Source of the DNA: Arthrobacter sp. Soil764
GTDB taxonomy: Bacteria; Actinomycetota; Actinomycetes; Actinomycetales; Micrococcaceae
NCBI RefSeq assembly: GCF_001428075.1
Contig: NZ_LMSI01000004.1
Span: forward strand, 1-64,000
Direction of reading: 5' to 3'
Length of the DNA: 64,000 nt
Shown: positions 1 to 64,000 of the stretch, piece by piece
Position numbering within the stretch: the stretch's first letter is position 1
How the letters are laid out: each line of letters begins with the position of its first letter
Notes under the pieces: model-generated
Database searches by the model: none
Seen by the model: the letters and a program-made list of their open reading frames with translations, nothing else
What the model was told of the DNA's origin: nothing
Program-made: the position numbers and the translations under genes

Positions 1-276
1 AACGACACCGACCACCTCACCGCCTGGGAACACGCCGGCACCACCGGCACCAACAACCTGGCACAACTCTGCCCAAAACATCACCGCCTCAAACACGCAC
101 GGCCATGGATCCCCGACCCCGCCACCCACAACGGACCGCCCGGCTGGACCTCACCCACCGGCCGCCACTACAAACCCGAACACCCAGACCGGGAGCCAAC
201 CCATTGGCCGCGGGGGCTACTACCCGGGCAACGAAGCCTGCTGGAGGAAGCACTTCTGAAACGTCTCGCGCTTTAA
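1..276 (+). CDS. HNH endonuclease-type protein, C-terminal fragment
   Basis: The open frame enters from the left edge, so only the last 91 residues are present and no start can be seen. The fragment contains DHLTAWEHAGTTGTNNLAQLC followed closely by a KHHRLKH segment, which is the C-terminal HNH nuclease signature of the DUF222/HNH proteins found in many copies in Arthrobacter and relatives. The zinc and active-site elements visible are the Asp-His pair, the conserved Asn, the Cys and the HH pair. Family members are usually 400-600 residues, so most of the protein lies outside the window. The function of these multicopy proteins is not established. The gene ends at a TAA. Confidence 0.8.
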   Translation, partial: NDTDHLTAWEHAGTTGTNNLAQLCPKHHRLKHARPWIPDPATHNGPPGWTSPTGRHYKPEHPDREPTHWPRGLLPGQRSLLEEALLKRLAL

Positions 277-366
277 CCCTGCAATTTAGGGCTGGCCTGA
301 AGCAGGAATTTCATAAACCCGCTGTGCTGTGCAAGGTCTCGGGGGCTTGTTCACAGGTCCAGATGG

Positions 367-1197
367 CTAAACGGCCTCGGGTGCTCCCCCGATGCGCCGA
401 CGAAGCGGGAGCCGTTGAGCTCGCTCTCCGGCAGCCAGAGCCCGTAGCCGGGGCACAACCCCCATGGCCAGCGGCGGCCCATGGCCGGGCGCCAGCAACC
501 GTGGGCGCAGCTCCGCCAGGCGCGCAGCCGAGTCCTTTGACAGCTTCCAGTTCCACGTGGTGTACCGGGGCGGTCCGGACAGATCCGGCACCCCGAACAG
601 GATTCCGCCGATCGAATTCAGGTTGACGGTCACAACAGCATCGCCGGTGATCATGACGCCGTCGCCGGGGCGCCAATAAGCTACATGCCCGGCGGTGTGG
701 CCAGGGGTGGGGACGGCAGCCCACCCGGGCAGGCCAGGCACTTTCGCGTCCAGGGGAAGGCTCTGCACCACGTCGGTAATGTCGCCTGCCGCTTCGATCC
801 GCCGGCGTGCCCGGGCCCGGAGGGACCACAGGAGCGGGGCGATGAACCACCGGTCAAGCGGCATTGAGAACTCAGGGATGTACCGCCCGGCAGCCATCGG
901 CAGTTCGGCCTGGTGGACGAACACCGGGATATCCCACAGCCGCGCCAGGGTTCCGGCTGCGCCGGAGTGGTCCGGGTGGATGTGCGTCAGGAAGATGGCT
1001 GCGGGGCCGTGGCCGGATCCGAGGATTTTTTCCACAGCGGCGCGCACCGGTTCCGCGCTGCCCGCCCATCCGCAATCAACCATCACCCACGCGGGACCGG
1101 ACCTCACCAAGTAGAGATTTGAGGCCATCGGCCCGGAACCTGTGGTCATGAGGATCACTCCGGAGGCAATCTCCCGTGGTTCTGAAATCCGCATCAT
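367..1197 (-). CDS. MBL-fold metallo-hydrolase
   Basis: This 276-residue protein has the metallo-beta-lactamase metal-binding set: THIHPDHSG (HxHxDH) around residue 75, a PTPGHTAGH loop in the middle, MITGDAV supplying the bridging Asp, and a C-terminal APGHGPP His. It is probably a cytoplasmic di-zinc hydrolase. The substrate cannot be told from sequence; glyoxalase II and RNase Z relatives share this core. The ATG at 1197 was chosen because a GAGAGG-like ribosome site precedes it and it lies 7 bases after the stop of the upstream gene, so the two are probably co-transcribed. A second ATG follows immediately at 1194. Confidence 0.85.
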   Translation of the reverse strand: MMRISEPREIASGVILMTTGSGPMASNLYLVRSGPAWVMVDCGWAGSAEPVRAAVEKILGSGHGPAAIFLTHIHPDHSGAAGTLARLWDIPVFVHQAELPMAAGRYIPEFSMPLDRWFIAPLLWSLRARARRRIEAAGDITDVVQSLPLDAKVPGLPGWAAVPTPGHTAGHVAYWRPGDGVMITGDAVVTVNLNSIGGILFGVPDLSGPPRYTTWNWKLSKDSAARLAELRPRLLAPGHGPPLAMGVVPRLRALAAGERAQRLPLRRRIGGAPEAV

Positions 1198-1204
1198 TGC
1201 CCTC

Positions 1205-1840
1205 TCACACCACCGGGTGGCGAACCAGGGTGCGCAGCTTTTCCGGTGCACTGCGCCGGGGATCACCCAGGTAAATTTCGTGGTGGCGCCCCCGGACCTT
1301 TAATCCGGCTTCCGTGATGGCAGCGTCCAGTCGGGCAATTGTGGGACCTTCGTCGGCGTAGGGACCGATATGGAGCACTTGGGCACATCGGCCTTCTTCC
1401 CAACGTTCGAAGCGGACCAACGCCAAGCCCGGAAGGCCTTTGGAACGGGAGTCTTCCAAGGCCCGTTCCAGAAGGGCTTCGTCGATAGGTTCCGGCTGGA
1501 GCATCATGGCCTGCCACCGCCAGGACTCCCGTGGAATGCCTGAGAGTCCCGTAAAGCCAGCGGCCACACCTTCCAGACTTTCCGCATGATTCGGGTCCTC
1601 AAACCACCACAAGGCTTCCAGGGGCATCACTTTTGTCCCCTCGCCGGACTGCTTCTTGAGTCCGAAGTGCGCCGCGTAGCTGACGGTAAACAGCGCCTGG
1701 ACCGCCTCCGCGAATGCCGGTCCGTCAGGATCCCCCTGACCCTGGACAAGGGCGAAGAGCAGCGGAGGGACGTCCACGAAGTCGACAGACCCCTTGCGTG
1801 TTTTATACAGAGCCGCAACGTCCTGCCGAACGTCACTCAC
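1205..1840 (-). CDS. GyrI-like small-molecule-binding domain protein
   Basis: A 211-residue soluble protein resembling the GyrI-like (AraC effector-binding) family. Features include an N-terminal KTRKGSVDFVDVPPLLFALVQGQGDP-type strand, Trp-rich segments (ALWWFED, RESWRWQAM), and a C-terminal GPYADEGPTIARLDAAI followed by RHHEIYLGDPRRS, which is typical of this fold. No DNA-binding domain is present, so it is a stand-alone ligand-binding protein rather than a regulator. The start is a GTG at 1840 with GGAGGG about 10 bases upstream; another GTG at 1849 sits too close to that site. The MBL hydrolase follows 7 bases downstream, suggesting an operon. Confidence 0.75.
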   Translation of the reverse strand: MSDVRQDVAALYKTRKGSVDFVDVPPLLFALVQGQGDPDGPAFAEAVQALFTVSYAAHFGLKKQSGEGTKVMPLEALWWFEDPNHAESLEGVAAGFTGLSGIPRESWRWQAMMLQPEPIDEALLERALEDSRSKGLPGLALVRFERWEEGRCAQVLHIGPYADEGPTIARLDAAITEAGLKVRGRHHEIYLGDPRRSAPEKLRTLVRHPVV

Positions 1841-2014
1841 CGTACACACTCCCTCCGGCTGCTTTGCAGGGAGCAGAATGGAACGCCCAACCGCGGGAAT
1901 CCAACGCGGCCCTGCCAGCGCATTTGTGGCGCTGGCAGTCTCACTCCAATGGCCCTCGCCATGAAGTTAGTTTTCCCCGGCCCTGGAGCAGCCAGTAGGG
2001 CCGAATGTCCTTCT

Positions 2015-2893
2015 CTAGCCGTCTGCCCCGGGCAGGCACACTTCCACGAGTTCCCCGCTGACGCGGGTCTCGAAAACCGGCTGCCGGGAGGTGGCGGGAC
2101 CGGCCTTCACTTCCCCCGTGCGCAGCGCGAAAGTGCTCCGGTGCCAGGGGCAAACAACGCAGGCCTCCCCGGCCACGTCCTTGATCTTGCCTTCATGCAG
2201 TGGCCCGGACAGGTGGCTGCAGACATCGGACAGCACGTTGACGGTGCCGCCTTCACGGTGGACCAGCAATGGAATCCCCGCCACCTCGCGCTTGTGGAGG
2301 CCGCCCTCCGGCAGCTCGGTCAGCGGTGCCAGCGGATGCCAGCCGGACGGAAAACGGTGCGGGATTTCCTCGCTGTGGTTGACGCCGGCGGCCTGCCGGT
2401 ATGTGAGGTGTCCACCGAGGAAGCCACCGGCACTCACCGTTGCGAGCCCCAGATACGCCAGCACCTTGCCGCCGCCCTGGCCGCCCCGGGCCCGCTGGAC
2501 CAGTGAGGCAATGTAGAGCCCGGTTGCCGTGACATTGGCCGCCGCATGCACCAGGCCCACCCTCTGCTGCTGCGGATGCAGCTGCGTCCAGTCGGTGAGT
2601 CCGGCCAGCGCAGAGGGAATAACACTTGCGGTACCCACACCGATCAACAGCCTGGCAGCTTTCTCGCCACCTGGAACGGCATCAAGGACGCCGGCTGACA
2701 GCCAGGCGCCGATGGGGACCTGCACTGCAAGGGGGTGCACCGGGTGGCCGATGGGAACGCCATGCAGGAGGTCACGGGCCCACTGTGGCTTGATGACCTT
2801 CTTGACGGCCTTGCGGACGCTTTTGGCCAGGGGGTCCAGCCATTCAGCTTCCTCAAGACGGGTGACAAGCTCAAGTGCAGGCAGCGGCTTCAT
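2015..2893 (-). CDS. Rieske 2Fe-2S protein with DUF2231 membrane domain
   Basis: A 292-residue fusion. The N-terminal two thirds is a DUF2231-like membrane domain: HGVPIGHPVHPLAVQVPIG opens it, and several hydrophobic helices follow (GVGTASVIPSALAGLTDW, ANVTATGLYIASLV, YLGLATVSAGGFLGGHL). The C-terminal third is a Rieske ferredoxin with CSHLSGPLHEG and CPWHRSTFAL, giving the Cys-x-His and Cys-x2-His ligands. It probably passes electrons at the membrane; the partner is unknown. The ATG at 2893 has AAGGGGA five to six bases upstream. The in-frame sequence further upstream is low-complexity Arg/Pro-rich and was not included. Confidence 0.85.
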   Translation of the reverse strand: MKPLPALELVTRLEEAEWLDPLAKSVRKAVKKVIKPQWARDLLHGVPIGHPVHPLAVQVPIGAWLSAGVLDAVPGGEKAARLLIGVGTASVIPSALAGLTDWTQLHPQQQRVGLVHAAANVTATGLYIASLVQRARGGQGGGKVLAYLGLATVSAGGFLGGHLTYRQAAGVNHSEEIPHRFPSGWHPLAPLTELPEGGLHKREVAGIPLLVHREGGTVNVLSDVCSHLSGPLHEGKIKDVAGEACVVCPWHRSTFALRTGEVKAGPATSRQPVFETRVSGELVEVCLPGADG

Positions 2894-2996
2894 GTGTGTC
2901 CCCTTACCCCGTTTCCAGATATCCAGTCGATGCCCGAGAGCATAGCCCTGGATCAGAAGGGGGAACAGTACTGGGCCGGAAGTCAGCAGGCCCCAG

Positions 2997-3296
2997 TTAG
3001 CGCAGGGGTGACCCCAGAACCGTGAACCGGTGGCCTCCCATCTCCCCGGACAGCAGCGGCATCGCCTCGGCGATCGCGGCCCTGGTGCTGTCCAGTTCCA
3101 GCGATGCCCGGTGGGCCTCCGCCGATTCCCACAGTTCGGAAACGAAAACGGTGTCCGGTATGTCATCGTTGATGCCAACCTCATAGAGGAGGCAGCCCGC
3201 TTCCTTCATTCCGGTCTTGGGTCGCAGCAGGATGGCCACGAGGGCGTCGCGCTGGCCAGGCTTGGTTCCAAGTATTCCCACATTGGCAAATGTCAT
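2997..3296 (-). CDS. antibiotic biosynthesis monooxygenase (ABM) domain protein
   Basis: A 99-residue single-domain protein with the ABM/quinol-monooxygenase pattern: MTFANVGILGTKPGQRDALVAIL, then CLLYEVGINDD, VFVSELWES and the helix AHRASLELDSTRAAIAEAMPLL. Such proteins are small dimeric alpha/beta barrels that oxidise quinols or act as heme-independent monooxygenases; here the substrate is unknown. No strong ribosome site precedes the ATG. The next minus-strand gene, the Rieske/DUF2231 protein, starts 103 bases downstream, so a shared redox role is possible but unproven. Confidence 0.75.
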   Translation of the reverse strand: MTFANVGILGTKPGQRDALVAILLRPKTGMKEAGCLLYEVGINDDIPDTVFVSELWESAEAHRASLELDSTRAAIAEAMPLLSGEMGGHRFTVLGSPLR

Positions 3297-3605
3297 AGGG
3301 ACAGTCTGCAGTACCACTCGGACAACGGTACGGCGGGCAGCTGTACCTTCGCGGGCTCTTGAAATCAGTGCGCAAGTAGGGTAGGCCACCCCCTAGCGCA
3401 GCTTTGGACACGGGCGGAGGATTAAACGACCGGACCACCCCACAGCGAAGCGGAAGGGTCCGTAGTCGAAGCCGCCCGCATTTCCGGGCTGGCCGTTAAA
3501 TGGGGCGGGCAGTGCCGCCATGCTGTATCAGTGAAAATGCTTATTATGTGACGGCTTCAGGCTGCCCGCAAAGGTGAATCGCACCCTTGAGGAGCAACAA
3601 AGAAA
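3297..3605. other. intergenic region between divergent genes
   Basis: About 309 bases with no convincing gene in any frame. It separates the minus-strand ABM gene from the plus-strand secreted protein. A TATTAT hexamer at 3542-3547, preceded by ATGCT, is a plausible -10 element for the secreted-protein gene, but no good -35 is visible 16-18 bases upstream. A GAGGAG ribosome site lies about 11 bases before the ATG at 3606. I see no other structured element. Confidence 0.5.
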
Positions 3606-4160
3606 ATGTCCAAATCTTCAGTAAACCGCTCAACCCGGGCAAAGGTCGCCCTGGTACCGGTTGTTTCAATGGGCCTGTTTGGGGCGTCTGTGGCAATGGC
3701 CGCACCGGCACAGGCAGAAACGAGCAGTTACGGCTGTACGGTCGACCCGCTTGATCCAGAGGACCTCCGCGGCGACAAAGTCGACTTCAGTATTAAGGTC
3801 GATTGCAACGGCGAAAAGACCGTCGAGATCCGCCAGTGGATCTATGAGGACGAACGAGGTCATCACCACGACGACCGCCTGGCGGAAAGGACGGTCAGCG
3901 TGGACTTTGACCGCCATGACGACGCAACGACTATTCACTGCTACGTGGATTTCGGCGACGACCATGGACGCCATGACTACGCGATGAATAAGCACGACGA
4001 CTGTGAAGATCTCGAAATGGATGACCGCAAACATGACCGCAAGGTTGAAGAGGTCTACCAACTCGTCTCCTTCCGTGTTCAGAACCACGGCGGACACTGG
4101 TCCGACTGGACTGATTGGGAGAAGAGCGCCGTAGTGGAAGTAGACCATAACGGTAAGTAG
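3606..4160 (+). CDS. secreted Asp/His-rich hypothetical protein
   Basis: A 184-residue protein that I cannot assign to a family. It has a clear Sec signal peptide: positively charged start, hydrophobic core VALVPVVSMGLFGASVAMA, and likely cleavage after APAQA near residue 38. The mature protein is very rich in Asp, His and Glu (RGHHHDDRL, DRHDDATT, DDHGRHDYAMNKHDD) and has four Cys (YGCTV, VDCNG, IHCYV, DDCED) that could form two disulfides. The composition suggests divalent-metal binding or surface charge; that is inference. It is monocistronic, with GAGGAG upstream and a hairpin after the stop. A metal-scavenging or wall-associated role is possible. Confidence 0.75.
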   Translation: MSKSSVNRSTRAKVALVPVVSMGLFGASVAMAAPAQAETSSYGCTVDPLDPEDLRGDKVDFSIKVDCNGEKTVEIRQWIYEDERGHHHDDRLAERTVSVDFDRHDDATTIHCYVDFGDDHGRHDYAMNKHDDCEDLEMDDRKHDRKVEEVYQLVSFRVQNHGGHWSDWTDWEKSAVVEVDHNGK

Positions 4161-4195
4161 GCCTTTTACGGTCCGCTCAATCCGCATAACCACTG

Positions 4196-4225
4196 GGGAG
4201 CCAGGGGCCGGAGCCCCTGGCCCCT
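4196..4225 (+). terminator. stem-loop between convergent genes
   Basis: Nine-base arms GCCAGGGGC (4200-4208) and GCCCCTGGC (4213-4221) around a CGGA loop, extended by three more G-C pairs beyond one mismatch. It follows the secreted-protein gene and faces the end of the Lrp-type regulator gene. There is no U-tract of more than two bases, so it may act as a weak or bidirectional terminator. Confidence 0.5.
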
Positions 4226-4241
4226 TACTGGTCTTGCCGCG

Positions 4242-5261
4242 TCACTCCGCCGCGCCCAGGCTTCCAGCATGCACGACGGCGCCACTCGCCGTCGTGTCCT
4301 CCTTCAGCATCCAGCCCACGCGCTTGACCGTCCGCAGCATCACCGCGCTCTCCACGATCTCAATGCCGGGAACCTTCTGCTGCAGCGCCAGCTCCGCGGA
4401 CATGACATCGGCCAGCGTGTGCAGCCACATGATGATCACGAAGTTGGTGGGCCCGGTGGTGGAGGCGCTGAGCCGGACATTGCTGATGGTGCGGATCCCG
4501 GCGGCAGCTGCCTCATGCTGCCCCGCCGGAACGTTGACGAACCACTGGCACGTCACCGGGAAGGACGAATACCGCTGGGCGATTTCGCAGCGGAACGACA
4601 GGATGCCGCTGGCCAGCACCCGGTTCAGCTGGCGCTGCACGGTTGCCGGATGACGGCCAAGGGCGCGGGCGATGTCGGCAGCCGTCGCGCGGCCGTCCCT
4701 GGCAAGGAACGGCAGCAGGTCGAGATGGCTTTGCGGAAGTTGCGCCGGCTGAACGGAGGCCGGACCAGCCGGGGCGGCAAGAGTCCGGAGCGTGGCCAGC
4801 TGGGAGCGGTTCAGGACATTCAGCCGCCAGTCGTCACCGCTGCTGTGCAGCCGGGTGCACAGGGCCACCTGGTATTTCGTGAGTCCCTCAACAGCCTTGA
4901 GCCTGGTGATGACCTTGTCGCTGAACTCCTCCAGCGACCGCGTGATGACTGTCAGCATCAGGTCGCGGTTGCTGGCCGCCTCCTCCACGGTGATGATCTC
5001 CGGAACAGCGGCCAGTTCCGCCGTGACACTGTCCCGCCGGTTCATCTCGCAGTCCACCGCCACGTATGCCAGGAGCATCTGCTTCGGGTCACCCGCAAGG
5101 TGTGCCGTCACCCACGCGGCGCCGCTGGCGGCAAGCCGCTCCCAGCGGGCCGCCAGCGTGGTGGCATGCACATCCAGCACCTTGGCAGCATCCGCCCATC
5201 CCAGGCGCGGCGCGGCCTGCAGGACCTGGATCAGGGCAAGATCGTCCTCGCTGAGCTCCAT
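4242..5261 (-). CDS. Lrp/AsnC-family regulator with two winged-helix units
   Basis: A 339-residue regulator, about twice the usual Lrp length. It carries two helix-turn-helix segments, one near residue 5 (ELSEDDLALIQVLQAAPRLGWADAAKVL) and one near residue 180 (LDLLPFLARDGRATAADIARALGRHPATVQRQL). Each is followed by an AsnC-like ligand domain (VDCEMNRRDSVTAELAAVPEI; GPTNFVIIMWLHTLADV). It is divergent from the amidohydrolase-MFS pair and probably regulates it. The ATG at 5261 has AAGGAAG four bases upstream; an alternative ATG at 5279 has a weaker site and would add six residues. Confidence 0.85.
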   Translation of the reverse strand: MELSEDDLALIQVLQAAPRLGWADAAKVLDVHATTLAARWERLAASGAAWVTAHLAGDPKQMLLAYVAVDCEMNRRDSVTAELAAVPEIITVEEAASNRDLMLTVITRSLEEFSDKVITRLKAVEGLTKYQVALCTRLHSSGDDWRLNVLNRSQLATLRTLAAPAGPASVQPAQLPQSHLDLLPFLARDGRATAADIARALGRHPATVQRQLNRVLASGILSFRCEIAQRYSSFPVTCQWFVNVPAGQHEAAAAGIRTISNVRLSASTTGPTNFVIIMWLHTLADVMSAELALQQKVPGIEIVESAVMLRTVKRVGWMLKEDTTASGAVVHAGSLGAAE

Positions 5262-5306
5262 CAAACTTCCTTTGCTCATGCGTAGATCCTGCCGAAAGGC
5301 GGTCCC

Positions 5307-5341
5307 CAGTAAATAATTACTGCGCTTTCACAACATGTGAA
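5307..5341. promoter_or_regulatory. two palindromes in the Lrp/amidohydrolase divergent promoter region
   Basis: CAGTAAATAATTACTG at 5307-5322 has perfect six-base arms around ATAA, and TTCACAACATGTGAA at 5327-5341 has perfect six-base arms around ACA. Their centres are about 19-20 bases apart, close to two helical turns. They sit between the divergent regulator and amidohydrolase genes, a typical place for Lrp-type operators. The assignment to this regulator is inferred from position. Confidence 0.45.
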
Positions 5342-5397
5342 CTACGCCACTTCAGAATAGTCCACAAGCCCTGATGCCCATTTCCAAGGAGTGACAC

Positions 5398-6642
5398 GTG
5401 CCCATAACCGACGACGCCAAGGACCTGCAGGAAGACCTCGCCAGGCTCCGCCATGACCTGCACCGGCAGCCCGAAATCGGCCTTCACCTCCCCCGCACCC
5501 AGGAGCGGGTCCTTCAGGCACTGGACGGGCTTCCTTACGAGATCACCCTGGGCAAGGACACGACGTCGGTCACTGCGGTCCTGCGCGGCGGGCACCCGGG
5601 TGCCGGAGAACAAAGGGATGCCGGCAGCAGCACGGCCCGCCCGGCCGTCCTGCTCCGCGCCGACATGGACGGGCTCCCCGTCCAGGAAAAAACCGGCGTG
5701 GACTTCACCTCCCAGGCTGACGGCGCCATGCACGCCTGCGGCCACGACCTGCACACCTCCATGCTCGCCGGCGCCGCCACCCTCCTGGCCGAGAAGAGGC
5801 ACCTGCTGCACGGCGACGTCGTCCTTATGTTCCAGCCGGGCGAGGAAGGCTTCGACGGCGCAAGCTACATGCTGCGCGAGGGCGTCCTGGACGCCGCCGG
5901 TACCCGGGTCCAGGCAGCCTACGGCATGCACGTGTTCTCCTCGCTCGAGCCGCACGGCACCTTCTGCACCAAGTCCGGCGTCATGCTCAGCGCCTCCGAC
6001 GGCCTGGAAGTCACGGTGCTTGGCGCCGGCGGCCACGGTTCGGCCCCGCACTCGGCGAAGGATCCCGTAACGGTGGCCGCGGAAATGGTGACGGCCCTGC
6101 AGGTGATGGTCACCCGGCAGTTCAACATGTTCGATCCCGTGGTCCTGTCCGTGGGTGTCCTCCACGCCGGCACCAAGCGGAACGTCATTCCGGAGTCGGC
6201 CCGCATCGAGGCCACCATCCGGACGTTCTCGGAAGCATCTCGCCTGAAGATGATGGAGGCCGTACCGCGGCTGCTCAAGGGAATCGCGGCCGCGCACGGG
6301 GTGGAGGTCGCCGTCGACTACCTGCAGGAATACCCCCTCACCATCACCAACGAGGACGAAACCCACACCGCCGAAAAGGTGATCACCGAGCTCTTCGGCG
6401 AGCGCCGCCTCTCGCGCTGGGCCACTCCCCTCAGCGGCTCGGAAGACTTCTCCCGGGTCCTCGAGGAGGTGCCCGGCACGTTTGTTGGGCTCAGCGCCGT
6501 CGCCCCGGGCGGAGATCCGGCAACCTCGCCGTTCAACCACTCACCGTACGCAACGTTCGACGACGGTGTGCTGGCTGACGGGGCCGCCCTCTATGCGGAA
6601 CTCGCCATGTCCCGGCTGGCCGCACTTTCGCAGGCCTCCTAA
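5398..6642 (+). CDS. M20-family amidohydrolase
   Basis: A 414-residue metallo-amidohydrolase of the M20D (hippuricase/IAA-amino-acid hydrolase) type. Metal-site motifs are RADMDGLPVQEK, the HACGHDLHT box near residue 120, FQPGEEGFDGA, the HVFSSLEPHG region and the C-terminal PLSGSEDFS. It should cleave an N-acyl amino acid or similar amide. The start is a GTG with AAGGAG six bases upstream. The MFS transporter gene follows 56 bases later on the same strand, suggesting import and hydrolysis of the same compound. The divergent Lrp-type gene is the likely regulator. Confidence 0.9.
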   Translation: MPITDDAKDLQEDLARLRHDLHRQPEIGLHLPRTQERVLQALDGLPYEITLGKDTTSVTAVLRGGHPGAGEQRDAGSSTARPAVLLRADMDGLPVQEKTGVDFTSQADGAMHACGHDLHTSMLAGAATLLAEKRHLLHGDVVLMFQPGEEGFDGASYMLREGVLDAAGTRVQAAYGMHVFSSLEPHGTFCTKSGVMLSASDGLEVTVLGAGGHGSAPHSAKDPVTVAAEMVTALQVMVTRQFNMFDPVVLSVGVLHAGTKRNVIPESARIEATIRTFSEASRLKMMEAVPRLLKGIAAAHGVEVAVDYLQEYPLTITNEDETHTAEKVITELFGERRLSRWATPLSGSEDFSRVLEEVPGTFVGLSAVAPGGDPATSPFNHSPYATFDDGVLADGAALYAELAMSRLAALSQAS

Positions 6643-6698
6643 GGCCTGCACCAGTTCCACCGGCATTCCCCCAGACCCAACCGACCAGGAAGAAAACC

Positions 6699-7988
6699 AT
6701 GTCCGTTGCAGCAACCAAGGCACAGACTGGACGCATGTCCACCGCCAAGACCGTCATCGGTACCGGCATCGGCAACGCCGTTGAGTGGTACGACTGGGCA
6801 ATCTACGCCACATTCACCCCCTTCATCGCCAGCCAGCTGTTCAGCAAGGCGGACCCCGCGTCAGCCGTCCTGTCCACCCTGGCGATCTTCGCCGTCGGCT
6901 TCGTGGCCCGGCCGTTTGGCGGGTTCCTCTTCGGTTGGATCGGCGACCGGGTGGGCCGGAAGACGTCGATGACCCTCGCCGTCGGCCTCGCCTCACTGGG
7001 CAGCCTGATGATCGGCGTCGCCCCCACCTTTGCCAGCGTCGGGGCGTTCGCTTCCCTGATGCTGCTGGTGGCCCGGCTGGTACAGGGCCTGGCGCACGGC
7101 GGTGAGCTGCCGTCGTCGCAAACGTACCTGTCCGAGATGGCTCCCAAGGAGCACCGCGGCTTCTGGGCGACCCTGATCTACACGTCAGGGACGGTGGGCA
7201 TCCTCTTCGGCACCCTGCTGGGCGCCATCCTGAACATGAGCCTGAGCACCGAGGCAATGAACGCATGGGGCTGGCGGATCCCGTTCCTGATCGGCGCCGC
7301 CATGGGCCTGTATGCACTCATCATGCGCTCGCGGCTGCATGAAACCGAGGCCTTTGAAGGTGAAGCCACCTCCGAGCGGCGCGCCCCGATCTGGCCCCAG
7401 ATCGTCCGCTACCGCAAGCAGGCGCTGCAGGTCATCGGCCTGACGGTGGGCCTCACGGTGATCTACTACATCTGGGGCGTGGTGGCACCGAGCTACGCCA
7501 CCACTGCCCTGAAGATCGACCGCGGCGAGGCACTGTGGGCCGGCGTCGTAGCCAACATCGTGTTCATCGCCGCCCTGCCGGTGTGGGGCAAGCTCTCGGA
7601 CCGGATCGGCCGCAAAAAGGTTCTCTGGGCCGGCGCCATCGGCTCCGCCGTCATGCACTTCCCCATGACGTGGCTGCTGAAGGATTCCGCCTGGCAGCTG
7701 GCGGTCAGCATGTCAGTGATGCTCGTGTTCATTGCCGCGAGCGCCGCCATCGTGCCGGCCGTATACGCCGAGCTGTTCCCGACGTCGATCCGCACCGTGG
7801 GCGTGGGTGTCCCGTACTCCATCTGCGTGGCCGTGTTCGGCGGTACCGCGCCCTACCTGCAGCAGTGGCTCGGGTCCTCGCTGGGCGCGCCGCAGGTGTT
7901 CAACATCTACGCCGTGCTGTTGCTGGCGGTCAGTGCGGCGTTCGTCTTCACTATCCCGGAGACCAAGGGCAAGGACCTGACACTCTAG
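6699..7988 (+). CDS. MFS transporter, metabolite:H+ symporter type
   Basis: A 429-residue, 12-helix permease. The N-terminal GNAVEWYDWAIYATFTPFIASQLF and the loop GDRVGRKTS are characteristic of the MHS branch (shikimate, alpha-ketoglutarate, proline/betaine carriers), and a second half-signature GKLSDRIGRKK appears near residue 300. The substrate is not determinable from sequence; its position after the M20 amidohydrolase suggests an acylated amino acid or an aromatic acid. AGGAAG precedes the ATG. A strong terminator follows the stop. Confidence 0.88.
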   Translation: MSVAATKAQTGRMSTAKTVIGTGIGNAVEWYDWAIYATFTPFIASQLFSKADPASAVLSTLAIFAVGFVARPFGGFLFGWIGDRVGRKTSMTLAVGLASLGSLMIGVAPTFASVGAFASLMLLVARLVQGLAHGGELPSSQTYLSEMAPKEHRGFWATLIYTSGTVGILFGTLLGAILNMSLSTEAMNAWGWRIPFLIGAAMGLYALIMRSRLHETEAFEGEATSERRAPIWPQIVRYRKQALQVIGLTVGLTVIYYIWGVVAPSYATTALKIDRGEALWAGVVANIVFIAALPVWGKLSDRIGRKKVLWAGAIGSAVMHFPMTWLLKDSAWQLAVSMSVMLVFIAASAAIVPAVYAELFPTSIRTVGVGVPYSICVAVFGGTAPYLQQWLGSSLGAPQVFNIYAVLLLAVSAAFVFTIPETKGKDLTL

Positions 7989-8003
7989 CCGCCCCACTGG
8001 CAG

Positions 8004-8041
8004 AAGGTCCCCGGCGCAATTGAGCGCGCCGGGGACCTTTT
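8004..8041 (+). terminator. rho-independent terminator
   Basis: Perfect 14-base arms (8004-8017 and 8026-8039, beginning AAGGTCCCC) with an eight-base loop, ending in TTTT. It closes the amidohydrolase-MFS unit and lies 27 bases before the convergent MBL gene stop, so it may work on both strands. Confidence 0.9.
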
Positions 8042-8067
8042 GCGTTTATTACCGGGGGCTGCCACCG

Positions 8068-8811
8068 TCAGTGCGCGCCAATCTTCAGCGCCTGGCGAAC
8101 AGCCGCTTCCGCCCCCTGCTTCCAGGGCTCGCCGTGGCCCGGCAGCAGCGTGGTGGCCCCCGTGGCGGCAATGGCCTCCAGCGATGCCAGCGCCTGCTTG
8201 GTGTCCTTGGTGGCGGCGGAGGCCACGATCTGCGGTCCGGCCTCACCCGTATAGGGATCCAGGGTCACCAGCGCGTCGCCGGTGAGGAGGACGCCCCGGT
8301 CCGGGAGATGGAGGACGCAGTGCCCATCGGTGTGACCGGGGGTATGGACGACGGCGGGACGGCCTGTCAGCGCGTCCGCCACCCCGGTGCCCAGCGGCCG
8401 CGTGTCGGAGATGCCTTTGACGGCCAGGGCACCTGCCACCGCCATGCTGCCGAGCCGCGGGAGGGATTTGGGATGCGTAAACGGGTACAGGAAGCGGTTG
8501 CGCTGCGGCTTGTAGCGGTAGGGGTGCGCTGCCAGCCTGGCGTCGCCTTGATGCACCAGCACCGGGATTCCCCACTGCCGGTGGGCCCGCAGCGCGAATC
8601 CCACGTGGTCGAAATGGCCGTGCGTGAGGACCAGGGCCTTGATGTCCTGCGGGCGCCGGTTCCGTTCCTCCTGGAGTTGCGTGAGCATGGACCACATGGT
8701 GGGCAGGCCGGCATCCACCAGGGTTACTCCGTGGCTGTCCTCGATCACGTAGCAGTTGACGTTGGCGTGGGTAATCAGGTGAACGCCGTCTGCGACGCTG
8801 GGGATGATCAT
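8068..8811 (-). CDS. MBL-fold metallo-hydrolase
   Basis: A 247-residue metallo-beta-lactamase-fold protein with THGHFDHVG (HxHxDH) near residue 64, HTPGHTDGH, LLTGDALV and LLPGHGEP. It is a likely di-metal hydrolase of the glyoxalase II or lactonase type; the substrate is unknown. AAGGAG lies a good distance before the ATG. It stands alone: the LacI gene upstream ends about 130 bases before it and may regulate it. It is related to, but clearly different from, the other MBL proteins in this window. Confidence 0.85.
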   Translation of the reverse strand: MIIPSVADGVHLITHANVNCYVIEDSHGVTLVDAGLPTMWSMLTQLQEERNRRPQDIKALVLTHGHFDHVGFALRAHRQWGIPVLVHQGDARLAAHPYRYKPQRNRFLYPFTHPKSLPRLGSMAVAGALAVKGISDTRPLGTGVADALTGRPAVVHTPGHTDGHCVLHLPDRGVLLTGDALVTLDPYTGEAGPQIVASAATKDTKQALASLEAIAATGATTLLPGHGEPWKQGAEAAVRQALKIGAH

Positions 8812-8940
8812 GCCGGGGCTCCTTCAGGTGGGCGGCTGTTTGGTCACTGTCCCCCTGAAAGTACCCAGCAACAGGCAGACTGAAGCCGCGCGGGCGGACA
8901 CCTGTCCTGACCCCTGTGCCCCACCCCGTGGTGCCGAGGG

Positions 8941-9984
8941 CTAGTTCCGGGGAGGCCCGATGGAATCGCGGCACACCAGCGGGCAGCGCAGAATGGTCGG
9001 GCGAACCGCCGTTTGGGGCAGGTCGGATTTTCCCTCGATGGCATCAATCAGATGCTCTGTGGCCCAGGCTCCCATGGCGTAGTGCGGCAGGGCTACGGTG
9101 GACAGGCCCGGATGGAGATTGGCGGCGATCAGTTCCTGGTCATCGAAACCGACGACTGAAAGGTCGGCGGGGATCTGGAGCCCCAACTCCGCGGCAGCGC
9201 GGTAAGCTCCCATCGCCATCCGGTCGTTGTAGCAGAACAGGCCGGTGGGCGGCTCCTCCCCCGCGAGGATCCGCAGCGCGGCCTCATAGCCGCCCTGCGC
9301 ATCGGAGGCTGCGGACTCGACAGGTGCCGCGTCGCCGTCGAGCCCTGCTTCAGTCAGGGTGGCGCGGAAGGCCTGAAGCCGCAGGCGGGTTGAGGGCACC
9401 TCCGTGGTGTTGTTGATGAAACCGATCCGGGTGTGGCCGGCCTCAAGGAGCGCGCGCACGGCAACGCGGGCACCCCCAGCTTCGTCCGGGATGACGGCGA
9501 TGATGTCACCGTCGGCCGCTACGGAGTCGACCAGGATGGAGGGCACGCTGCCGAGGTTTGGCGGCAGCTCAACGCTGCGGTGGTACATGGTGGCGTAGAG
9601 GATTCCGTCCACGCGGCGTTCCAGGAGGGCCTCGACGTCGGCCCGCCGGGATTCCAGGCTGGCCGAGCCGGAGGTGTTGATGACCATGAGGTTGTACCCG
9701 CGCGCCCTGGCGGCTTCATCCGCGCCGAGGATGATCCTGCCGGCGTGGGGTGTGGTGGCGATGTCCTCACTGAGCAGGCCCAGCACCCCTGTCCTCTGGG
9801 TGCGGAGGGCCTGGGCCAGGCGGTTGGGCCCATAACCCAACTGCTCCGCGGCGGACCGCACCTTGTTCCGGGTTTCCTGGCTGACCCTGGCGTAGGACAC
9901 CTCGTTGAGGACGTGAGAAACGGTGGTGGCGGACACGCCGGCGGCCACGGCTACGTCCTTGATGCCAATATTCCTGTTGCTCAT
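8941..9984 (-). CDS. LacI-family transcriptional regulator
   Basis: A 347-residue regulator. The N-terminal helix-turn-helix is NIGIKDVAVAAGVSATTVSHVLNEV, followed by the hinge LGYGPNRLAQALRTQRTGVLGLL and a periplasmic-binding-protein-like domain with the usual SVVGFDDQELIAANLHPGLSTVALP near the C-terminus. It should bind DNA as a dimer and respond to a sugar or related ligand. No sugar transport genes adjoin it; its closest possible target is the MBL gene downstream, or a distant operon. A GGACGTCC palindrome at 9992-9999, just upstream of the start, could be a self-operator. Confidence 0.9.
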   Translation of the reverse strand: MSNRNIGIKDVAVAAGVSATTVSHVLNEVSYARVSQETRNKVRSAAEQLGYGPNRLAQALRTQRTGVLGLLSEDIATTPHAGRIILGADEAARARGYNLMVINTSGSASLESRRADVEALLERRVDGILYATMYHRSVELPPNLGSVPSILVDSVAADGDIIAVIPDEAGGARVAVRALLEAGHTRIGFINNTTEVPSTRLRLQAFRATLTEAGLDGDAAPVESAASDAQGGYEAALRILAGEEPPTGLFCYNDRMAMGAYRAAAELGLQIPADLSVVGFDDQELIAANLHPGLSTVALPHYAMGAWATEHLIDAIEGKSDLPQTAVRPTILRCPLVCRDSIGPPRN

Positions 9985-10146
9985 CTGTCTCGGACGTCCT
10001 TATGTTTTGGTGCTGCCGCAGGGGTTATCAGTAGGCTACTCGTTCCTGGTCCAGCCTTTGGCGCCGCCGGGCGCCACGCCGGGCACGATCCGGCAGCCGC
10101 AGAAACAGATTTCCCCGGTTGACGAGGCCTGGCGGGCCCGGCAGGT

Positions 10147-11026
10147 TCAGGCGGCGACCGGCAGCACCAGGAGGTACCCTGCGGGCAGGCTGCTGCTCCA
10201 GCGGCGCGGCTCGCGGACCACGAACTGCGTGGCCAGCTCCTCCGGCGTCAACAGGCTGTTGGGGACAGGCGACGGTCCCCCATTGTCCACTGCCGTACGG
10301 GTACAGCGGGTCCAGGACGTGGACGCCGGTCACGGCGAAGTCAGGGAACTGCCGGGGGTCGCCGAGGGATTCGAATCCGCTCATCACCCAGGCGTGCCGC
10401 CCGCTCCACATGACCAGCCCTACCGGCCGGCCCGTATCAGTGATGGCACGGGCAGCCGTCCGAACCGCCTCGCCATAGTCGGCAATGCTCACCACGCGGT
10501 AAGGCCCCATCCCCGATTCCGTCAACACCTGCGCCCAGCCGAACGGGTTTGCGCCGTTGAACGAATCAGAGGAGCGGGCGCGGGCCATCTCCCACAATTG
10601 ACCCTGCTGGGTAGAGTCAGCCCAAGCGCCTCCGCCTGTGTCGTCGATGAGGTTGTGGGCCATCTGGATGCTCGCCGCCACGCACCAGTCGAAGGTGTAC
10701 TGCGGAACGAAGTCCCCCTCCCGAAACAGGTTCAGGGCGAACGGCTGCGGCGCTGGGGCAGGGGCCGGGGCAGCAACAGGCGGAGGCGCCTGGGCAGGGG
10801 CCGGTGCCGGGGTTGGCGTAGTGGATTCGACGGGAGCCGCGGGCGCAGCCAGGACAGTACCCCCGGACGCGTCTTCAGGCGAACCAGCGGCAACCGATGC
10901 GGTGCTGGAAGCGGAGGCAGCCGGAGAGGTCGCGGCCTCCTGCAACCCTGCCACCGGAACGCAGGCGGTGAGGAATCCGGCCAGGGCGACGAGCCAGGCT
11001 ACAAGACGCAGACGGGCACCGGTCAT
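10147..11026 (-). CDS. C39-like putative cysteine-protease lipoprotein, apparent frameshift
   Basis: The protein starts with a lipoprotein signal (LVALAGFLTAC, lipobox Cys near residue 22). A Pro/Ala-rich linker follows, then a C39-like peptidase domain with FDWCVAASIQMAHN (candidate catalytic Cys) and GRHAWVMSGFES (candidate His). After GSGQWG the frame runs into Arg-rich noise and would continue to 10028. Removing one C from the five-C run at 10277-10281 restores a sensible end, with PSPVPNSLLTPEELATQFVV and later GYLLVLPVAA, stopping at 10147. This is either a real frameshift or a sequencing error. The intact protein would be about 292 residues and extracellular, membrane-anchored. Confidence 0.7.
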
Positions 11027-11091
11027 GATCGCTCGAGTCCATTCCTGTTGAGCTGGCTTACCTCATACCAGTCTCCTGCCCAGGGCTCCCC

Positions 11092-11121
11092 TTGACTACC
11101 CCACCCCGCGTTCCCTACACT
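11092..11121 (+). promoter_or_regulatory. promoter of the hyi-glxR-gcl-glxK-allB operon
   Basis: TTGACT (11092-11097) and TACACT (11116-11121) are separated by 18 bases, a good sigma-70-type match. Two operator-like repeats begin immediately after the -10, where a repressor would block transcription. The start codon of hyi is about 98 bases downstream of the -10. Confidence 0.6.
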
Positions 11122-11157
11122 TTTCATAAAGCAGAATCTAAATTCCACAAAGCGGAA
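11122..11157. promoter_or_regulatory. tandem operator-like inverted repeats before hyi
   Basis: Two 15-base sites: TTTCATAAAGCAGAA at 11122-11136 and TTCCACAAAGCGGAA at 11143-11157. Their starts are 21 bases apart (two helical turns). The second is a perfect TTCC-N7-GGAA inverted repeat; the first keeps the TTC/GAA core and the shared AAAGC centre. A third copy, TTCCATGATGCGGAA, lies before uraD at 26557. The shared motif and the IclR gene next to uraH suggest an IclR (AllR-like) repressor site; the link to that protein is inference. Confidence 0.6.
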
Positions 11158-11218
11158 ACGGTGAGGAAGCCGGAAGCAAGGGAAGATAGATCAAAGCCCC
11201 TCCTCGGAAGGACCTACG

Positions 11219-12019
11219 ATGACGTACACAGTGAACTGCTCCATCCTCCTCACGGAGCTTCCCCTGCTCGAGCGCCCCGCTGCCGCAAAGGCAGCAGGCT
11301 TTGACGCCGTCGAGTTCTGGTGGCCCTTCGAGACCTCGGTCCCGGCAGACAGCGAGATCACCAAGTTCGAGAACGCCATCACGGACGCCGGCGTGCAGCT
11401 CACGGGCCTGAACTTCAACGCCGGCAACATGCCCGGCGGCGACAGGGGCCTGGTCTCTTGGAAGGGCCGCTGCTCCGAGTTCAAGGACAACATCGACGTG
11501 GTGGCCGGCATCGGCGAGCGCCTGGGCTGCAAGGCCTTCAATGCCCTCTACGGCAACCGGCAGGACGAATTTACCCCCGAAGAGCAGGACGAACTGGCCG
11601 TCAAGAACCTGGCGGCGGCGGCAGAAGGCGTCGCCCGCATTGGCGGCACCGTCCTCCTGGAACCGGTCAGCGGCGCACCTAAGTACCCGCTCCTCACCGC
11701 CGACGACGCACTCAAGGTCATCGCCCGCGTCAAGGAGGAGACCGGCGTCGGCAACATCAAGCTCCTCGCCGACTTCTACCACCTGGCAGTCAATGGCGAT
11801 GACGTCCCCGCCGTGATCGAAAAGCACGCAAGGGAATTCGGCCACATCCAGATCGCCGACAACCCCGGCCGCGGCGCCCCCGGCACCGGCACCCTCCCCC
11901 TCGGCGAATGGATCGCCCGCAGCCGCGAACTCGGCTACGAGGGCTACATCGGCCTCGAGTACAAGGAACCGCAGGAGACCGCCTTCAGCTGGGCCATCCG
12001 CGAACACGCCGCCCGCTGA
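11219..12019 (+). CDS. hyi: hydroxypyruvate isomerase
   Basis: A 266-residue TIM-barrel enzyme of the Hyi family, interconverting hydroxypyruvate and tartronate semialdehyde in glyoxylate assimilation. Recognisable elements are MTYTVNCSILLTELPLLERPAAAKAAGFDAVEFWWPF at the N-terminus, LTGLNFNAGNMPGGDRG, ALYGNRQDEF, TVLLEPVSGAPKYPL (metal-binding Glu), LLADFYHLAVNGDD and GHIQIADNPGRGAPGTG. The length is normal for the family. GGAAGGA precedes the ATG. It is the first gene of the operon and is followed after 52 bases by glxR. Confidence 0.93.
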   Translation: MTYTVNCSILLTELPLLERPAAAKAAGFDAVEFWWPFETSVPADSEITKFENAITDAGVQLTGLNFNAGNMPGGDRGLVSWKGRCSEFKDNIDVVAGIGERLGCKAFNALYGNRQDEFTPEEQDELAVKNLAAAAEGVARIGGTVLLEPVSGAPKYPLLTADDALKVIARVKEETGVGNIKLLADFYHLAVNGDDVPAVIEKHAREFGHIQIADNPGRGAPGTGTLPLGEWIARSRELGYEGYIGLEYKEPQETAFSWAIREHAAR

Positions 12020-12071
12020 CCGCAGCAGCAGACCAGCAAGACCACACAGACTTTCAGGAAAGAGAACCATC

Positions 12072-12950
12072 ATGAGCAACGTTGCAGTTATTGGACTCGG
12101 AATCATGGGCCTGCCCATGGCCATCAACCTGGTCAAGGCCGGCCACACCGTCACCGGTTTCAACCGCAGCCAGGACAAGATCGACAAGCTCGTCTCCGAA
12201 GGCGGTAAGGGCGCCTCGAGCATCGCTGACGCGGTGAAGGACGCCGACGTCGTCATCACCATGGTGCCGGACTCGCCCGATGTTGAGGGCGTGGTCAGCG
12301 GCAAGGATGGCGTCTTCGCCAACGCAAAGCAGGGCGCCCTCTGGATCGACGCCTCCAGCATCCGCCCCGACGTCGCTGTCCGCCTGGCGGCAGAGGCCAA
12401 GGAAGCAGGCATCCGCCCCCTCGACGCACCGGTCTCGGGTGGCGAACAGGGCGCCATCGACGCCGCCCTCTCCATCATGGTGGGCGGCGACAAGGCAGAC
12501 TTCGACGCCGCCCAGGACGTCCTGAACGCCGTCGGCAAGACCATCGTCCACGTCGGCCCCTCGGGCTCCGGCCAGACCGTCAAGGCAGCCAACCAGCTGA
12601 TCGTCGCAGTGAACATCGAGGTCCTCGGCGAGGCCATCGCCTTCCTCGAGGCCTACGGCGTGGACACCGACGCCGCCCTCAAGGTCCTCGGTGGCGGCCT
12701 GGCCGGCTCCAAGGTCCTGGACCAGAAGGGCCAGAAGATGCTGGACCGCAACTTCGACCCCGGCTTCCGCCTGGCCCTGCACCACAAGGACCTCGGCATC
12801 GTCACCTCCGCCGCCCGCGAAGCCAACGTCGCCATCCCCCTTGGCGCCGTCGTCGCGCAGCTCGTCGCCGCCACCGTCAACCAGGGCGACGGCGCACTGG
12901 ACCACTCCGGACTCTTCAAGCAGGTCCTCCAGCTCTCCGGCCGCAAGTAA
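12072..12950 (+). CDS. glxR: 2-hydroxy-3-oxopropionate (tartronate semialdehyde) reductase
   Basis: A 292-residue member of the beta-hydroxyacid dehydrogenase family that reduces tartronate semialdehyde, the product of Gcl, to glycerate. The Rossmann motif VIGLGIMGLPMAINLVKAGH opens the protein. DAPVSGGEQGA (substrate-binding) follows, then VGPSGSGQTVKAANQ with the likely catalytic Lys near residue 172, and a C-terminal KDLGIVTSAAREA segment. AAAGAGAA lies before the ATG. It sits between hyi and gcl, matching glyoxylate operons of other bacteria. Confidence 0.93.
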   Translation: MSNVAVIGLGIMGLPMAINLVKAGHTVTGFNRSQDKIDKLVSEGGKGASSIADAVKDADVVITMVPDSPDVEGVVSGKDGVFANAKQGALWIDASSIRPDVAVRLAAEAKEAGIRPLDAPVSGGEQGAIDAALSIMVGGDKADFDAAQDVLNAVGKTIVHVGPSGSGQTVKAANQLIVAVNIEVLGEAIAFLEAYGVDTDAALKVLGGGLAGSKVLDQKGQKMLDRNFDPGFRLALHHKDLGIVTSAAREANVAIPLGAVVAQLVAATVNQGDGALDHSGLFKQVLQLSGRK

Positions 12951-12982
12951 CCCGGCAGCAGGCAAACCAGCCCCGCCATAAC

Positions 12983-13067
12983 GGGGCACTTCGACACAGA
13001 CACGCCGGCCGCCGTCGTCAATTACGACGGCGGCCACCCCCAAAGTGCCCCACGACGGTTCGTGGGG
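12983..13067 (+). promoter_or_regulatory. nested and competing hairpins between glxR and gcl
   Basis: An inner 12-base hairpin (13007-13018 with 13024-13035, loop CAATT) is enclosed by nine-base arms GGGGCACTT (12983-12991) and AAGTGCCCC (13043-13051). The CCCC of the outer right arm also begins a second hairpin, CCCCACGA (13048-13055) with TCGTGGGG (13060-13067). The outer stem and the last hairpin therefore compete for the same bases. It could tune read-through or mRNA processing inside the operon; a plain palindromic repeat is also possible. Confidence 0.5.
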
Positions 13068-13118
13068 GTACTTCCGCACACCCAAAAACAGACTTTTCAA
13101 GCTTTCAAGGAGCACCCC

Positions 13119-14909
<1,791 letters not shown>

Positions 14910-14911
14910 CC

Positions 14912-16105
14912 ATGCGCGTGGTTATTGCCCCGGACAAGTTCAAGGGATCGCTCTCCGCCCCGGAGGTGTGCAGCCACTTGGAAAAGGGCCTGCAGCGCGG
15001 GGCGGGCGGGAACCTTGAGGTGGTCCGGATTCCGGTGGCCGACGGCGGCGAGGGCACCCTTGACGCCGCCGTCGGCTCCGGCTTCACCCGCCGCACGGCA
15101 ACGGTCGCCGGCCCCACGGGCCAGCCCGTAGACGCGGACTTCGCCGTCCGTGGACACGAGGCCGTCATCGAGATGGCGACGGCGTCCGGGCTGGCACTGG
15201 TCCCGGGCGTGCACAACGGTGGCAGGCCCGGATCGACGGATGCCACGACGGCCACCAGCCTGGGCACCGGACAGCTCATCCGGGCCGCGCTGGACGCCGG
15301 CTGCCGCCGGATTATCCTCGGCGTAGGCGGCAGTGCCAATACCGACGGCGGCGCCGGGCTCCTGCAGGGGCTCGGCGCCAGGTTCCTGGACAGCAGGAAC
15401 AACGAACTCCCACCGGGCGGGGCTGCGCTGGCAAACCTGCACGGCATCGATTTCACCGATTTCGAGCCCCGCCTGGTGGACACACGGTTTGTGCTGGCGT
15501 CCGACGTGGACAACCCGCTGCTGGGCGCCCAGGGCGCGGCAGCGGTCTTCGGTCCGCAAAAGGGCGCCGCACAACAGGACGTCGGCATGCTCGACGCCGC
15601 CCTGGCCAGGTTTGTCGAAGTCCTGGCCAGGGAAATCGGATTCCGCGCCGTCAAGGCTGCCGAGGCTCCCGGAGCCGGGGCAGCCGGCGGCGTGGGCTAC
15701 GCCGCCATCGCCGTCCTGGCCGCAACGCGGCGGCCAGGCATCGACGTCGTCCTCGAATTCACGGGGCTGGCGGACCGGCTGGCGGGCGCCGACCTGGTGA
15801 TCACCGGCGAAGGCAGCCTGGACGAGCAAAGCCTGCTGGGCAAGACCCCCATGGGTGTTGCCCGCGCCGCCGCTGCCCAGGGCGTTCCGGTCATCGCCGT
15901 CTGCGGCCGGACCACCCTGGACCACGGCCAGGCAGCAGCCGCCGGATTCGAGGACATTTATGCTTTGACGGCGCTGGAAAGCGATGTAAACAGGTGCATA
16001 GCAGAGGCAGGACCCCTGCTGGAGCAGCTGGGCACCCAGATCAGTGCGGAACTCGCGGCCACCGGGCCCGTTACCGCAAGTACCAAGGAGGACCTCCGTG
16101 TCTGA
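14912..16105 (+). CDS. glxK: glycerate kinase
   Basis: A 397-residue GlxK/GarK-type kinase that phosphorylates the glycerate made by GlxR and so feeds glycolysis. Family signatures are [20 protein letters not shown] at the start, [38 protein letters not shown], the [15 protein letters not shown] Gly-rich segment and [23 protein letters not shown]. There is no clear ribosome site of its own; the ATG is two bases after the gcl stop, so translation is probably coupled. Its end overlaps allB by eight bases. Confidence 0.93.
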
Positions 16106-17441
16106 AGAACGTTTTGACCTGGTCATCCGGGGCCAGCGCATCCTCACCACCGCCGGCATCGCCCCGCGCGAAGTGGGCGTCCGCAACGGCAGGATCGTGG
16201 CCATCGAGCCGCTGGGCAACGGCCTGGCCGGTGCTGAAGTGATCGAGCTCGCCGACGACGAAATCCTGCTGCCCGGCCTGGTGGACACCCACGTCCACGT
16301 CAACGAGCCCGGCCGCACCGAGTGGGAAGGCTTCGCCTCCGCCACCCGGGCGGCAGCAGCTGGCGGCGTGACCACCATCATCGACATGCCGCTGAACTCC
16401 GTCCCACCCACCACTACCGTGGAAAACCTCAAGCTCAAGCGCGAGGTGGCAGAGGACCAGGCGTTCATCGACGTGGGATTCTGGGGCGGTGCCATTCCCG
16501 GCAACAAAGCCGACCTGCGCCCCCTGCACGACGAGGGCGTCTTCGGTTTCAAGTGCTTCCTCCTGCACTCAGGCGTGGACGAGTTCCCGCACCTGGACGC
16601 GGACGAGATGGAGGAGGACATGGCCGAGCTGAAGTCCTTCGATTCGCTCATGATCGTCCATGCGGAGGACTCGCACGCCATCGACCGCGCCCCGCACCCC
16701 GGCGGCGACCACTACCAGACCTTCCTGGCCTCCCGCCCACGCGGCGCCGAGAACAAGGCGATCGCCGAGGTCATCGAACGGGCCCGCTGGACCGGTGCGC
16801 GTGCGCACATCCTGCACCTGTCGTCGTCGGACGCGCTTCCCATGATCGCTTCCGCAAAGCGCGACGGCGTGAAGCTCACCGTGGAAACCTGCCCGCACTA
16901 CCTCACGCTGATGGCCGAGGAAATCCCCGACGGCGCCACGGCCTACAAGTGCTGCCCTCCCATCCGCGAGGCCTCCAACCGGGAGCTGCTGTGGCAGGGC
17001 CTGCAGGACGGCACCATCGACTGCATCGTCTCGGACCACTCCCCCTCCACACTGGACCTGAAGGACCTGGAAAACGGCGACTTCGCCGTGGCCTGGGGCG
17101 GAGTCTCCTCGCTGCAGCTGGGCCTGTCCCTGATCTGGACCGAGGCCCGGCACCGCGGGATCCCGCTGGAGCAGGTGGTGTCCTGGATGGCGGAGAAGCC
17201 CGCCAACCTGGCCCGCCTCACCACCAAGGGGCAGCTGGCGCTGGGCTACGACGCGGACTTCGCCATTTTCGCGCCGGACGAGGCGTTCGTGGTGGACGTG
17301 TCAAAGCTCAAGCACAAGAACCCGATCACCCCGTACGACGGCAAAGCCCTGTCCGGCGTGGTGCGCAAGACCTTCCTCCGCGGTGCCGCAGTGGACGGCC
17401 AGACCCCTACGGGCAGGCTGATCCGCCGCGGCGGAATCTAG
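16098..17441 (+). CDS. allB: allantoinase
   Basis: A 448-residue amidohydrolase-superfamily enzyme that opens allantoin to allantoate. Metal ligands include [18 protein letters not shown] (His65, His67), a probable carboxylated Lys in [16 protein letters not shown] near residue 150, [14 protein letters not shown] and SDHSPST with the final Asp. The start is a GTG with a near-perfect AAGGAGG six bases upstream, overlapping the glxK end. Placing it behind the glyoxylate genes makes sense because allantoin breakdown yields glyoxylate. No allantoate amidohydrolase or ureidoglycolate gene is in the window. Confidence 0.93.
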
Positions 17442-17450
17442 GGACGCGCC

Positions 17451-18101
17451 ATGGCAGTGGAAGTCCACCATCCAAGGACGGCGTACCGTCCACGGCTGGC
17501 CCCGCCCAAAGCTGCCGCCCGCGGACTTGCCGTGTGGGTGGTCCCGGCCGAAGGAACCAGCCCGGAACTCCTGCGTCACGCCGCCCAAATGGTCCTGGCA
17601 AGGGCCCTCGAAACTGCTCCGGAGGCGGAAGTCCACTGGCCTGCCGCCGGAGCCCCCACGTCCGCCGCGGAAGGAGACGCAGCCGACTCCTCTCCGTCTC
17701 CTTCCGTGGCGGAGGCAGCCGGCCCGGCACTTTCAGAGGACGACGGCGGCACCCGGCTGCCGCCGTCGGCCGGCCCTGTCAGCCGGGTCGCCGTGGACCT
17801 CGCCGCCGACACCGTCCTGCTGGACGGCAGGCCGGTGGCCCTGACTGGCGTCGAATACAAAGTGCTGCGTTACCTGGTGACCCACCTGTCCAGGACGGTG
17901 GGCCGCGAGGAACTGCAGGAGTTCCTGGAGTCGCTGGATTTTCCCGGCGCCACCGCACGCTCCATCGACGTGTACGTGGGCAGGATCCGCAAAAAACTGG
18001 GCAACGCCCGCCATGCCGTGGCCACTGTCCGCGGCGGCGGATACCAGTTTGTGCCGGGCCCTCACGCGGCAGTTCGTGGACCGGCGGAATACTGCATATG
18101 A
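17451..18101 (+). CDS. OmpR-type winged-helix protein lacking a receiver domain
   Basis: A 216-residue protein. Residues about 1-110 are Ala/Pro-rich, match no receiver domain and lack a phospho-acceptor Asp context. The C-terminal 100 residues are a transcriptional-regulator winged helix: VAVDLAADTVLLDGRPVALTGVEYKVLRYLV, REELQEFLES, SIDVYVGRIRKKLG and a VRGGGYQFVP wing. It starts nine bases after allB, so it is probably in the same operon. It may be a constitutive DNA-binding protein; the target is unknown. The ATG is preceded by GGGACGCGCC, a weak ribosome site. Confidence 0.75.
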   Translation: MAVEVHHPRTAYRPRLAPPKAAARGLAVWVVPAEGTSPELLRHAAQMVLARALETAPEAEVHWPAAGAPTSAAEGDAADSSPSPSVAEAAGPALSEDDGGTRLPPSAGPVSRVAVDLAADTVLLDGRPVALTGVEYKVLRYLVTHLSRTVGREELQEFLESLDFPGATARSIDVYVGRIRKKLGNARHAVATVRGGGYQFVPGPHAAVRGPAEYCI

Positions 18102-18182
18102 CGCGCTGGTTTGTATCACTAAGCGCCAACCCGCTTCACTTGATGTTTGGCCATCACTGACCGAGTCTTACAAAGGAACGCC

Positions 18183-18662
18183 ATGAGCCCCACCCTGACC
18201 ACCAAGCTTCAGCCCGGCACCCCGGCTCCTGAATTCACCCTCCGGGACGCCCAGGGCCGGGAGACTTCCTTGGCCGATTTCCGCGGCAAGAGCGTCATTG
18301 TCTACTTCTACCCGAAGGCCGCCACCCCCGGCTGCACCACCGAGGCCTGCGACTTCCGCGACAGCCTGGCATCGCTCCAGGGCAAGGGCTACGAGGTTAT
18401 CGGCGTCTCCCCGGACGCCCAGGAAGCCCTGGCCGGCTTCACCGGTGACTTCTCCCTGACCTTCCCGCTGCTCTCCGACCCCGACCACGCTGTTGCCCTG
18501 GCCTACGGCGCCTGGGGCGAAAAACTGGTCCACGGCGAAATCCATGAAGGCATTGTCCGCTCCACCGTTGTGGTGGACCCCGAAGGAAAAGTCACCCTGG
18601 CCCAGTACCAGGTGCAGGCCGACGGCCACGTCGCCCACCTCAAGGAAGCCCTGGGCGTCTAG
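18183..18662 (+). CDS. bcp: thioredoxin-dependent thiol peroxidase (BCP-type peroxiredoxin)
   Basis: A 159-residue peroxiredoxin of the BCP/PrxQ class reducing peroxides in the cytoplasm. It has KSVIVYFYPKAATPGCTTEACDFRD: the peroxidatic Cys in TPGCT and a second Cys five residues later, the usual resolving Cys of this group. FPLLSDPDHAVALAYGAWGEK and VVVDPEGKV complete the fold. The ATG at 18183 has AAAGGAA seven bases upstream. It is monocistronic, with a terminator directly after it. Confidence 0.92.
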   Translation: MSPTLTTKLQPGTPAPEFTLRDAQGRETSLADFRGKSVIVYFYPKAATPGCTTEACDFRDSLASLQGKGYEVIGVSPDAQEALAGFTGDFSLTFPLLSDPDHAVALAYGAWGEKLVHGEIHEGIVRSTVVVDPEGKVTLAQYQVQADGHVAHLKEALGV

Positions 18663-18691
18663 GACGCCCCATCACCTTCCGCTCCATTTGA

Positions 18692-18731
18692 CCGGACGCC
18701 CTGGCAATTCCTGCCGGGGCGTCCGGCCTTT
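18692..18731 (+). terminator. rho-independent terminator
   Basis: Ten-base arms CCGGACGCCC (18692-18701) and GGGCGTCCGG (18717-18726), with the stem extended inward by TGGC/GCCG pairing, a short AT-rich loop, then CCTTT. It terminates bcp and overlaps the end of the convergent MFS gene. Confidence 0.8.
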
Positions 18732-20124
18732 AACCGGCTGCCTTCGCCTCTGCCGCCACCTGCGCATACGAATCCGATACGCGGCGGTAGACCGGCGTCA
18801 GGAAGGCCAGCAGGGCGGCCGCGATCATGATGATGCCGCCCACCAGGAAAACCAGGGCGATTCCCCGTGAGGTGCCCGCGCCCAGCAGCGGAGCCAGCCG
18901 TGCGGCGCCGTCCGCGGACCGGGCGTAGGGAATGATCCAAAACTGGGCAATGGGGGCGATCAGGAACGCCGTCACGGGCGCCGCGGCTGACTCGAATGCC
19001 ATGGCGAAGCCAAATACCCGGCCCTGCCGCTCCAAGGGAACCACCCGCTGGATCACGGTTTGTTCGGCCGCCTCCACGAACGGGACCAGCACCAGGTAAA
19101 GCCAGATCCCCAGGATGTAAAGCCACGCCCACTCCCGCAGCGTGAACACCGCACCGATCACGCCCATGGCCGCCACCGCAGCCAGCAGGGTCCGCAGCGG
19201 GTTGGCGCCGAGCCCGAACTTGCCGATCAGGGCGCCGCCGATGATGAACCCGGTGGATCCCACCGCGAAGACGGCGCCCCACATCTCCACGGAGAACATT
19301 TCCAGCCCGTAGGGATCCATCAGCGCCATGTAGACGCCGCCGATGAAGTTGTTGAATGTGGAAAACAGGATCAGCGCGAACAGCCCCGAGATGGCCAGCA
19401 CGGCTGCGAGGGAGCCCCGGAGGTCGAACCCGCCGCGTGCGTCGGTTGCAGCGGCCCGCACCTCCTCCGGCATCCTCAGGGTCAGCAGGTGGGCAAAGGC
19501 CACCGCCGTGAGCACCAGGGCGGTGGCAATGGTCCAGCCCATGCCCAGCAGGCCCACCGATAACCCGGACAGCAGGGAGGTGACGATGAACATCAGCCCC
19601 TGAACCATCCCCACCAGCCCGTTCGCGTTGGCGCGGCGCTCCGGTTCGATGAGGATGGTCACGGTGGTGGAGAGGGCAATGTTCCGCAGGTTCTCCACCA
19701 CGGCGCCGATCAGGATGACCAGGGTGAAGACCCAGAACCACGGGCCCGCCAGGTCCAGCAGGGCCGTGGCCGGCGTCAGCAGGAACATCACCCCTGACAG
19801 CACGAACATCACCAGCGTGAAGCCGGCGGCAAAACGCATCACGGCCAGCTTGCGGTACCGGTCCACGAAGGTGCCGAAGCTGATGCTGGAGAGGGCAATC
19901 AGCAGCATGTAGGCGCCGCCCACCACGCCTGTGGCGATCACGTTGCGCGTCTCCAGGTACAGCCAGAACGTCAGGGCGAACCACAGATAGCTGGTGGTGA
20001 TGTTGGCCAGGGCGGTGTTGACCAGGATGCCGGTGAAGGTCCGGGAGCGTTCGGCTGGACTGCGCAGGGAGGTGCCGCCGGTATCCGGACCCGCAGCAGC
20101 CTTCCCCGGTTCCTGCGGGGTCAT
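18730..20124 (-). CDS. MFS transporter
   Basis: A 464-residue permease with about 12 hydrophobic helices. The loop SFGTFVDRYRKLAVMRFAAGF stands at the usual MFS loop 2-3 site, and GGALIGKFGLGANPLRTLLA begins the second half. The N-terminal 30 residues are polar. The sequence resembles DHA-type drug exporters, but I cannot name a substrate. It ends at a TAA inside the terminator tail of bcp and is divergent from the gene at 20220 with a 95-base gap between them. Confidence 0.85.
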   Translation of the reverse strand: MTPQEPGKAAAGPDTGGTSLRSPAERSRTFTGILVNTALANITTSYLWFALTFWLYLETRNVIATGVVGGAYMLLIALSSISFGTFVDRYRKLAVMRFAAGFTLVMFVLSGVMFLLTPATALLDLAGPWFWVFTLVILIGAVVENLRNIALSTTVTILIEPERRANANGLVGMVQGLMFIVTSLLSGLSVGLLGMGWTIATALVLTAVAFAHLLTLRMPEEVRAAATDARGGFDLRGSLAAVLAISGLFALILFSTFNNFIGGVYMALMDPYGLEMFSVEMWGAVFAVGSTGFIIGGALIGKFGLGANPLRTLLAAVAAMGVIGAVFTLREWAWLYILGIWLYLVLVPFVEAAEQTVIQRVVPLERQGRVFGFAMAFESAAAPVTAFLIAPIAQFWIIPYARSADGAARLAPLLGAGTSRGIALVFLVGGIIMIAAALLAFLTPVYRRVSDSYAQVAAEAKAAG

Positions 20125-20219
20125 GCGTCCCAGTGTAGTGAGGCGCCATAATCGCCAACAGGGGCGAAACTAAGCTGATGGGGAGGGCGTTCGCGCCAGC
20201 ACACAGGGAAGGGACGGGC

Positions 20220-20618
20220 ATGGACCACGGGACGGAAAAAGAGACCCCGGACGACAGAATGGACCCCCGCCTCCTGTTGCTGTTGGACTCGGTCTTTGGG
20301 ACAGGCCCCGACGCAACCCTGGAACTCACCGTCGTGGTTGACGGTGCCGTCATGTCAGGGTCGGTGGTGTCGGAGCATTCGTGGACCCAGCGGCAGAATG
20401 ACCAGGTGCGGATCGGCAGCTGGGCCATCGCCGGGGTTCTCGACTCGTGGGATTCCGGGGCGGATGCAGCCGATATCCGCACTGGAGGGCAGCCACGGTA
20501 CATCCATTTCCTGGGGCCAGTCCTGCTTTCAGGAGGTGTCAGGGTGCCCCTCCAGGCAACCAGGGTTGATGTCCGCAAGGTCGCGGCCTGGTGCATTGGC
20601 CGGATGCCGGAAGACTAG
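20220..20618 (+). CDS. hypothetical protein, possibly GvpU-like
   Basis: A 132-residue soluble protein. LLLLLDSVFGTGPDATLELTVVVDGAVMSGSVVSEHSWTQRQ and later YIHFLGPVLLSGGVRVPLQATRVDVRKVAAWCIG suggest a beta-rich fold. The sequence faintly recalls GvpU-type proteins that carry a short VGG-type beta segment, but no gas-vesicle genes are nearby and the match is uncertain. The ATG has AAGGGAC before it. The GNAT gene follows after nine bases, so the two are probably co-transcribed. Confidence 0.65.
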   Translation: MDHGTEKETPDDRMDPRLLLLLDSVFGTGPDATLELTVVVDGAVMSGSVVSEHSWTQRQNDQVRIGSWAIAGVLDSWDSGADAADIRTGGQPRYIHFLGPVLLSGGVRVPLQATRVDVRKVAAWCIGRMPED

Positions 20619-20627
20619 GATGGCCGC

Positions 20628-21200
20628 ATGGCCATTGAGGTGCACCCGGCGACAAACTTCGAGGACGTGAAGGCAGTGTTGGGGCCCAAGCGGCCTGATG
20701 CCACGGTCTGCTGGTGCCTGAGCTACCGGGTCCCTTCCAAACAGAACGTTGCCCTCCGGGGCGAAGAGCGCGGAGAACTGGTCCGGCAGCTGGTTGGCCA
20801 GGACCCACCGCCCGGAGTTTTGGCGTACGACGGCGGCGCACCAGTTGGGTGGGCAGCAGTCCATCCACGTGCGGACACAACCTTCGCCCGCAACAGAAGA
20901 ATTCCCCATGTGGACGATCAGGACGTGTGGTCCGTGTGGTGCCTTCGCGTCCGCCCCGGCCACCGCGGCAAAGGCATCTCGCACCATCTCCTGGCCGGCG
21001 CGGTAGCTATGGCCCGCTCCCACGGGGCACGCGCCATCGAGGGCTATCCCGTGGACAACGCCGGCAGCAAGGTGGACCTCACCATGGCCTACGTGGGCAC
21101 CCGGAAGCTGTTCGAGGACGCGGGCTTCACCAAGGCGGCGGACACCCAATCGGTGCTGAACGGCTTCCCGCGTGTACTCATGCGGCTGGAGCTGGCATGA
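20628..21200 (+). CDS. GNAT-family acetyltransferase
   Basis: A 190-residue N-acetyltransferase. The acetyl-CoA motif is VWSVWCLRVRPGHRGKGISHHLLAGAVAMARSHGA (R-x-x-G-x-G type) near residues 102-136, followed by YPVDNAGSKVDLTMAYVGTRKLFEDAGF, a common GNAT end. The acceptor substrate is unknown. The stop overlaps the next gene's ATG in an ATGA, so the two are translationally coupled. Confidence 0.85.
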   Translation: MAIEVHPATNFEDVKAVLGPKRPDATVCWCLSYRVPSKQNVALRGEERGELVRQLVGQDPPPGVLAYDGGAPVGWAAVHPRADTTFARNRRIPHVDDQDVWSVWCLRVRPGHRGKGISHHLLAGAVAMARSHGARAIEGYPVDNAGSKVDLTMAYVGTRKLFEDAGFTKAADTQSVLNGFPRVLMRLELA

Positions 21201-21868
21201 CCGGGGCCGTTTTGGAGGAGGTCCTCGCTGAGCTGTCCGCACTCGAGAACCCACAGGTGCGCGGGGCCAACCAAAAGCGCGGGGATGACCACGGCGTCAA
21301 CCTCGCCCGGCTGCGGGAGACCGCCAGGCGTTTGAAGACCCAGCAGGAGCTTGCCCTGGATCTTTGGGCTACCGGCGATACGGCTGCCCGACTGCTGGCA
21401 GTGTTGATCTGCCGCCCCAAAGACTTTGGTCCGGACGAACTGGACACCATGCTCCGCGAGTCGGGCGCACCCAAACTGCAGGACTGGCTGGTGAACTATG
21501 TGGTCAAAAAGACCCCTCACGCCGAGGCACTGCGGCTCGCTTGGATGGCTGATCCCGACGAACGGGTTGCAAGTGCCGGGTGGGAGCTGACCGCCGACCG
21601 GGTAGCCAGGAAACCCGATGGACTGGATCTGCCGGGCCTCCTGGACACCATCGAAGCGCAGATGAAGAACGCTCCGGGCCGGCTGCAGTGGTCAATGAAC
21701 ACCACCCTCGCGCGGATCGGCATTGAACACCCGGATCTCCGGGTCCGGGCCCTGGACATCGGCGAGCGCCTGGGCGTCCTGAAGGACTACCCCACGCCGC
21801 CCAATTGCACGTCGCCGTACGCGCCCGCATGGATCAATGAGATGGTCAGCCGGCAGCAGCGGGCCTAG
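21197..21868 (+). CDS. AlkD-like DNA alkylation repair protein
   Basis: A 223-residue, mostly helical protein resembling the HEAT-repeat DNA glycosylases of the AlkC/AlkD family. Elements include KTQQELALDLWATGDTAARLLAVLICRPKDF, LDTMLRESGAPKLQDWLVNYVVKKTPHAEALRLAWMADPDERVASAGWELTADRV, and the conserved KDYPTPPNCTSPYAPAWI end. Such proteins remove or protect alkylated bases; activity here is untested. It overlaps the GNAT gene by four bases. Confidence 0.75.
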   Translation: MTGAVLEEVLAELSALENPQVRGANQKRGDDHGVNLARLRETARRLKTQQELALDLWATGDTAARLLAVLICRPKDFGPDELDTMLRESGAPKLQDWLVNYVVKKTPHAEALRLAWMADPDERVASAGWELTADRVARKPDGLDLPGLLDTIEAQMKNAPGRLQWSMNTTLARIGIEHPDLRVRALDIGERLGVLKDYPTPPNCTSPYAPAWINEMVSRQQRA

Positions 21869-21911
21869 CGGGCAATACACCCAGGCCGGGACGTGATGGG
21901 CTGGTGGGAGG

Positions 21912-22028
21912 CTACTTCCGCCGCCAGTATTTGCCCCAGTCGACTTCCATGGCCCACAGCGCCAGAAGCAGCGCGTCCATGGTCATCAGCCCTGCCAAAA
22001 GGTACGCCCAACCCGCCAACAAACCCAC
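21912..22028 (-). CDS. small membrane protein, 38 residues
   Basis: Read directly from the minus strand: a GTG with AGGAG six bases upstream opens a 38-codon frame ending in TAG. The product begins MGLLAGWAYLLAGLMTMDAL and ends ALWAMEVDWGKYWRRK, so it has one hydrophobic helix of about 25 residues and a basic, Trp-rich tail. That is a normal layout for a single-pass inner-membrane peptide with its C-terminus in the cytoplasm. It fills an otherwise empty 200-base gap. I do not recognise a family; real expression is inferred. Confidence 0.5.
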   Translation of the reverse strand: MGLLAGWAYLLAGLMTMDALLLALWAMEVDWGKYWRRK

Positions 22029-22078
22029 CGCAATCTCCTGACTATCCCCAGCCAATCGATTGCTGCTAAGTGTGGCAC

Positions 22079-22360
22079 CTAGAGCGCCGGGACGGAATGC
22101 CCTCCACCCGCAGTTTTGAAAAGCACGCCCAACCTGTGGTGTGCCTCGGTCTCCAGCTTGAGCCGGCGGGTCAGTTTCTCCACGTGCCGGGACATCTCCT
22201 CCCCCACCGGGAGCCGGTCGCCGGGCCAGCTGGACGCTTCCCGCGATTCCGCGAGCGCGTGCTCAAGTTCCCTGGCCGCTGCCCGTACTTTGCGTGAATG
22301 GAAGTAAAGGCGGAGCAATGCCTTGGCCTTGTCCGCGCCGTTCCTTTTCATGTGTTCCAT
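22079..22360 (-). CDS. small charged hypothetical protein
   Basis: A 93-residue protein from the ATG at 22360, with GGGGAAG just upstream. It is basic and predicted all-helical (KAKALLRLYFHSRKVRAAARELEHALAES; MSRHVEKLTRRLKLETEAHHRLGVLFKTA), with no membrane segment or known domain. An in-frame extension to 22543 exists but its composition is poorer and it lacks a ribosome site. It is divergent from the phosphatase/glycosyltransferase operon, so it shares that promoter region. Function unknown. Confidence 0.5.
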   Translation of the reverse strand: MEHMKRNGADKAKALLRLYFHSRKVRAAARELEHALAESREASSWPGDRLPVGEEMSRHVEKLTRRLKLETEAHHRLGVLFKTAGGGHSVPAL

Positions 22361-22623
22361 TGGCTTCCCCGCCTTCCGCAAGCCGTGCAGCCCCCAAGCG
22401 GCCGCCGTCGTGCCGTCTTTTGTGGAAGCTGCTGCCTTCCTTCGAGTGTGACCGGCGTTCCTCAACGTCCCGGCAAGCAGATGCCAAGATTTCCGCAAGA
22501 TCTGCTCCAGTGGCGTGCAGTCCTGGCGGAGATGGACAAACACAACGGTGCTGTCAGCGAAGTCACGGAAGCTGTGGAGCGCACGACATGCCCTGTGCGC
22601 ATTAATACGGTAGAAGTAGAGCT

Positions 22624-23736
22624 ATGGTCTCTCCCCCCGAAATCCGCCGTGCCGTGGTCATTGAAGATGACCCGGACATCCGAGGGCTGCTGGTCCGCGT
22701 CCTGGTCAAACAGGGCTTTGACGTCACCCAGGCCGGTGCGGGTTTGCCGGGCGTGGAGGAGGTCCGCCGCATCAAACCGGACCTGGTGACCCTGGACCTG
22801 AACCTGCCGGACCTTGACGGGCTCGAGGTGTGCAAGCTCCTGCGGGAATTCTCGGACGCATTCATCGTGATGCTCACCGCCCGTGCGGACGAACTCGACA
22901 AGCTGACCGGCCTGGACAACGGCGCGGACGAATACATCAGCAAGCCATTCAGCCCCCGGGAACTGCAGTCCCGCATCAATGCCCTGTTCCGGCGCCGCCC
23001 CTCAGCCGCAGCGGAATCCGCGTCCCGGGGCGAACTGGAACGCGCCACCGAAGTGCAGCAAAGCCTCCTGCCCAAGGAAGACATCCGGGTTGACGGTTAC
23101 GACGTCGCCGGCCTTTTCCGCCCGTCCCGCAGTGTGGGCGGGGACTTCTACGACTGGTACCAGACGCCTGACGGGCTCCACCTCACCTTTGCCGATGCCA
23201 TGGGCAAGGGCATGGGCGCGGCGCTGATCGCGGCAACAGTCCGGGCAGTGATGCGCTCCACCGGCCTGCGGCAGGACCTGGACTCCGGGTTCGCCGCGGC
23301 CAGCAAGGCGATCGCCGCGGACCTGGACTCCTCCAATTCCTTCGTCACCCTGTTCCACGCCCGCCTGAACGCGGCCTCCGGCAAGGTCAGCTATGTCGAC
23401 GCCGGGCACGGCCTCGCGCTGCACGTCCAGCCAAGCGGCCCGGCAGACCGCCTCCCCTCCGCCGGACCGCCGGTTGGTGCCTGGCCGGGAACACAGTGGC
23501 CGCAGGCGGACCTGGAGCTTGCCCCCGGCGACTCGCTGGTGGTGGTCAGCGACGGCGTACTGGATGTTTTTGGGTCCGTGGAGGACTTCGCCGACGCTGT
23601 GCAGCAGGCAACCCAGTCCGCAGGTTCGGCGCAGGAAGCCAGCACGTCCATCCTTGCCCTCGCCCCCGCTGAGACCGCCGAAGACGACGTGACGGTGGTT
23701 GTGGTCCGGCGGCTGCCCGTGGAGGCAGCGGCGTGA
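22624..23736 (+). CDS. response regulator with PP2C-type (SpoIIE/RsbU) phosphatase output
   Basis: A 370-residue two-domain protein. Residues about 8-125 are a receiver: acidic pocket IEDDPD, phospho-acceptor Asp58 in LVTLDLNLPDLDG, switch Thr in MLTARAD and Lys in YISKPFSP. A short helix follows, and then a SpoIIE-type Ser/Thr phosphatase with RSVGGDFYDWY, FADAMGKGMGAALIAATV, VVVSDGVLD and AEDDVTVVVV, which keep the metal-binding Asp residues. It should dephosphorylate an anti-sigma-antagonist-like STAS protein when the receiver is phosphorylated; the STAS partner is encoded two genes downstream. It overlaps the next gene in a GTGA. No histidine kinase is adjacent. Confidence 0.92.
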   Translation: MVSPPEIRRAVVIEDDPDIRGLLVRVLVKQGFDVTQAGAGLPGVEEVRRIKPDLVTLDLNLPDLDGLEVCKLLREFSDAFIVMLTARADELDKLTGLDNGADEYISKPFSPRELQSRINALFRRRPSAAAESASRGELERATEVQQSLLPKEDIRVDGYDVAGLFRPSRSVGGDFYDWYQTPDGLHLTFADAMGKGMGAALIAATVRAVMRSTGLRQDLDSGFAAASKAIAADLDSSNSFVTLFHARLNAASGKVSYVDAGHGLALHVQPSGPADRLPSAGPPVGAWPGTQWPQADLELAPGDSLVVVSDGVLDVFGSVEDFADAVQQATQSAGSAQEASTSILALAPAETAEDDVTVVVVRRLPVEAAA

Positions 23737-25691
23737 CCCGTTTCTGGACCCGGCTGGTGGTTGTCCTCACCGTCCTGACTGGCCTGAATTACATCGCGTG
23801 GCGCTGGATGGCGTCCCTGAACTGGGAGGCCTGGTGGATCGCCCTGCCCCTGGTGGTGGCGGAAACCTACAGCCTCATCGACGTCATGCTCTTCGGCATG
23901 ACCGTGTGGAAACTGAAGATCCGCAAGGGCGCTCCCGCGCCGCCGCATGATGCAACGGTGGACGTCTTCATCACCACGTACAACGAAGACCTCGATATGG
24001 TCCTCACCACGGCACTCGCTGCCCAGAAGATCCGGCACCCGCACAGCACCTGGATCCTGGACGATGGCGCCCGGCCCGAGCTCAAGGCCCTGGCTGAACA
24101 GCATGGCCTGGGCTACGTGACCCGCAGCGGGGACTGGACCAAGGACCTTCCCCGCCACGCCAAGGCCGGCAACCTGAACAACGCCCTCATGGTCACCCAC
24201 GGCGAGTTCCTGCTGATCCTGGACGCGGACCAGATCCCGGAGCCGGACATCCTGGAGAAGACACTGGGCTACTTCAACAACCGCCGGGTGGCCCTGGTCC
24301 AAACCCCCCAGTACTTCAGCAATGTCCCTGCCGATGATCCGCTCGGCAGCCAGGCGCCGCTGTTCTACGGCCCCATCCAGCAGGGCAAGGACGGCTGGAA
24401 CGCCGCCTTCTTCTGCGGTTCCAACGCCATCCTGCGCCGCGAAGCCCTGATGCAGCTGGGCCTGGTGGGTTACGTCAAGGAAACCGAGAAGAGCATCCGC
24501 CGCGCCCTGGCCGCATCCCGGGCAGCCATCAAGCAGGCCCGCAAGTCAGCGGACATGGACTCGCCGCTGGTGGCGGAAGTCCTGGACGAGGTGGAGGCAG
24601 CCACCCGCGAAGCCCAGGAGGAAGTGGACGCCGGCAGGCCGCTCAGCGAGGTCACGTACCGGGTCCGCCGCAGGGTGGATGCCGCCGTGCAGACCCTGGT
24701 CCAGGCCGACGTCGCCGCCCTCCAGGCGGACCTCGAAGAGATCGCCGCCATGGAACTGGCCCACGTGGGCGAGTCCGGCGTCCCCGTGGTGGCTGACGAC
24801 GCCGTCCAGCGTATGGCCGCCCGTGACTGGTCCCCGCTGGGCGCCCTGGAATCCGTCCAGGCCGTCCTCGATGCACTCACGGTGGAGCGAAACGACGAAG
24901 CCCAGCCGGTGATGCCGCTGGCCACCATTTCCGTCACCGAGGACATGGCTACCGCCATGCGCATGCACGCCATGGGCTGGGAGAGTGTCTACCACCACGA
25001 GATCCTGGCCTACGGCCTGGCGCCCGAGGACATCGCCACCATGCTCACCCAGCGCCTCCGCTGGGCGCAGGGCACCATCCAGGTGCTGCTCCGCGAAAAC
25101 CCGCTGGTGCAGAAGGGCCTCAAGCTCGGCCAGCGCCTGATGTACTTGGCCACCATGTGGACCTACCTCAGCGGGTTCGCGGCGGTCATCTACTTCGCAG
25201 CCCCCATCATCTACCTGCTGCTGGGCATCCTGCCGGTCAGCAGCCTGAGCTGGGACTTCTTCATCCGCTTCATCCCGTTCATGGTGGTCAACCAGCTGCT
25301 GTTCGCCGTGGCCGGCCGCGGCATCCCCACCTGGCGCGGGCAGCAGTACAGCCTGGCGCTGTTCCCCACCTGGATCAAGGCATGCACGACGGCGGCCCGG
25401 AACGTGTGGTTCGGCCGTCCCCTGGGGTTTGCGGTCACCCCCAAGGCGCGCCAAAGTGGCGGACCCAGCTGGAGCCTCATCCGGCCCCAGATCGTGGTGT
25501 CCGTCCTGCTGGCCGTCGCCGCCGTCGTCGGAATCATCCGCCTGGCCACCGGCCTGGCGGAACCGCTGGGCACCCTGGTCAACGTTGTTTGGGTGGTCTT
25601 TGACCTGGTGGTCATGAGCATCCTGGTCCGCGCCGTGCTCTATAAGGGGTACGAACCGGCCGCAGAACCTGCAAACAGAGAGGAACTTTGA
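23733..25691 (+). CDS. membrane family-2 glycosyltransferase, cellulose-synthase-like
   Basis: A 652-residue processive synthase. Two N-terminal helices lead into the GT-A domain: VDVFITTYNED (near 77), the metal-binding LDADQ (Asp164, Asp166), FFCGSNAILRR (227-236), ISVTEDMATAM (TED at 402-404) and QRLRWAQGT (440-448). Helices follow (YLATMWTYLSGFAAVIYFAAPIIYLLLGI and others) with a FAVTPK gate-like motif. Between FFCGSN and TED lie about 150 extra residues, helical and acidic, where bacterial BcsA has only about 20. No PilZ (c-di-GMP) domain is seen at the C-terminus. It probably polymerises and exports a beta-glycan. GTG start, overlapping the phosphatase gene; the STAS gene overlaps its stop. 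Confidence 0.9.
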   Translation: MTRFWTRLVVVLTVLTGLNYIAWRWMASLNWEAWWIALPLVVAETYSLIDVMLFGMTVWKLKIRKGAPAPPHDATVDVFITTYNEDLDMVLTTALAAQKIRHPHSTWILDDGARPELKALAEQHGLGYVTRSGDWTKDLPRHAKAGNLNNALMVTHGEFLLILDADQIPEPDILEKTLGYFNNRRVALVQTPQYFSNVPADDPLGSQAPLFYGPIQQGKDGWNAAFFCGSNAILRREALMQLGLVGYVKETEKSIRRALAASRAAIKQARKSADMDSPLVAEVLDEVEAATREAQEEVDAGRPLSEVTYRVRRRVDAAVQTLVQADVAALQADLEEIAAMELAHVGESGVPVVADDAVQRMAARDWSPLGALESVQAVLDALTVERNDEAQPVMPLATISVTEDMATAMRMHAMGWESVYHHEILAYGLAPEDIATMLTQRLRWAQGTIQVLLRENPLVQKGLKLGQRLMYLATMWTYLSGFAAVIYFAAPIIYLLLGILPVSSLSWDFFIRFIPFMVVNQLLFAVAGRGIPTWRGQQYSLALFPTWIKACTTAARNVWFGRPLGFAVTPKARQSGGPSWSLIRPQIVVSVLLAVAAVVGIIRLATGLAEPLGTLVNVVWVVFDLVVMSILVRAVLYKGYEPAAEPANREEL

Positions 25692-26023
25692 TGGAGTTCA
25701 GTTACGAGGTCAAGGATTCGTACGCCGAGGTCAAGGCGGACGGGCGGCTCAACATGGTCTCCGCGCCCAAGCTGCGCGAATTCGTTACGGACGTCATTGC
25801 CGGCGGCTCCAACCGGATCGTGGTGAACCTGGAAAACACGGCGTTCATGGACTCCTCCGGGCTGGGCGCGCTGATCGGCTGCCTCAAGGCGGCCCGCCAG
25901 GCCGGCGGCGACCTCCGGATCGCCGCGGTGCAGCCCCAGGTGAACATGGTCTTAAAGCTGACCAGCATGGACAAGGTCCTCACGGCCTACGCCACGGCCG
26001 AAGAGGCTTTCAGCAATGACTGA
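25691..26023 (+). CDS. STAS-domain anti-sigma-factor-antagonist-like protein
   Basis: A 110-residue single STAS domain. The phosphorylation loop is NTAFMDSSGLGALIG with Ser55/Ser56, matching the D-S-S-G loop of SpoIIAA and RsbV, so it should be switchable by kinase and phosphatase. The ATG overlaps the glycosyltransferase stop by one base, with AGAGGAA upstream. It sits between the synthase and the RsbW-like ATPase; the inferred role is to bind either the ATPase or the synthase according to its phosphorylation. Confidence 0.9.
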   Translation: MEFSYEVKDSYAEVKADGRLNMVSAPKLREFVTDVIAGGSNRIVVNLENTAFMDSSGLGALIGCLKAARQAGGDLRIAAVQPQVNMVLKLTSMDKVLTAYATAEEAFSND

Positions 26024-26441
26024 GGTCCTGGCTGCGCGCAGCTTCCGGGGACCTGCTGCCGAGGACGCCATCGAGGCGGTCCACAACGGCCTGGACAGCC
26101 TCTGGCTGGACGTTCCGTTCGTCACCGACATGGACCAGATGACGTTTACCACCGCGGTCATCGAGTCCGCGTCCAACATCGTCCAGCACGCGCAGCCCGC
26201 CGGGGAACGGGAGGTGGAACTTGGAGTGGAAACCACCGTGCAGCCCGCACTGCTGCAGGCGAGGGTGAGCGCCTACTACGCCAAGCCGCCGTTCGGCCCC
26301 ATGGAGCCGGCCACGCCGGGCGACGACGCCGAATCCGGACGGGGCCTGGCGCTGATCGAGGCGCTGGTCACCACGGTCACCTTCGAGCGCCAGGGCGCCA
26401 CCAATACCTGGGTGTTGTCCAGGACGTCCTCCCAGGATTAG
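26016..26441 (+). CDS. RsbW-like GHKL ATPase with an atypical G1 box
   Basis: A 141-residue HATPase_c domain. The N-box AVIESASNIVQHA keeps Glu50 and Asn54, and the G2 region ESGRGLALIEAL (106-117) is intact. At the G1 box, where RsbW-type kinases have D-x-G-x-P-F, this protein has YYAKPPFGP (residues 87-95): the Asp that contacts the adenine is missing. It may bind ATP weakly or act only as a binding partner. It overlaps the STAS gene by eight bases and ends the operon. As an anti-sigma kinase it would normally phosphorylate the STAS Ser; activity here is doubtful. Confidence 0.85.
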   Translation: MTEVLAARSFRGPAAEDAIEAVHNGLDSLWLDVPFVTDMDQMTFTTAVIESASNIVQHAQPAGEREVELGVETTVQPALLQARVSAYYAKPPFGPMEPATPGDDAESGRGLALIEALVTTVTFERQGATNTWVLSRTSSQD

Positions 26442-26505
26442 CACCCTCCTGGCTGGCTGCTGGTGGTTGTTAAGACCGACGTGACTGAAGCTGTCCCCTC
26501 ACCGC

Positions 26506-26534
26506 TTGACACAGTCAGGGGGCTGCTCTTGAAT
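26506..26534 (+). promoter_or_regulatory. uraD promoter
   Basis: TTGACA at 26506-26511 and TTGAAT at 26529-26534 with a 17-base spacer. A slightly shifted GAATAT is an alternative -10. The TTCC-N7-GGAA operator lies 22 bases downstream, consistent with a repressed promoter for uraD-uraH. Confidence 0.5.
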
Positions 26535-26556
26535 ATTACGTATGCTGAAATAACAG

Positions 26557-26571
26557 TTCCATGATGCGGAA
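26557..26571. promoter_or_regulatory. TTCC-N7-GGAA operator before uraD
   Basis: TTCCATGATGCGGAA is an inverted repeat of the same form as TTCCACAAAGCGGAA before hyi (shared TTCCA, GCGGAA). A half-site TTCCATGAACGGG follows at 26586. The conserved sequence at two promoters of one pathway argues for a single regulator, most likely the IclR protein at 27583; binding is inferred. Confidence 0.6.
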
Positions 26572-26668
26572 GCTTGTTCGTGGAGTTCCATGAACGGGCG
26601 CCGGGCTTTCCGGCATCCGCATAGCCGTCACCATGGATGCCAGCATGACCATCGAGGAAGACGCCAGC

Positions 26669-27166
26669 ATGAAGCTTGCCGAATTCAACGCCGCCGATTC
26701 CGCCGCGGCCCAAGCCATCCTCCGGCCCTGCATCGACGTCAGCCGCTGGGTTGAGGCGGTGGCAGCAGCACGGCCGTTCACCAGCCGTGACCAGCTGCTG
26801 GAGTTCGCCGCCCAGGCAGCAAATCCGTTCAGCCCTGCAGAGGTCGAAGCCGCCATGGCCCACCATCCCAGGATCGGGGAACGTCCGACGGCGGCCAGCA
26901 CCGAGGCGTCGATGTCCCGTTCAGAGCAGGCGGGGGTGGACCCCGCCGACGCTGCGGCAGCTGACGCCCTGGCCCGGGGGAACCGCGAGTATGAGGAGAA
27001 GTTCGGCCGGGTCTTCCTGATCCGGGCCGCCGGACGGACCGCCCCGGAGATCCTGGAGGCCTTGAACCAGCGGCTCACCAACTCCCCCGGCGAAGAAGAC
27101 ACCATCGTGGCCCAGCAGCTGCGCGAAATCGCCGTACTCCGGCTTGAAGGACTGATCAGCGAATGA
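26669..27166 (+). CDS. uraD: OHCU decarboxylase
   Basis: A 165-residue enzyme that decarboxylates 2-oxo-4-hydroxy-4-carboxy-5-ureidoimidazoline to S-allantoin, the last step of urate breakdown before AllB. The family hallmark MAHHPRIGERP holds the catalytic His; EYEEKFGRVFLIRAAGRTAPEIL and the C-terminal QLREIAVLRLEGLI match. The ATG at 26669 follows GAGGAAG by eight bases; in-frame ATGs at 26633 and 26648 have no ribosome site and would add up to 12 residues. It overlaps uraH in an ATGA. Confidence 0.92.
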   Translation: MKLAEFNAADSAAAQAILRPCIDVSRWVEAVAAARPFTSRDQLLEFAAQAANPFSPAEVEAAMAHHPRIGERPTAASTEASMSRSEQAGVDPADAAAADALARGNREYEEKFGRVFLIRAAGRTAPEILEALNQRLTNSPGEEDTIVAQQLREIAVLRLEGLISE

Positions 27167-27501
27167 GCGTTTCCCATGTGACCACCCACATCCTTGACAC
27201 CGGTGCCGGGCGCCCGGCGGCGGGAGTCGCCGTCGTCCTTTTGAAGAACGATGCCGGCACCTGGCGCGAGCTGGCAACGTCCAGCACGGATGCCGACGGC
27301 CGCGCGAAGGACCTGGGGCCGGAGCAGCTGGAACCCGGGCACTACAAGCTGAACTTCGCCACGGGCACCTACTACTCCGGGCTGGGGACGGCAACGTTCT
27401 TCCCGGAAGTGGACCTGGTCTTCGAAGTCACCGGCCCGGAGCACTACCACGTGCCCCTGCTCCTGAGCCCGTTCGCCTACTCCACCTACCGCGGCAGCTA
27501 G
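27163..27501 (+). CDS. uraH: 5-hydroxyisourate hydrolase
   Basis: A 112-residue transthyretin-like enzyme that hydrolyses 5-hydroxyisourate to OHCU. Both family signatures are present: SHVTTHILDTGAGRPAAGV at the N-terminus and HYHVPLLLSPFAYSTYRGS at the very C-terminus (the YRGS tetrapeptide is diagnostic). It works just before UraD, and the two are translationally coupled. Uricase, which makes the substrate, is not next to them and not in this window. Confidence 0.95.
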   Translation: MSVSHVTTHILDTGAGRPAAGVAVVLLKNDAGTWRELATSSTDADGRAKDLGPEQLEPGHYKLNFATGTYYSGLGTATFFPEVDLVFEVTGPEHYHVPLLLSPFAYSTYRGS

Positions 27502-27582
27502 CGGGAATTCCGGGAGCCGCCGCGTCAAGGGCGTTAACCCAATGTCATGGCCGTCACAGTTCCCGGCATAGGATCAGGAAGT

Positions 27583-28392
27583 ATGGCTTCGAATAGAGAT
27601 CCTGAATCCGATACCGATGCCGAAGGCGGCCAGTCCGGCGGGGTGCAGTCAGTGGAGCGCGCCCTGACCGTCCTGGAAATCCTGGCCCGGGAAGGGCATG
27701 CCGGGGTGAGCGAGATCGCCGAGGAGATGGGGATCCACAAATCCACCGTTTCGCGGCTGATGGGGTCGCTGGTAAGCCGGGAGATGGTCCACCAGAACAG
27801 CGAGCGCGGAAAGTACCAGCTCGGATTTGGCATCCTGCGCCTGGCCAGCTCCATCCCCGGGCGGCTCAGCCTGGTCCACGAGGCACGGCCAGTCTTGGAA
27901 AGCCTCGCGGAGGAATTCAAGGAAACGGTCAACCTTGCCGTCCTGCGCTCCAACTACGCGGTGAACGTGGACCAGGCCATGGGCCCTTCCACGCTGGCCA
28001 CCTACGACTGGGTGGGAAGCCTGACACCGCTGCACGCAACCTCCAGCGGGAAGGTCCTCCTGGCCGCGCTCAGCGCCGATGAGCGCGACCGCATCCTGAA
28101 GGAGACGGGGCTGGCTGCCCGCACAGCGCGCACCATCACCAGCCGCAAAGAACTCGACGCGCAGCTGCTCGAGGTAGCCGCCAAGGGGTACGCAGTGGTG
28201 CGCGAGGAGTTCGAGATCGGACTGAATGCCGTGGCCGTGCCCGTCTACAACCACCAAGGCACGGTAATTGGTGCCCTCAGCATCTCAGGCCCGGCCTTCC
28301 GATTCGAGCCGGAGCAGCTTCCGGGCCTGCTGGAATCACTCAAGGAAGCCGGGCTCAAAGTCAGCGCCAACATGGGCTACACCCACCGCTGA
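27583..28392 (+). CDS. IclR-family transcriptional regulator
   Basis: A 269-residue regulator with a winged helix (VQSVERALTVLEILAREGHAGVSEIAEEMGIHKSTVSRLM) and an IclR effector domain (DWVGSLTPLHATSSGKVLLAAL, the conserved GYAVVREEFEIGLNAVAVPVYNHQG and GALSISGPAFRF). It lies directly behind uraH on the same strand, which makes it the best candidate to regulate the urate/allantoin/glyoxylate genes, with glyoxylate or allantoin as ligand by analogy with E. coli AllR. The ATG at 27583 follows AGGATCAGGAAGT. It ends 18 bases from the convergent LysR gene. Confidence 0.9.
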   Translation: MASNRDPESDTDAEGGQSGGVQSVERALTVLEILAREGHAGVSEIAEEMGIHKSTVSRLMGSLVSREMVHQNSERGKYQLGFGILRLASSIPGRLSLVHEARPVLESLAEEFKETVNLAVLRSNYAVNVDQAMGPSTLATYDWVGSLTPLHATSSGKVLLAALSADERDRILKETGLAARTARTITSRKELDAQLLEVAAKGYAVVREEFEIGLNAVAVPVYNHQGTVIGALSISGPAFRFEPEQLPGLLESLKEAGLKVSANMGYTHR

Positions 28393-28410
28393 GACGGACG
28401 CCGGCAGCGC

Positions 28411-29343
28411 TCAAAGGTCCTCGTCGAGCCGGCTGGTGAGGATCCGATTGGCGTTGACCTGGAGGATGCCGAGCGACTCCTGGATCAGGGGTGAGGCGAT
28501 GCTGCCCCTTCTCACCGCGGCGACAATGCGGCGCGTGGGTTTCGCCTTACCGGTGATGCGTAGCCGAACCACGTTTTCGGCACCATGCAAAGGCGCCAGC
28601 CGCGGCAGCAGCCCGACACCCAGCCCCGCACCCACGAATGCGATATGGGTTTCCCATTCAACGGCTTCATGGGCAATCCGCGGCGTCACCCCGACTGCCG
28701 TGAACGCCGCGGTGAAGAGGGAATGGTAGGTGGAACCTGCGGCCTCCGTGATCCAGGGTTCGGACGCCAGCTCTTCAAGCGTGGCTGTTTCCCGTGATGC
28801 CAGGGGATGGTCAGCGGGAATGATCACGTCCAGTGGATCATCGAGGAGAACTCTCTGCTCGAAACGCGGATCGTCCTCGCCATAGCTGCCGGACTGCATG
28901 GCAACAATGACTGCAAGGTCGATTCGTTCCGCAACCAACAAGTCGAAGCAGCGGGCCGGATCAGCCTCAAGAACCTGCACCTCCAGCAGGGGGCGTGTTG
29001 AGCGCAGGGTGGCGGCCAGCGGCGCGAGCAAGTGGGCGGCTGCAGAGGAGAACCCGCCGAGGCCAAAGTGGGATTGCACCTGTTCGCCGGCCTCCATGGC
29101 TGCGGCGCGAAGGCTCTCCCACTGGGCAATGAGGGGATCCGAGCCCGCCACGAGGAAGCGTCCCGTTGCGGTAAGCCGCACGCCCCGGCCGTCTTTCGTC
29201 AGCAGCTGCATTCCAAGCACGCGCTGGAGCTCCCGCAGTTGCGCGGAGACGGCAGAGGGAGAATACCCGGTGAGCTCCGCAGTAGCGCCGATGGTGCCGC
29301 ACCGGGCGAACACGCGGAGTGTGGTGAGCCTCGCATCGATCAT
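28411..29343 (-). CDS. LysR-family transcriptional regulator
   Basis: A 310-residue regulator: N-terminal MIDARLTTLRVFARCGTIGATAELTGYSPSAVSAQLRELQRVLG is the LysR helix-turn-helix, followed by a substrate-binding domain (PLIAQWESLRAAAMEAGE; FEQRVLLDDPLDVIIPADHPLA; VGAGLGVGLLPRLAPLH). It is divergent from the Rieske oxygenase operon and probably controls it. The ATG at 29343 was preferred because the longer frame to 29607 runs through the opposite promoter and lacks LysR character. Confidence 0.92.
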   Translation of the reverse strand: MIDARLTTLRVFARCGTIGATAELTGYSPSAVSAQLRELQRVLGMQLLTKDGRGVRLTATGRFLVAGSDPLIAQWESLRAAAMEAGEQVQSHFGLGGFSSAAAHLLAPLAATLRSTRPLLEVQVLEADPARCFDLLVAERIDLAVIVAMQSGSYGEDDPRFEQRVLLDDPLDVIIPADHPLASRETATLEELASEPWITEAAGSTYHSLFTAAFTAVGVTPRIAHEAVEWETHIAFVGAGLGVGLLPRLAPLHGAENVVRLRITGKAKPTRRIVAAVRRGSIASPLIQESLGILQVNANRILTSRLDEDL

Positions 29344-29359
29344 GCACCTATTCTGCATG
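29341..29359. promoter_or_regulatory. inverted repeat at the LysR start / oxygenase promoter
   Basis: CATGCA-CCTATTC-TGCATG, perfect six-base arms with a seven-base spacer, overlapping the LysR start codon. It is a possible autoregulatory site for the LysR protein in the divergent region. A TAATCT further along (near 29406) may be the -10 of the oxygenase operon. Assignment is by position only. Confidence 0.35.
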
Positions 29360-29500
29360 GTTACCTTCAAAAACTCGCGCTTTTGTTGCAGCTCCTGTGA
29401 CCCTAATCTCATCACTACAAGTTCTTCGCGATGCCGCGAGCACCCCGCGCCCTTCGTCAACTCGCAACACCCACTACCCATGCCTCCCGGGAGGAAACCC

Positions 29501-30805
29501 ATGACTGCTTCTGTGAACGTGCCCCTCAATTCACGCGGAAAACTCGCGGCCTCATTGCCTGCTGAGCAGCTGGCAGAGATCACGGCCCTGTTTGAGTTCC
29601 GGCGCACCGGCTACTCCCTCGATGCCCCCTTCTACACCGATCGCACGATCTTCAATCTCGACATGGAGGCCATTTTCGGCCAGCATTGGATCTTTGCCGC
29701 CAGCACTGCCGAACTGCCGGAGCCGGGCGACTACGTCACCGTCGACTACGGGCCCTACTCCCTGATCGTGCTGCGCAATGACGACGGCGCCGTGAACGTC
29801 CTGCACAACGTGTGCCGCCACCGCGGCGCCCGCGTTCTTACCGAAGCTGCCGGGTCAACCGGAAACCTTGTCTGCGGCTACCACTCCTGGACCTACTCCC
29901 CGGAGGGCAACCTGATCCACGCCTCCGCGCCGGGGGAAACGAAGTTCGACAAGAGCTGCTTCGGCCTCAAGCGCGCCCACGGCCGCGAGGTCGCCGGACT
30001 GATCTTCGTCTGCATTGCAGATGAACCGCCAACTGACTTCGACGAAACCGCAAAGATCTTCGAGCCCTACCTGGCACCCCACGATCTCTCGAAGACAAAG
30101 ATCGCCTACCAGCAGAACATCATCGAAGAGGGCAACTGGAAGCTCGTCATGGAGAACAACCGTGAGTGCTACCACTGCGACGGCCACCCTGAGCTCGCCT
30201 GCTCCCTCTTCCCCACTTGGGGCCTGACGGAGGGCCTGATCCCGGCGCACCTTGAGGAGGTGTGGGACCGTAACAAGCAAGCCGAGGCCTCACTCGAGGA
30301 GCGTTGCCGCCGCTACGGCCTTCCCTACGAGGTGGTGGAGCAGCTGGACACGCGCATCGCGGGAATCCGCATTTCACGGGAACCACTCGACGGAGAGGGT
30401 GAATCCTTCTCTGCCGACGGGCGGAGGCTTTCCAAGAAGCTGCTCGGCGACTTGCCCGACTTCCGCCTTGGCCGGTGCTCGATGCACCTGCAGCCCAACA
30501 GCTGGTTCCATTTCCTCGGCGACCATGTCATCACGTTCGGCGTCTTCCCCATCAACGAACACCAGAGCCTGGTACGCACCACGTGGCTGGTGGCTGACGA
30601 CGCCGTGGAAGGCGTCGACTACGACCTGGAAAAGCTCACCTACACCTGGAAGCAGACGAACCTGCAGGACAAGGCGTTCGTGGAGCTCTGCCAGCAGGGT
30701 GCCGGCAGTCCCGCCTACGAGCCCGGGCCCTACATGAAGAGCGAATACCAGGTGGAGGCATTCATCAACTGGTACGTGCAGCGCGTGCAGGAGCACTTGG
30801 CATGA
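29501..30805 (+). CDS. gbcA: Rieske non-heme iron oxygenase, glycine-betaine monooxygenase type
   Basis: A 434-residue ring-hydroxylating-type oxygenase alpha subunit. The Rieske centre is NVCRHRGARV (Cys105, His107) and CGYHSW (Cys125, His128). The mononuclear iron site has ENNRECYHCDGHPE (His225, His229). GbcA-type enzymes demethylate glycine betaine to dimethylglycine, releasing formaldehyde; related enzymes act on stachydrine or carnitine. The betaine assignment rests on context: a BCCT carrier, purU and dimethylglycine oxidase follow. GGAGG precedes the ATG at 29501. The reductase gene overlaps its stop by four bases. Confidence 0.85.
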   Translation: MTASVNVPLNSRGKLAASLPAEQLAEITALFEFRRTGYSLDAPFYTDRTIFNLDMEAIFGQHWIFAASTAELPEPGDYVTVDYGPYSLIVLRNDDGAVNVLHNVCRHRGARVLTEAAGSTGNLVCGYHSWTYSPEGNLIHASAPGETKFDKSCFGLKRAHGREVAGLIFVCIADEPPTDFDETAKIFEPYLAPHDLSKTKIAYQQNIIEEGNWKLVMENNRECYHCDGHPELACSLFPTWGLTEGLIPAHLEEVWDRNKQAEASLEERCRRYGLPYEVVEQLDTRIAGIRISREPLDGEGESFSADGRRLSKKLLGDLPDFRLGRCSMHLQPNSWFHFLGDHVITFGVFPINEHQSLVRTTWLVADDAVEGVDYDLEKLTYTWKQTNLQDKAFVELCQQGAGSPAYEPGPYMKSEYQVEAFINWYVQRVQEHLA

Positions 30806-32217
30806 TTGAACTCGTCACTGAAACGGCAATCCAGGAACCACAGCGAATCCGCGGTCTGGAGATGCCGTGGAACAGGGTGATGGGAAGCACCGAGACACCC
30901 GCCCGGGCAGCCCGCGCATTGGGGCCATGGCATCCGCAGGAGTTCATGGCCGAATGCGTCGAGACCGTTCCCGAGGCCGGTGCCATGATGACCTTCGTGT
31001 TCCGCCGCTGTGACGGTGCGCCCCTGGCATTCCGTGCGGGCCAGTACGTGAACGTTGCATTTCCGGTCAATGGCGAGGACCAGGAGCCGGTGGACCGCAG
31101 CTACTCGCTGTCCAGCTCACCCACCCAGCCCTGGACCTTCAGCATCACAGTCAAGTGCGACCCCACGGGACTGGTCTCGCCTTGGGTGCACGAGAACGTC
31201 AGGCCCGGCACCGTCCTTGAAATGCTGGGACCGGTGGGGGCCTTCCACCTGCCCGATGCCGACCGGCGGGCACGGTATCTCCTGCTTGCGGCCGGTGCAG
31301 GCATCACTCCCATCATGTCCATGGTGCGGACCATCCACTCCCTGCCCGGACACGCCGATGTTGTGGTGCTCTACCACGGCTCGGATGCCGGCGGCTTTGC
31401 CTTCCACCGGGAATTGGCCTATATCGCCTCCGTGGACTCCCGCGTCAAGGTCTACTACTCCCTGGGCGACCGCAGCCTGCCGGAGGGGTGGGAAGGGCTC
31501 AGGGGACGGCTGACGGCGGCCATGCTCGAGGAGGTGGCCCCCGATGCCAACGGCCGCCAAGTGTACGCATGTGGTCCCGAGGGCTACCTGAACACGGCCA
31601 CCGAGCTCCTCGAAAAGGTGGGCGTCGATGACACTTCCATCTACATGGAGTTCTTCTCGGGAGACCGCCAGATGCTCCTTGAATACCAGGCGGAGGTGGC
31701 ACTCGCAGCCGACGTCGCGGAGGAGATCGCCGAGGAGATCGCCGAGTCCGCCGAGGACTACTTTGAAAGCCAGCCCGCCGCGTTCGGGCTCTACGAGCCC
31801 GGTTACGACGCTGACGGGACGCTGCAGGCCTCAGGCATGCCGCTGGAAATCGCAACCTCCGAGGCGCCCGGCTCTGACACCTCCACCGACGGCCCGGCCG
31901 GCGAGCCGGAGGCCGGTTCCCCTGACGCGTCGAGCTTCGGAACGGTGGGAACAGGCAGCCTCACTATGTCCTTCATGCGCACCGGCATCAATGTCCGGAT
32001 AGACCCCGCCGAGCGCATCCTCGAGGTGGCCCAGCGTGCGGGCGTCAGGATTGGCGCGAACTGCAAGGAAGGCATGTGCGGCTCCTGCAAGGTCGTCAAA
32101 CTTTCAGGGGAGGTCGAGATGAACCACCAGGGCGGGATCCGGGCACGGGAAATCTCTGCAGGCAAGTTCCTGCCCTGCTGCTCCACGGCGCAGACGGACC
32201 TGGTGATCGATGCCTAG
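30802..32217 (+). CDS. gbcB: oxygenase reductase (FAD, NAD(P)H, 2Fe-2S), GbcB type
   Basis: A 471-residue electron-transfer partner for the oxygenase. In order: FAD-binding RSYSLSSSPTQP, nucleotide-binding LLLAAGAGITPIMSM, YACGPEGYL, and a C-terminal plant-type ferredoxin with CKEGMCGSC and a later Cys in LPCCSTAQTDL. Between reductase and ferredoxin is an acidic, low-complexity linker of roughly 90 residues (AEEIAEEIAESAEDYF, then Pro/Ser/Asp-rich), longer than usual. It supplies NAD(P)H electrons to the Rieske centre. The start is coupled to the oxygenase gene. Confidence 0.88.
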   Translation: MIELVTETAIQEPQRIRGLEMPWNRVMGSTETPARAARALGPWHPQEFMAECVETVPEAGAMMTFVFRRCDGAPLAFRAGQYVNVAFPVNGEDQEPVDRSYSLSSSPTQPWTFSITVKCDPTGLVSPWVHENVRPGTVLEMLGPVGAFHLPDADRRARYLLLAAGAGITPIMSMVRTIHSLPGHADVVVLYHGSDAGGFAFHRELAYIASVDSRVKVYYSLGDRSLPEGWEGLRGRLTAAMLEEVAPDANGRQVYACGPEGYLNTATELLEKVGVDDTSIYMEFFSGDRQMLLEYQAEVALAADVAEEIAEEIAESAEDYFESQPAAFGLYEPGYDADGTLQASGMPLEIATSEAPGSDTSTDGPAGEPEAGSPDASSFGTVGTGSLTMSFMRTGINVRIDPAERILEVAQRAGVRIGANCKEGMCGSCKVVKLSGEVEMNHQGGIRAREISAGKFLPCCSTAQTDLVIDA

Positions 32218-32219
32218 CC

Positions 32220-32251
32220 CCTGCTCCGAGCCACTGTCAAGGCGGAGCAGG
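32220..32251 (+). terminator. possible stem-loop after the reductase gene
   Basis: CCTGCTCCG (32220-32228) pairs with CGGAGCAGG (32243-32251) around a 14-base loop, three bases after the gbcB stop. No T-run follows, so it could be a weak terminator or an mRNA end-protecting hairpin ahead of the BCCT gene. Confidence 0.4.
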
Positions 32252-32477
32252 ACAGCCTTGAAATAGGGCTTAAGACTTCAGAAAAACCTTGACACGTGAT
32301 TGTGGCGCAGGCCACTCTGTTGCTTATAGCGAGACGTGTTGATCTTTACGGAACAACCGACCGTGATGAAAGCACAGCTGGCCTTGCTTAGTGAATGCCA
32401 GGAAGCCCAGAACTTCCGCCCGGCTTGGGGACGCCGGAGTACAGCGCAGCCCATGAATTCAAACCAAAGGACTTGAC

Positions 32478-34400
32478 ATGGCTTTGAACAGCGACATCCG
32501 CCCGGATGCCCAACCCCACCTTGAGCTGGAGGAGCCCAACCTCGTTTCCGCACCGGAGAACTCTCCTTCCTCCCACGAACCACATGATGTGGAGGACACC
32601 CAGCAGATCATGCAGGAACTCCGCCAGACCAAGGCCGAACAGGCTGTGGCACAACGGCGGAACCGCAAGCTCACCCTCGACAAGGCCACCTTCGGCATCA
32701 CAGGCATCCTGGCACTGGCCTTCGTGGCCTGGGGTTTCCTGGGACGGGACAGCCTGGCGGCCACGTCAACAGCCGCCCTCGGGTGGGTGATGGAATACAC
32801 CGGCTGGCTCTTTATGGTCCTGGCCTCGCTGTTCGTTGTTTTCGTCCTCTGGCTGGCCCTGGGCAAGTGGGGCAACATTCCCCTCGGCAAGGACGGCGAG
32901 AAGCCCGAGTTCCGGACCGTGTCATGGATTGCCATGATGTTCGCGGCCGGCATGGGCATCGGCCTGATGTTCTACGGTGTGGCTGAGCCGCTTTACCACT
33001 ACATTTCCCCGCCGCCGGGAACGGTGGACGGCCGGACGCCGGCAGCCATCCAGACGGCCATGGCAACCTCCATTTTCCACTGGACCCTGCACCCCTGGGC
33101 GATGTACGCCGTCGTGGGCATTGCCATGGCCTACGGCACCTACCGCCTGGGCCGCAGGCAGCTGATCTCCGCTGCCTTTACCTCACTCTTCGGGCTCCGG
33201 GCAGTGGAAGGCCCCGCCGGAAAGTTCATCAACATCCTTGCCATCTTCGCCACACTCTTCGGCACCGCCGCATCCCTGGGCCTCGGGGCCCTCCAGATCG
33301 GCAGCGGCCTGACCTCGAACGGCTGGGTCGGGGAAATCGGCACGCCGGTCCTGGTGGCCATCGTTGCCATCCTGACGGCGTGCTTTGTGGCTTCGGCCGT
33401 TTCCGGCATCAGCAAGGGCATCCAATGGCTGTCCAACATCAACATGGTGCTGGCCGTGGTCCTGGCACTCATCGTCTTCATTGCCGGGCCTACCCTGTTC
33501 ATCCTCAACCTCATCCCTGCCGCCGTGGGGGACTACGCGAGGGACCTCGCGGAAATGTCCTCCCGCACCGAGGCGGTTGGTGACGAGGCCCTGCGCAAAT
33601 GGATGTCCGGATGGACCATCTTCTACTGGGCCTGGTGGGTCTCCTGGACACCTTTCGTGGGAATGTTCATCGCCCGCATCAGCCGCGGCCGCACCATCCG
33701 CCAGTTCGTCACCGGCGTCCTGCTGGTTCCCAGCATCGTCAGCGTCATCTGGTTCGGCATCTTTGGCGGCACGGCCTTCCACATCCAGCAGGAAGCGGAC
33801 AAGGCGGGAACGCCGGGAATGGTGACCACCACCAACGGGGTCCCGAGCATCGACTTCGACGGGGCACTGTTCGACCTGGTGAAGAACATGTCCATGCCCG
33901 CTTGGCTGACCGCGGCCGTCATCGTCCTGGCCATGGTGCTGGTGGCCATCTTCTTCATCACCGGAGCCGACTCCGCGTCGATCATTATGGCCTCCCTGAG
34001 CTCCAACGGCGCCGCCGATCCCAAGCGCGGCCTCGTCATCTTCTGGGGGCTCCTCACCGGCGCCGTGGCAGCGGTCATGCTGCTGGCCGGCGGCGACGAA
34101 CCGTCCGAGGCGCTCTCCGGCCTGCAGCGGATCACCATCGTGGCGGCCCTGCCGTTCGTGCTGGTCATGCTGCTGCTGTGCTTCGCCCTGGTCAAGGACC
34201 TCCGCCGCGATCCGCTCTCCCTGCGGCGCCGCCTGGCCGACTCCGTGGTGGAGCGCGCCATCCGCACAGGCGTGGACCAGCACGGCGGCGCCCAGTTCGA
34301 CCTCGTTACCAAACATCAATGTGATCAGCGCTGTCCCGACGACGGCCGCTGCGCGGCTTCCTCCGCTGACACCCAAGCCCACGCAAAGAACCAGGAGTAG
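32478..34400 (+). CDS. BCCT-family betaine/choline/carnitine transporter
   Basis: A 640-residue, 12-helix membrane carrier. The family core is present: MFAAGMGIGLMFYGVAEPLYHY, then STSIF-like AMATSIFHWTLHPWAMYAVVG, and the Trp-rich substrate helix TIFYWAWWVSWTPFVGMFIARISRGR. About 80 polar, acidic N-terminal residues precede the first helix, and a long polar C-terminal tail follows; such tails are osmosensory in BetP, but whether they are here is unknown. Betaine or a related compound is the expected substrate given the oxygenase and dimethylglycine oxidase next door. AAAGGAC precedes the ATG. Confidence 0.93.
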   Translation: MALNSDIRPDAQPHLELEEPNLVSAPENSPSSHEPHDVEDTQQIMQELRQTKAEQAVAQRRNRKLTLDKATFGITGILALAFVAWGFLGRDSLAATSTAALGWVMEYTGWLFMVLASLFVVFVLWLALGKWGNIPLGKDGEKPEFRTVSWIAMMFAAGMGIGLMFYGVAEPLYHYISPPPGTVDGRTPAAIQTAMATSIFHWTLHPWAMYAVVGIAMAYGTYRLGRRQLISAAFTSLFGLRAVEGPAGKFINILAIFATLFGTAASLGLGALQIGSGLTSNGWVGEIGTPVLVAIVAILTACFVASAVSGISKGIQWLSNINMVLAVVLALIVFIAGPTLFILNLIPAAVGDYARDLAEMSSRTEAVGDEALRKWMSGWTIFYWAWWVSWTPFVGMFIARISRGRTIRQFVTGVLLVPSIVSVIWFGIFGGTAFHIQQEADKAGTPGMVTTTNGVPSIDFDGALFDLVKNMSMPAWLTAAVIVLAMVLVAIFFITGADSASIIMASLSSNGAADPKRGLVIFWGLLTGAVAAVMLLAGGDEPSEALSGLQRITIVAALPFVLVMLLLCFALVKDLRRDPLSLRRRLADSVVERAIRTGVDQHGGAQFDLVTKHQCDQRCPDDGRCAASSADTQAHAKNQE

Positions 34401-34403
34401 ACC

Positions 34404-37891
<3,488 letters not shown>

Positions 37892-37916
37892 ACCGGCCCC
37901 TGTGGTAAGGGGCAAG

Positions 37917-37962
37917 GGGTGGTTGGGCCTGCTTGAGACCGGCAGGCCCAACCACCCTTTTT
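37917..37962 (+). terminator. rho-independent terminator after dimethylglycine oxidase
   Basis: Perfect 16-base arms (37917-37932 and 37942-37957, beginning GGGTGGTTGGG) around a nine-base loop, ending in five T. It ends the plus-strand one-carbon operon. Confidence 0.95.
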
Positions 37963-37967
37963 CGTCC

Positions 37968-38030
37968 CCGCGAGATGGCATTTAGCGGCAGTGCCGCCGC
38001 GGAACATTGCCGCTAAATGCCATCTCGCGG
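37968..38030. repeat. 23-base perfect inverted repeat
   Basis: Arms at 37968-37990 and 38008-38030 are exact reverse complements (left arm starts CCGCGAGATGGCATTTAGC) around a 17-base loop. It sits between two terminators, has no T-run of its own and contains no gene. It looks like an intergenic palindromic (REP-type) repeat unit; copies elsewhere in the genome cannot be checked here. Confidence 0.75.
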
Positions 38031-38035
38031 AACGG

Positions 38036-38082
38036 AAAGGCCCCGCCTCCGAGCTGTTTGCAGCAGGGAGGCGGGGCCTTTT
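38036..38082. terminator. bidirectional terminator before the molybdopterin oxidoreductase end
   Basis: Perfect 15-base arms (38036-38050 and 38067-38081, AAAGGCCCC... with ...GGGGCCTTT) with T-runs in both directions. It mainly serves the minus-strand molybdoenzyme gene whose stop is 16 bases away. Confidence 0.85.
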
Positions 38083-38097
38083 CGGCGCAGGTGGTAG

Positions 38098-40455
38098 TTA
38101 CCCCGCCGGAGCTGGTTCCAGGGCCGCTGCGGGCTCTGCAGCCACCGCCGCTTCGGCCCGGTGCGGTTCGAAGCGGACGAACATCGCCTTGAAGCCGGGG
38201 GTATTGGACACGCGGGCCACGTTTTCCTTGTGGACCAGGGCGTTCGCTTCCGGGAAGTACGCCGCGGCGCAGCCCTTGGCAGTGGGGTAGGCCACCAGGC
38301 GGAACTTGTCGGCCCTGCGGTCCACGCCCTGGAAGGTGCTCACCACGTCCACCAGTTCGCGGTCCTGGAAGCCGGATTTCGCGAGGTCCTCGGGGTGGAT
38401 GAGGATCACGCGGCGGCCGCCGGAGATGCCCCGGTATCGGTCATCCAGGCCATAGAACGTGGTGTTGTACTGGTCGTGGCTGCGGATGGTCTGCAGCACC
38501 AGGTGCCCCGGCGGCGGCGTGAGGTACTCCAGCGGGCTCACGGTGAACCGGCCGCGGCCGATGTCCGTCTTGAAGGAGCGTGTGTCGCGGGGCGGGTTGG
38601 GCAGCACGAACCCGTTCTTGGTCCGGACCCGCGTGTTGAAGTCCTCGAAGCCGGGCAGGACGCGGGCGATGTGGTCGCGGATCACGTCGTAGTCCTCGGC
38701 CATGGCCTTCCAGTCCACGGCGTGGTCCGGGCCGAACGTGGCTTCGGCCATCCGGGCCACGATCACGGGCTCGGCCAGCAGGTGATCGGAGACGGGGGTG
38801 AGCCGTCCCTGGGTGGAGTGGACCACGGACATGGAGTCCTCCACGGAGAGGAACTGCGCGCCCGTGGGGTGTTTGTCGTCCTTGTCGGTCCGGCCCAGGG
38901 TGGGCAGGATCAGCGAGGTGCGGCCGTGCACGATGTGCGAGCGGTTGGGCTTGGTGCTGATGTGCACGGTCAGCCCTATCCGCTGCATGCCCGCTTCCAG
39001 GGCTTCGGTGTCGGAGCAGGCCAGGGAAAAGTTGCCGCCCATCGAGACGAACACGTCCACCTCATCGCGTTCGAACGCCTCCATGGACTCCACCGCGTCG
39101 TAGCCGTGGTGCCGCGGCGAGGTGATTCCGAACTCGCTGTCCAGCGCTTCGAGGAGCCATTCCTTGGGCTTTTCCCAGATGCCCATGGTCCGGTCGCCCT
39201 GGACATTGGAGTGGCCGCGGACGGGGCAAGCCCCGGCGCCGGGCTTGCCGAAGTTGCCCTGCAGGAGCAGGACATTGACCATTTCCTTGATGGTGTCCAC
39301 GGAGTGCGGCTGCTGCGTCACGCCCAGTGCCCAGCAGAAAATGCTGGCCTTGGATTTGATGAGCATCCCGGCCACGGCCTCGATCTGCGCACGGGCCAGG
39401 CCCGTGGCCTTTTCGGTTTCGTCCCAGTCCAGGGTGCGGCGGGCTTCGCGGTAGGCGTCGAACCCGTCGGTCTGCGCGGCGATGAAGGAATGGTCGACGA
39501 CGGTCCCCGGGTTGGCTTCCTCGGCCTCCAGGAGCAGGTGGCCGAGGGCCTGGAACAGAGCCAGGTCGCCGCCCACCTTGATCTGCAGGTACTCATCGGC
39601 CAGGGGCGTGCCGCCGCCCACCACACCGGAGACGGTCTGCGGGTCCTTGAAGTTGAACAGGCCGGCCTCGGGCAGCGGGTTCACGGCCACCACCTTGCCG
39701 CCCTTGTCCTTGCATTCCTTCAACGCCGACAGCATGCGCGGGTGGTTGGTACCGGGGTTCTGCCCCACCACGAAGATCAGTTCGGCATCGTGGATGTCGT
39801 CCAGGGACACCGTGCCCTTGCCGATGCCGATGGTGGGGTTCAGGGCCGAACCGGAGGACTCGTGGCACATGTTGGAGCAGTCCGGCAGGTTGTTGGTGCC
39901 CAGGGACCGGGCGAACAACTGGTACAGGAACGCGGTCTCATTCGCGGTGCGGCCGGAGGTGTAAAAGACGCAGCGGTCAGGGGTGGTGGCCCGGATGTGT
40001 TCGCCGATCAGTTCGAACGCGTCTGCCCAGGAGATCGGCGAGTAGTGGGTCTCCCCCTCGCGGATGACCACCGGCTCGGACAGCCGGCCCTGGTTGCCCA
40101 GCCAGTACTCGGTCTTCTCCGACAGTTCCGCAATGGAGTGCTTGGCCCAGAACTCCGCGCCCACGGTCCGCAGGGTGTTCTCCTCGGCCACCGCCTTGGC
40201 GCCGTTCTCGCAGAATTCCGCTGTCTTGCGTTTCTTGTCCGATTCCGGCCAGGCGCAGCCCGGGCAGTCGAAGCCGCCGCGCTGGTTCAACCGGAGCAGC
40301 GAGTGCGCCGTGCGGGTAACCCCTGCCTGCGCCACCGCGCGTTCCAGGGCCACCATGACGGCCTTGACCCCGGCGGCTTCGGTCTTGGGCTTGTGGACTT
40401 CGAGGTTGTCCTCATTGATGTCCGCAACGGGGGCGGGCTGCTTTCCGAACTTCAT
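38098..40455 (-). CDS. FdhF-type molybdopterin oxidoreductase alpha subunit
   Basis: A 785-residue formate-dehydrogenase-like molybdoenzyme. The N-terminus has FDCPGCAWPE (Cys64, Cys67) and FCENG (Cys82), the reduced Cys set typical of the YdeP/FdhF-related group. CVFYTSGRTANETAFLYQLFARSLGTNN, DCSNMCHESSGSAL (candidate Mo-ligand Cys) and FVVGQNPGTNHPRML follow, and the C-terminal molydopterin-dinucleotide domain includes LQTIRSHDQYNTTFYGLDDRYRG. The likely reaction is formate to CO2, but relatives have other roles. Context (formaldehyde dehydrogenase and purU nearby) favours formate. ATG preceded by AAGGAAG. No FdhD or small subunit is in the window. Confidence 0.85.
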   Translation of the reverse strand: MKFGKQPAPVADINEDNLEVHKPKTEAAGVKAVMVALERAVAQAGVTRTAHSLLRLNQRGGFDCPGCAWPESDKKRKTAEFCENGAKAVAEENTLRTVGAEFWAKHSIAELSEKTEYWLGNQGRLSEPVVIREGETHYSPISWADAFELIGEHIRATTPDRCVFYTSGRTANETAFLYQLFARSLGTNNLPDCSNMCHESSGSALNPTIGIGKGTVSLDDIHDAELIFVVGQNPGTNHPRMLSALKECKDKGGKVVAVNPLPEAGLFNFKDPQTVSGVVGGGTPLADEYLQIKVGGDLALFQALGHLLLEAEEANPGTVVDHSFIAAQTDGFDAYREARRTLDWDETEKATGLARAQIEAVAGMLIKSKASIFCWALGVTQQPHSVDTIKEMVNVLLLQGNFGKPGAGACPVRGHSNVQGDRTMGIWEKPKEWLLEALDSEFGITSPRHHGYDAVESMEAFERDEVDVFVSMGGNFSLACSDTEALEAGMQRIGLTVHISTKPNRSHIVHGRTSLILPTLGRTDKDDKHPTGAQFLSVEDSMSVVHSTQGRLTPVSDHLLAEPVIVARMAEATFGPDHAVDWKAMAEDYDVIRDHIARVLPGFEDFNTRVRTKNGFVLPNPPRDTRSFKTDIGRGRFTVSPLEYLTPPPGHLVLQTIRSHDQYNTTFYGLDDRYRGISGGRRVILIHPEDLAKSGFQDRELVDVVSTFQGVDRRADKFRLVAYPTAKGCAAAYFPEANALVHKENVARVSNTPGFKAMFVRFEPHRAEAAVAAEPAAALEPAPAG

Positions 40456-40492
40456 TGTTCCAACTTCCTTACCGGCTTGCGCTGTTCGACCG

Positions 40493-40536
40493 CCAGTGAA
40501 AGGCGCGCCGGGTGTTCCCGGCGCGCCTTTCGCTGG
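40493..40536 (-). terminator. terminator after the mycothiol dehydrogenase-MBL operon
   Basis: A 20-base stem with one G-U pair (arms 40493-40512 and 40517-40536), four-base loop, and TTT on the minus strand. It separates the mscR-MBL unit from the molybdoenzyme gene downstream, so those are distinct transcripts. Confidence 0.8.
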
Positions 40537-40558
40537 CACTTCATTGACTTCCCGCTGG

Positions 40559-41179
40559 CTACTGGGAGACCTTTGCCAGCGTTTCCTGCTCAGCGGCGAT
40601 GGTGGTGCTGTCACCGTGGCCGGTACGGACCACTGTTTCGGCAGGAAGCGTCAGCAGCCGTTCACGGATGGACTTCAGGATGGTGGGGTAGTCGCTGTAG
40701 GACCGGCCGGTGGCACCCGGGCCGCCGTTGAACAAGGTGTCCCCGGTGAAGACCGTCCCCTCGCTCTCCAGATAGAAGCAGGTGGACCCGGGCGAGTGGC
40801 CGGGCGTGTGGATGGCGCGCAGGTTCGCCCCGCCCACCTCGAACACGTCTCCATCGGCGTGGTACCGGTCCGGTGTGGCGTCAGGGTAGACCTGCTCCCA
40901 CAGGACCAGGTCCTCCTGGTTCAGGTAGATCGGGGCGCCCAGCGCCTCTGCCACCTCGCGTGCGGCGCCGATGTGGTCGTTGTGCGCGTGGGTCAGCAGG
41001 ATGGCCTTGACCTTCCGGCTGCGGACCTGGTTGATGATCGCGGCAGCGTCATGGGGGGCATCGATGATGACGCATTCCTCGTCATTGCCCACAATCCAGA
41101 CGTTGTTGTCCACGTCCCAGGTGCCGCCGTCGAGCGAAAATGTGCCCGAGGTGACCAGGTTTTCAATGGTGACGCTCAT
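40559..41179 (-). CDS. MBL-fold hydrolase paired with mycothiol dehydrogenase
   Basis: A 206-residue metallo-beta-lactamase-fold protein with [12 protein letters not shown] (HxHxDH), [20 protein letters not shown] and RTGHGDST, close to glyoxalase II. It overlaps mscR in an ATGA. In actinobacteria an MBL protein commonly follows this dehydrogenase, and the natural next step is hydrolysis of S-formylmycothiol to formate and mycothiol. That role is inferred, not shown. It has the compact 200-residue length of thioesterase-like members. Confidence 0.85.
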
Positions 41180-42282
41180 GCTGACGCCCCAACCGGCTGG
41201 ATCTCGACGACGGACCGCAGCACCTTGCCCTCGTGCATCTTGCCGAAGGCTTCCTCCACCTCGTCGATGCCGATGCGCTCGGACACGAACGCGTCCAGGT
41301 CCAGGTTGCCCTGCTTGTAGTGGGACACCAGCATGGGGAAGTCGCGGGACGGCAGGCAGTCGCCGTACCAGGAAGACTTCAGCGACCCGCCGCGGCCAAA
41401 GACGTCCAGCAGCGGCAGTTCAAGCGTCATCTCCGGCGTGGGGACGCCCACCAGGACCACGCGGCCGGCCAGGTCACGGGCATAGAAGGCCTGCTTGTAG
41501 GTTTCAGGACGGCCGACGGCGTCAATCACCACGTCTGCTCCGTGGCCTCCGGTGAGGGCGCGGATGGCTTCCACGGCGTCCTCCTGGCGGGAGTTCACGC
41601 CGTGGGTGGCACCGAGGGACTTGGCCATGTCGATCTTGTTGTCGTCGATGTCCACGGCGATGATCGTCGTCGCACCGGCCAGCCTGGCCCCGGCGATCGC
41701 CGCGATGCCCACGCCGCCGCAGCCGATCACTGCCACGGACTCACCACGCTTGACCTCGCCGGTGTTGATGGCGGCGCCGATGCCGGCCATGATGCCGCAG
41801 CCCAGCAGGCCCACAGCAGCAGCGTCAACCTCCGGGTCCACCTTGGTGCACTGGCCGGCGGCAACCAGCGTCTTCTCGGCGAACGCACCGATGCCCAGGG
41901 CCGGCGAAAGCTCCGTACCGTCCTCCAGGGTCATCTTCTGCGTGGCGTTGTGCGTATTGAAGCAGTACTGCGGCTGGCCTTTTGCACAGGCCCGGCACTC
42001 GCCGCAAACTGCCCGCCAGTTCAGGATGACCCGGTCACCGGGCGCCACCGAGGTGACATCGGGGCCAACAGCACTGACCACGCCCGTGGCCTCGTGTCCC
42101 AGCAGGTAGGGGAAGTCATCGCCGATGCCGCCCTGCTTGTAATGCAGGTCCGTGTGGCAGACACCGCAGGTGAGGATGTCCACCAGCGCCTCCCCCGGCC
42201 CCGGATCCGGCACCACGATGGTTTCCAGCGACACCGGGGCGTTCTTCTCTTTAACGACAACTGCCTGGACTTTGTGGACCAT
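41176..42282 (-). CDS. mscR: S-(hydroxymethyl)mycothiol dehydrogenase
   Basis: A 368-residue zinc alcohol dehydrogenase that oxidises the formaldehyde-mycothiol adduct with NAD+. Catalytic zinc: [10 protein letters not shown] and GHEATG. Structural zinc: [15 protein letters not shown]. The nucleotide fold is [22 protein letters not shown]. It resembles mycothiol-dependent formaldehyde dehydrogenase (also nitrosomycothiol reductase) rather than glutathione-type FrmA. The betaine and dimethylglycine genes next door release formaldehyde, which gives a plain reason for its location. ATG at 42282 with AAAGGAA upstream. Confidence 0.9.
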
Positions 42283-42606
42283 GGTTCTTGTGTTCCTTTC
42301 CTGGATCCGGCCGGATCCGGTGAATCGGCACCAAATGCCAATGTAGCTGACGGGCACTCGCGGGGAGCTGCTGTCACGATGCCCTCGCTCCAGATGATTG
42401 CGTAATGCACAACACGATGCGCATGGCGCCTACTGCCGAATATGGCAGGGCCCTCAATCCATGTCAATAGATATATCAGTCCCACAGCAGTTGTTGAACA
42501 GTTGTCGTCCGAGGTTTTTCGAGACGCTCCATTACTGCCGCCCCGTTGCCGCCACCCTCCCCGCCCGCATTACGTGCAGCAAATTGCGGGCAGTAGGCTG
42601 GATGGC
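42283..42606. other. divergent intergenic region of mscR
   Basis: About 324 bases with no gene. It holds the mscR promoter at 42439-42467 and a perfect 16-base palindrome GGATCCGGCCGGATCC at 42303-42318 within the likely mscR leader, which could be an operator or mRNA hairpin. An AT-rich patch lies near 42461-42480. No clear promoter for the plus-strand membrane protein is seen. Confidence 0.55.
42439..42467 (-). promoter_or_regulatory. mscR promoter
   Basis: On the minus strand TTGACA (42462-42467) and CATATT (42439-42444) have a 17-base spacer, a strong sigma-70-type match. The transcript would start near 42432, giving a leader of about 150 bases before the mscR ATG. Confidence 0.55.
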
Positions 42607-42921
42607 ATGGCTTTTGAAGACTCTCCCGCCGAGCGGCGCGAAGTGACCGTCCGCCGGGCACCCAAGTACGTTCCCTTCCTGATCCTGGGCGCGCTCGTGG
42701 GTGTTGCCGCAGCCGCGGTAGTGGCGTATGCGGTGCCGGGCGACGAGACCTTCGACCCGGGCGCGGTGTTCGGATTCTTCATGGTGATGTTTGCCGCAGG
42801 CGGCGCAATTTTGGGCGCCGCACTGGCGCTGGTCCTGGACCGCCGCAGCGTGAAGCGGCAGGAGAGAGCCGTGGTGGAGGCCGTTCCGGATTCCGAACCG
42901 GACACGGATCCCCAGGCTTAG
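42607..42921 (+). CDS. small conserved-type membrane protein
   Basis: A 104-residue protein with a basic N-terminus (RREVTVRRAPKYVP), two membrane helices (FLILGALVGVAAAAVVAYAV and VFGFFMVMFAAGGAILGAALALVL) and an acidic C-terminal tail. Small two-helix proteins of this kind precede purF in several actinobacteria as far as I recall; no function is known. The ATG at 42607 has no strong ribosome site. The stop is 57 bases before purF. Confidence 0.7.
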   Translation: MAFEDSPAERREVTVRRAPKYVPFLILGALVGVAAAAVVAYAVPGDETFDPGAVFGFFMVMFAAGGAILGAALALVLDRRSVKRQERAVVEAVPDSEPDTDPQA

Positions 42922-42978
42922 CAAGTCACAAACCAGCGGCCGGAAAAGTCGTACCCCATATCGTGAGATAATCGACCA

Positions 42979-44649
42979 GTGGCACGCGGCGATGGAAAAC
43001 TTTCCCATGATCTTCTCCCCGGCGAAAAAGGCCCGCAGGACGCTTGCGGCGTCTTCGGCGTCTGGGCCCCAGGCGAAGAAGTAGCAAAACTTACCTATTA
43101 CGGGCTGTATGCACTGCAGCACCGCGGTCAGGAGTCGGCTGGCATAGCCACCAGCGACGGCAAGCGGATCAACGTCTACAAGGACATGGGCCTCGTGTCC
43201 CAGGTCTTCGACGAGACCACGCTGAACACCCTGACCGGGCACCTGGCCGTCGGCCACTGCCGCTACTCCACCACCGGCGCCAGCCACTGGGCCAACGCAC
43301 AGCCCACCTTGGGCGCCACCGCCACCGGCACGGTCGCCCTGGCCCACAACGGCAACCTGACCAACACCGCCGAGCTCAACGCGATGATCCAGGAACGCAA
43401 CGGCGGCCAGCTCACCGGCGAAATGAAGCAGGGCAACACCTCGGACACCGCCCTGGTCACCGCCCTGCTGGAGGGCGAGCCGGGCAAGACCCTGGAGGAA
43501 ACCGCCACAGAGCTGCTGCCCAAGATCAAGGGTGGCTTCTGCTTCGTCTTCATGGATGAAGGAACGCTCTATGCGGCCCGTGACACCTATGGAATCCGCC
43601 CGCTGGTCCTGGGCCGGCTGGAGCGCGGCTGGGTTGTTGCTTCCGAGCAGTCGGCCCTGGCCACCGTGGGCGCCAGCTTCATCCGGGAGATCGAGCCGGG
43701 CGAGTTCATTGCCATCGACGAGGACGGCGTGCGGTCCAAGCGGTTCGCAGAGCCGACGCCGGCGGGTTGCGTCTTCGAGTACGTCTACCTTGCGCGCCCG
43801 GACGCCGCCATTGCAGGCCGCTCGGTCTACGAATCCCGCGTGGAGATGGGCCGCCAGCTGGCCCGCGAGAACACGCAGCAGGCGGACATCGTTATCCCCG
43901 TGCCGGAATCCGGCACCCCCGCGGCTGTTGGCTATGCCGAAGAATCCGGCATCCCGTTCGCGCACGGCTTCGTCAAGAACTCCTACGTGGGCCGTACCTT
44001 CATCCAGCCCTCGCAGACCCTGCGCCAGCTGGGCATCCGGCTCAAGCTCAACGCCCTTGAATCCGTGATCCGCGGCAAGCGCGTGGTGGTGGTGGATGAT
44101 TCCATCGTCCGCGGCAACACCCAGCGCGCCATTGTGCGGATGCTCCGCGAAGCGGGCGCCGCGGCAGTGCACGTGAAGATTTCGTCCCCGCCCGTCCAGT
44201 GGCCCTGCTTCTATGGCATCGACTTCGCCTCCCGGGCAGAGCTGATTGCCAACGGCGCCACCATCGAGGAGATCTCCCAGGCCATCGGCGCGGACTCGCT
44301 GGCATACATCTCCGAGGACGGCATGATCGGTGCCACCCGGCAGCCGCGCGAGCGCCTCTGCACCGCCTGCTTCACCGGCAAGTACCCCATCAAGCTCCCC
44401 GATGCGGACAAGCTGGGCAAGAACCTGCTGGAACGCACGGACCTGGGCGGCCTGAAGCCTTCCCCGTCCGCGCTTCCCGGTGAAACCGCCGCCCTGGCCG
44501 TTGACGCCACCGAGGACCCCGCGGAGAAGCCCGGGGCCACCGGCTGCGACCCGGGCCCGGACTCCGAATTCGAGAACCTGCTGACCGAAGCCGACCTTGT
44601 GCCCGACGTACCCGCCGCCACCAGCGCCGACAAGAAAGAGTCCGTATGA
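42979..44649 (+). CDS. purF: amidophosphoribosyltransferase
   Basis: A 556-residue enzyme for the first step of purine synthesis. After a GTG start the precursor is trimmed to the catalytic Cys in DACGVFGVWAP. The glutaminase half has YALQHRGQESAGIA and GHCRYSTTG; the transferase half has VIPVPESGTPAAVGYAEESGIPFAHGFVKNSY and VVVVDDSIVRGNT (PRPP loop), with ERLCTACFTGKYP near the end. About 55 extra C-terminal residues are Ala/Pro/Glu-rich. purM overlaps its stop in an ATGA. Confidence 0.97.
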   Translation: MARGDGKLSHDLLPGEKGPQDACGVFGVWAPGEEVAKLTYYGLYALQHRGQESAGIATSDGKRINVYKDMGLVSQVFDETTLNTLTGHLAVGHCRYSTTGASHWANAQPTLGATATGTVALAHNGNLTNTAELNAMIQERNGGQLTGEMKQGNTSDTALVTALLEGEPGKTLEETATELLPKIKGGFCFVFMDEGTLYAARDTYGIRPLVLGRLERGWVVASEQSALATVGASFIREIEPGEFIAIDEDGVRSKRFAEPTPAGCVFEYVYLARPDAAIAGRSVYESRVEMGRQLARENTQQADIVIPVPESGTPAAVGYAEESGIPFAHGFVKNSYVGRTFIQPSQTLRQLGIRLKLNALESVIRGKRVVVVDDSIVRGNTQRAIVRMLREAGAAAVHVKISSPPVQWPCFYGIDFASRAELIANGATIEEISQAIGADSLAYISEDGMIGATRQPRERLCTACFTGKYPIKLPDADKLGKNLLERTDLGGLKPSPSALPGETAALAVDATEDPAEKPGATGCDPGPDSEFENLLTEADLVPDVPAATSADKKESV

Positions 44650-45791
44650 CTTCCGCTAGCCCCGCCGCAAAGAACTCCGGCATCACCTACGCTTCCGCAG
44701 GCGTTGACGTTGAAGCCGGGGACCGCGCCGTCGAGCTCATGAAGGATGCCGTCAAGGCAACCCACAACTCCTCGGTGATCGGCGGGGTGGGCGGCTTCGC
44801 CGGCCTCTACGACGTTTCCCGGCTGCTGACCTACAAGAGGCCGCTGCTGGCCACCTCCACGGACGGCGTGGGCACCAAGGTCGCCATTGCCCAGGCCATG
44901 GACATTCACGACACCATCGGATTCGACCTGGTGGGCATGGTGGTGGACGACATCGTGGTGGTGGGCGCCGAGCCGCTGTACATGACTGACTATATTGCCT
45001 GCGGCAAGGTGGTCCCGGAGCGCATCGCGGGCATTGTCCGCGGCATTGCCGCCGCCTGCTCCGTTGCCGGCACCGCCCTGGTGGGCGGCGAGACCGCCGA
45101 ACACCCGGGCCTGCTGGGCGAGCACGAATACGACGTTGCCGGCGCAGCCACCGGCGTCGTCGAGGCCGATGCACTCCTGGGCCCGGACCGTGTCCGGGCC
45201 GGGGACGTGGTGATCGGCATGGCCTCATCCGGCCTGCACTCCAACGGCTACTCCCTGGTCCGGCGCGTCATCAACCACGCCGGCTGGGCCCTTGACCGGC
45301 AGGTATCCGAACTCGGCCGCACCCTGGGCGAGGAACTCCTCGAGCCCACCCGCGTCTACGCCGCCGACTGCCTTGACCTGGCCCGCACCTTCCCGGTCAG
45401 CGCCGGCGCGGCCGTTCACGGCTTCAGCCACGTCACCGGCGGCGGCCTGGCCGCGAACCTGGCCCGCGTCCTCCCCCAGGGCCTCGTGGCTACCGTGGAC
45501 CGCGCCACCTGGGAACTGCCCGCCATCTTCAAGCTGGTGTCCGAGCTCGGCAACGTGCCCCTGGCGGACCTGGAGCGCACCCTGAACCTCGGCGTCGGAA
45601 TGGTGGCCATCGTGTCCCCCGAAGCCGCTGACGCCGCAGTTTCCCGCCTGAACGACCGGGGCCTGCCGTCCTGGATCATGGGCACCGTCACCGAGGATTC
45701 AGACTCCATCCTCAAGTCCGGCCCGGATTACGTCCAGGGCGCCAAGGGCGTGGACGGCGGCGCAGTCCGCCTGGTCAACGCCTACGCCTAA
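44646..45791 (+). CDS. purM: phosphoribosylformylglycinamidine cyclo-ligase
   Basis: A 381-residue AIR synthetase, fifth step of purine synthesis. Signature parts: ITYASAGVDVEAGDRAVELM, RPLLATSTDGVGTKVAIAQ, DLVGMVVDDIVVVGAEPLYMTDYIACGK, GGETAEHPGLL, GMASSGLHSNGYSLVRRV, VHGFSHVTGGGLAANLARVLP and LNLGVGMVAIV. Length and order are normal. It is coupled to purF, and a complex palindromic element follows its stop. Confidence 0.97.
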   Translation: MTSASPAAKNSGITYASAGVDVEAGDRAVELMKDAVKATHNSSVIGGVGGFAGLYDVSRLLTYKRPLLATSTDGVGTKVAIAQAMDIHDTIGFDLVGMVVDDIVVVGAEPLYMTDYIACGKVVPERIAGIVRGIAAACSVAGTALVGGETAEHPGLLGEHEYDVAGAATGVVEADALLGPDRVRAGDVVIGMASSGLHSNGYSLVRRVINHAGWALDRQVSELGRTLGEELLEPTRVYAADCLDLARTFPVSAGAAVHGFSHVTGGGLAANLARVLPQGLVATVDRATWELPAIFKLVSELGNVPLADLERTLNLGVGMVAIVSPEAADAAVSRLNDRGLPSWIMGTVTEDSDSILKSGPDYVQGAKGVDGGAVRLVNAYA

Positions 45792-45798
45792 GACCCTC

Positions 45799-45917
45799 CA
45801 TCGAGTGCTCCGCACTTGTCGTTTTCACCCCTGATAACGACAAGTGCGTGGGCCCACGCCAGCAGGGTTCCCTGGCCGAGCTTACGAGGTTAGGGAGCCG
45901 GTGGGGAGCACTCGATG
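45799..45917. repeat. cloverleaf-like nested palindrome
   Basis: Outer arms CATCGAGTGCTCC (45799-45811) and GGAGCACTCGATG (45905-45917) are exact complements. Inside are a 13-base hairpin CGCACTTGTCGTT/AACGACAAGTGCG (45811-45823, 45836-45848), a GTGGGCCCAC palindrome (45848-45857) and a CAGGG-TT-CCCTG hairpin (45863-45874). It fills the space between convergent purM and a VOC gene and looks like a mobile intergenic repeat; it could also end transcription on both sides. Confidence 0.75.
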
Positions 45918-45920
45918 TGT

Positions 45921-46694
45921 TTAAGCCACTTGGATGAGGTTGAGGACTCCACCCTGGGGGTCCTCGATGGTGGCAAGTGATCCTGGAGCCGGGTGGTCAT
46001 CCGGCTCCACCAGCACTTCGCCGCCTGCTGCCATGGCGGCCGCTGCCGCCGCCGCAATATCGGCCGCGCCAAAGTAGATCTGCCAGTCGGCTTCCTCGTC
46101 TTCGTCGGCAGGGACAATGCCTGCCACCTCACTGCCGCCGATGAGCAACGTGCTGTAGCTGCCGCCGTCGTGCTGTGGGTACTCGGTGACACCATGGCCG
46201 AAAAGCTGCTGGAAAAAGCCGATGGCGGCCTGCGGCTCGGGCGTGAAGAGCTCCGCCCAGGCCAGGGCGCCGGGCTCGTTGAAAAGATGGCTGCCGTAGT
46301 GGGTGCCTGCCTGCCAGATCCCCGTGGTCCCGCCGCCCGGAGGGGCCAGGAAGCCCAACACGCCAGTGTCGCCCACCTTCTCGGGCCCAAACTGTACGGT
46401 ACCCCCGGAATGGCGGGCTTCATGAAGCAGGTCCGCGGCGTCCGGGACCGCAAAGTAGACGTTCCACTCGGCGGCAGTCCCGGCTTCCAGCTGCAAGGGA
46501 CTTTGCGGCGCTATGGTGGCCACCAGTTGCCCGCGGACAAAGGCGTGCGCGTAGCTGCGGCCGTCCGGGGTGGGGAAGTCCTGGTAGGTCCAGCCAAAGA
46601 GCCGTCCGTAGAAGTCTTTGGCGGCAGCAACATCGGGGGTCTGCAGATCCGCCCAGCAGGGCTCGCCGCTGGCGTATGTGGTCCGAACAGTCAT
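45921..46694 (-). CDS. VOC-family protein, two glyoxalase domains
   Basis: A 257-residue protein made of two similar vicinal-oxygen-chelate units: GEPCWADLQTPDVAAAKDFYGRLFGWTYQDFPTPDG in the first and PGALAWAELFTPEPQAAIGFFQQLFGHGVTEYPQHDGG in the second. Each ends in the usual pattern (IAPQSPLQLEAGTAAEWNVYFAV; ADWQIYFGAADIAAAA). Such tandem proteins bind a metal or small molecule; the reaction is unknown. It converges on purM across the palindromic element. Confidence 0.85.
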   Translation of the reverse strand: MTVRTTYASGEPCWADLQTPDVAAAKDFYGRLFGWTYQDFPTPDGRSYAHAFVRGQLVATIAPQSPLQLEAGTAAEWNVYFAVPDAADLLHEARHSGGTVQFGPEKVGDTGVLGFLAPPGGGTTGIWQAGTHYGSHLFNEPGALAWAELFTPEPQAAIGFFQQLFGHGVTEYPQHDGGSYSTLLIGGSEVAGIVPADEDEEADWQIYFGAADIAAAAAAAMAAGGEVLVEPDDHPAPGSLATIEDPQGGVLNLIQVA

Positions 46695-46733
46695 GCGGTC
46701 AGGTTACCAACCAATGCCGCAAACAACACGGAA

Positions 46734-46773
46734 AGCCCGCTGCCGTACCGGAAATCCGGCATGGCAGCGGGCT
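46734..46773 (-). terminator. terminator of the DUF3073 gene
   Basis: AGCCCGCTGCC (46734-46744) pairs with GGCAGCGGGCT (46763-46773), with an inner CCGG/CCGG helix. On the minus strand it is followed by TTTCC. It lies 38 bases after the DUF3073 stop. Confidence 0.7.
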
Positions 46774-46810
46774 ACGTGATGAAGGCGGTCACCCTATCCG
46801 GGTATCACGA

Positions 46811-47044
46811 CTAGCCGATGCGACGGTGGTCTACCTCGTCGTCATCGTCATCCAAATCATCCGCGTACTTATCCACATAAGCCGAATAGTCCGGTTCGAC
46901 CGGCTCATTCGAGTAACGGCTCGTTGAACGACTATTAGGGCCCGTCAGCTCACGCTGAAGTGCCGAGTAGTCAGTGTTCGGGGAGTAGTACTTAATGTCC
47001 CGAGCCTGCTTGGTAGCTTTTGCCTTTTGACGGCCGCGCCCCAT
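46811..47044 (-). CDS. DUF3073 protein
   Basis: A 77-residue actinobacterial protein of unknown function. The N-terminus MGRGRQKAKATKQARDIKYYSPNTDYSALQREL is the family core; the rest is acidic (YADDLDDDDDEVDHRRIG). The ATG at 47044 has AAAGGGGG eight bases upstream, and the extra 29 codons of the open frame are not conserved-looking. Close linkage to the purine genes is common in actinobacteria. Confidence 0.85.
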   Translation of the reverse strand: MGRGRQKAKATKQARDIKYYSPNTDYSALQRELTGPNSRSTSRYSNEPVEPDYSAYVDKYADDLDDDDDEVDHRRIG

Positions 47045-47316
47045 GGCGTGACCCCCTTTTGTACTTGGACCGGAGGTGGTCACCTTGGCGATCGGTGAGG
47101 CCCCGGAATGTTTGGTCAATTTGTCGTACACCTAGATTACATGCTTTCGGCGGGCCCCGCTTGCCGCCTCGGGGTCCGAACGGCCGGGTGGGGTACCATG
47201 ACGCACCTCCACCCGCGGGATTCCGGCATTTTTCTTCGGTAGAGTCACTTAAGAACTGCCGGTTTTATCTGGCCTTTGGCGAGCCGCGGAACCAAACACC
47301 AGGAGGATGCGCACCC

Positions 47317-47994
47317 GTGAACCACCAGGACATCCCGCCCAAACCCGCCTCGCCCCCTCAGACCGGAAGCGTGCCAAAGGTCCAGGGCGGTACCGGTCCG
47401 GCCCCCGCTCCAGAATCCATCACCTGGTCCCAACCCCGCCACGATCCCGCCCCCGAAAAACACGTCAACAGGAAGCCCGCTTTGTGGAAGGCGCTTCTCG
47501 TCGTCGTCATCCTCGCGGTGGCAGGTTCACTGGTATGGCTTGCCGTCTGGCTGAATTCCTCACCGGGCAGCGAGGCGGCAAAGAATGACCCGCTGGGCGT
47601 GCTGCAAACCGCCGTCACGCCGCCCGCCACTCCCGAGCCCCTTCCACGCGAGGGCGTTGCTCCCGCCGCCTACGCGGTCGGTGAGTGCTTCAAGGACTTC
47701 GATCCACAGGCCCTCACATCCACCGTGGTGCCGTGCGATACCGGCCACTCGGCGCAGCTCGTAGCCACCCTCCACTACCCGGACAGCGCCAAGTATCCAG
47801 GGGCCGAGCCGCTCAAGGCCAAAGCCCTGGAAGTCTGCCAGGCGGCAAAGCTCGGGCCGGCCGCCAAGCAGTTCCCGCTCAACTACCAGCGCAGCTTCCC
47901 CAGCAGCACCAGCTGGGGATCCGGCGACCGCCGGGTGGATTGCTACGTCGCGGCCGACACCGGCAATGTGATTAACGCAAGCGTGCTGCCCTGA
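47317..47994 (+). CDS. septum-formation-family membrane protein
   Basis: A 225-residue protein. About 60 Pro-rich cytoplasmic residues lead to one membrane helix (ALWKALLVVVILAVAGSLVWLAVWL), then an extracellular domain with YAVGECFKDFDPQALTSTVVPCDTGHSAQLVATLHYP, a Cys-containing pattern typical of the septum-formation family, and further Cys in LEVCQAAK and RVDCYVAAD, suggesting two disulfides. The start is a GTG with AGGAGG about ten bases upstream. Its role in division is inferred only from the family name. Confidence 0.8.
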   Translation: MNHQDIPPKPASPPQTGSVPKVQGGTGPAPAPESITWSQPRHDPAPEKHVNRKPALWKALLVVVILAVAGSLVWLAVWLNSSPGSEAAKNDPLGVLQTAVTPPATPEPLPREGVAPAAYAVGECFKDFDPQALTSTVVPCDTGHSAQLVATLHYPDSAKYPGAEPLKAKALEVCQAAKLGPAAKQFPLNYQRSFPSSTSWGSGDRRVDCYVAADTGNVINASVLP

Positions 47995-48018
47995 CGGTTC
48001 ACCCGCCAGGGCAGCACG
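47982..48018. terminator. stem-loop between convergent genes
   Basis: CGTGCTGCCCTG (47982-47993) and CAGGGCAGCACG (48007-48018) form a perfect 12-base stem that includes the stop codon of the septum-type gene. No T-run follows. It separates that gene from the convergent clpB end. Confidence 0.55.
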
Positions 48019-48040
48019 TCCCACATCACCACGCTGGCGG

Positions 48041-50683
48041 CTAATCCTTCCGCCGGACCGACAATCCGGAGCTGCGGGCGCCCGTCATTGTGTCCACGTT
48101 GCCCCCGGCCAGTTCGCCAAAGTCCGGCGCCGTATCGACCAGCACGGTGTCGCCGTCGCTGATCTCACCGGCGAGGATGGCCTTGGCCAGCCGGTCGCCG
48201 ATCTCGCGCTGCACCAGGCGGCGCAGCGGCCGGGCGCCGTAGGCGGGGTCGTAGCCGGACAGCGCCAGCCACGCCTTGGCGCTGTCGGTGACATCGAGGG
48301 TGAGCCTCCGTTCGTGCAGCCGGCGCCCCAGTTCGGCCACATGCAGCTCCACGATGTGGGCCAGTTCCTCCACCGTGAGGGCGTCGAACAGCACCACTTC
48401 ATCGAGCCGGTTGAGGAACTCCGGCTTGAAGGACGCGTTCACCGTGGCCATGACGGCGTTGCGCTTGGCCTCGGCATCCAGGGACTGGTCCACCAGGAAC
48501 TGGCTGCCCAGGTTGGAGGTGAGCACCAGGATCACGTTGCGGAAATCCACGGTGCGGCCCTGCCCGTCGGTGAGGCGGCCGTCGTCGAGCACCTGCAGGA
48601 GGATGTCGAACACCTCGGGGTGCGCCTTCTCCACTTCGTCCAGCAGCACCACGGAGTAGGGACGACGGCGGACGGCCTCGGTCAGCTGCCCGCCTTCCTC
48701 GTAGCCGACGTAGCCCGGAGGTGCCCCCACGAGCCGGGCCACAGAATGCTTCTCGCCGTACTCGGACATGTCGATCCGCACCATGGCGCGTTCGTCGTCG
48801 AACAGGAAGTCCGCCAGGGCCTTGGCCAGCTCGGTCTTGCCCACACCGGTGGGGCCCAGGAACAGGAAGGAACCCGTGGGCCGGTTGGGGTCGCTGATGC
48901 CGGCCCGGGCACGCCGGACGGCGTCTGACACAGCAGCAACAGCCTTGCTTTGGCCGATGAGCCGCCTGCCGAGCTCCTCCTCCATGTGCAGCAGCTTCTG
49001 GCTTTCGCCCTGCAGCATGCGGCCGGCGGGGATGCCGGTCCAAGCGGAGATGACCTCGGCGATGTCCTCCGCCGTCACTTCCTCCGCCACCATCTGCGCG
49101 GACTTATCGGTGACGGCGGCTTCGGCTTCAGCCGCAGCGTTCAGCTCCCGTTCCAGCGCCGGGATTTCCCCGTAGAGGATGCGGGAGGCAGCCTCCAGGT
49201 CGCCCTCGCGCTGGGCTTTGTCCGCGGCAGAGCGCAGCTCATCCAGCTTGGCCTTCAGGTCACCCACCCGGTTCAGGCCGGCCTTTTCGGCCTCCCACCG
49301 GGCATTGAGCGCGGAGAGTTCCTCTTCCTTGTCCGCTTTGTCGGCCCGGAGCGCGGCCAGCCGTTCCACGGAGGCGGCATCGGTCTCGCCCTCCAGCGCG
49401 AGCTCTTCCATGGTCAGCCGGTCCACCTGGCGCCGCAGCTGGTCGATCTCCTCCGGGGCGGAGTCGATCTCCATGCGCAGCCGGGACGCGGCCTCGTCCA
49501 CCAGGTCGATGGCCTTGTCCGGCAGTTGGCGGCCCGAGATGTAGCGGTTGGACAGGGTGGCGGCGGCCACCAGGGCGGAGTCCGCGATGGACACTTTGTG
49601 GTGCGCTTCGTAGCGCTCCTTGAGGCCGCGGAGGATGCCGATGGTGTCCTCGACGCTGGGCTCGCCCACGTACACCTGCTGGAAGCGGCGTTCCAGGGCT
49701 GCGTCCTTTTCGATGTTCTCGCGGTACTCGTCCAGCGTGGTGGCACCGATCAGGCGCAGCTCGCCGCGGGCCAGCATGGGCTTGAGCATGTTGCCGGCGT
49801 CCATGGAGGAGTCGCCGGTGGCGCCCGCCCCCACCACTGTGTGGATCTCATCGATGAAGGTGACGATCTGGCCCTCGGAGCCCTTGATTTCCTCCAGGAC
49901 CGCCTTCAGCCGCTCTTCGAACTCGCCACGGTACTTGGCGCCGGCCACCATGGACCCAAGGTCCAGGGAGATGAGCGTCTTGCCGCGCAGGCTTTCCGGG
50001 ACGTCGCCGGCCACCATCCGCTGGGCGAGGCCTTCCACGACTGCGGTCTTGCCCACGCCGGGTTCGCCGATGAGCACCGGATTGTTCTTGGTGCGCCGGG
50101 AGAGGACCTGGACCACGCGCCGGATTTCCGAGTCGCGGCCGATCACGGGGTCCAGTTTGCCTGCACGGGCCATGGCGGTGAGGTCGGTGCCGTACTTCTC
50201 GAGTGCCTGGAAGGTATTTTCGGGGTCGGGGCTGTCCACCTTACGGTCGCCGCGGACGCCCGGCAGGGCAGCGAGAAGCGCTTCGCGGGAGGCGCCGGCG
50301 TCGCGCAGCAGGCGGGCCGCGGCATCGTTGCCGGCCGAGAGACCCACCAGGAGCACTTCGGTGGAGACAAAGGAGTCGCCCAGGCGGTCCGCTTCCTCCT
50401 TGGCATGCTGGATGGCCTGCAGGGCGGGCCGGGACAGCTGCGCCTGCTGGCTTGAGCCGCCGGAGGTGGCGGGCAGTGCCTTGATGGCGCTGCTGGCCTG
50501 GACGCTGACGGCGTCCGGGTCCGCGCCGGTGGCGCGAAGCAGCGCGACGGCGACGCCCTCACGCTGGTCCATCAGCGCCTTGAGGAGGTGGGCCGGTTCC
50601 ACCTGCGGGTTCCCGGCCGTCGAGGCGTTCATTGCCGCGGCGGAAAGAGCCTCCTGGCTCTTGGTGGTGAATTTGACGTCCAA
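48041..50683 (-). CDS. clpB: ClpB disaggregase
   Basis: An 880-residue AAA+ chaperone that extracts proteins from aggregates together with DnaK. Domains: Clp N-domain ([17 protein letters not shown]), first ATPase with [17 protein letters not shown], the long coiled-coil middle domain ([20 protein letters not shown] on through [11 protein letters not shown]), and second ATPase with [20 protein letters not shown]. Full family length. The start codon is TTG, with AAAGGAG seven bases upstream. A HAIR element lies just upstream, so HspR heat-shock control is expected. Confidence 0.97.
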
Positions 50684-50712
50684 AGAGAGCTCCTTTCGGG
50701 GGCTTGTTGACT

Positions 50713-50737
50713 AAGTTGAGTCTACTACGCTCAACTT
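50713..50737. promoter_or_regulatory. HAIR element (HspR operator) before clpB
   Basis: AAGTTGAG-N9-CTCAACTT is a perfect inverted repeat matching the HAIR consensus CTTGAGT-N7-ACTCAAG in its TTGAGT/GCTCAA core. It is 30 bases before the clpB start codon. HspR repression of clpB through such sites is established in Streptomyces and mycobacteria; hspR itself is not in the window. Confidence 0.8.
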
Positions 50738-50808
50738 TGGACGGCGAGGTCCAGTAGCCATGTTTGCCCAAGGCGAAATACCTGTCCAGAGCCGGAGGTC
50801 CCGCCGCC

Positions 50809-51900
50809 CTAGGTTCCGTATACGGAGACGGCAGCGGCCTTGACCACGAAGTGCACCGTCATGCCGGGGGCAAGGCCCAGGTCTGCGGAGGCGGCAGGGG
50901 TGATGTCCGCGGCCAGGCCGCCGGCGCGGACGCGGATCTGGTCGCCGTGCGGCTCGAGGTCGCTGATGGTGACGGCGAACGAGTTCCGGGGGCTGCCGTG
51001 CGCATCGTCCAGGAACACGGAGACGGCCGACGGCGGAAAGACGGCGACGCCGGGAGCGTCCGGCTTGGGCAGCGGGGCAGGGTCGCCGTCCGGGCCTGCT
51101 TCCGGGGTAAAGGATCCGTCATCATGGCCGGTAATTCTGAGTCCCGCACTGGTCCGCACCCCCGGCCCGTCCAGGGTGCCCGGAATGAAGTTCAGTCCTG
51201 CGAGCCCGGCGGCGAAAGAGCTGCGCGGGCGTTCCAGTACGGCGCGCGTGGGGCCTTCCTCTACGATCCGGCCGTCCTCCAGGATGACCACGCGGTCCGC
51301 GAGCATCAGTGCGTCCAGCACGTCGTGGGTGGCGATGATGGCCTGCCGTCCGGCAAGGACCCGCTTGAACAGGCGGCGCAGCAGCGGGGCGGAGTGGATG
51401 TCCAGGGCCGCCAGCGGCTCGTCGAGCAGGAGGAGTGCGGGGTCGGCCGCGAGCGCCCGGGCCACGGCCACCCGCTGGGCCTGGCCTCCGGAGAGCTGCG
51501 CGGGACGCCGCGCGGCCAGGTCCCCGGCTTCGACCTCAGCCAGCCACCGCCGGGCCTTCTCCTCCGCCGCCCTTTTGGAAACGCCGGCGCTGCGGGGGCC
51601 GAAGGAGACATTGTCCAGGGCTGTGAGGTGGGGGAAGAGCAGGGGTTCCTGGGCGAGCAGGGCGGTCCCGCGGTGGTGCGGCGCTGCCCACGTGCGCTTT
51701 CCGTCGTCGAGGTCGAAAAGCGTCCTGCCATTGAGTTCAGCCCGGCCGCTGTCAGGCCGCAACAATCCCGCGATGCCGGTCAGCAGGGTTGACTTGCCGG
51801 CGCCATTGGGCCCCATGACCGCCACGGTTTCGCCCGGCCGGACTGTGAGGACCACGTCGAAGCCACGCCGGGCCACCACTGCCTGGAAGGACAACGTCAC
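50809..51900 (-). CDS. modC: molybdate ABC transporter ATPase
   Basis: A 363-residue ATP-binding subunit. Walker [10 protein letters not shown], signature [15 protein letters not shown], Walker [13 protein letters not shown] and the switch His in [11 protein letters not shown] are intact. The C-terminal 130 residues contain a TOBE/Mop-like domain ([25 protein letters not shown]), usual for ModC. GTG start overlapping the modB stop. It is the last gene of the molybdate operon. Confidence 0.9.
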
Positions 51901-52784
51901 CGGACGTCCCCTCCTGCCGGGGCCGGCGCCGTCGTCCGTCTTCCTGATCCGGCACGGCCCGCTGGCGGGCGCCGGTACGCAAGCGCAACCACCGCCACGG
52001 CCACGGCCACCAGGACCAGGGACAGGGCGACGGCGGCGTCCGGGTCCGTTTCGCGCTGCAGGTAGATTTCCAGCGGCAGGGTCCGGGTCACCCCCTGCAG
52101 GCTGCCCGCGAAGGTCAGCGTAGCGCCGAACTCGCCCAGGCTCCGGGCGAAGGACAGGACCGCGCCGGACGCCAGCCCGGGCAGGACCAGCGGAAGGGTG
52201 ACACGCCGGAACACCGTGCCGGGCCGGGCGCCCAGCGTCGCGGCCACGGCCTCGTACCGTGAGCCTGAGGTCCGCAGTGCCCCCTCAAGGCTCACCACCA
52301 GGAACGGCAGCGCAACGAACGTCTGCGCCAGGACCACCGCCGTGGTGGAGAACGCGATCTGCAGGCCGAGCACATTCAGTGTCTGCCCCAGCAGCCCCTG
52401 CCGGCCGAACGTATAAAGCAGCGCGATACCGCCCACCACCGGGGGAAGTACCAGCGGCAAAAGCACCAGCGAGCGCAGCAGCCCCTGCAGGCGGAAGGTG
52501 TCCCGTGCAAGGACCAGGGCCAGCGGGACGCCCAGCACGATGCACAGCAGGGTGCTCGCCGCCGAGGTCCGCAGGCTCAGCCCCAGCGCCGTCAACGACG
52601 ACGCGGAGGTCACGAGGGGAAGGAATTGTGCCCAATCCACGCGGAGCACCATAGCCAAAAGCGGAAGCACGACGACGACGGCGGCCAGGACGGCCAGCGC
52701 CCGGACCCAGGCGGGGATGCCTGAGTAGGCCGGACTTGGGGTGCGCAGGTGGACCGGCAGCGGGCCGGCTTGCTGGCGGGTCAT
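51897..52784 (-). CDS. modB: molybdate ABC transporter permease
   Basis: A 295-residue integral membrane permease with about six helices. The coupling loop [50 protein letters not shown] carries the EAA motif of binding-protein-dependent permeases and the GEFGAT sequence usual in ModB. It overlaps modA in an ATGA and modC in a GTGA. Confidence 0.92.
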
Positions 52785-53587
52785 GTGCCGCTTCCTTGAC
52801 CGGCACCCGGCGGGCCGAATCCCGCAGCCGCGAGAACCTCTTGCCCTTCCGGGCCGGTCACCAGATCCAGGAAGGCCCCGGCCGTGGCCTTGTTCCGGCT
52901 GCCGGCAACCCCGGTGATGGGGTAGGTGTTCACCCCACTTGCCGACTCCGGGAACTGGATGCCGGCCACCTTGGACCCGGCGGCCTTGATGTCCGTGCCG
53001 TAGACCAGGCCGGCGTCGGCCTCGCCGGAAGTGACCTTGCCCAGGACGTCGGTGACCGCGTTTTCCTCACTGACGGGACGCAGCGCGACTTCGGCCGCCT
53101 CCGCCGCCTTGGCCGTGGCTGCCCCGCAGGGCACCTGCCTGGCACAGGTGACGAGTTTGACGCCTGGCCGGGCCAGGTCCTTCAGCGCGGTGATCCCGGC
53201 CGGGTTGCCGGGCGGCACTGCGATGGCAAGGGTATTGGTGGCGAAGTTCCGGGGCGTGCCGTCCGTGAGACCGTCGTCCTGCAGCTTCTGCATGGTGTCC
53301 GTGTCCGCTGCGGCGAAGACGTCCGCGGGGGCTCCCTGGCTGATCTGGCTGGCCAGGTCCGAGGACCCGGCGAAGCTCAGGGTAACCGCCGTGCCCGGAT
53401 TTTCCGCCTCGAAAGTGTGGGCGAGCTGGGTGAAGGTGGCCTTGAGGGAGGCGGCCGCGAAGACGGTGATGGTGCCGCCTGGCTTGGCGCCGGAGCCTGC
53501 TCCCGGAGCGCTGCCGGTTGCCGCGCAGCCGGAGAGGACGGCCAGCAGCAGCAGCGCGGCCGCCAGCAGGATGGGCCGCCGGATCAT
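52781..53587 (-). CDS. modA: molybdate-binding lipoprotein
   Basis: A 268-residue solute-binding protein. The lipoprotein signal is [15 protein letters not shown] (Cys21 lipidated), then [28 protein letters not shown] with the Ser of the oxyanion site, [24 protein letters not shown], and [16 protein letters not shown]. This is the ModA pattern for molybdate or tungstate. The ATG at 53587 overlaps the upstream regulator stop; no ribosome site beyond coupling is obvious. Confidence 0.92.
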
Positions 53588-53994
53588 GCGGTGGCCGGTC
53601 CCTTCGGGGACTCGATAATGACCGTTGTTGCCTTGACCACGGCGGTGGCCACCGAGCCCGGCTCCAGGCCCAGCTCGCGCACGGCTTCGCTGCTCATCAG
53701 CGAGACCACCCGGAACGGCCCGCACTGCAGTTCCACCTGTGCCATGACCTTGTCCATGATGACGTTGGTGACCAGGCCCATGAACCTGTTCCGCGCCGAG
53801 CTGCTGCCGCTCCTGGGGTCGTCGGGAAGCTGGGTCAGCTTCTGCGCATGCGTTGCCAGCTCCAGGCCGTCCACGGCGAGCCGTCCGGACTCGTCCCGGA
53901 GGGGTGTCAGTGTTCCATGCTCCGTCCAGCGCCGGACGGTATCGTCGCTTACGCCCAGGAAACGGGCAGCTTCGGAAACGCGGATAAGGGCCAT
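53584..53994 (-). CDS. helix-turn-helix protein with TOBE (molybdate-binding) domain
   Basis: A 136-residue two-domain regulator. The N-terminal MerR/excisionase-like HTH is MALIRVSEAARFLGVSDDTVRRWTEHGTLTPL, and the C-terminal Mop/TOBE unit is RNRFMGLVTNVIMDKVMAQVELQCGPFRVVSLMSSEAVRELGLEPGSVATAVVKATTVII. It leads the modABC operon and likely senses molybdate to regulate it. A palindrome-rich patch lies just upstream of its ATG. This is not an E. coli ModE-type protein. Confidence 0.88.
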   Translation of the reverse strand: MALIRVSEAARFLGVSDDTVRRWTEHGTLTPLRDESGRLAVDGLELATHAQKLTQLPDDPRSGSSSARNRFMGLVTNVIMDKVMAQVELQCGPFRVVSLMSSEAVRELGLEPGSVATAVVKATTVIIESPKGPATA

Positions 53995-54008
53995 ACAGTG
54001 ATTCTAAT

Positions 54009-54024
54009 CCGCAATTGCGGCAAT
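54009..54024. promoter_or_regulatory. overlapping palindromes before the molybdate regulator
   Basis: CCGCAATTGCGG (54009-54020) is a perfect 12-base palindrome and overlaps ATTGC-G-GCAAT (54014-54024). The sites are 15-30 bases before the regulator ATG, so they may be its own operator. They are not related to the E. coli ModE box. Confidence 0.45.
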
Positions 54025-54110
54025 ACGCCTAGCTTCAGCAGGTATTTGAGGATTGCGGCTGGCTGCGCCGTTTCCGGCCTGGGCGCCAGAGGCAGCACTA
54101 GACTCCTTCC

Positions 54111-54980
54111 ATGGCCATCTACATCGACCCGCCGCTGTGGCCTGCACACGGAACACACTTCTCCCACCTGGTCTCGGACACGTCCCTCGACGAGCTGCAT
54201 GCATTCGCCGCCGCCTCCGGGATCCCGGAGCGGGCGTTCGACGGCGACCATTACGACGTGCCGGAACGCCGGATCGAGGAGCTGGTGGCGGCAGGCGCGG
54301 TTCCAGTGGAGGGCAGGGTGCTGGTCCGCAAACTCATTGCCAGCGGGCTGCGGATCCCTGCACGGCGGCGGAACAAGTCGCTGAAGGTCCCGCTGCTGAC
54401 CCGGTGGGAAGCCGTCATGCCCGGCCATGACGCCCTGTTCCTGGATCTTCTGGACCGCTGGAGCGAACCGCACCGCCATTACCACGGCTGCACGCACCTG
54501 TTATCGGTGCTGGAGGCGCTGGACCTGCTCACCGAACCGGGCGAGGCACCCCGGACAGTGCTGCTGGCGGCGTGGTTCCACGATGCCGTGTACCGCGGCG
54601 CTGCCGGCCAGGACGAGGAGGAGTCTGCCCGGCTGGCGGAAAGCCGGCTGGCCGGAACCGGACTGCCGGAAGATGAGGTGGCGGAAGTGGCGCGGCTTGT
54701 CCGTCTTACGTCGGACCACCGGCCGGAGCCAGGGGATGACGACGGCGCCCTCCTCTGCGACGCGGACCTTTCGGTCCTGGGCGGCGATCCGGAGGAGTAC
54801 GCCCGCTACCTCGCCGCCGTCCGGAAAGACTACGCGCACATCGGTGACGCCGACTTCTCAGCCGGCAGGGCCGCCGTCGTGCGCCATCTGCTGGAACTGG
54901 ACCCGCTCTTCCACCACCCGCGGGCCCGGGAACTGTGGCAGGACGCCGCGAACCGAAACCTGGAAGGCGAACTGGCGTGA
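54111..54980 (+). CDS. DUF4031 and HD-domain fusion protein
   Basis: A 289-residue protein. Residues 1-90 are DUF4031 (MAIYIDPPLWPAHGTHFSHLVSDTSLDELHAFAAASGIPERAFDGDHYDVPERR). Residues 105-280 are an HD-type metal phosphohydrolase (HRHYHGCTHLLSVLEALDLL, AAWFHDAVYRGAAGQDEEESARLAES, LVRLTSDHRP, LCDADLSVLGG). The substrate is unknown; the fusion suggests nucleotide or nucleic acid chemistry. It overlaps the next gene in a GTGA. Confidence 0.85.
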   Translation: MAIYIDPPLWPAHGTHFSHLVSDTSLDELHAFAAASGIPERAFDGDHYDVPERRIEELVAAGAVPVEGRVLVRKLIASGLRIPARRRNKSLKVPLLTRWEAVMPGHDALFLDLLDRWSEPHRHYHGCTHLLSVLEALDLLTEPGEAPRTVLLAAWFHDAVYRGAAGQDEEESARLAESRLAGTGLPEDEVAEVARLVRLTSDHRPEPGDDDGALLCDADLSVLGGDPEEYARYLAAVRKDYAHIGDADFSAGRAAVVRHLLELDPLFHHPRARELWQDAANRNLEGELA

Positions 54981-55786
54981 ACGCAACCGGCTCCAGCACA
55001 CGGCACACGCACTCCGCCAATGCCGTGCACCGGCAGCTCCCTTTCACGGTCAGGCTGGACTGGGGGCTGGAGGGAGCCAGGACCGTGGCATCAGGCGCCG
55101 ACATGGCGGTGGTGGTGGACGTCCTTTCCTTCGGCACCTGCGTCAGCGTGGCGCTGGACCGGGGCGCTGAAGTCTTCCCCTATCCCTGGCGGGACACCGG
55201 CGCCGAAGGCTTCGCCGCCCATCACCAGGCGCAGCTGGCCGGCCCCCGCGGCGGCGGCGGCCTGAGCCTCTCCCCCGCCAGCTTCCGCGCTGCAGAGTCA
55301 CTGGAAAGAGTGGTCCTGCCCTCCCCCAATGGATCGGAACTGTGCCACGCGCTCGGCGCGGACGTGCCGCTGGTGGCCGCCGTGTGCCTTCGGAACGCAG
55401 CAGCCACTGCCGACTGGGTGGCGGCGAACCTTCCGGCGGACGCGGTGCTGGCGGTGGTTGCCGCCGGTGAACGCTGGCCGGACGGCACATTGCGCCCTGC
55501 CGTGGAGGACCAGATCGGCGCGGGGGCTTTCATTGCCGGACTGGCGGCCGCCGGCAGGGGCGGTTACGAAGCTGAGGATGGCAGGCACGGCTACGCGCCG
55601 GAGGCCGTGGCCGCCATGGCGGTGTTTGAATCCGCGGAACCGCGGCTGCGCGAAATGCTGCAGCAGTGTTCCAGCGGCCGTGAACTGTCCGGCGCCGGCT
55701 ATGCAGAGGATGTGGACATTGCCGCTGAACTGGACCAAAGCGATTCGGTGGCCATCCTGCGGAACGGGGCGTTCCGGCCGCTTTGA
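54977..55786 (+). CDS. comB: 2-phosphosulfolactate phosphatase-family protein
   Basis: A 269-residue ComB-family protein: VRLDWGLEGARTVASGADMAVVVDVLSFGTCVSVALDRGAEVFPYPW, LERVVLPSPNGSELCHALG and VVAAGERWPDGTLRPAVEDQIGAGAFI are the usual blocks. ComB hydrolyses 2-phosphosulfolactate in coenzyme M synthesis, but in actinobacteria, which lack coenzyme M, members probably act on something else. GTG start coupled to the HD-domain gene. Confidence 0.85.
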   Translation: MNATGSSTRHTHSANAVHRQLPFTVRLDWGLEGARTVASGADMAVVVDVLSFGTCVSVALDRGAEVFPYPWRDTGAEGFAAHHQAQLAGPRGGGGLSLSPASFRAAESLERVVLPSPNGSELCHALGADVPLVAAVCLRNAAATADWVAANLPADAVLAVVAAGERWPDGTLRPAVEDQIGAGAFIAGLAAAGRGGYEAEDGRHGYAPEAVAAMAVFESAEPRLREMLQQCSSGRELSGAGYAEDVDIAAELDQSDSVAILRNGAFRPL

Positions 55787-55842
55787 GGGCGGCACCCCTG
55801 CACGGGTTTACGGATTGCGGAACCGGATGCAAAACTGCACGG

Positions 55843-56226
55843 ATGAGCCTGCGCATCCAAGCCCTCGCCATTGATTCCACCGACCCCCGGGTTCCTGCAG
55901 CCTTCTGGGAAAAGGCGCTCGGCTGGCGCCGCACCCATGAGGAGGACGACGAGATTGTGCTGGAACCGCCGGCAGGCAGCGCCGAAGACGGGGTGCTGCC
56001 CGACCTGCTGTTCCTCAAAGTCCCGGAGCGGAAGGAACTGAAGAACCGCCTTCACCTGGACCTCCGCCCCGAAGACCAGGACGCCGAGGTGGCCCGGCTG
56101 GAAGAACTGGGCGCCAGCCAGGTTTCAGTGGGACAGGGCGCAGCGGCAACCTGGGTTGTCATGGCTGACCCTGACGGCAACGAGTTCTGTGTGCTGCGCG
56201 CCCTCCGGCCGGACGAATCTGCCTAG
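55843..56226 (+). CDS. VOC-family protein
   Basis: A 127-residue single-domain glyoxalase-like protein: MSLRIQALAIDSTDPRVPAAFWEKALGWRRTHEEDDEIVLEPP, then LLFLKVPERKELKNRLHLDLRPEDQDAEVARLEELGA and the end MADPDGNEFCVLRAL. Reaction unknown. Its TAG stop is part of the CTAG at 56223-56226, which also gives the stop of the convergent YccF gene. Confidence 0.8.
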   Translation: MSLRIQALAIDSTDPRVPAAFWEKALGWRRTHEEDDEIVLEPPAGSAEDGVLPDLLFLKVPERKELKNRLHLDLRPEDQDAEVARLEELGASQVSVGQGAAATWVVMADPDGNEFCVLRALRPDESA

Positions 56227-56639
56227 CGGTAGCTGCTGACCGGGTAGTTGCTCACGAACGGCGTATTGGTGGGCACGATCTGCTTGCCCAGCGGCATGAG
56301 GGACACCGGGATGAGCTTCAGGTTGGCGATGGCCAGCGGGATCCCGATGATGGTCACGGCCATGGCGAACGCGGTGACCACGTGTCCGATGGCGATCCAG
56401 ATCCCCGCCACGAGCAGCCAGATCACATTGCCCAGCAGCGAGAAGACGCCGGTGCCGCCTGGCTTGTCCACCACCATCCGGCCGAACGGCCACAGGGTGT
56501 AGGCGGCAATCCGGAATGAGGCAATGCCCCAGGGAATGGTGACGATCAGCAGGCAGCAGACCACGCCCGCCAGGAAATAGCCCAGGGCCAGCCACAAGCC
56601 GCCGAAAACCAGCCAGATGATGTTCAGAAGTGTCTTCAT
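56223..56639 (-). CDS. YccF-family membrane protein
   Basis: A 138-residue protein with two similar halves, each with a membrane segment and a conserved NIIWLVFGGLWLALGY / NVIWLLVAGIWIAIGH box, as in the YccF duplicated domain, plus FGRMVV and LMPLGKQIV after each pair. Function unknown. The ATG at 56639 opens MKTLLNIIWLVFG. Its stop shares bases with the VOC gene stop. Confidence 0.85.
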   Translation of the reverse strand: MKTLLNIIWLVFGGLWLALGYFLAGVVCCLLIVTIPWGIASFRIAAYTLWPFGRMVVDKPGGTGVFSLLGNVIWLLVAGIWIAIGHVVTAFAMAVTIIGIPLAIANLKLIPVSLMPLGKQIVPTNTPFVSNYPVSSYR

Positions 56640-56732
56640 GCACCTATTGTGCCCCCGCCCCTCTGACAAAAGGCTGGGGGACTCCCCTGATCCTGCCCTG
56701 ATCCCGGCCTCGGCACGGGTCAGGCGCAGCGC

Positions 56733-57344
56733 CTAAACCGTGGCCGCTGCCTTTGCCGCGTGGACAAAGGCCCGGACCTTGGCCAGGTCCTTCACGCCCC
56801 GTGATGCCTCCACGCCGGAGGAAACATCCACTCCCCAGGCATGCGCGGCCGCCGATGCCTGGCCTACGTTGGCGGCATCGAGGCCGCCGGCGAGCAGCCA
56901 GTTCCGTCCCTGCAGCGCCGGCAGGGCCGCCACGGAGGCGTAGTCCCAGGATTCCCCTGAACCCGGCACGGCGGCATCGATCAGGAGCAGGTCCTCACCC
57001 CAGTCTTCGAACTCATCCTGGCCGGCACCCATGGTGATGGCCCTGATCAGCTTCATGCCGGCGTCGTGCACTGTTGCCACGTCCGTGCGTGACCGCGTGC
57101 CGTGCAGCTGGATCCATTCCAGGCCCGCGGCCCGGGCAATGGCGATGGCGTCCGCCACCGGCTCGTCCCGGAAGACCCCGATCGGGGAAACGCCACTTGG
57201 GACTGCTGCCAGCAGGGAGGCCGCCTGCGACGGCGAGACAACCCGGGGGCTTGCGGTGAGGACAAATCCCACGGCATCCGCGCCGGCGTCCACTGCTTCC
57301 CGCACCGATTCGGGCGTGCTGAGACCACACACTTTGACGAACAT
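56733..57344 (-). CDS. trpF: phosphoribosylanthranilate isomerase
   Basis: A 203-residue TIM-barrel enzyme for tryptophan synthesis. MFVKVCGLSTPESVREAVDAGADAVGFVL carries the catalytic Cys; PIGVFRDEP, EWIQLHGT, LLIDAAVPGSGESWDY, NWLLAGGLDAANV and GVDVSSGVEASRGVKDLAKVRAFV follow, with the catalytic Asp in DAAVPGSG. AAGGAG precedes the ATG. It stands apart from other trp genes. Confidence 0.95.
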   Translation of the reverse strand: MFVKVCGLSTPESVREAVDAGADAVGFVLTASPRVVSPSQAASLLAAVPSGVSPIGVFRDEPVADAIAIARAAGLEWIQLHGTRSRTDVATVHDAGMKLIRAITMGAGQDEFEDWGEDLLLIDAAVPGSGESWDYASVAALPALQGRNWLLAGGLDAANVGQASAAAHAWGVDVSSGVEASRGVKDLAKVRAFVHAAKAAATV

Positions 57345-57449
57345 TCCCGGCTCCTTCAGGCTGTTTTCGCGATGACCCCCCGCAGGAGAGTAGCAGGCAC
57401 AGGGCACGTGCTGCGACGCGTGACCACCGCGGGCAACTAGGCTGGGCTG

Positions 57450-58019
57450 ATGCAGATCATCCGCTTCGCTGACCTCAAGGCCGAACCATGGCGCAACGGC
57501 GGCGGCGTGACCAGGGAAATCGCACGCAAGGGCACTGACGACGGCGGCTGGGACTGGCGGGTGAGTATCGCTGACGTCGCCAAGGCAGGGGACTTTTCCA
57601 CCTTCCCCGGCATGGAGCGGGTCCTGACGGTCATTGAAGGGGAACTGCTGCTGCTTTCGGTGGACGGCGCGGAACAGCCGCTGGAAAAGTACCGGCCCTT
57701 CAGGTTCGACGGCGGCGCGGCCACCGCGGCCAAGCTGCCTACCGGCGATATCCGGGACCTCAACGTCATCACGCGCACGTCCGCCTGCAAGGGCTACACG
57801 TCCATCATCGAGCTGTCCAAAAAGCGCGCCCACCCCGTCTTTGAGGGGCAGCTTGGCGTGCTGCTGCAGGGACAGGCGAAGGTCAGCGAAGGCGGGTCCG
57901 AGCCGCTGGAACTGGGCCGGTACGACGCCGTGGTGGGTTCCGACGCCGACTCCCCCGAAGTCCTGGGCCGCGGCTTCCTGGCCGTGGTGTCGATCGACCC
58001 GGTCACCGCGCAGGGCTGA
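57450..58019 (+). CDS. HutD/Ves-family protein
   Basis: A 189-residue cupin-like protein: MQIIRFADLKAEPWRNGGGVTREIA, WDWRVSIADVAKAGDFSTFPGMERVLTVIEGELLLLS and FRFDGGAATAAKLPTGDIRDLNVITRTSACKGY match HutD, a histidine-utilisation or formimino-ligand protein whose biochemical role is unclear. No hut genes are nearby. Its last 17 bases overlap the convergent Gfo/Idh/MocA gene. Confidence 0.85.
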   Translation: MQIIRFADLKAEPWRNGGGVTREIARKGTDDGGWDWRVSIADVAKAGDFSTFPGMERVLTVIEGELLLLSVDGAEQPLEKYRPFRFDGGAATAAKLPTGDIRDLNVITRTSACKGYTSIIELSKKRAHPVFEGQLGVLLQGQAKVSEGGSEPLELGRYDAVVGSDADSPEVLGRGFLAVVSIDPVTAQG

Positions 58020-59325
58020 ACTCCTCCACCGCGACCACGCTGCCACGCCGGCGCGCCTCCTCAGCCGCGAAAACCACCGCATGGCTGACCAGCGATTCCG
58101 CCAGGCCCGACACCACACCCGACCAGTCACCGGCGGCGAGCGCGTTGACCCAGGCCTGAACCAGTCCCCGGTCGCCGCCTTCATGCTTTTCACCTGCCAC
58201 CGTGGAAACAGCAGCGGGGACCGCATAGGCGGTGCTGGTGCCGGTCAGGAAGTCGTGGACCGAGACAGTGCCTGCTTCGACCGAGATTTCGCCGTGGCTC
58301 CCGAAAATCCTGGTGCGCCGCGGGCCTGCTGCGGTGAAGGCGGTGGCGGTGAAGGCGGCCGTTGTGCCGTCGTCGTACTCAATGTTCACCACCTGGTGGT
58401 CCACCACGTCGTTGCCTCCCCCGTAAACGCAGCGCCCGTACGGCCCGGTTTCCAGTGCCTGCCACAGCGATTCCCGGGTACCGCCCGGGTCCACGACGTC
58501 GGCAAAGTAGGCCCGTGCCGGGTCCGCCGCGGCACCGTCCGGAGGGCGGCCCGGCCCGTAGATCCGCAGGGCGGAATAGGGGCAGCGGGGCTCGGCCGGA
58601 CAGTCGGTGCACCGCCCTGATGCGCCTTCGGGTGCCTCCTCCGGCCGGAAATGCGAGAGCCGGCCAAAGGAGGACACCCGCACGGGCCGGCTTCCGATGA
58701 TGAAGGAAAGCCAGTCCACGTCGTGGGTGCACTTGGCCAGCAGGAAGGGGCTGGATCCCGCCTCCCGCCGCCAGTTCCCGCGGACGTACGAGTGCGCGAA
58801 ATGCCAGAAACCCACGGGCTCCAGGTGCTGGACGGAGATGATCCGGCCTACGGCACCTGCAGAGAGGAGCTGCCGCAGCAGCCCCGTCAGCGGGGTGTAG
58901 CGCAGGACATGGCAGACTGTGGCCCTGATTCCCGATTCCTGCTGGAGGCGCGCCAGCTCCGCGCAGCCGGCGGGGTCGGGGGCGATGGGCTTCTCCAGTA
59001 GTACGGGATAGCCGTGGGCCGCCGCGGCGGCGAACGGCCTTCCGTGTTCACGGTCGGGGGTGGCAATGATGATGCCGTCCGCCGGCAGCCGGGTGCGGAG
59101 CATGGCCTGCCAATCCTCGAAAACACCCGCGGCCGGCACGCCAAGCTCCGCCGCGAGGGTTTCGCGCAGCGGCCCGCGGGGCTCCGCGATGCCCACCACC
59201 ACGGCGAGGCCGGTATCCGCGGCAAGCCGGGCGTAGGCGGAGCCCCGTGCACCGGCGCCGGCAATGAGGAGGCGCACGGGTGCTTTGGGCATGGGGGCGG
59301 ACGACGGCGGCGCCTCCATGGTCAT
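58003..59325 (-). CDS. Gfo/Idh/MocA-family oxidoreductase
   Basis: A 440-residue NAD(P)-dependent sugar dehydrogenase type. The Rossmann motif RLLIAGAGARGSAYARLAADTG is near residue 18, followed by the EKP motif in LLEKPIAPDP. A short Cys cluster (GRCTDCPAEPRCPYSALRIYG) near residue 230 is unusual and could bind a metal. It acts probably on a sugar or inositol acid. The ATG at 59325 overlaps the stop of the glycosidase-like gene; another ATG at 59292 would drop 11 residues. Confidence 0.85.
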   Translation of the reverse strand: MTMEAPPSSAPMPKAPVRLLIAGAGARGSAYARLAADTGLAVVVGIAEPRGPLRETLAAELGVPAAGVFEDWQAMLRTRLPADGIIIATPDREHGRPFAAAAAHGYPVLLEKPIAPDPAGCAELARLQQESGIRATVCHVLRYTPLTGLLRQLLSAGAVGRIISVQHLEPVGFWHFAHSYVRGNWRREAGSSPFLLAKCTHDVDWLSFIIGSRPVRVSSFGRLSHFRPEEAPEGASGRCTDCPAEPRCPYSALRIYGPGRPPDGAAADPARAYFADVVDPGGTRESLWQALETGPYGRCVYGGGNDVVDHQVVNIEYDDGTTAAFTATAFTAAGPRRTRIFGSHGEISVEAGTVSVHDFLTGTSTAYAVPAAVSTVAGEKHEGGDRGLVQAWVNALAAGDWSGVVSGLAESLVSHAVVFAAEEARRRGSVVAVEEFSPAR

Positions 59326-60686
59326 GCGGCGTCTGCGGCGTCTGGGTCGGCGAGCCATTCCAGCGCAACGGCCGCCGTCCAGGACTGGTCCATGCTGCCC
59401 AGCGGCTCGCCCGTGAACGGCTCGTAGTACTCGGCGAAATGGCCTTCCATCAGCTGGGCAAGGGAAGCTTCACGCAGCCGCCGGTACCGTTCCTCGTCAC
59501 CGCGCCGGCGCAGGCAGCCCGCCAGGTACCAGTTCATCACCGGCCAGACCGGTCCCCGCCAGTATTGCCGCGGTTTGAGGCCCTCATAGGTGGTGGAGGT
59601 TGATGCCGGGAGCGGGAAGGCCAGTCGCGGGTCTCCCATCCAGTCCGGCCCCTCGAAAATCTCCAGCTGCCGCCGCAGCAGGGCGTTGTCAGCCGTGGAG
59701 ATCAGCGGGGCGAAGCCGGCCATGGTGGGAAGCCCGATCCAAACATCTGCCAGCACATCCCGGTCCCGCGCCAGCCCTGTGTGTTCATCAACGGTGGCGT
59801 CCACGCCCTCCCGGAACTCCTGGGCCCACTCCCGCAAGCGGGGCGCGTCCCCGCGCAGGCCGATATGTTCCGCCAGCGCGGCCAGGTCCTCATTGGCCGC
59901 CGCGAAGATCGCCGACATGAAGACGTCCTTGACCTGGAAATCCATCACGCCTGGCAGCCGGGCGTCGTCGAACCGGACGTCGGCCATCTGCTGCACCAGC
60001 CAGAGGTAGCGGCTGTATTCCTCGTCGCTGGGCCGCTGGCTCAGGTCGGTGACCTTCAGCGTGTCAGTCCGGACAAAGGGCTCCATTTTCCCGGGCCGGA
60101 CCCTGGAATAGGGTCCGTCGAACCGTGGCGAGTTGTCCATCCCGGACTCCCAGCCATGGTAGATCGTGAGCAGGCCCGAGCCGTCGCCGCCGCGGCTGGT
60201 GCGGAGCCAGGCGTGCCAGTGGATCCACTGCGGCAGCGTCCGCCGGGTGAACTCTTCGGCGAGCCTGGCATCCTCACCGCCGGCCGCCGTCGCGCGTTCC
60301 ACGATGCGGCGCAGCAGCGTCGCATGCACGGGCGGCTGGCAAATACCGCTGGACTTCACTCCCTCGGGTGATGCTCCGCGGGTTCCCCACCGCTCCACGT
60401 CAGGGAAATAGCCGGGGACGTCGGAGAAGACAATGTGCGGAATCATCCCGCTCTCCCACTGCGCCGCGAGGAGGTGGTCCAGCTCCTGCAGGGCGCGGGC
60501 AACGCTCATGGTGGACAGGCCGGTGGCCACAAAGGCCGCGTCCCAGCTCCACATGTGCGGGTAGAGGTTCGGTGCGGCTGTGACCATGGTGCCCAGGTCA
60601 TTCCCTGCCAGGACATCCCTGGCCCGCCGCCGCATCTCCTCAAGGTCCCGAAGCGGAAACCCGGGCGCGTCCGCTTCCGCGCTCAC
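59322..60686 (-). CDS. glycoside hydrolase, (alpha/alpha)6-barrel trehalase/MGH1-like
   Basis: A 454-residue protein with PNLYPHMWSWDAAFVATGLS, the catalytic-region LTIYHGWESGMDNSPRFD, GLPTMAGFAPLIS and PRQYWRGPVWPVMNWYL, all typical of GH63/GH37-like glycosidases that act on glucosylglycerate, mannosylglycerate or trehalose-like sugars. No signal peptide, so it is cytoplasmic. GTG start coupled to the ABC ATPase gene. Confidence 0.82.
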   Translation of the reverse strand: MSAEADAPGFPLRDLEEMRRRARDVLAGNDLGTMVTAAPNLYPHMWSWDAAFVATGLSTMSVARALQELDHLLAAQWESGMIPHIVFSDVPGYFPDVERWGTRGASPEGVKSSGICQPPVHATLLRRIVERATAAGGEDARLAEEFTRRTLPQWIHWHAWLRTSRGGDGSGLLTIYHGWESGMDNSPRFDGPYSRVRPGKMEPFVRTDTLKVTDLSQRPSDEEYSRYLWLVQQMADVRFDDARLPGVMDFQVKDVFMSAIFAAANEDLAALAEHIGLRGDAPRLREWAQEFREGVDATVDEHTGLARDRDVLADVWIGLPTMAGFAPLISTADNALLRRQLEIFEGPDWMGDPRLAFPLPASTSTTYEGLKPRQYWRGPVWPVMNWYLAGCLRRRGDEERYRRLREASLAQLMEGHFAEYYEPFTGEPLGSMDQSWTAAVALEWLADPDAADAA

Positions 60687-61771
60687 GCCGTCAGTCCCAA
60701 CTGGGTTTCGGTGTCGAAGAAGCGGAGGGCGCTTTGCTCGAAGCGCAGCCCCACCGTCTCCCCTGCGGAAACCTTGGCCGTGGCGGGGACCTGGACCTTG
60801 ACGGTCTGGCCACCCAGGTCCACCGTCAGCAAGGTGGCGTGCCCCAGCGGCTCCACCACTTCCACCGCCGCGTCCAAGGAACCCTCCGAGCCCCGCTGCT
60901 CCAGGGAAATATTCTCTGCCCGGATGCCCACCATGACCGGCGTGCCGCCGGTGCGCGCCGCTGCCCGGGCCAGGAATTCGGGCGCCGCGATGCTCTGGCC
61001 GCCCACTTCCAGGGCACCCTGCTGGGTGATCCGGCCGTCCAGGAAATTCATGGGCGGCGATCCGATGAAGCCGCCCACGAAACGGTCCGCCGGCTCCTCG
61101 TACACCGTGATCGGGTGCCCCAGCTGGGCGATCTGGCCCTTCTTCATCACCGCAACCCGGTCCGAGAGGCTCATCGCCTCCACCTGGTCGTGGGTGACGT
61201 ACAGCGTGGTGGAACCAAGCTGCTGGACGATCTTCTTCAGCTCGGCGCGGAAGTCGAGGCGAAGGAGGGCGTCGAGGTTGGACAGCGGCTCATCCATCAG
61301 CAGCACATCGGCGTCCATGACGATGGCCCGGGCAACGGCCACCCGTTGCCGCTGGCCGCCGGAGAGGTTGGCCGGATAACGGTCCAGGTACGGGCTCAGT
61401 TGCAGCAGGTCCGCCGCCCATTTCACCTTCCGCTCCAGCTCTTCCCGCGAAACCTTCTTCATCATCAGCCCGAACGCAATGTTGGTGCGGACATTCCGGT
61501 GCGGGAAGACGGCATAGGACTGGAAGACCATGGAAAGGTTGCGGTCCTGCGGGGGAAGGTAGGTCACGTCCCTCCCGCCGATGGAGATGCTGCCCTTGTC
61601 CGGGAAGTCCAGGCCCGCCACCATGCGCAGCAGGGTGGTCTTCCCGCAGCCGGAAGGTCCCAGCAGCACCATGAACTCGCCCTCCGCCACCTCGAGGGAG
61701 ACGTTGTTCGTGGCCAGCTCCGTGCTGCCGGGGTAGGTCTTGTGCAGACCCTTGATGGAGATGTCAGCCAT
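60683..61771 (-). CDS. sugar ABC transporter ATPase (MsmK/UgpC type)
   Basis: A 362-residue ATPase with Walker A GPSGCGKTTLLRMVAGL, signature [15 protein letters not shown], Walker B VLLMDEPLSNLDALLR, TLYVTHDQVEAMSLSDRVAV, and a C-terminal MalK-like regulatory domain with GIRAENISLEQRG. It energises the two permeases next to it. The ATG at 61771 opens MADISIKGLHKTYPG. Confidence 0.92.
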   Translation of the reverse strand: MADISIKGLHKTYPGSTELATNNVSLEVAEGEFMVLLGPSGCGKTTLLRMVAGLDFPDKGSISIGGRDVTYLPPQDRNLSMVFQSYAVFPHRNVRTNIAFGLMMKKVSREELERKVKWAADLLQLSPYLDRYPANLSGGQRQRVAVARAIVMDADVLLMDEPLSNLDALLRLDFRAELKKIVQQLGSTTLYVTHDQVEAMSLSDRVAVMKKGQIAQLGHPITVYEEPADRFVGGFIGSPPMNFLDGRITQQGALEVGGQSIAAPEFLARAAARTGGTPVMVGIRAENISLEQRGSEGSLDAAVEVVEPLGHATLLTVDLGGQTVKVQVPATAKVSAGETVGLRFEQSALRFFDTETQLGLTA

Positions 61772-61794
61772 GGGACGGCCTCTCTGGGACGCAA

Positions 61795-62679
61795 TCAGCG
61801 GATGGTGGAGCCCCACATGTTGGTGAGGTAGCGGCGCATGAAGAAGATGAAGACCAGGGCCGGGACCACCAGCAGGAAGCCGCCGGCGAAGCGGTAGGCA
61901 AGTGGCGATTCGGCGAGGGAGCTGAGGACCTGGGCGGGGAGGGTGCGCTGGTTCAGCGTCAGGATCGACGCGCCCAGGACTTCGTTCCAGGACATGACGA
62001 ACGTGAAGATGGAGGCCGCGGCGATGCCGGGTATGGCCATGGGCAGCACCACTTTGAGGAAGGCCTGCACCGGGCTGCAGCCGAAGATCCTGGCCGCTTC
62101 CTCCACGTCGCGCGGAACACCGAGGAACACCGAGGCGGTAATCAGGATGGTGGTGGGCAGGGCCAGTGCGCTGTGGAGCAGGACGACGGCGAGGACGCTG
62201 TCGTAGAGCCCCGTCTGCAGGAAGAGCTGGGCCAGCGGAACCGACAGCACGACGATGGGCAGGGCGCGGGTGAACAGCAGGAACAACTGGTAGGGCTCCC
62301 TGCCGCGGAAGGCGAAACGGGCCACGGCGTACCCTGCGGGAACACCGATAAGCAGCGACAGCACAAGGGTGAACACGCCCACCTGGACGGAGTTGATCAG
62401 GCCGCCCAAAATGCCGGTGGACTGCAGGAAGGTCTGCATGGTCTCGGTGGAGAAGTTGTCCGGTATGAAGCTGAGCGGAAACTTCTGCAGCGACTGCCGG
62501 CTGGACATTGCCGCCAGGGCAATCAGGTAGATGGGCAATGCCATGAAGAGGGTGATCAGGATGCAGGCCACCTGGAGGAGCACCCGGTTGCGGCGCCGCC
62601 GGGCCAGCGGCCTGCGGTCCACGCCGGGTTCAGGCCGGGTGGTCCCGGCATCGGTCCTGGATGTTGTCGCGTGGCTCAT
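61795..62679 (-). CDS. sugar ABC transporter permease (MalG type)
   Basis: A 294-residue permease with about six helices after a polar N-terminal 35 residues. VEEAARIFGCSPVQAFLKVVLPMAIPGIAAASIFTFVMSWNEVLGA is the EAA coupling loop with the usual SWNE. Start overlaps the other permease stop in an ATGA. It pairs with the MalF-type gene and the ATPase. Confidence 0.92.
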   Translation of the reverse strand: MSHATTSRTDAGTTRPEPGVDRRPLARRRRNRVLLQVACILITLFMALPIYLIALAAMSSRQSLQKFPLSFIPDNFSTETMQTFLQSTGILGGLINSVQVGVFTLVLSLLIGVPAGYAVARFAFRGREPYQLFLLFTRALPIVVLSVPLAQLFLQTGLYDSVLAVVLLHSALALPTTILITASVFLGVPRDVEEAARIFGCSPVQAFLKVVLPMAIPGIAAASIFTFVMSWNEVLGASILTLNQRTLPAQVLSSLAESPLAYRFAGGFLLVVPALVFIFFMRRYLTNMWGSTIR

Positions 62680-63590
62680 CGTGCCGCCTCCGTCTGGTCC
62701 CTCAGGAGTTTCAGGTAGCCCACGGCCGTGACCATGGACACGGCCATGACCACCAGGGCCAGCGCGGATGCCACGTTGGGATCCTGCAGACCCGTGTACC
62801 AGCGGTAGGTTTCGCCCACCACCAGCGGAAAGTTCTGGCCGGTGAGGGCGAGGGCCACGGCGAAGGTCTGGAAGGCCAGGATGGTCCTCAGGATCAGGGC
62901 TGTCTGGAGGCTGGGGCGCAGCAGCGGCAGGGTCACGTGCCACAGCCGGTTCCAGAAGCTGGCCCCGAAGACGCCGGCGGCTTCCTCGTAATCCTTGGGG
63001 ATGGACTGCAGGCCGGCCACGACGATCACGAACACCAGCGACGTGGCCCGCCAGACCTCCGCGATCAGCACGGCACCGAACATGGACGGGTAGTTGTCAT
63101 ACGCGAGCCAGGAGACAGGCTGCATGCCCAGGGACGCCAGGAGGGAGTTGAGGTAGCCGCGGTCCGTGAAGACGGTCAGCCACACCAGGCCGGCAGCGAG
63201 GTCGCTGACTGCCAGCGGGATGGCCCAGATGTAGAAGTAGGCAGACGCCCCCCGCGGCTTGGCCCGGATCAGCAGGGCCATCGCCAGCGCCAGGACAAAC
63301 TGGATGGGGATCATCACCACGATGAGCAGGAGGGTGTTGCCCACGGAGGACCAGAAGTACGGGTCCTGGGACATCCTGGTGAAGTTCGCCGTTGTCAGGC
63401 CTTCGGGGCCGCCGAATGCCTGCAGGACACCGCTGACCATCGGCCAGCCAAAGAGCAGGGTCATGAACACGATCGACGGCGCAATCAGCAGCAGCGCCGC
63501 GGAGCTTCCCTTCCTCCTGGGTGCACGGACTTTCGGGCCCGGAGGGGGAACATGCGGCCTGGCTGCCGCAGGCGCATCCGGGGCGGCCAT
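62676..63590 (-). CDS. sugar ABC transporter permease (MalF type)
   Basis: A 304-residue permease. A Pro/Arg-rich start leads to LLLIAPSIVFMTLLFGWPMVSGVLQAF, and the EAA loop is DYEEAAGVFGASFWNRLWHVTLPLLRPSLQTALILRTILAFQTFAVAL. The ATG at 63590 overlaps the stop of the binding-protein gene in TGATG. Confidence 0.9.
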   Translation of the reverse strand: MAAPDAPAAARPHVPPPGPKVRAPRRKGSSAALLLIAPSIVFMTLLFGWPMVSGVLQAFGGPEGLTTANFTRMSQDPYFWSSVGNTLLLIVVMIPIQFVLALAMALLIRAKPRGASAYFYIWAIPLAVSDLAAGLVWLTVFTDRGYLNSLLASLGMQPVSWLAYDNYPSMFGAVLIAEVWRATSLVFVIVVAGLQSIPKDYEEAAGVFGASFWNRLWHVTLPLLRPSLQTALILRTILAFQTFAVALALTGQNFPLVVGETYRWYTGLQDPNVASALALVVMAVSMVTAVGYLKLLRDQTEAAR

Positions 63591-64000
63591 CACGCGACCT
63601 TGCAGGGGGACGTCTTGGGATCCGGCGCCCAGCACGGGACGTTGAGGGTGTCCATGATCTTGGCCAGTTCCGCGCCCTGCTTGTCCAGCGTGGCCTTGAC
63701 GTCCGCGTTGTTCAGGCAGATCTCCTGGAAGCAGTTCTTGAACAGCTGGGAGACCTGGGGGTCCTTGTCGCCCAGGCCCACCGGCGGCAGGGCGAGCAGG
63801 GCGTCGGAGGCCTCCTGCTGCGCCTTGACGGCCTTCGCTTCGAGGGCCACGCCGCCGGGGAGGTCGCCGCCGACGTCCGTCTTCACCACGGGGAAGAAGG
63901 AGTTGGATTTCAGTGTCTCGATCTGCGCCTCGGGCTTGGACAGCGCCTTGATGAGCTCGAAGGCTTTGTCCTTCTCGGGCGAGCCCTTCGGCACCGCCAT
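63590..64000 (-). CDS. sugar ABC solute-binding protein, C-terminal part
   Basis: The last 136 residues of an extracellular solute-binding protein; the gene continues beyond the right edge, since such proteins are about 400 residues. AVPKGSPEKDKAFELIKALSKPEAQIETL and SFFPVV are typical of family-1 binding proteins. Two Cys (NCFQEICLNN) and C-terminal CWAPDPKTSPC may form disulfides. First gene of the operon that imports the sugar handled by the following enzymes. Confidence 0.85.
   Translation of the reverse strand: MAVPKGSPEKDKAFELIKALSKPEAQIETLKSNSFFPVVKTDVGGDLPGGVALEAKAVKAQQEASDALLALPPVGLGDKDPQVSQLFKNCFQEICLNNADVKATLDKQGAELAKIMDTLNVPCWAPDPKTSPCKVA

What the first reader, a model, noticed from the sequence alone, without database searches (positions are those of the whole stretch)
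22624..26441. Partner-switching module wired to a polysaccharide synthase
Four overlapping genes encode a receiver-PP2C phosphatase, a cellulose-synthase-like glycosyltransferase, a STAS protein with an intact D-S-S-G loop and an RsbW-like ATPase. Known partner-switching modules of this type (SpoIIAA/AB/E, RsbV/W/U) normally control sigma factors; none is here, and the synthase sits inside the translationally coupled operon. The inference is that phosphorylation of the STAS protein controls glycan synthesis directly, in place of the c-di-GMP/PilZ control of BcsA.
Basis: partly seen in the sequence, partly recalled or inferred. Interest (0 to 1): 0.78.

Follow-up and report, generated by a model that had tools for sequence, protein, structure and literature searches.

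The report
Switch proteins coupled to sugar-polymer synthase
A soil bacterium carries a four-gene unit in which regulators that normally control gene-reading sigma factors travel, in several families of actinobacteria, with one particular cellulose-synthase-like enzyme, which suggests that they switch the enzyme itself on and off.

Summary
Four overlapping genes (22624-26441) encode a receiver-PP2C phosphatase, a GT2 synthase without a detectable PilZ domain, a STAS protein with the DSSG loop, and an RsbW-fold ATPase. Synthase-STAS-ATPase is contiguous in 75 of 80 named Micrococcales loci, 19 of 19 distant loci and 18 of 20 further loci, over nine families. These synthases share an insert of 151-161 residues between FCGS and TED. 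Sixteen fetched homologues without the insert have no STAS, ATPase or PP2C in their flanks. No sigma gene is part of the module, but SigB/F-level sigmas are commoner in module genomes (19 of 21 versus 7 of 19), so a sigma target in trans is not excluded; one complete module genome (G168) has only a principal-level match. GH26 and OpgC genes adjoin some loci, hinting at a beta-glucan product. Best reading: partner switching acts on the synthase after translation, probably by STAS (or the ATPase) docking on the insert, like SiaABCD acting on SiaD but with a glycan synthase as target. The ATPase's G1-box Asp is lost in a clade that includes the window, which does not fit a textbook switch. There is no biochemistry. 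New variant of a known kind.

The parts
22624..23736 (+). receiver-PP2C (RsbU/SpoIIE-type) phosphatase, 370 aa; receiver about 22654-22977, PP2C about 23167-23712
   Evidence: Asp residues 174, 191, 310, 354 and 355 (metal site by recall) invariant in 79 of 79 aligned rows, window included
23733..25691 (+). membrane GT2 processive glycan (cellulose-synthase-like) synthase, 652 aa, no PilZ detected
   Evidence: DDG in 80 of 81 rows, DxD, FCGS, TED, QRLRW and FAVTPK in 81 of 81, window included
24468..24920 (+). insert of about 150 residues (246-396) between FCGS...RREAL and VTED; helical only in a low-confidence model
   Evidence: gap in the BcsA alignment; 151-161 aa in all 28 aligned rows; model pLDDT 53 overall
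25428..25445 (+). gating-loop motif FAVTPK of the synthase
   Evidence: 81 of 81 rows
25691..26023 (+). single-domain STAS protein (anti-anti-sigma type), 110 aa
   Evidence: (TIGR00377 over cut-off)
25850..25861 (+). D-S-S-G phosphorylation loop (D54-G57)
   Evidence: sequence; 116 of 116 rows, window included
26016..26441 (+). RsbW/SpoIIAB-fold ATPase, 141 aa; N-box 26163-26189 and G2 box 26331-26348 intact, G1 position about 26268-26285 lacks its Asp

Best explanation
The four genes form one post-translational control unit whose output is the synthase, not a sigma factor. A signal read by the phosphatase's sensor (a receiver here, a GAF in the distant relatives tested) lets the PP2C dephosphorylate the STAS protein on its DSSG loop, and the RsbW-like ATPase opposes this by phosphorylating or binding STAS. 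The free, unphosphorylated STAS protein then most likely docks on the insert of about 153 residues that lies between two catalytic motifs and activates chain synthesis, the job that c-di-GMP and PilZ do in BcsA. Shown here: the genes, motifs, gene order, co-inheritance, insert and lack of a detectable PilZ. Inferred: the binding, its direction and the signal. Sub-odds given direct control: STAS contacts the synthase 0.6; the ATPase contacts the synthase and STAS pulls it off 0.4. The product is inferred to be a beta-glucan, possibly (1,3;1,4)-linked and acylated.
For: Synthase-STAS-ATPase contiguous: 75 of 80 named loci, 19 of 19 distant loci L140-L158, 18 of 20 order-sample loci. In the class sample (394 genomes) the ATPase profile rings in 20 genomes at E<=1e-15, and all 20 places lie just downstream of the full-length synthase on the same strand. 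Within families f1, f4 and f34 some sampled genomes have both and others neither by these profiles. 16 of 16 fetched insert-less homologues have no STAS, ATPase or PP2C match in their fetched flanks (1.1-6.9 kb a side). The PP2C sensor is swappable (receiver; GAF in 8 of 8 distant ones tested) while the core is constant. DSSG 116 of 116 and N-box E/N/H 116 of 116 rows. The ATPase model matches UsfX, RsbW and SpoIIAB entries at Z 14.0-15.2. G168 (100% complete) has the module and a single SigBFG match, at principal-sigma level (131.8 bits), and 7 of 19 module-less genomes have a SigB/F-level match. The genome's only STAS_2 match is this one (PF01740 was not searched genome-wide). Precedent: unphosphorylated SiaC directly activates the enzyme SiaD (PMC8457831, passages).
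Against: No binding or phosphorylation data exist. Insert-bearing synthases form one family, so the insert-regulator association may be a single event. SigB/F-level sigmas occur in 19 of 21 module genomes against 7 of 19 others, as the sigma rival would predict, though the control set was mostly same-order genomes. Distance correlations do not single out the insert clearly (partial r with STAS 0.46 and ATPase 0.51, versus 0.39 and 0.32 for the catalytic core). The ATPase has lost the G1 Asp in a 40-row clade with 100/100 support that includes the window, so it may not bind ATP in the usual way. The synthase model is poor (pLDDT 53). In A. agilis the phosphatase-STAS-ATPase trio is unlinked from the synthase. 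Two genomes have synthase sequence but no ATPase match at E<=1e-10: G108 (80% complete, contig ends after the synthase) and G341 (a partial synthase match with a stop).
Confidence: 0.6

Rival explanations
1. Conventional anti-sigma switch in trans: the ATPase binds the genome's lone SigB/F-like sigma (locus L012), STAS releases it, and the synthase is only a co-transcribed member of the regulon.
For: A lone SigB/F/G-like sigma (217.5 bits) exists in the window's genome with no STAS or ATPase seen in the 3.7 kb fetched around it. This is the genome's only STAS_2 match, and the only PF13581 match over the cut-off that lies in a short (159 aa) open frame. SigB/F-level sigmas occur in 19 of 21 module genomes but 7 of 19 others. 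The ATPase fold matches sigma-binding UsfX and SpoIIAB.
Against: G168 has the module but no SigBFG match above principal-sigma level; G002, G030, G048, G081, G158, G187 and G297 have a SigB/F-level match without the module. In the loci read the ATPase stays with the synthase, not with a sigma gene. It does not explain the insert.
Confidence: 0.22
2. The synthase is still controlled by c-di-GMP through a non-PilZ site, as in BgsA, and the partner switch controls something else or only tunes it.
For: BgsA binds c-di-GMP without PilZ through a 139-aa C-terminal tail (PMC5567048). Some homologues in the class carry PilZ.
Against: The window's synthase has only about 16 residues after its last predicted helix (low-confidence model; 81 residues from the end of the gating-loop motif on), so no comparable tail. 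It would leave the strict synthase-STAS-ATPase linkage unexplained. c-di-GMP enzymes of the genome were not searched.
Confidence: 0.08
3. In the window's clade the ATPase is a pseudokinase: partner switching has decayed to constitutive STAS-ATPase binding, or another kinase phosphorylates STAS.
For: G1 Asp is Ala, Glu or Gly in 79 of 79 close rows, one clade of 40 rows with 100/100 support in a thinned tree.
Against: N-box E/N/H and the G2 glycines, the STAS DSSG loop and the PP2C Asp residues are kept; decay should erode these too.
Confidence: 0.1

Closest known systems
SiaABCD of Pseudomonas aeruginosa (PP2C SiaA, kinase SiaB, STAS-like SiaC, diguanylate cyclase SiaD)
   Same: Four-protein logic with an enzyme, not a sigma factor, as output; unphosphorylated SiaC directly activates SiaD (PMC8457831 passages). 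The SiaB-SiaC entry 6kko is among the ATPase's fold matches (Z 12.2).
   Different: SiaC is a DUF1987 protein phosphorylated on Thr68 and the target is a diguanylate cyclase; here it is a DSSG STAS protein and a membrane glycan synthase.
SpoIIAA/SpoIIAB/SpoIIE and RsbV/RsbW/RsbU
   Same: Protein folds, DSSG loop, N- and G2-boxes, PP2C type.
   Different: No sigma gene in the module; synthase in its place; G1 Asp lost in this clade.
SypA/SypE of Vibrio fischeri; HmpU/V/W of Nostoc
   Same: STAS-based partner switching linked to polysaccharide or biofilm, with the direct target unknown (PMC4517449 abstract; PMC8256260 passages).
   Different: No synthase with an insert is described for them in the text I saw; their loci were not compared here.
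BcsA cellulose synthase
   Same: GT2 core and the catalytic and gating motifs.
   Different: No PilZ detected, extra insert, partner-switch genes in the operon.
BgsA mixed-linkage beta-glucan synthase of Sinorhizobium
   Same: BcsA-like GT2 without PilZ (PMC5567048); GH26 neighbours of the present family suggest a related product.
   Different: BgsA is controlled by c-di-GMP through a 139-aa tail that has no counterpart of that length here.

Membership tests
Partner-switching systems (RsbU/V/W type) | PP2C phosphatase with intact metal site | tested here: met
   SpoIIE E 1.3e-31; the five Asp residues taken as metal site in 79 of 79 rows
Partner-switching systems (RsbU/V/W type) | STAS protein with phosphorylatable D-S-S/T-G loop | tested here: met
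   116 of 116 rows
Partner-switching systems (RsbU/V/W type) | GHKL kinase with N, G1 and G2 boxes | tested here: not met
   N-box and G2 kept, G1 Asp lost in all 79 near rows including the window; Asp present in 27 of 37 other rows
Partner-switching systems (RsbU/V/W type) | Cognate sigma factor as output | tested here: inconclusive
   none in the module; one lone SigB/F-like gene elsewhere in the genome; SigB/F-level match in 19 of 21 module genomes, 7 of 19 others; binding not testable
Partner-switching systems (RsbU/V/W type) | STAS phosphorylation decides its partner | not testable with these tools
   needs biochemistry
Bacterial cellulose synthase (BcsA) | GT2 motifs D, DxD, TED, Q(Q/R)xRW and FxVTxK gating loop | tested here: met
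Bacterial cellulose synthase (BcsA) | C-terminal PilZ domain | tested here: not met
   the HMM does find PilZ in some homologues
Bacterial cellulose synthase (BcsA) | NCBIfam CelA equivalog cut-off | tested here: not met
   355.4 bits against a cut-off of 699.1
Bacterial cellulose synthase (BcsA) | BcsB partner gene | not tested
   neighbours were not searched for BcsB
SiaABCD-type enzyme-output switch | unphosphorylated STAS-like protein binds and activates the enzyme | not testable with these tools
   inferred from gene linkage only

The most novel reading that the evidence does not exclude
A family of beta-glucan synthases in the class evolved a built-in docking domain (the insert of about 153 residues) that receives a STAS (or RsbW-like) protein, so that a partner switch gates the synthase directly and replaces c-di-GMP/PilZ; in the Micrococcaceae-centred clade it does so with an ATPase that has lost the canonical adenine-binding Asp.
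Probability: 0.43. Interest if true: 0.85.

Novelty: new variant of a known kind. Interest (0 to 1): 0.72.

Why it matters
Control of processive beta-glucan synthases is known mainly through c-di-GMP (recalled). A phospho-switch acting on the synthase itself would be a second solution. It would offer a tractable answer to a question described as open for Vibrio (SypA) and Nostoc (HmpV) in the texts seen: what an unphosphorylated STAS protein binds when it promotes polysaccharide formation. It also makes a testable guess at the product (a GH26-sensitive, OpgC-modified beta-glucan) of a synthase found from Arthrobacter to distant families of the class.

Tried and rejected
AlphaFold model of the synthase: pLDDT 53, too poor for fold search; only its helical pattern is quoted. 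No complex was modelled (two structure jobs per session, both used). Mirror-tree test of insert against STAS and ATPase: not decisive. Phylum-wide search for the synthase (396 genomes, E<=1e-60): two matches, both in the window's class, so no outgroup. A weak Pfam TraB match over the insert (E 0.006; 0.052 in L178, not listed for L153) was taken as chance. phmmer of the ATPase against PDB sequences gave only unrelated hits; the fold search settled it. Burkholderia bspP paper (PMC7444824, passages): SpoIIE and HATPase domains with raised c-di-GMP and bcsB, no STAS-synthase link in those passages. Sigma-like genes in 5 of 19 distant stretches: L154, L156 and L158 carry the principal sigma; L146 and L147 (one genus) carry another sigma (about 97 bits to SigBFG) some 4 kb from the phosphatase; none was found in the window, the 80 near loci, the 20 order loci or the A. 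agilis trio locus (phmmer with two sigma proteins of the window's genome). G201 gave no sigma match at all, not even the principal one, so I do not count it as evidence against the sigma rival. L219 and L089 are the same genome, and L178 is the same place as L090, so those rows are redundant. One Pfam reading (L142:6641-7432) was in a wrong frame and gave nothing.

Literature: 'partner switching' + 'cellulose synthase' + 'STAS domain' gave 0 papers; among the titles and abstract starts listed (one search listed 15 of 526, 10 of 29, 10 of 13) none describes a partner switch acting on a glycan synthase. The library lacks most subscription papers. Of 26 insert-less places listed I fetched 16, and scanned 10 of those for PilZ.

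Full report
What is there. The four ORFs are real and overlap as described. Pfam gives receiver + SpoIIE phosphatase, a cellulose-synthase-like GT2 enzyme, STAS, and HATPase_c_2. The synthase aligns with the cellulose synthase chain 7lby_A over residues 3-245 and 397-631, with nothing in that chain for residues 246-396. Its catalytic and gating motifs are intact in 80 or 81 of 81 rows. It ends about 16 residues after its last predicted helix (low-confidence model), which leaves little room for a PilZ domain, and none was found. STAS residue S55 aligns with the position that is Ala in SpoIIAA chain 1tid_B, so S55 is the likelier phosphosite (inference; that this Ala marks the phosphosite is recalled).

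How widespread. A scan of named genomes kept the best 80 of 409 relatives. Four genes in the same order and strand occur in 72 of 80. Among those 72, STAS/ATPase genes overlap in 72, synthase/STAS in 71, and phosphatase/synthase in 46 (start codons chosen by script). Synthase-STAS-ATPase alone is contiguous in 75 of 80. The five exceptions are one contig end (L042), three loci with the STAS-ATPase pair on the other strand 1.6 to 3.2 kb away (L087, L090, L092), and A. agilis L084. In A. agilis the phosphatase-STAS-ATPase trio lies elsewhere in the genome.

In an even sample of the class (394 genomes) the full-length synthase rings in 22 and the ATPase in 20 (E<=1e-15), all 20 beside the synthase. 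The two without an ATPase hit are G337, where a 52-bit ATPase is in place, and G108, where the contig ends and no ATPase was found in the 80%-complete genome. A 23rd genome, G341, has only a partial synthase match with a stop inside and no ATPase. All 19 distant loci read have synthase-STAS-ATPase; the phosphatase is upstream in 16, downstream in 2, and not seen in 1 near a contig end. In an order sample (396 genomes) the ATPase rings at 23 places in 22 genomes at E<=1e-8. Twenty were fetched and 18 show the core; the two misses are a truncated second ATPase in a genome that has a full module elsewhere, and a 38.8-bit match without STAS or synthase. The module families are f1, f4, f6, f8, f11, f33, f34, f116 and f125.

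The insert. It is 151-161 residues long in all 28 aligned rows, near and distant. The 16 insert-less homologues fetched from the same class sample (of 26 places listed) jump from about residue 243 to about 396 of the profile and have no STAS, ATPase or PP2C match in the flanks fetched, 1.1 to 6.9 kb a side. Three of the 10 scanned show PilZ, two above the cut-off. The synthases that carry the insert are thus those that carry the switch. Because they form one family, this is one association and not many.

The switch. The STAS loop DSSG is invariant in 116 of 116 rows; ATPase E50, N54 and H58 in 116 of 116. The ATPase model (pLDDT 88) matches UsfX, RsbW and SpoIIAB entries at Z 14.0-15.2, followed by LvrC (12.9) and SiaB (12.2) and then histidine kinases at 9.0 and below. 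The G1 Asp, which in GHKL proteins contacts adenine (recalled), is present in 27 of 37 rows outside the 80-locus set but Ala, Glu or Gly in 79 of 79 near rows, window included. On a synthase tree of 69 rows (near loci thinned) this loss is one clade of 40 rows (100/100) plus two single His rows. The phosphatase sensor is a receiver in most close relatives (phospho-acceptor Asp in 67 of the 78 rows that fill those columns) and a GAF in 8 of 8 distant members tested (one GAF_2 match is only just over its cut-off).

Is it a sigma switch? The window's genome has one STAS_2 match (this one; the broader STAS family PF01740 was not searched), two SpoIIE matches (the second is a PPM-type PP2C by eye) and one lone SigB/F/G-like sigma. 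I searched 40 genomes, 21 with the module and 19 without. SigB/F-level matches (above about 145 bits, where principal sigmas score about 130) occur in 19 of 21 with the module and 7 of 19 without. The exceptions with the module are G168 (100% complete, only 131.8 bits) and G201 (no match at all, so uninformative). The 19 were chosen by me, mostly from the window's order, so taxonomy confounds this. The excess speaks for the sigma rival; G168 and G002 (window's genus: sigma, no module) speak against it. It stays open.

What polymer. GH26 or OpgC-type genes lie in the fetched stretch of 13 of 80 near and 12 of 19 distant loci and 3 of 20 order loci. In nine distant loci an OpgC-type gene is directly downstream of the ATPase on the same strand. 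All 9 large proteins tested have OpgC_C; their N-terminal half is GH26-like only weakly (over the Pfam cut-off in L084, below it in L092, L070 and L146, not listed in the other five). The separate GH26 proteins' closest solved relative is Endoglucanase H (E 5e-40 to 7e-46), ahead of mannanases and other GH26 chains (E 1.6e-11 or weaker), in 3 of 3 tested. I recall that enzyme as the Clostridium lichenase CtLic26A. OpgC is required for glucan succinylation in Dickeya (PMC4726272, title and start of abstract in the listing). The window's genome has an OpgC_C protein 55% identical to the A. agilis one, in an unlinked contig. An acylated beta-glucan is thus a reasoned guess.

Mechanism and verdict. 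The most economical reading is that the switch acts on the synthase. SiaC-SiaD shows that such an enzyme output exists. Whether STAS or the ATPase touches the synthase, and in which state, is open. If the G1 loss abolishes ATP use, the switch in Arthrobacter works unlike the textbook one. I rate direct post-translational control at 0.60 and the sigma rival at 0.22.

Noticed in passing
own genome G000:C6:116026-118416 (L098): An 821-aa OpgC_C membrane protein, 55% identical to the A. agilis protein that adjoins the synthase there, lies unlinked to the operon; related genes adjoin the module in other genomes.
   Followed up: partly
own genome G000:C23:3740-4402 (L012): A lone SigB/F/G-like sigma gene with no STAS or RsbW-like gene seen in the 3.7 kb fetched; the best candidate for a trans target of the ATPase.
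   Followed up: partly
L084 (3091-5043) and L175 (6543-8523): In Arthrobacter agilis the synthase sits beside a GH26/OpgC gene while phosphatase-STAS-ATPase lies elsewhere: a natural separation of enzyme and regulators.
   Followed up: partly
L141:11852-12601, L143:11940-12893, L155:11939-12739: An OmpR-type response regulator gene is divergently adjacent to the module in these three distant genomes (Pfam); it may control transcription of the operon.
   Followed up: no
L146:15761-16639 and L147:2900-3850: Two genomes of one genus have a sigma-like gene (about 97 bits to SigBFG) roughly 4 kb from the module's phosphatase.
   Followed up: no
L227 (G911, same genus as the window): A genome of the window's genus carries a module that groups with the f34 type and keeps the G1 Asp (long branch, so its place is unsure); possible horizontal transfer.
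   Followed up: no
L194:4308-7451 and flanks: An insert-less GT2 synthase frame that also holds a PMT_2 mannosyltransferase-like domain is flanked by two GH26-like genes and has no partner-switch genes in the fetched stretch.
   Followed up: no
L070 and L073: One Arthrobacter strain (AQ5-05) carries two synthase-STAS-ATPase loci on separate contigs.
   Followed up: no
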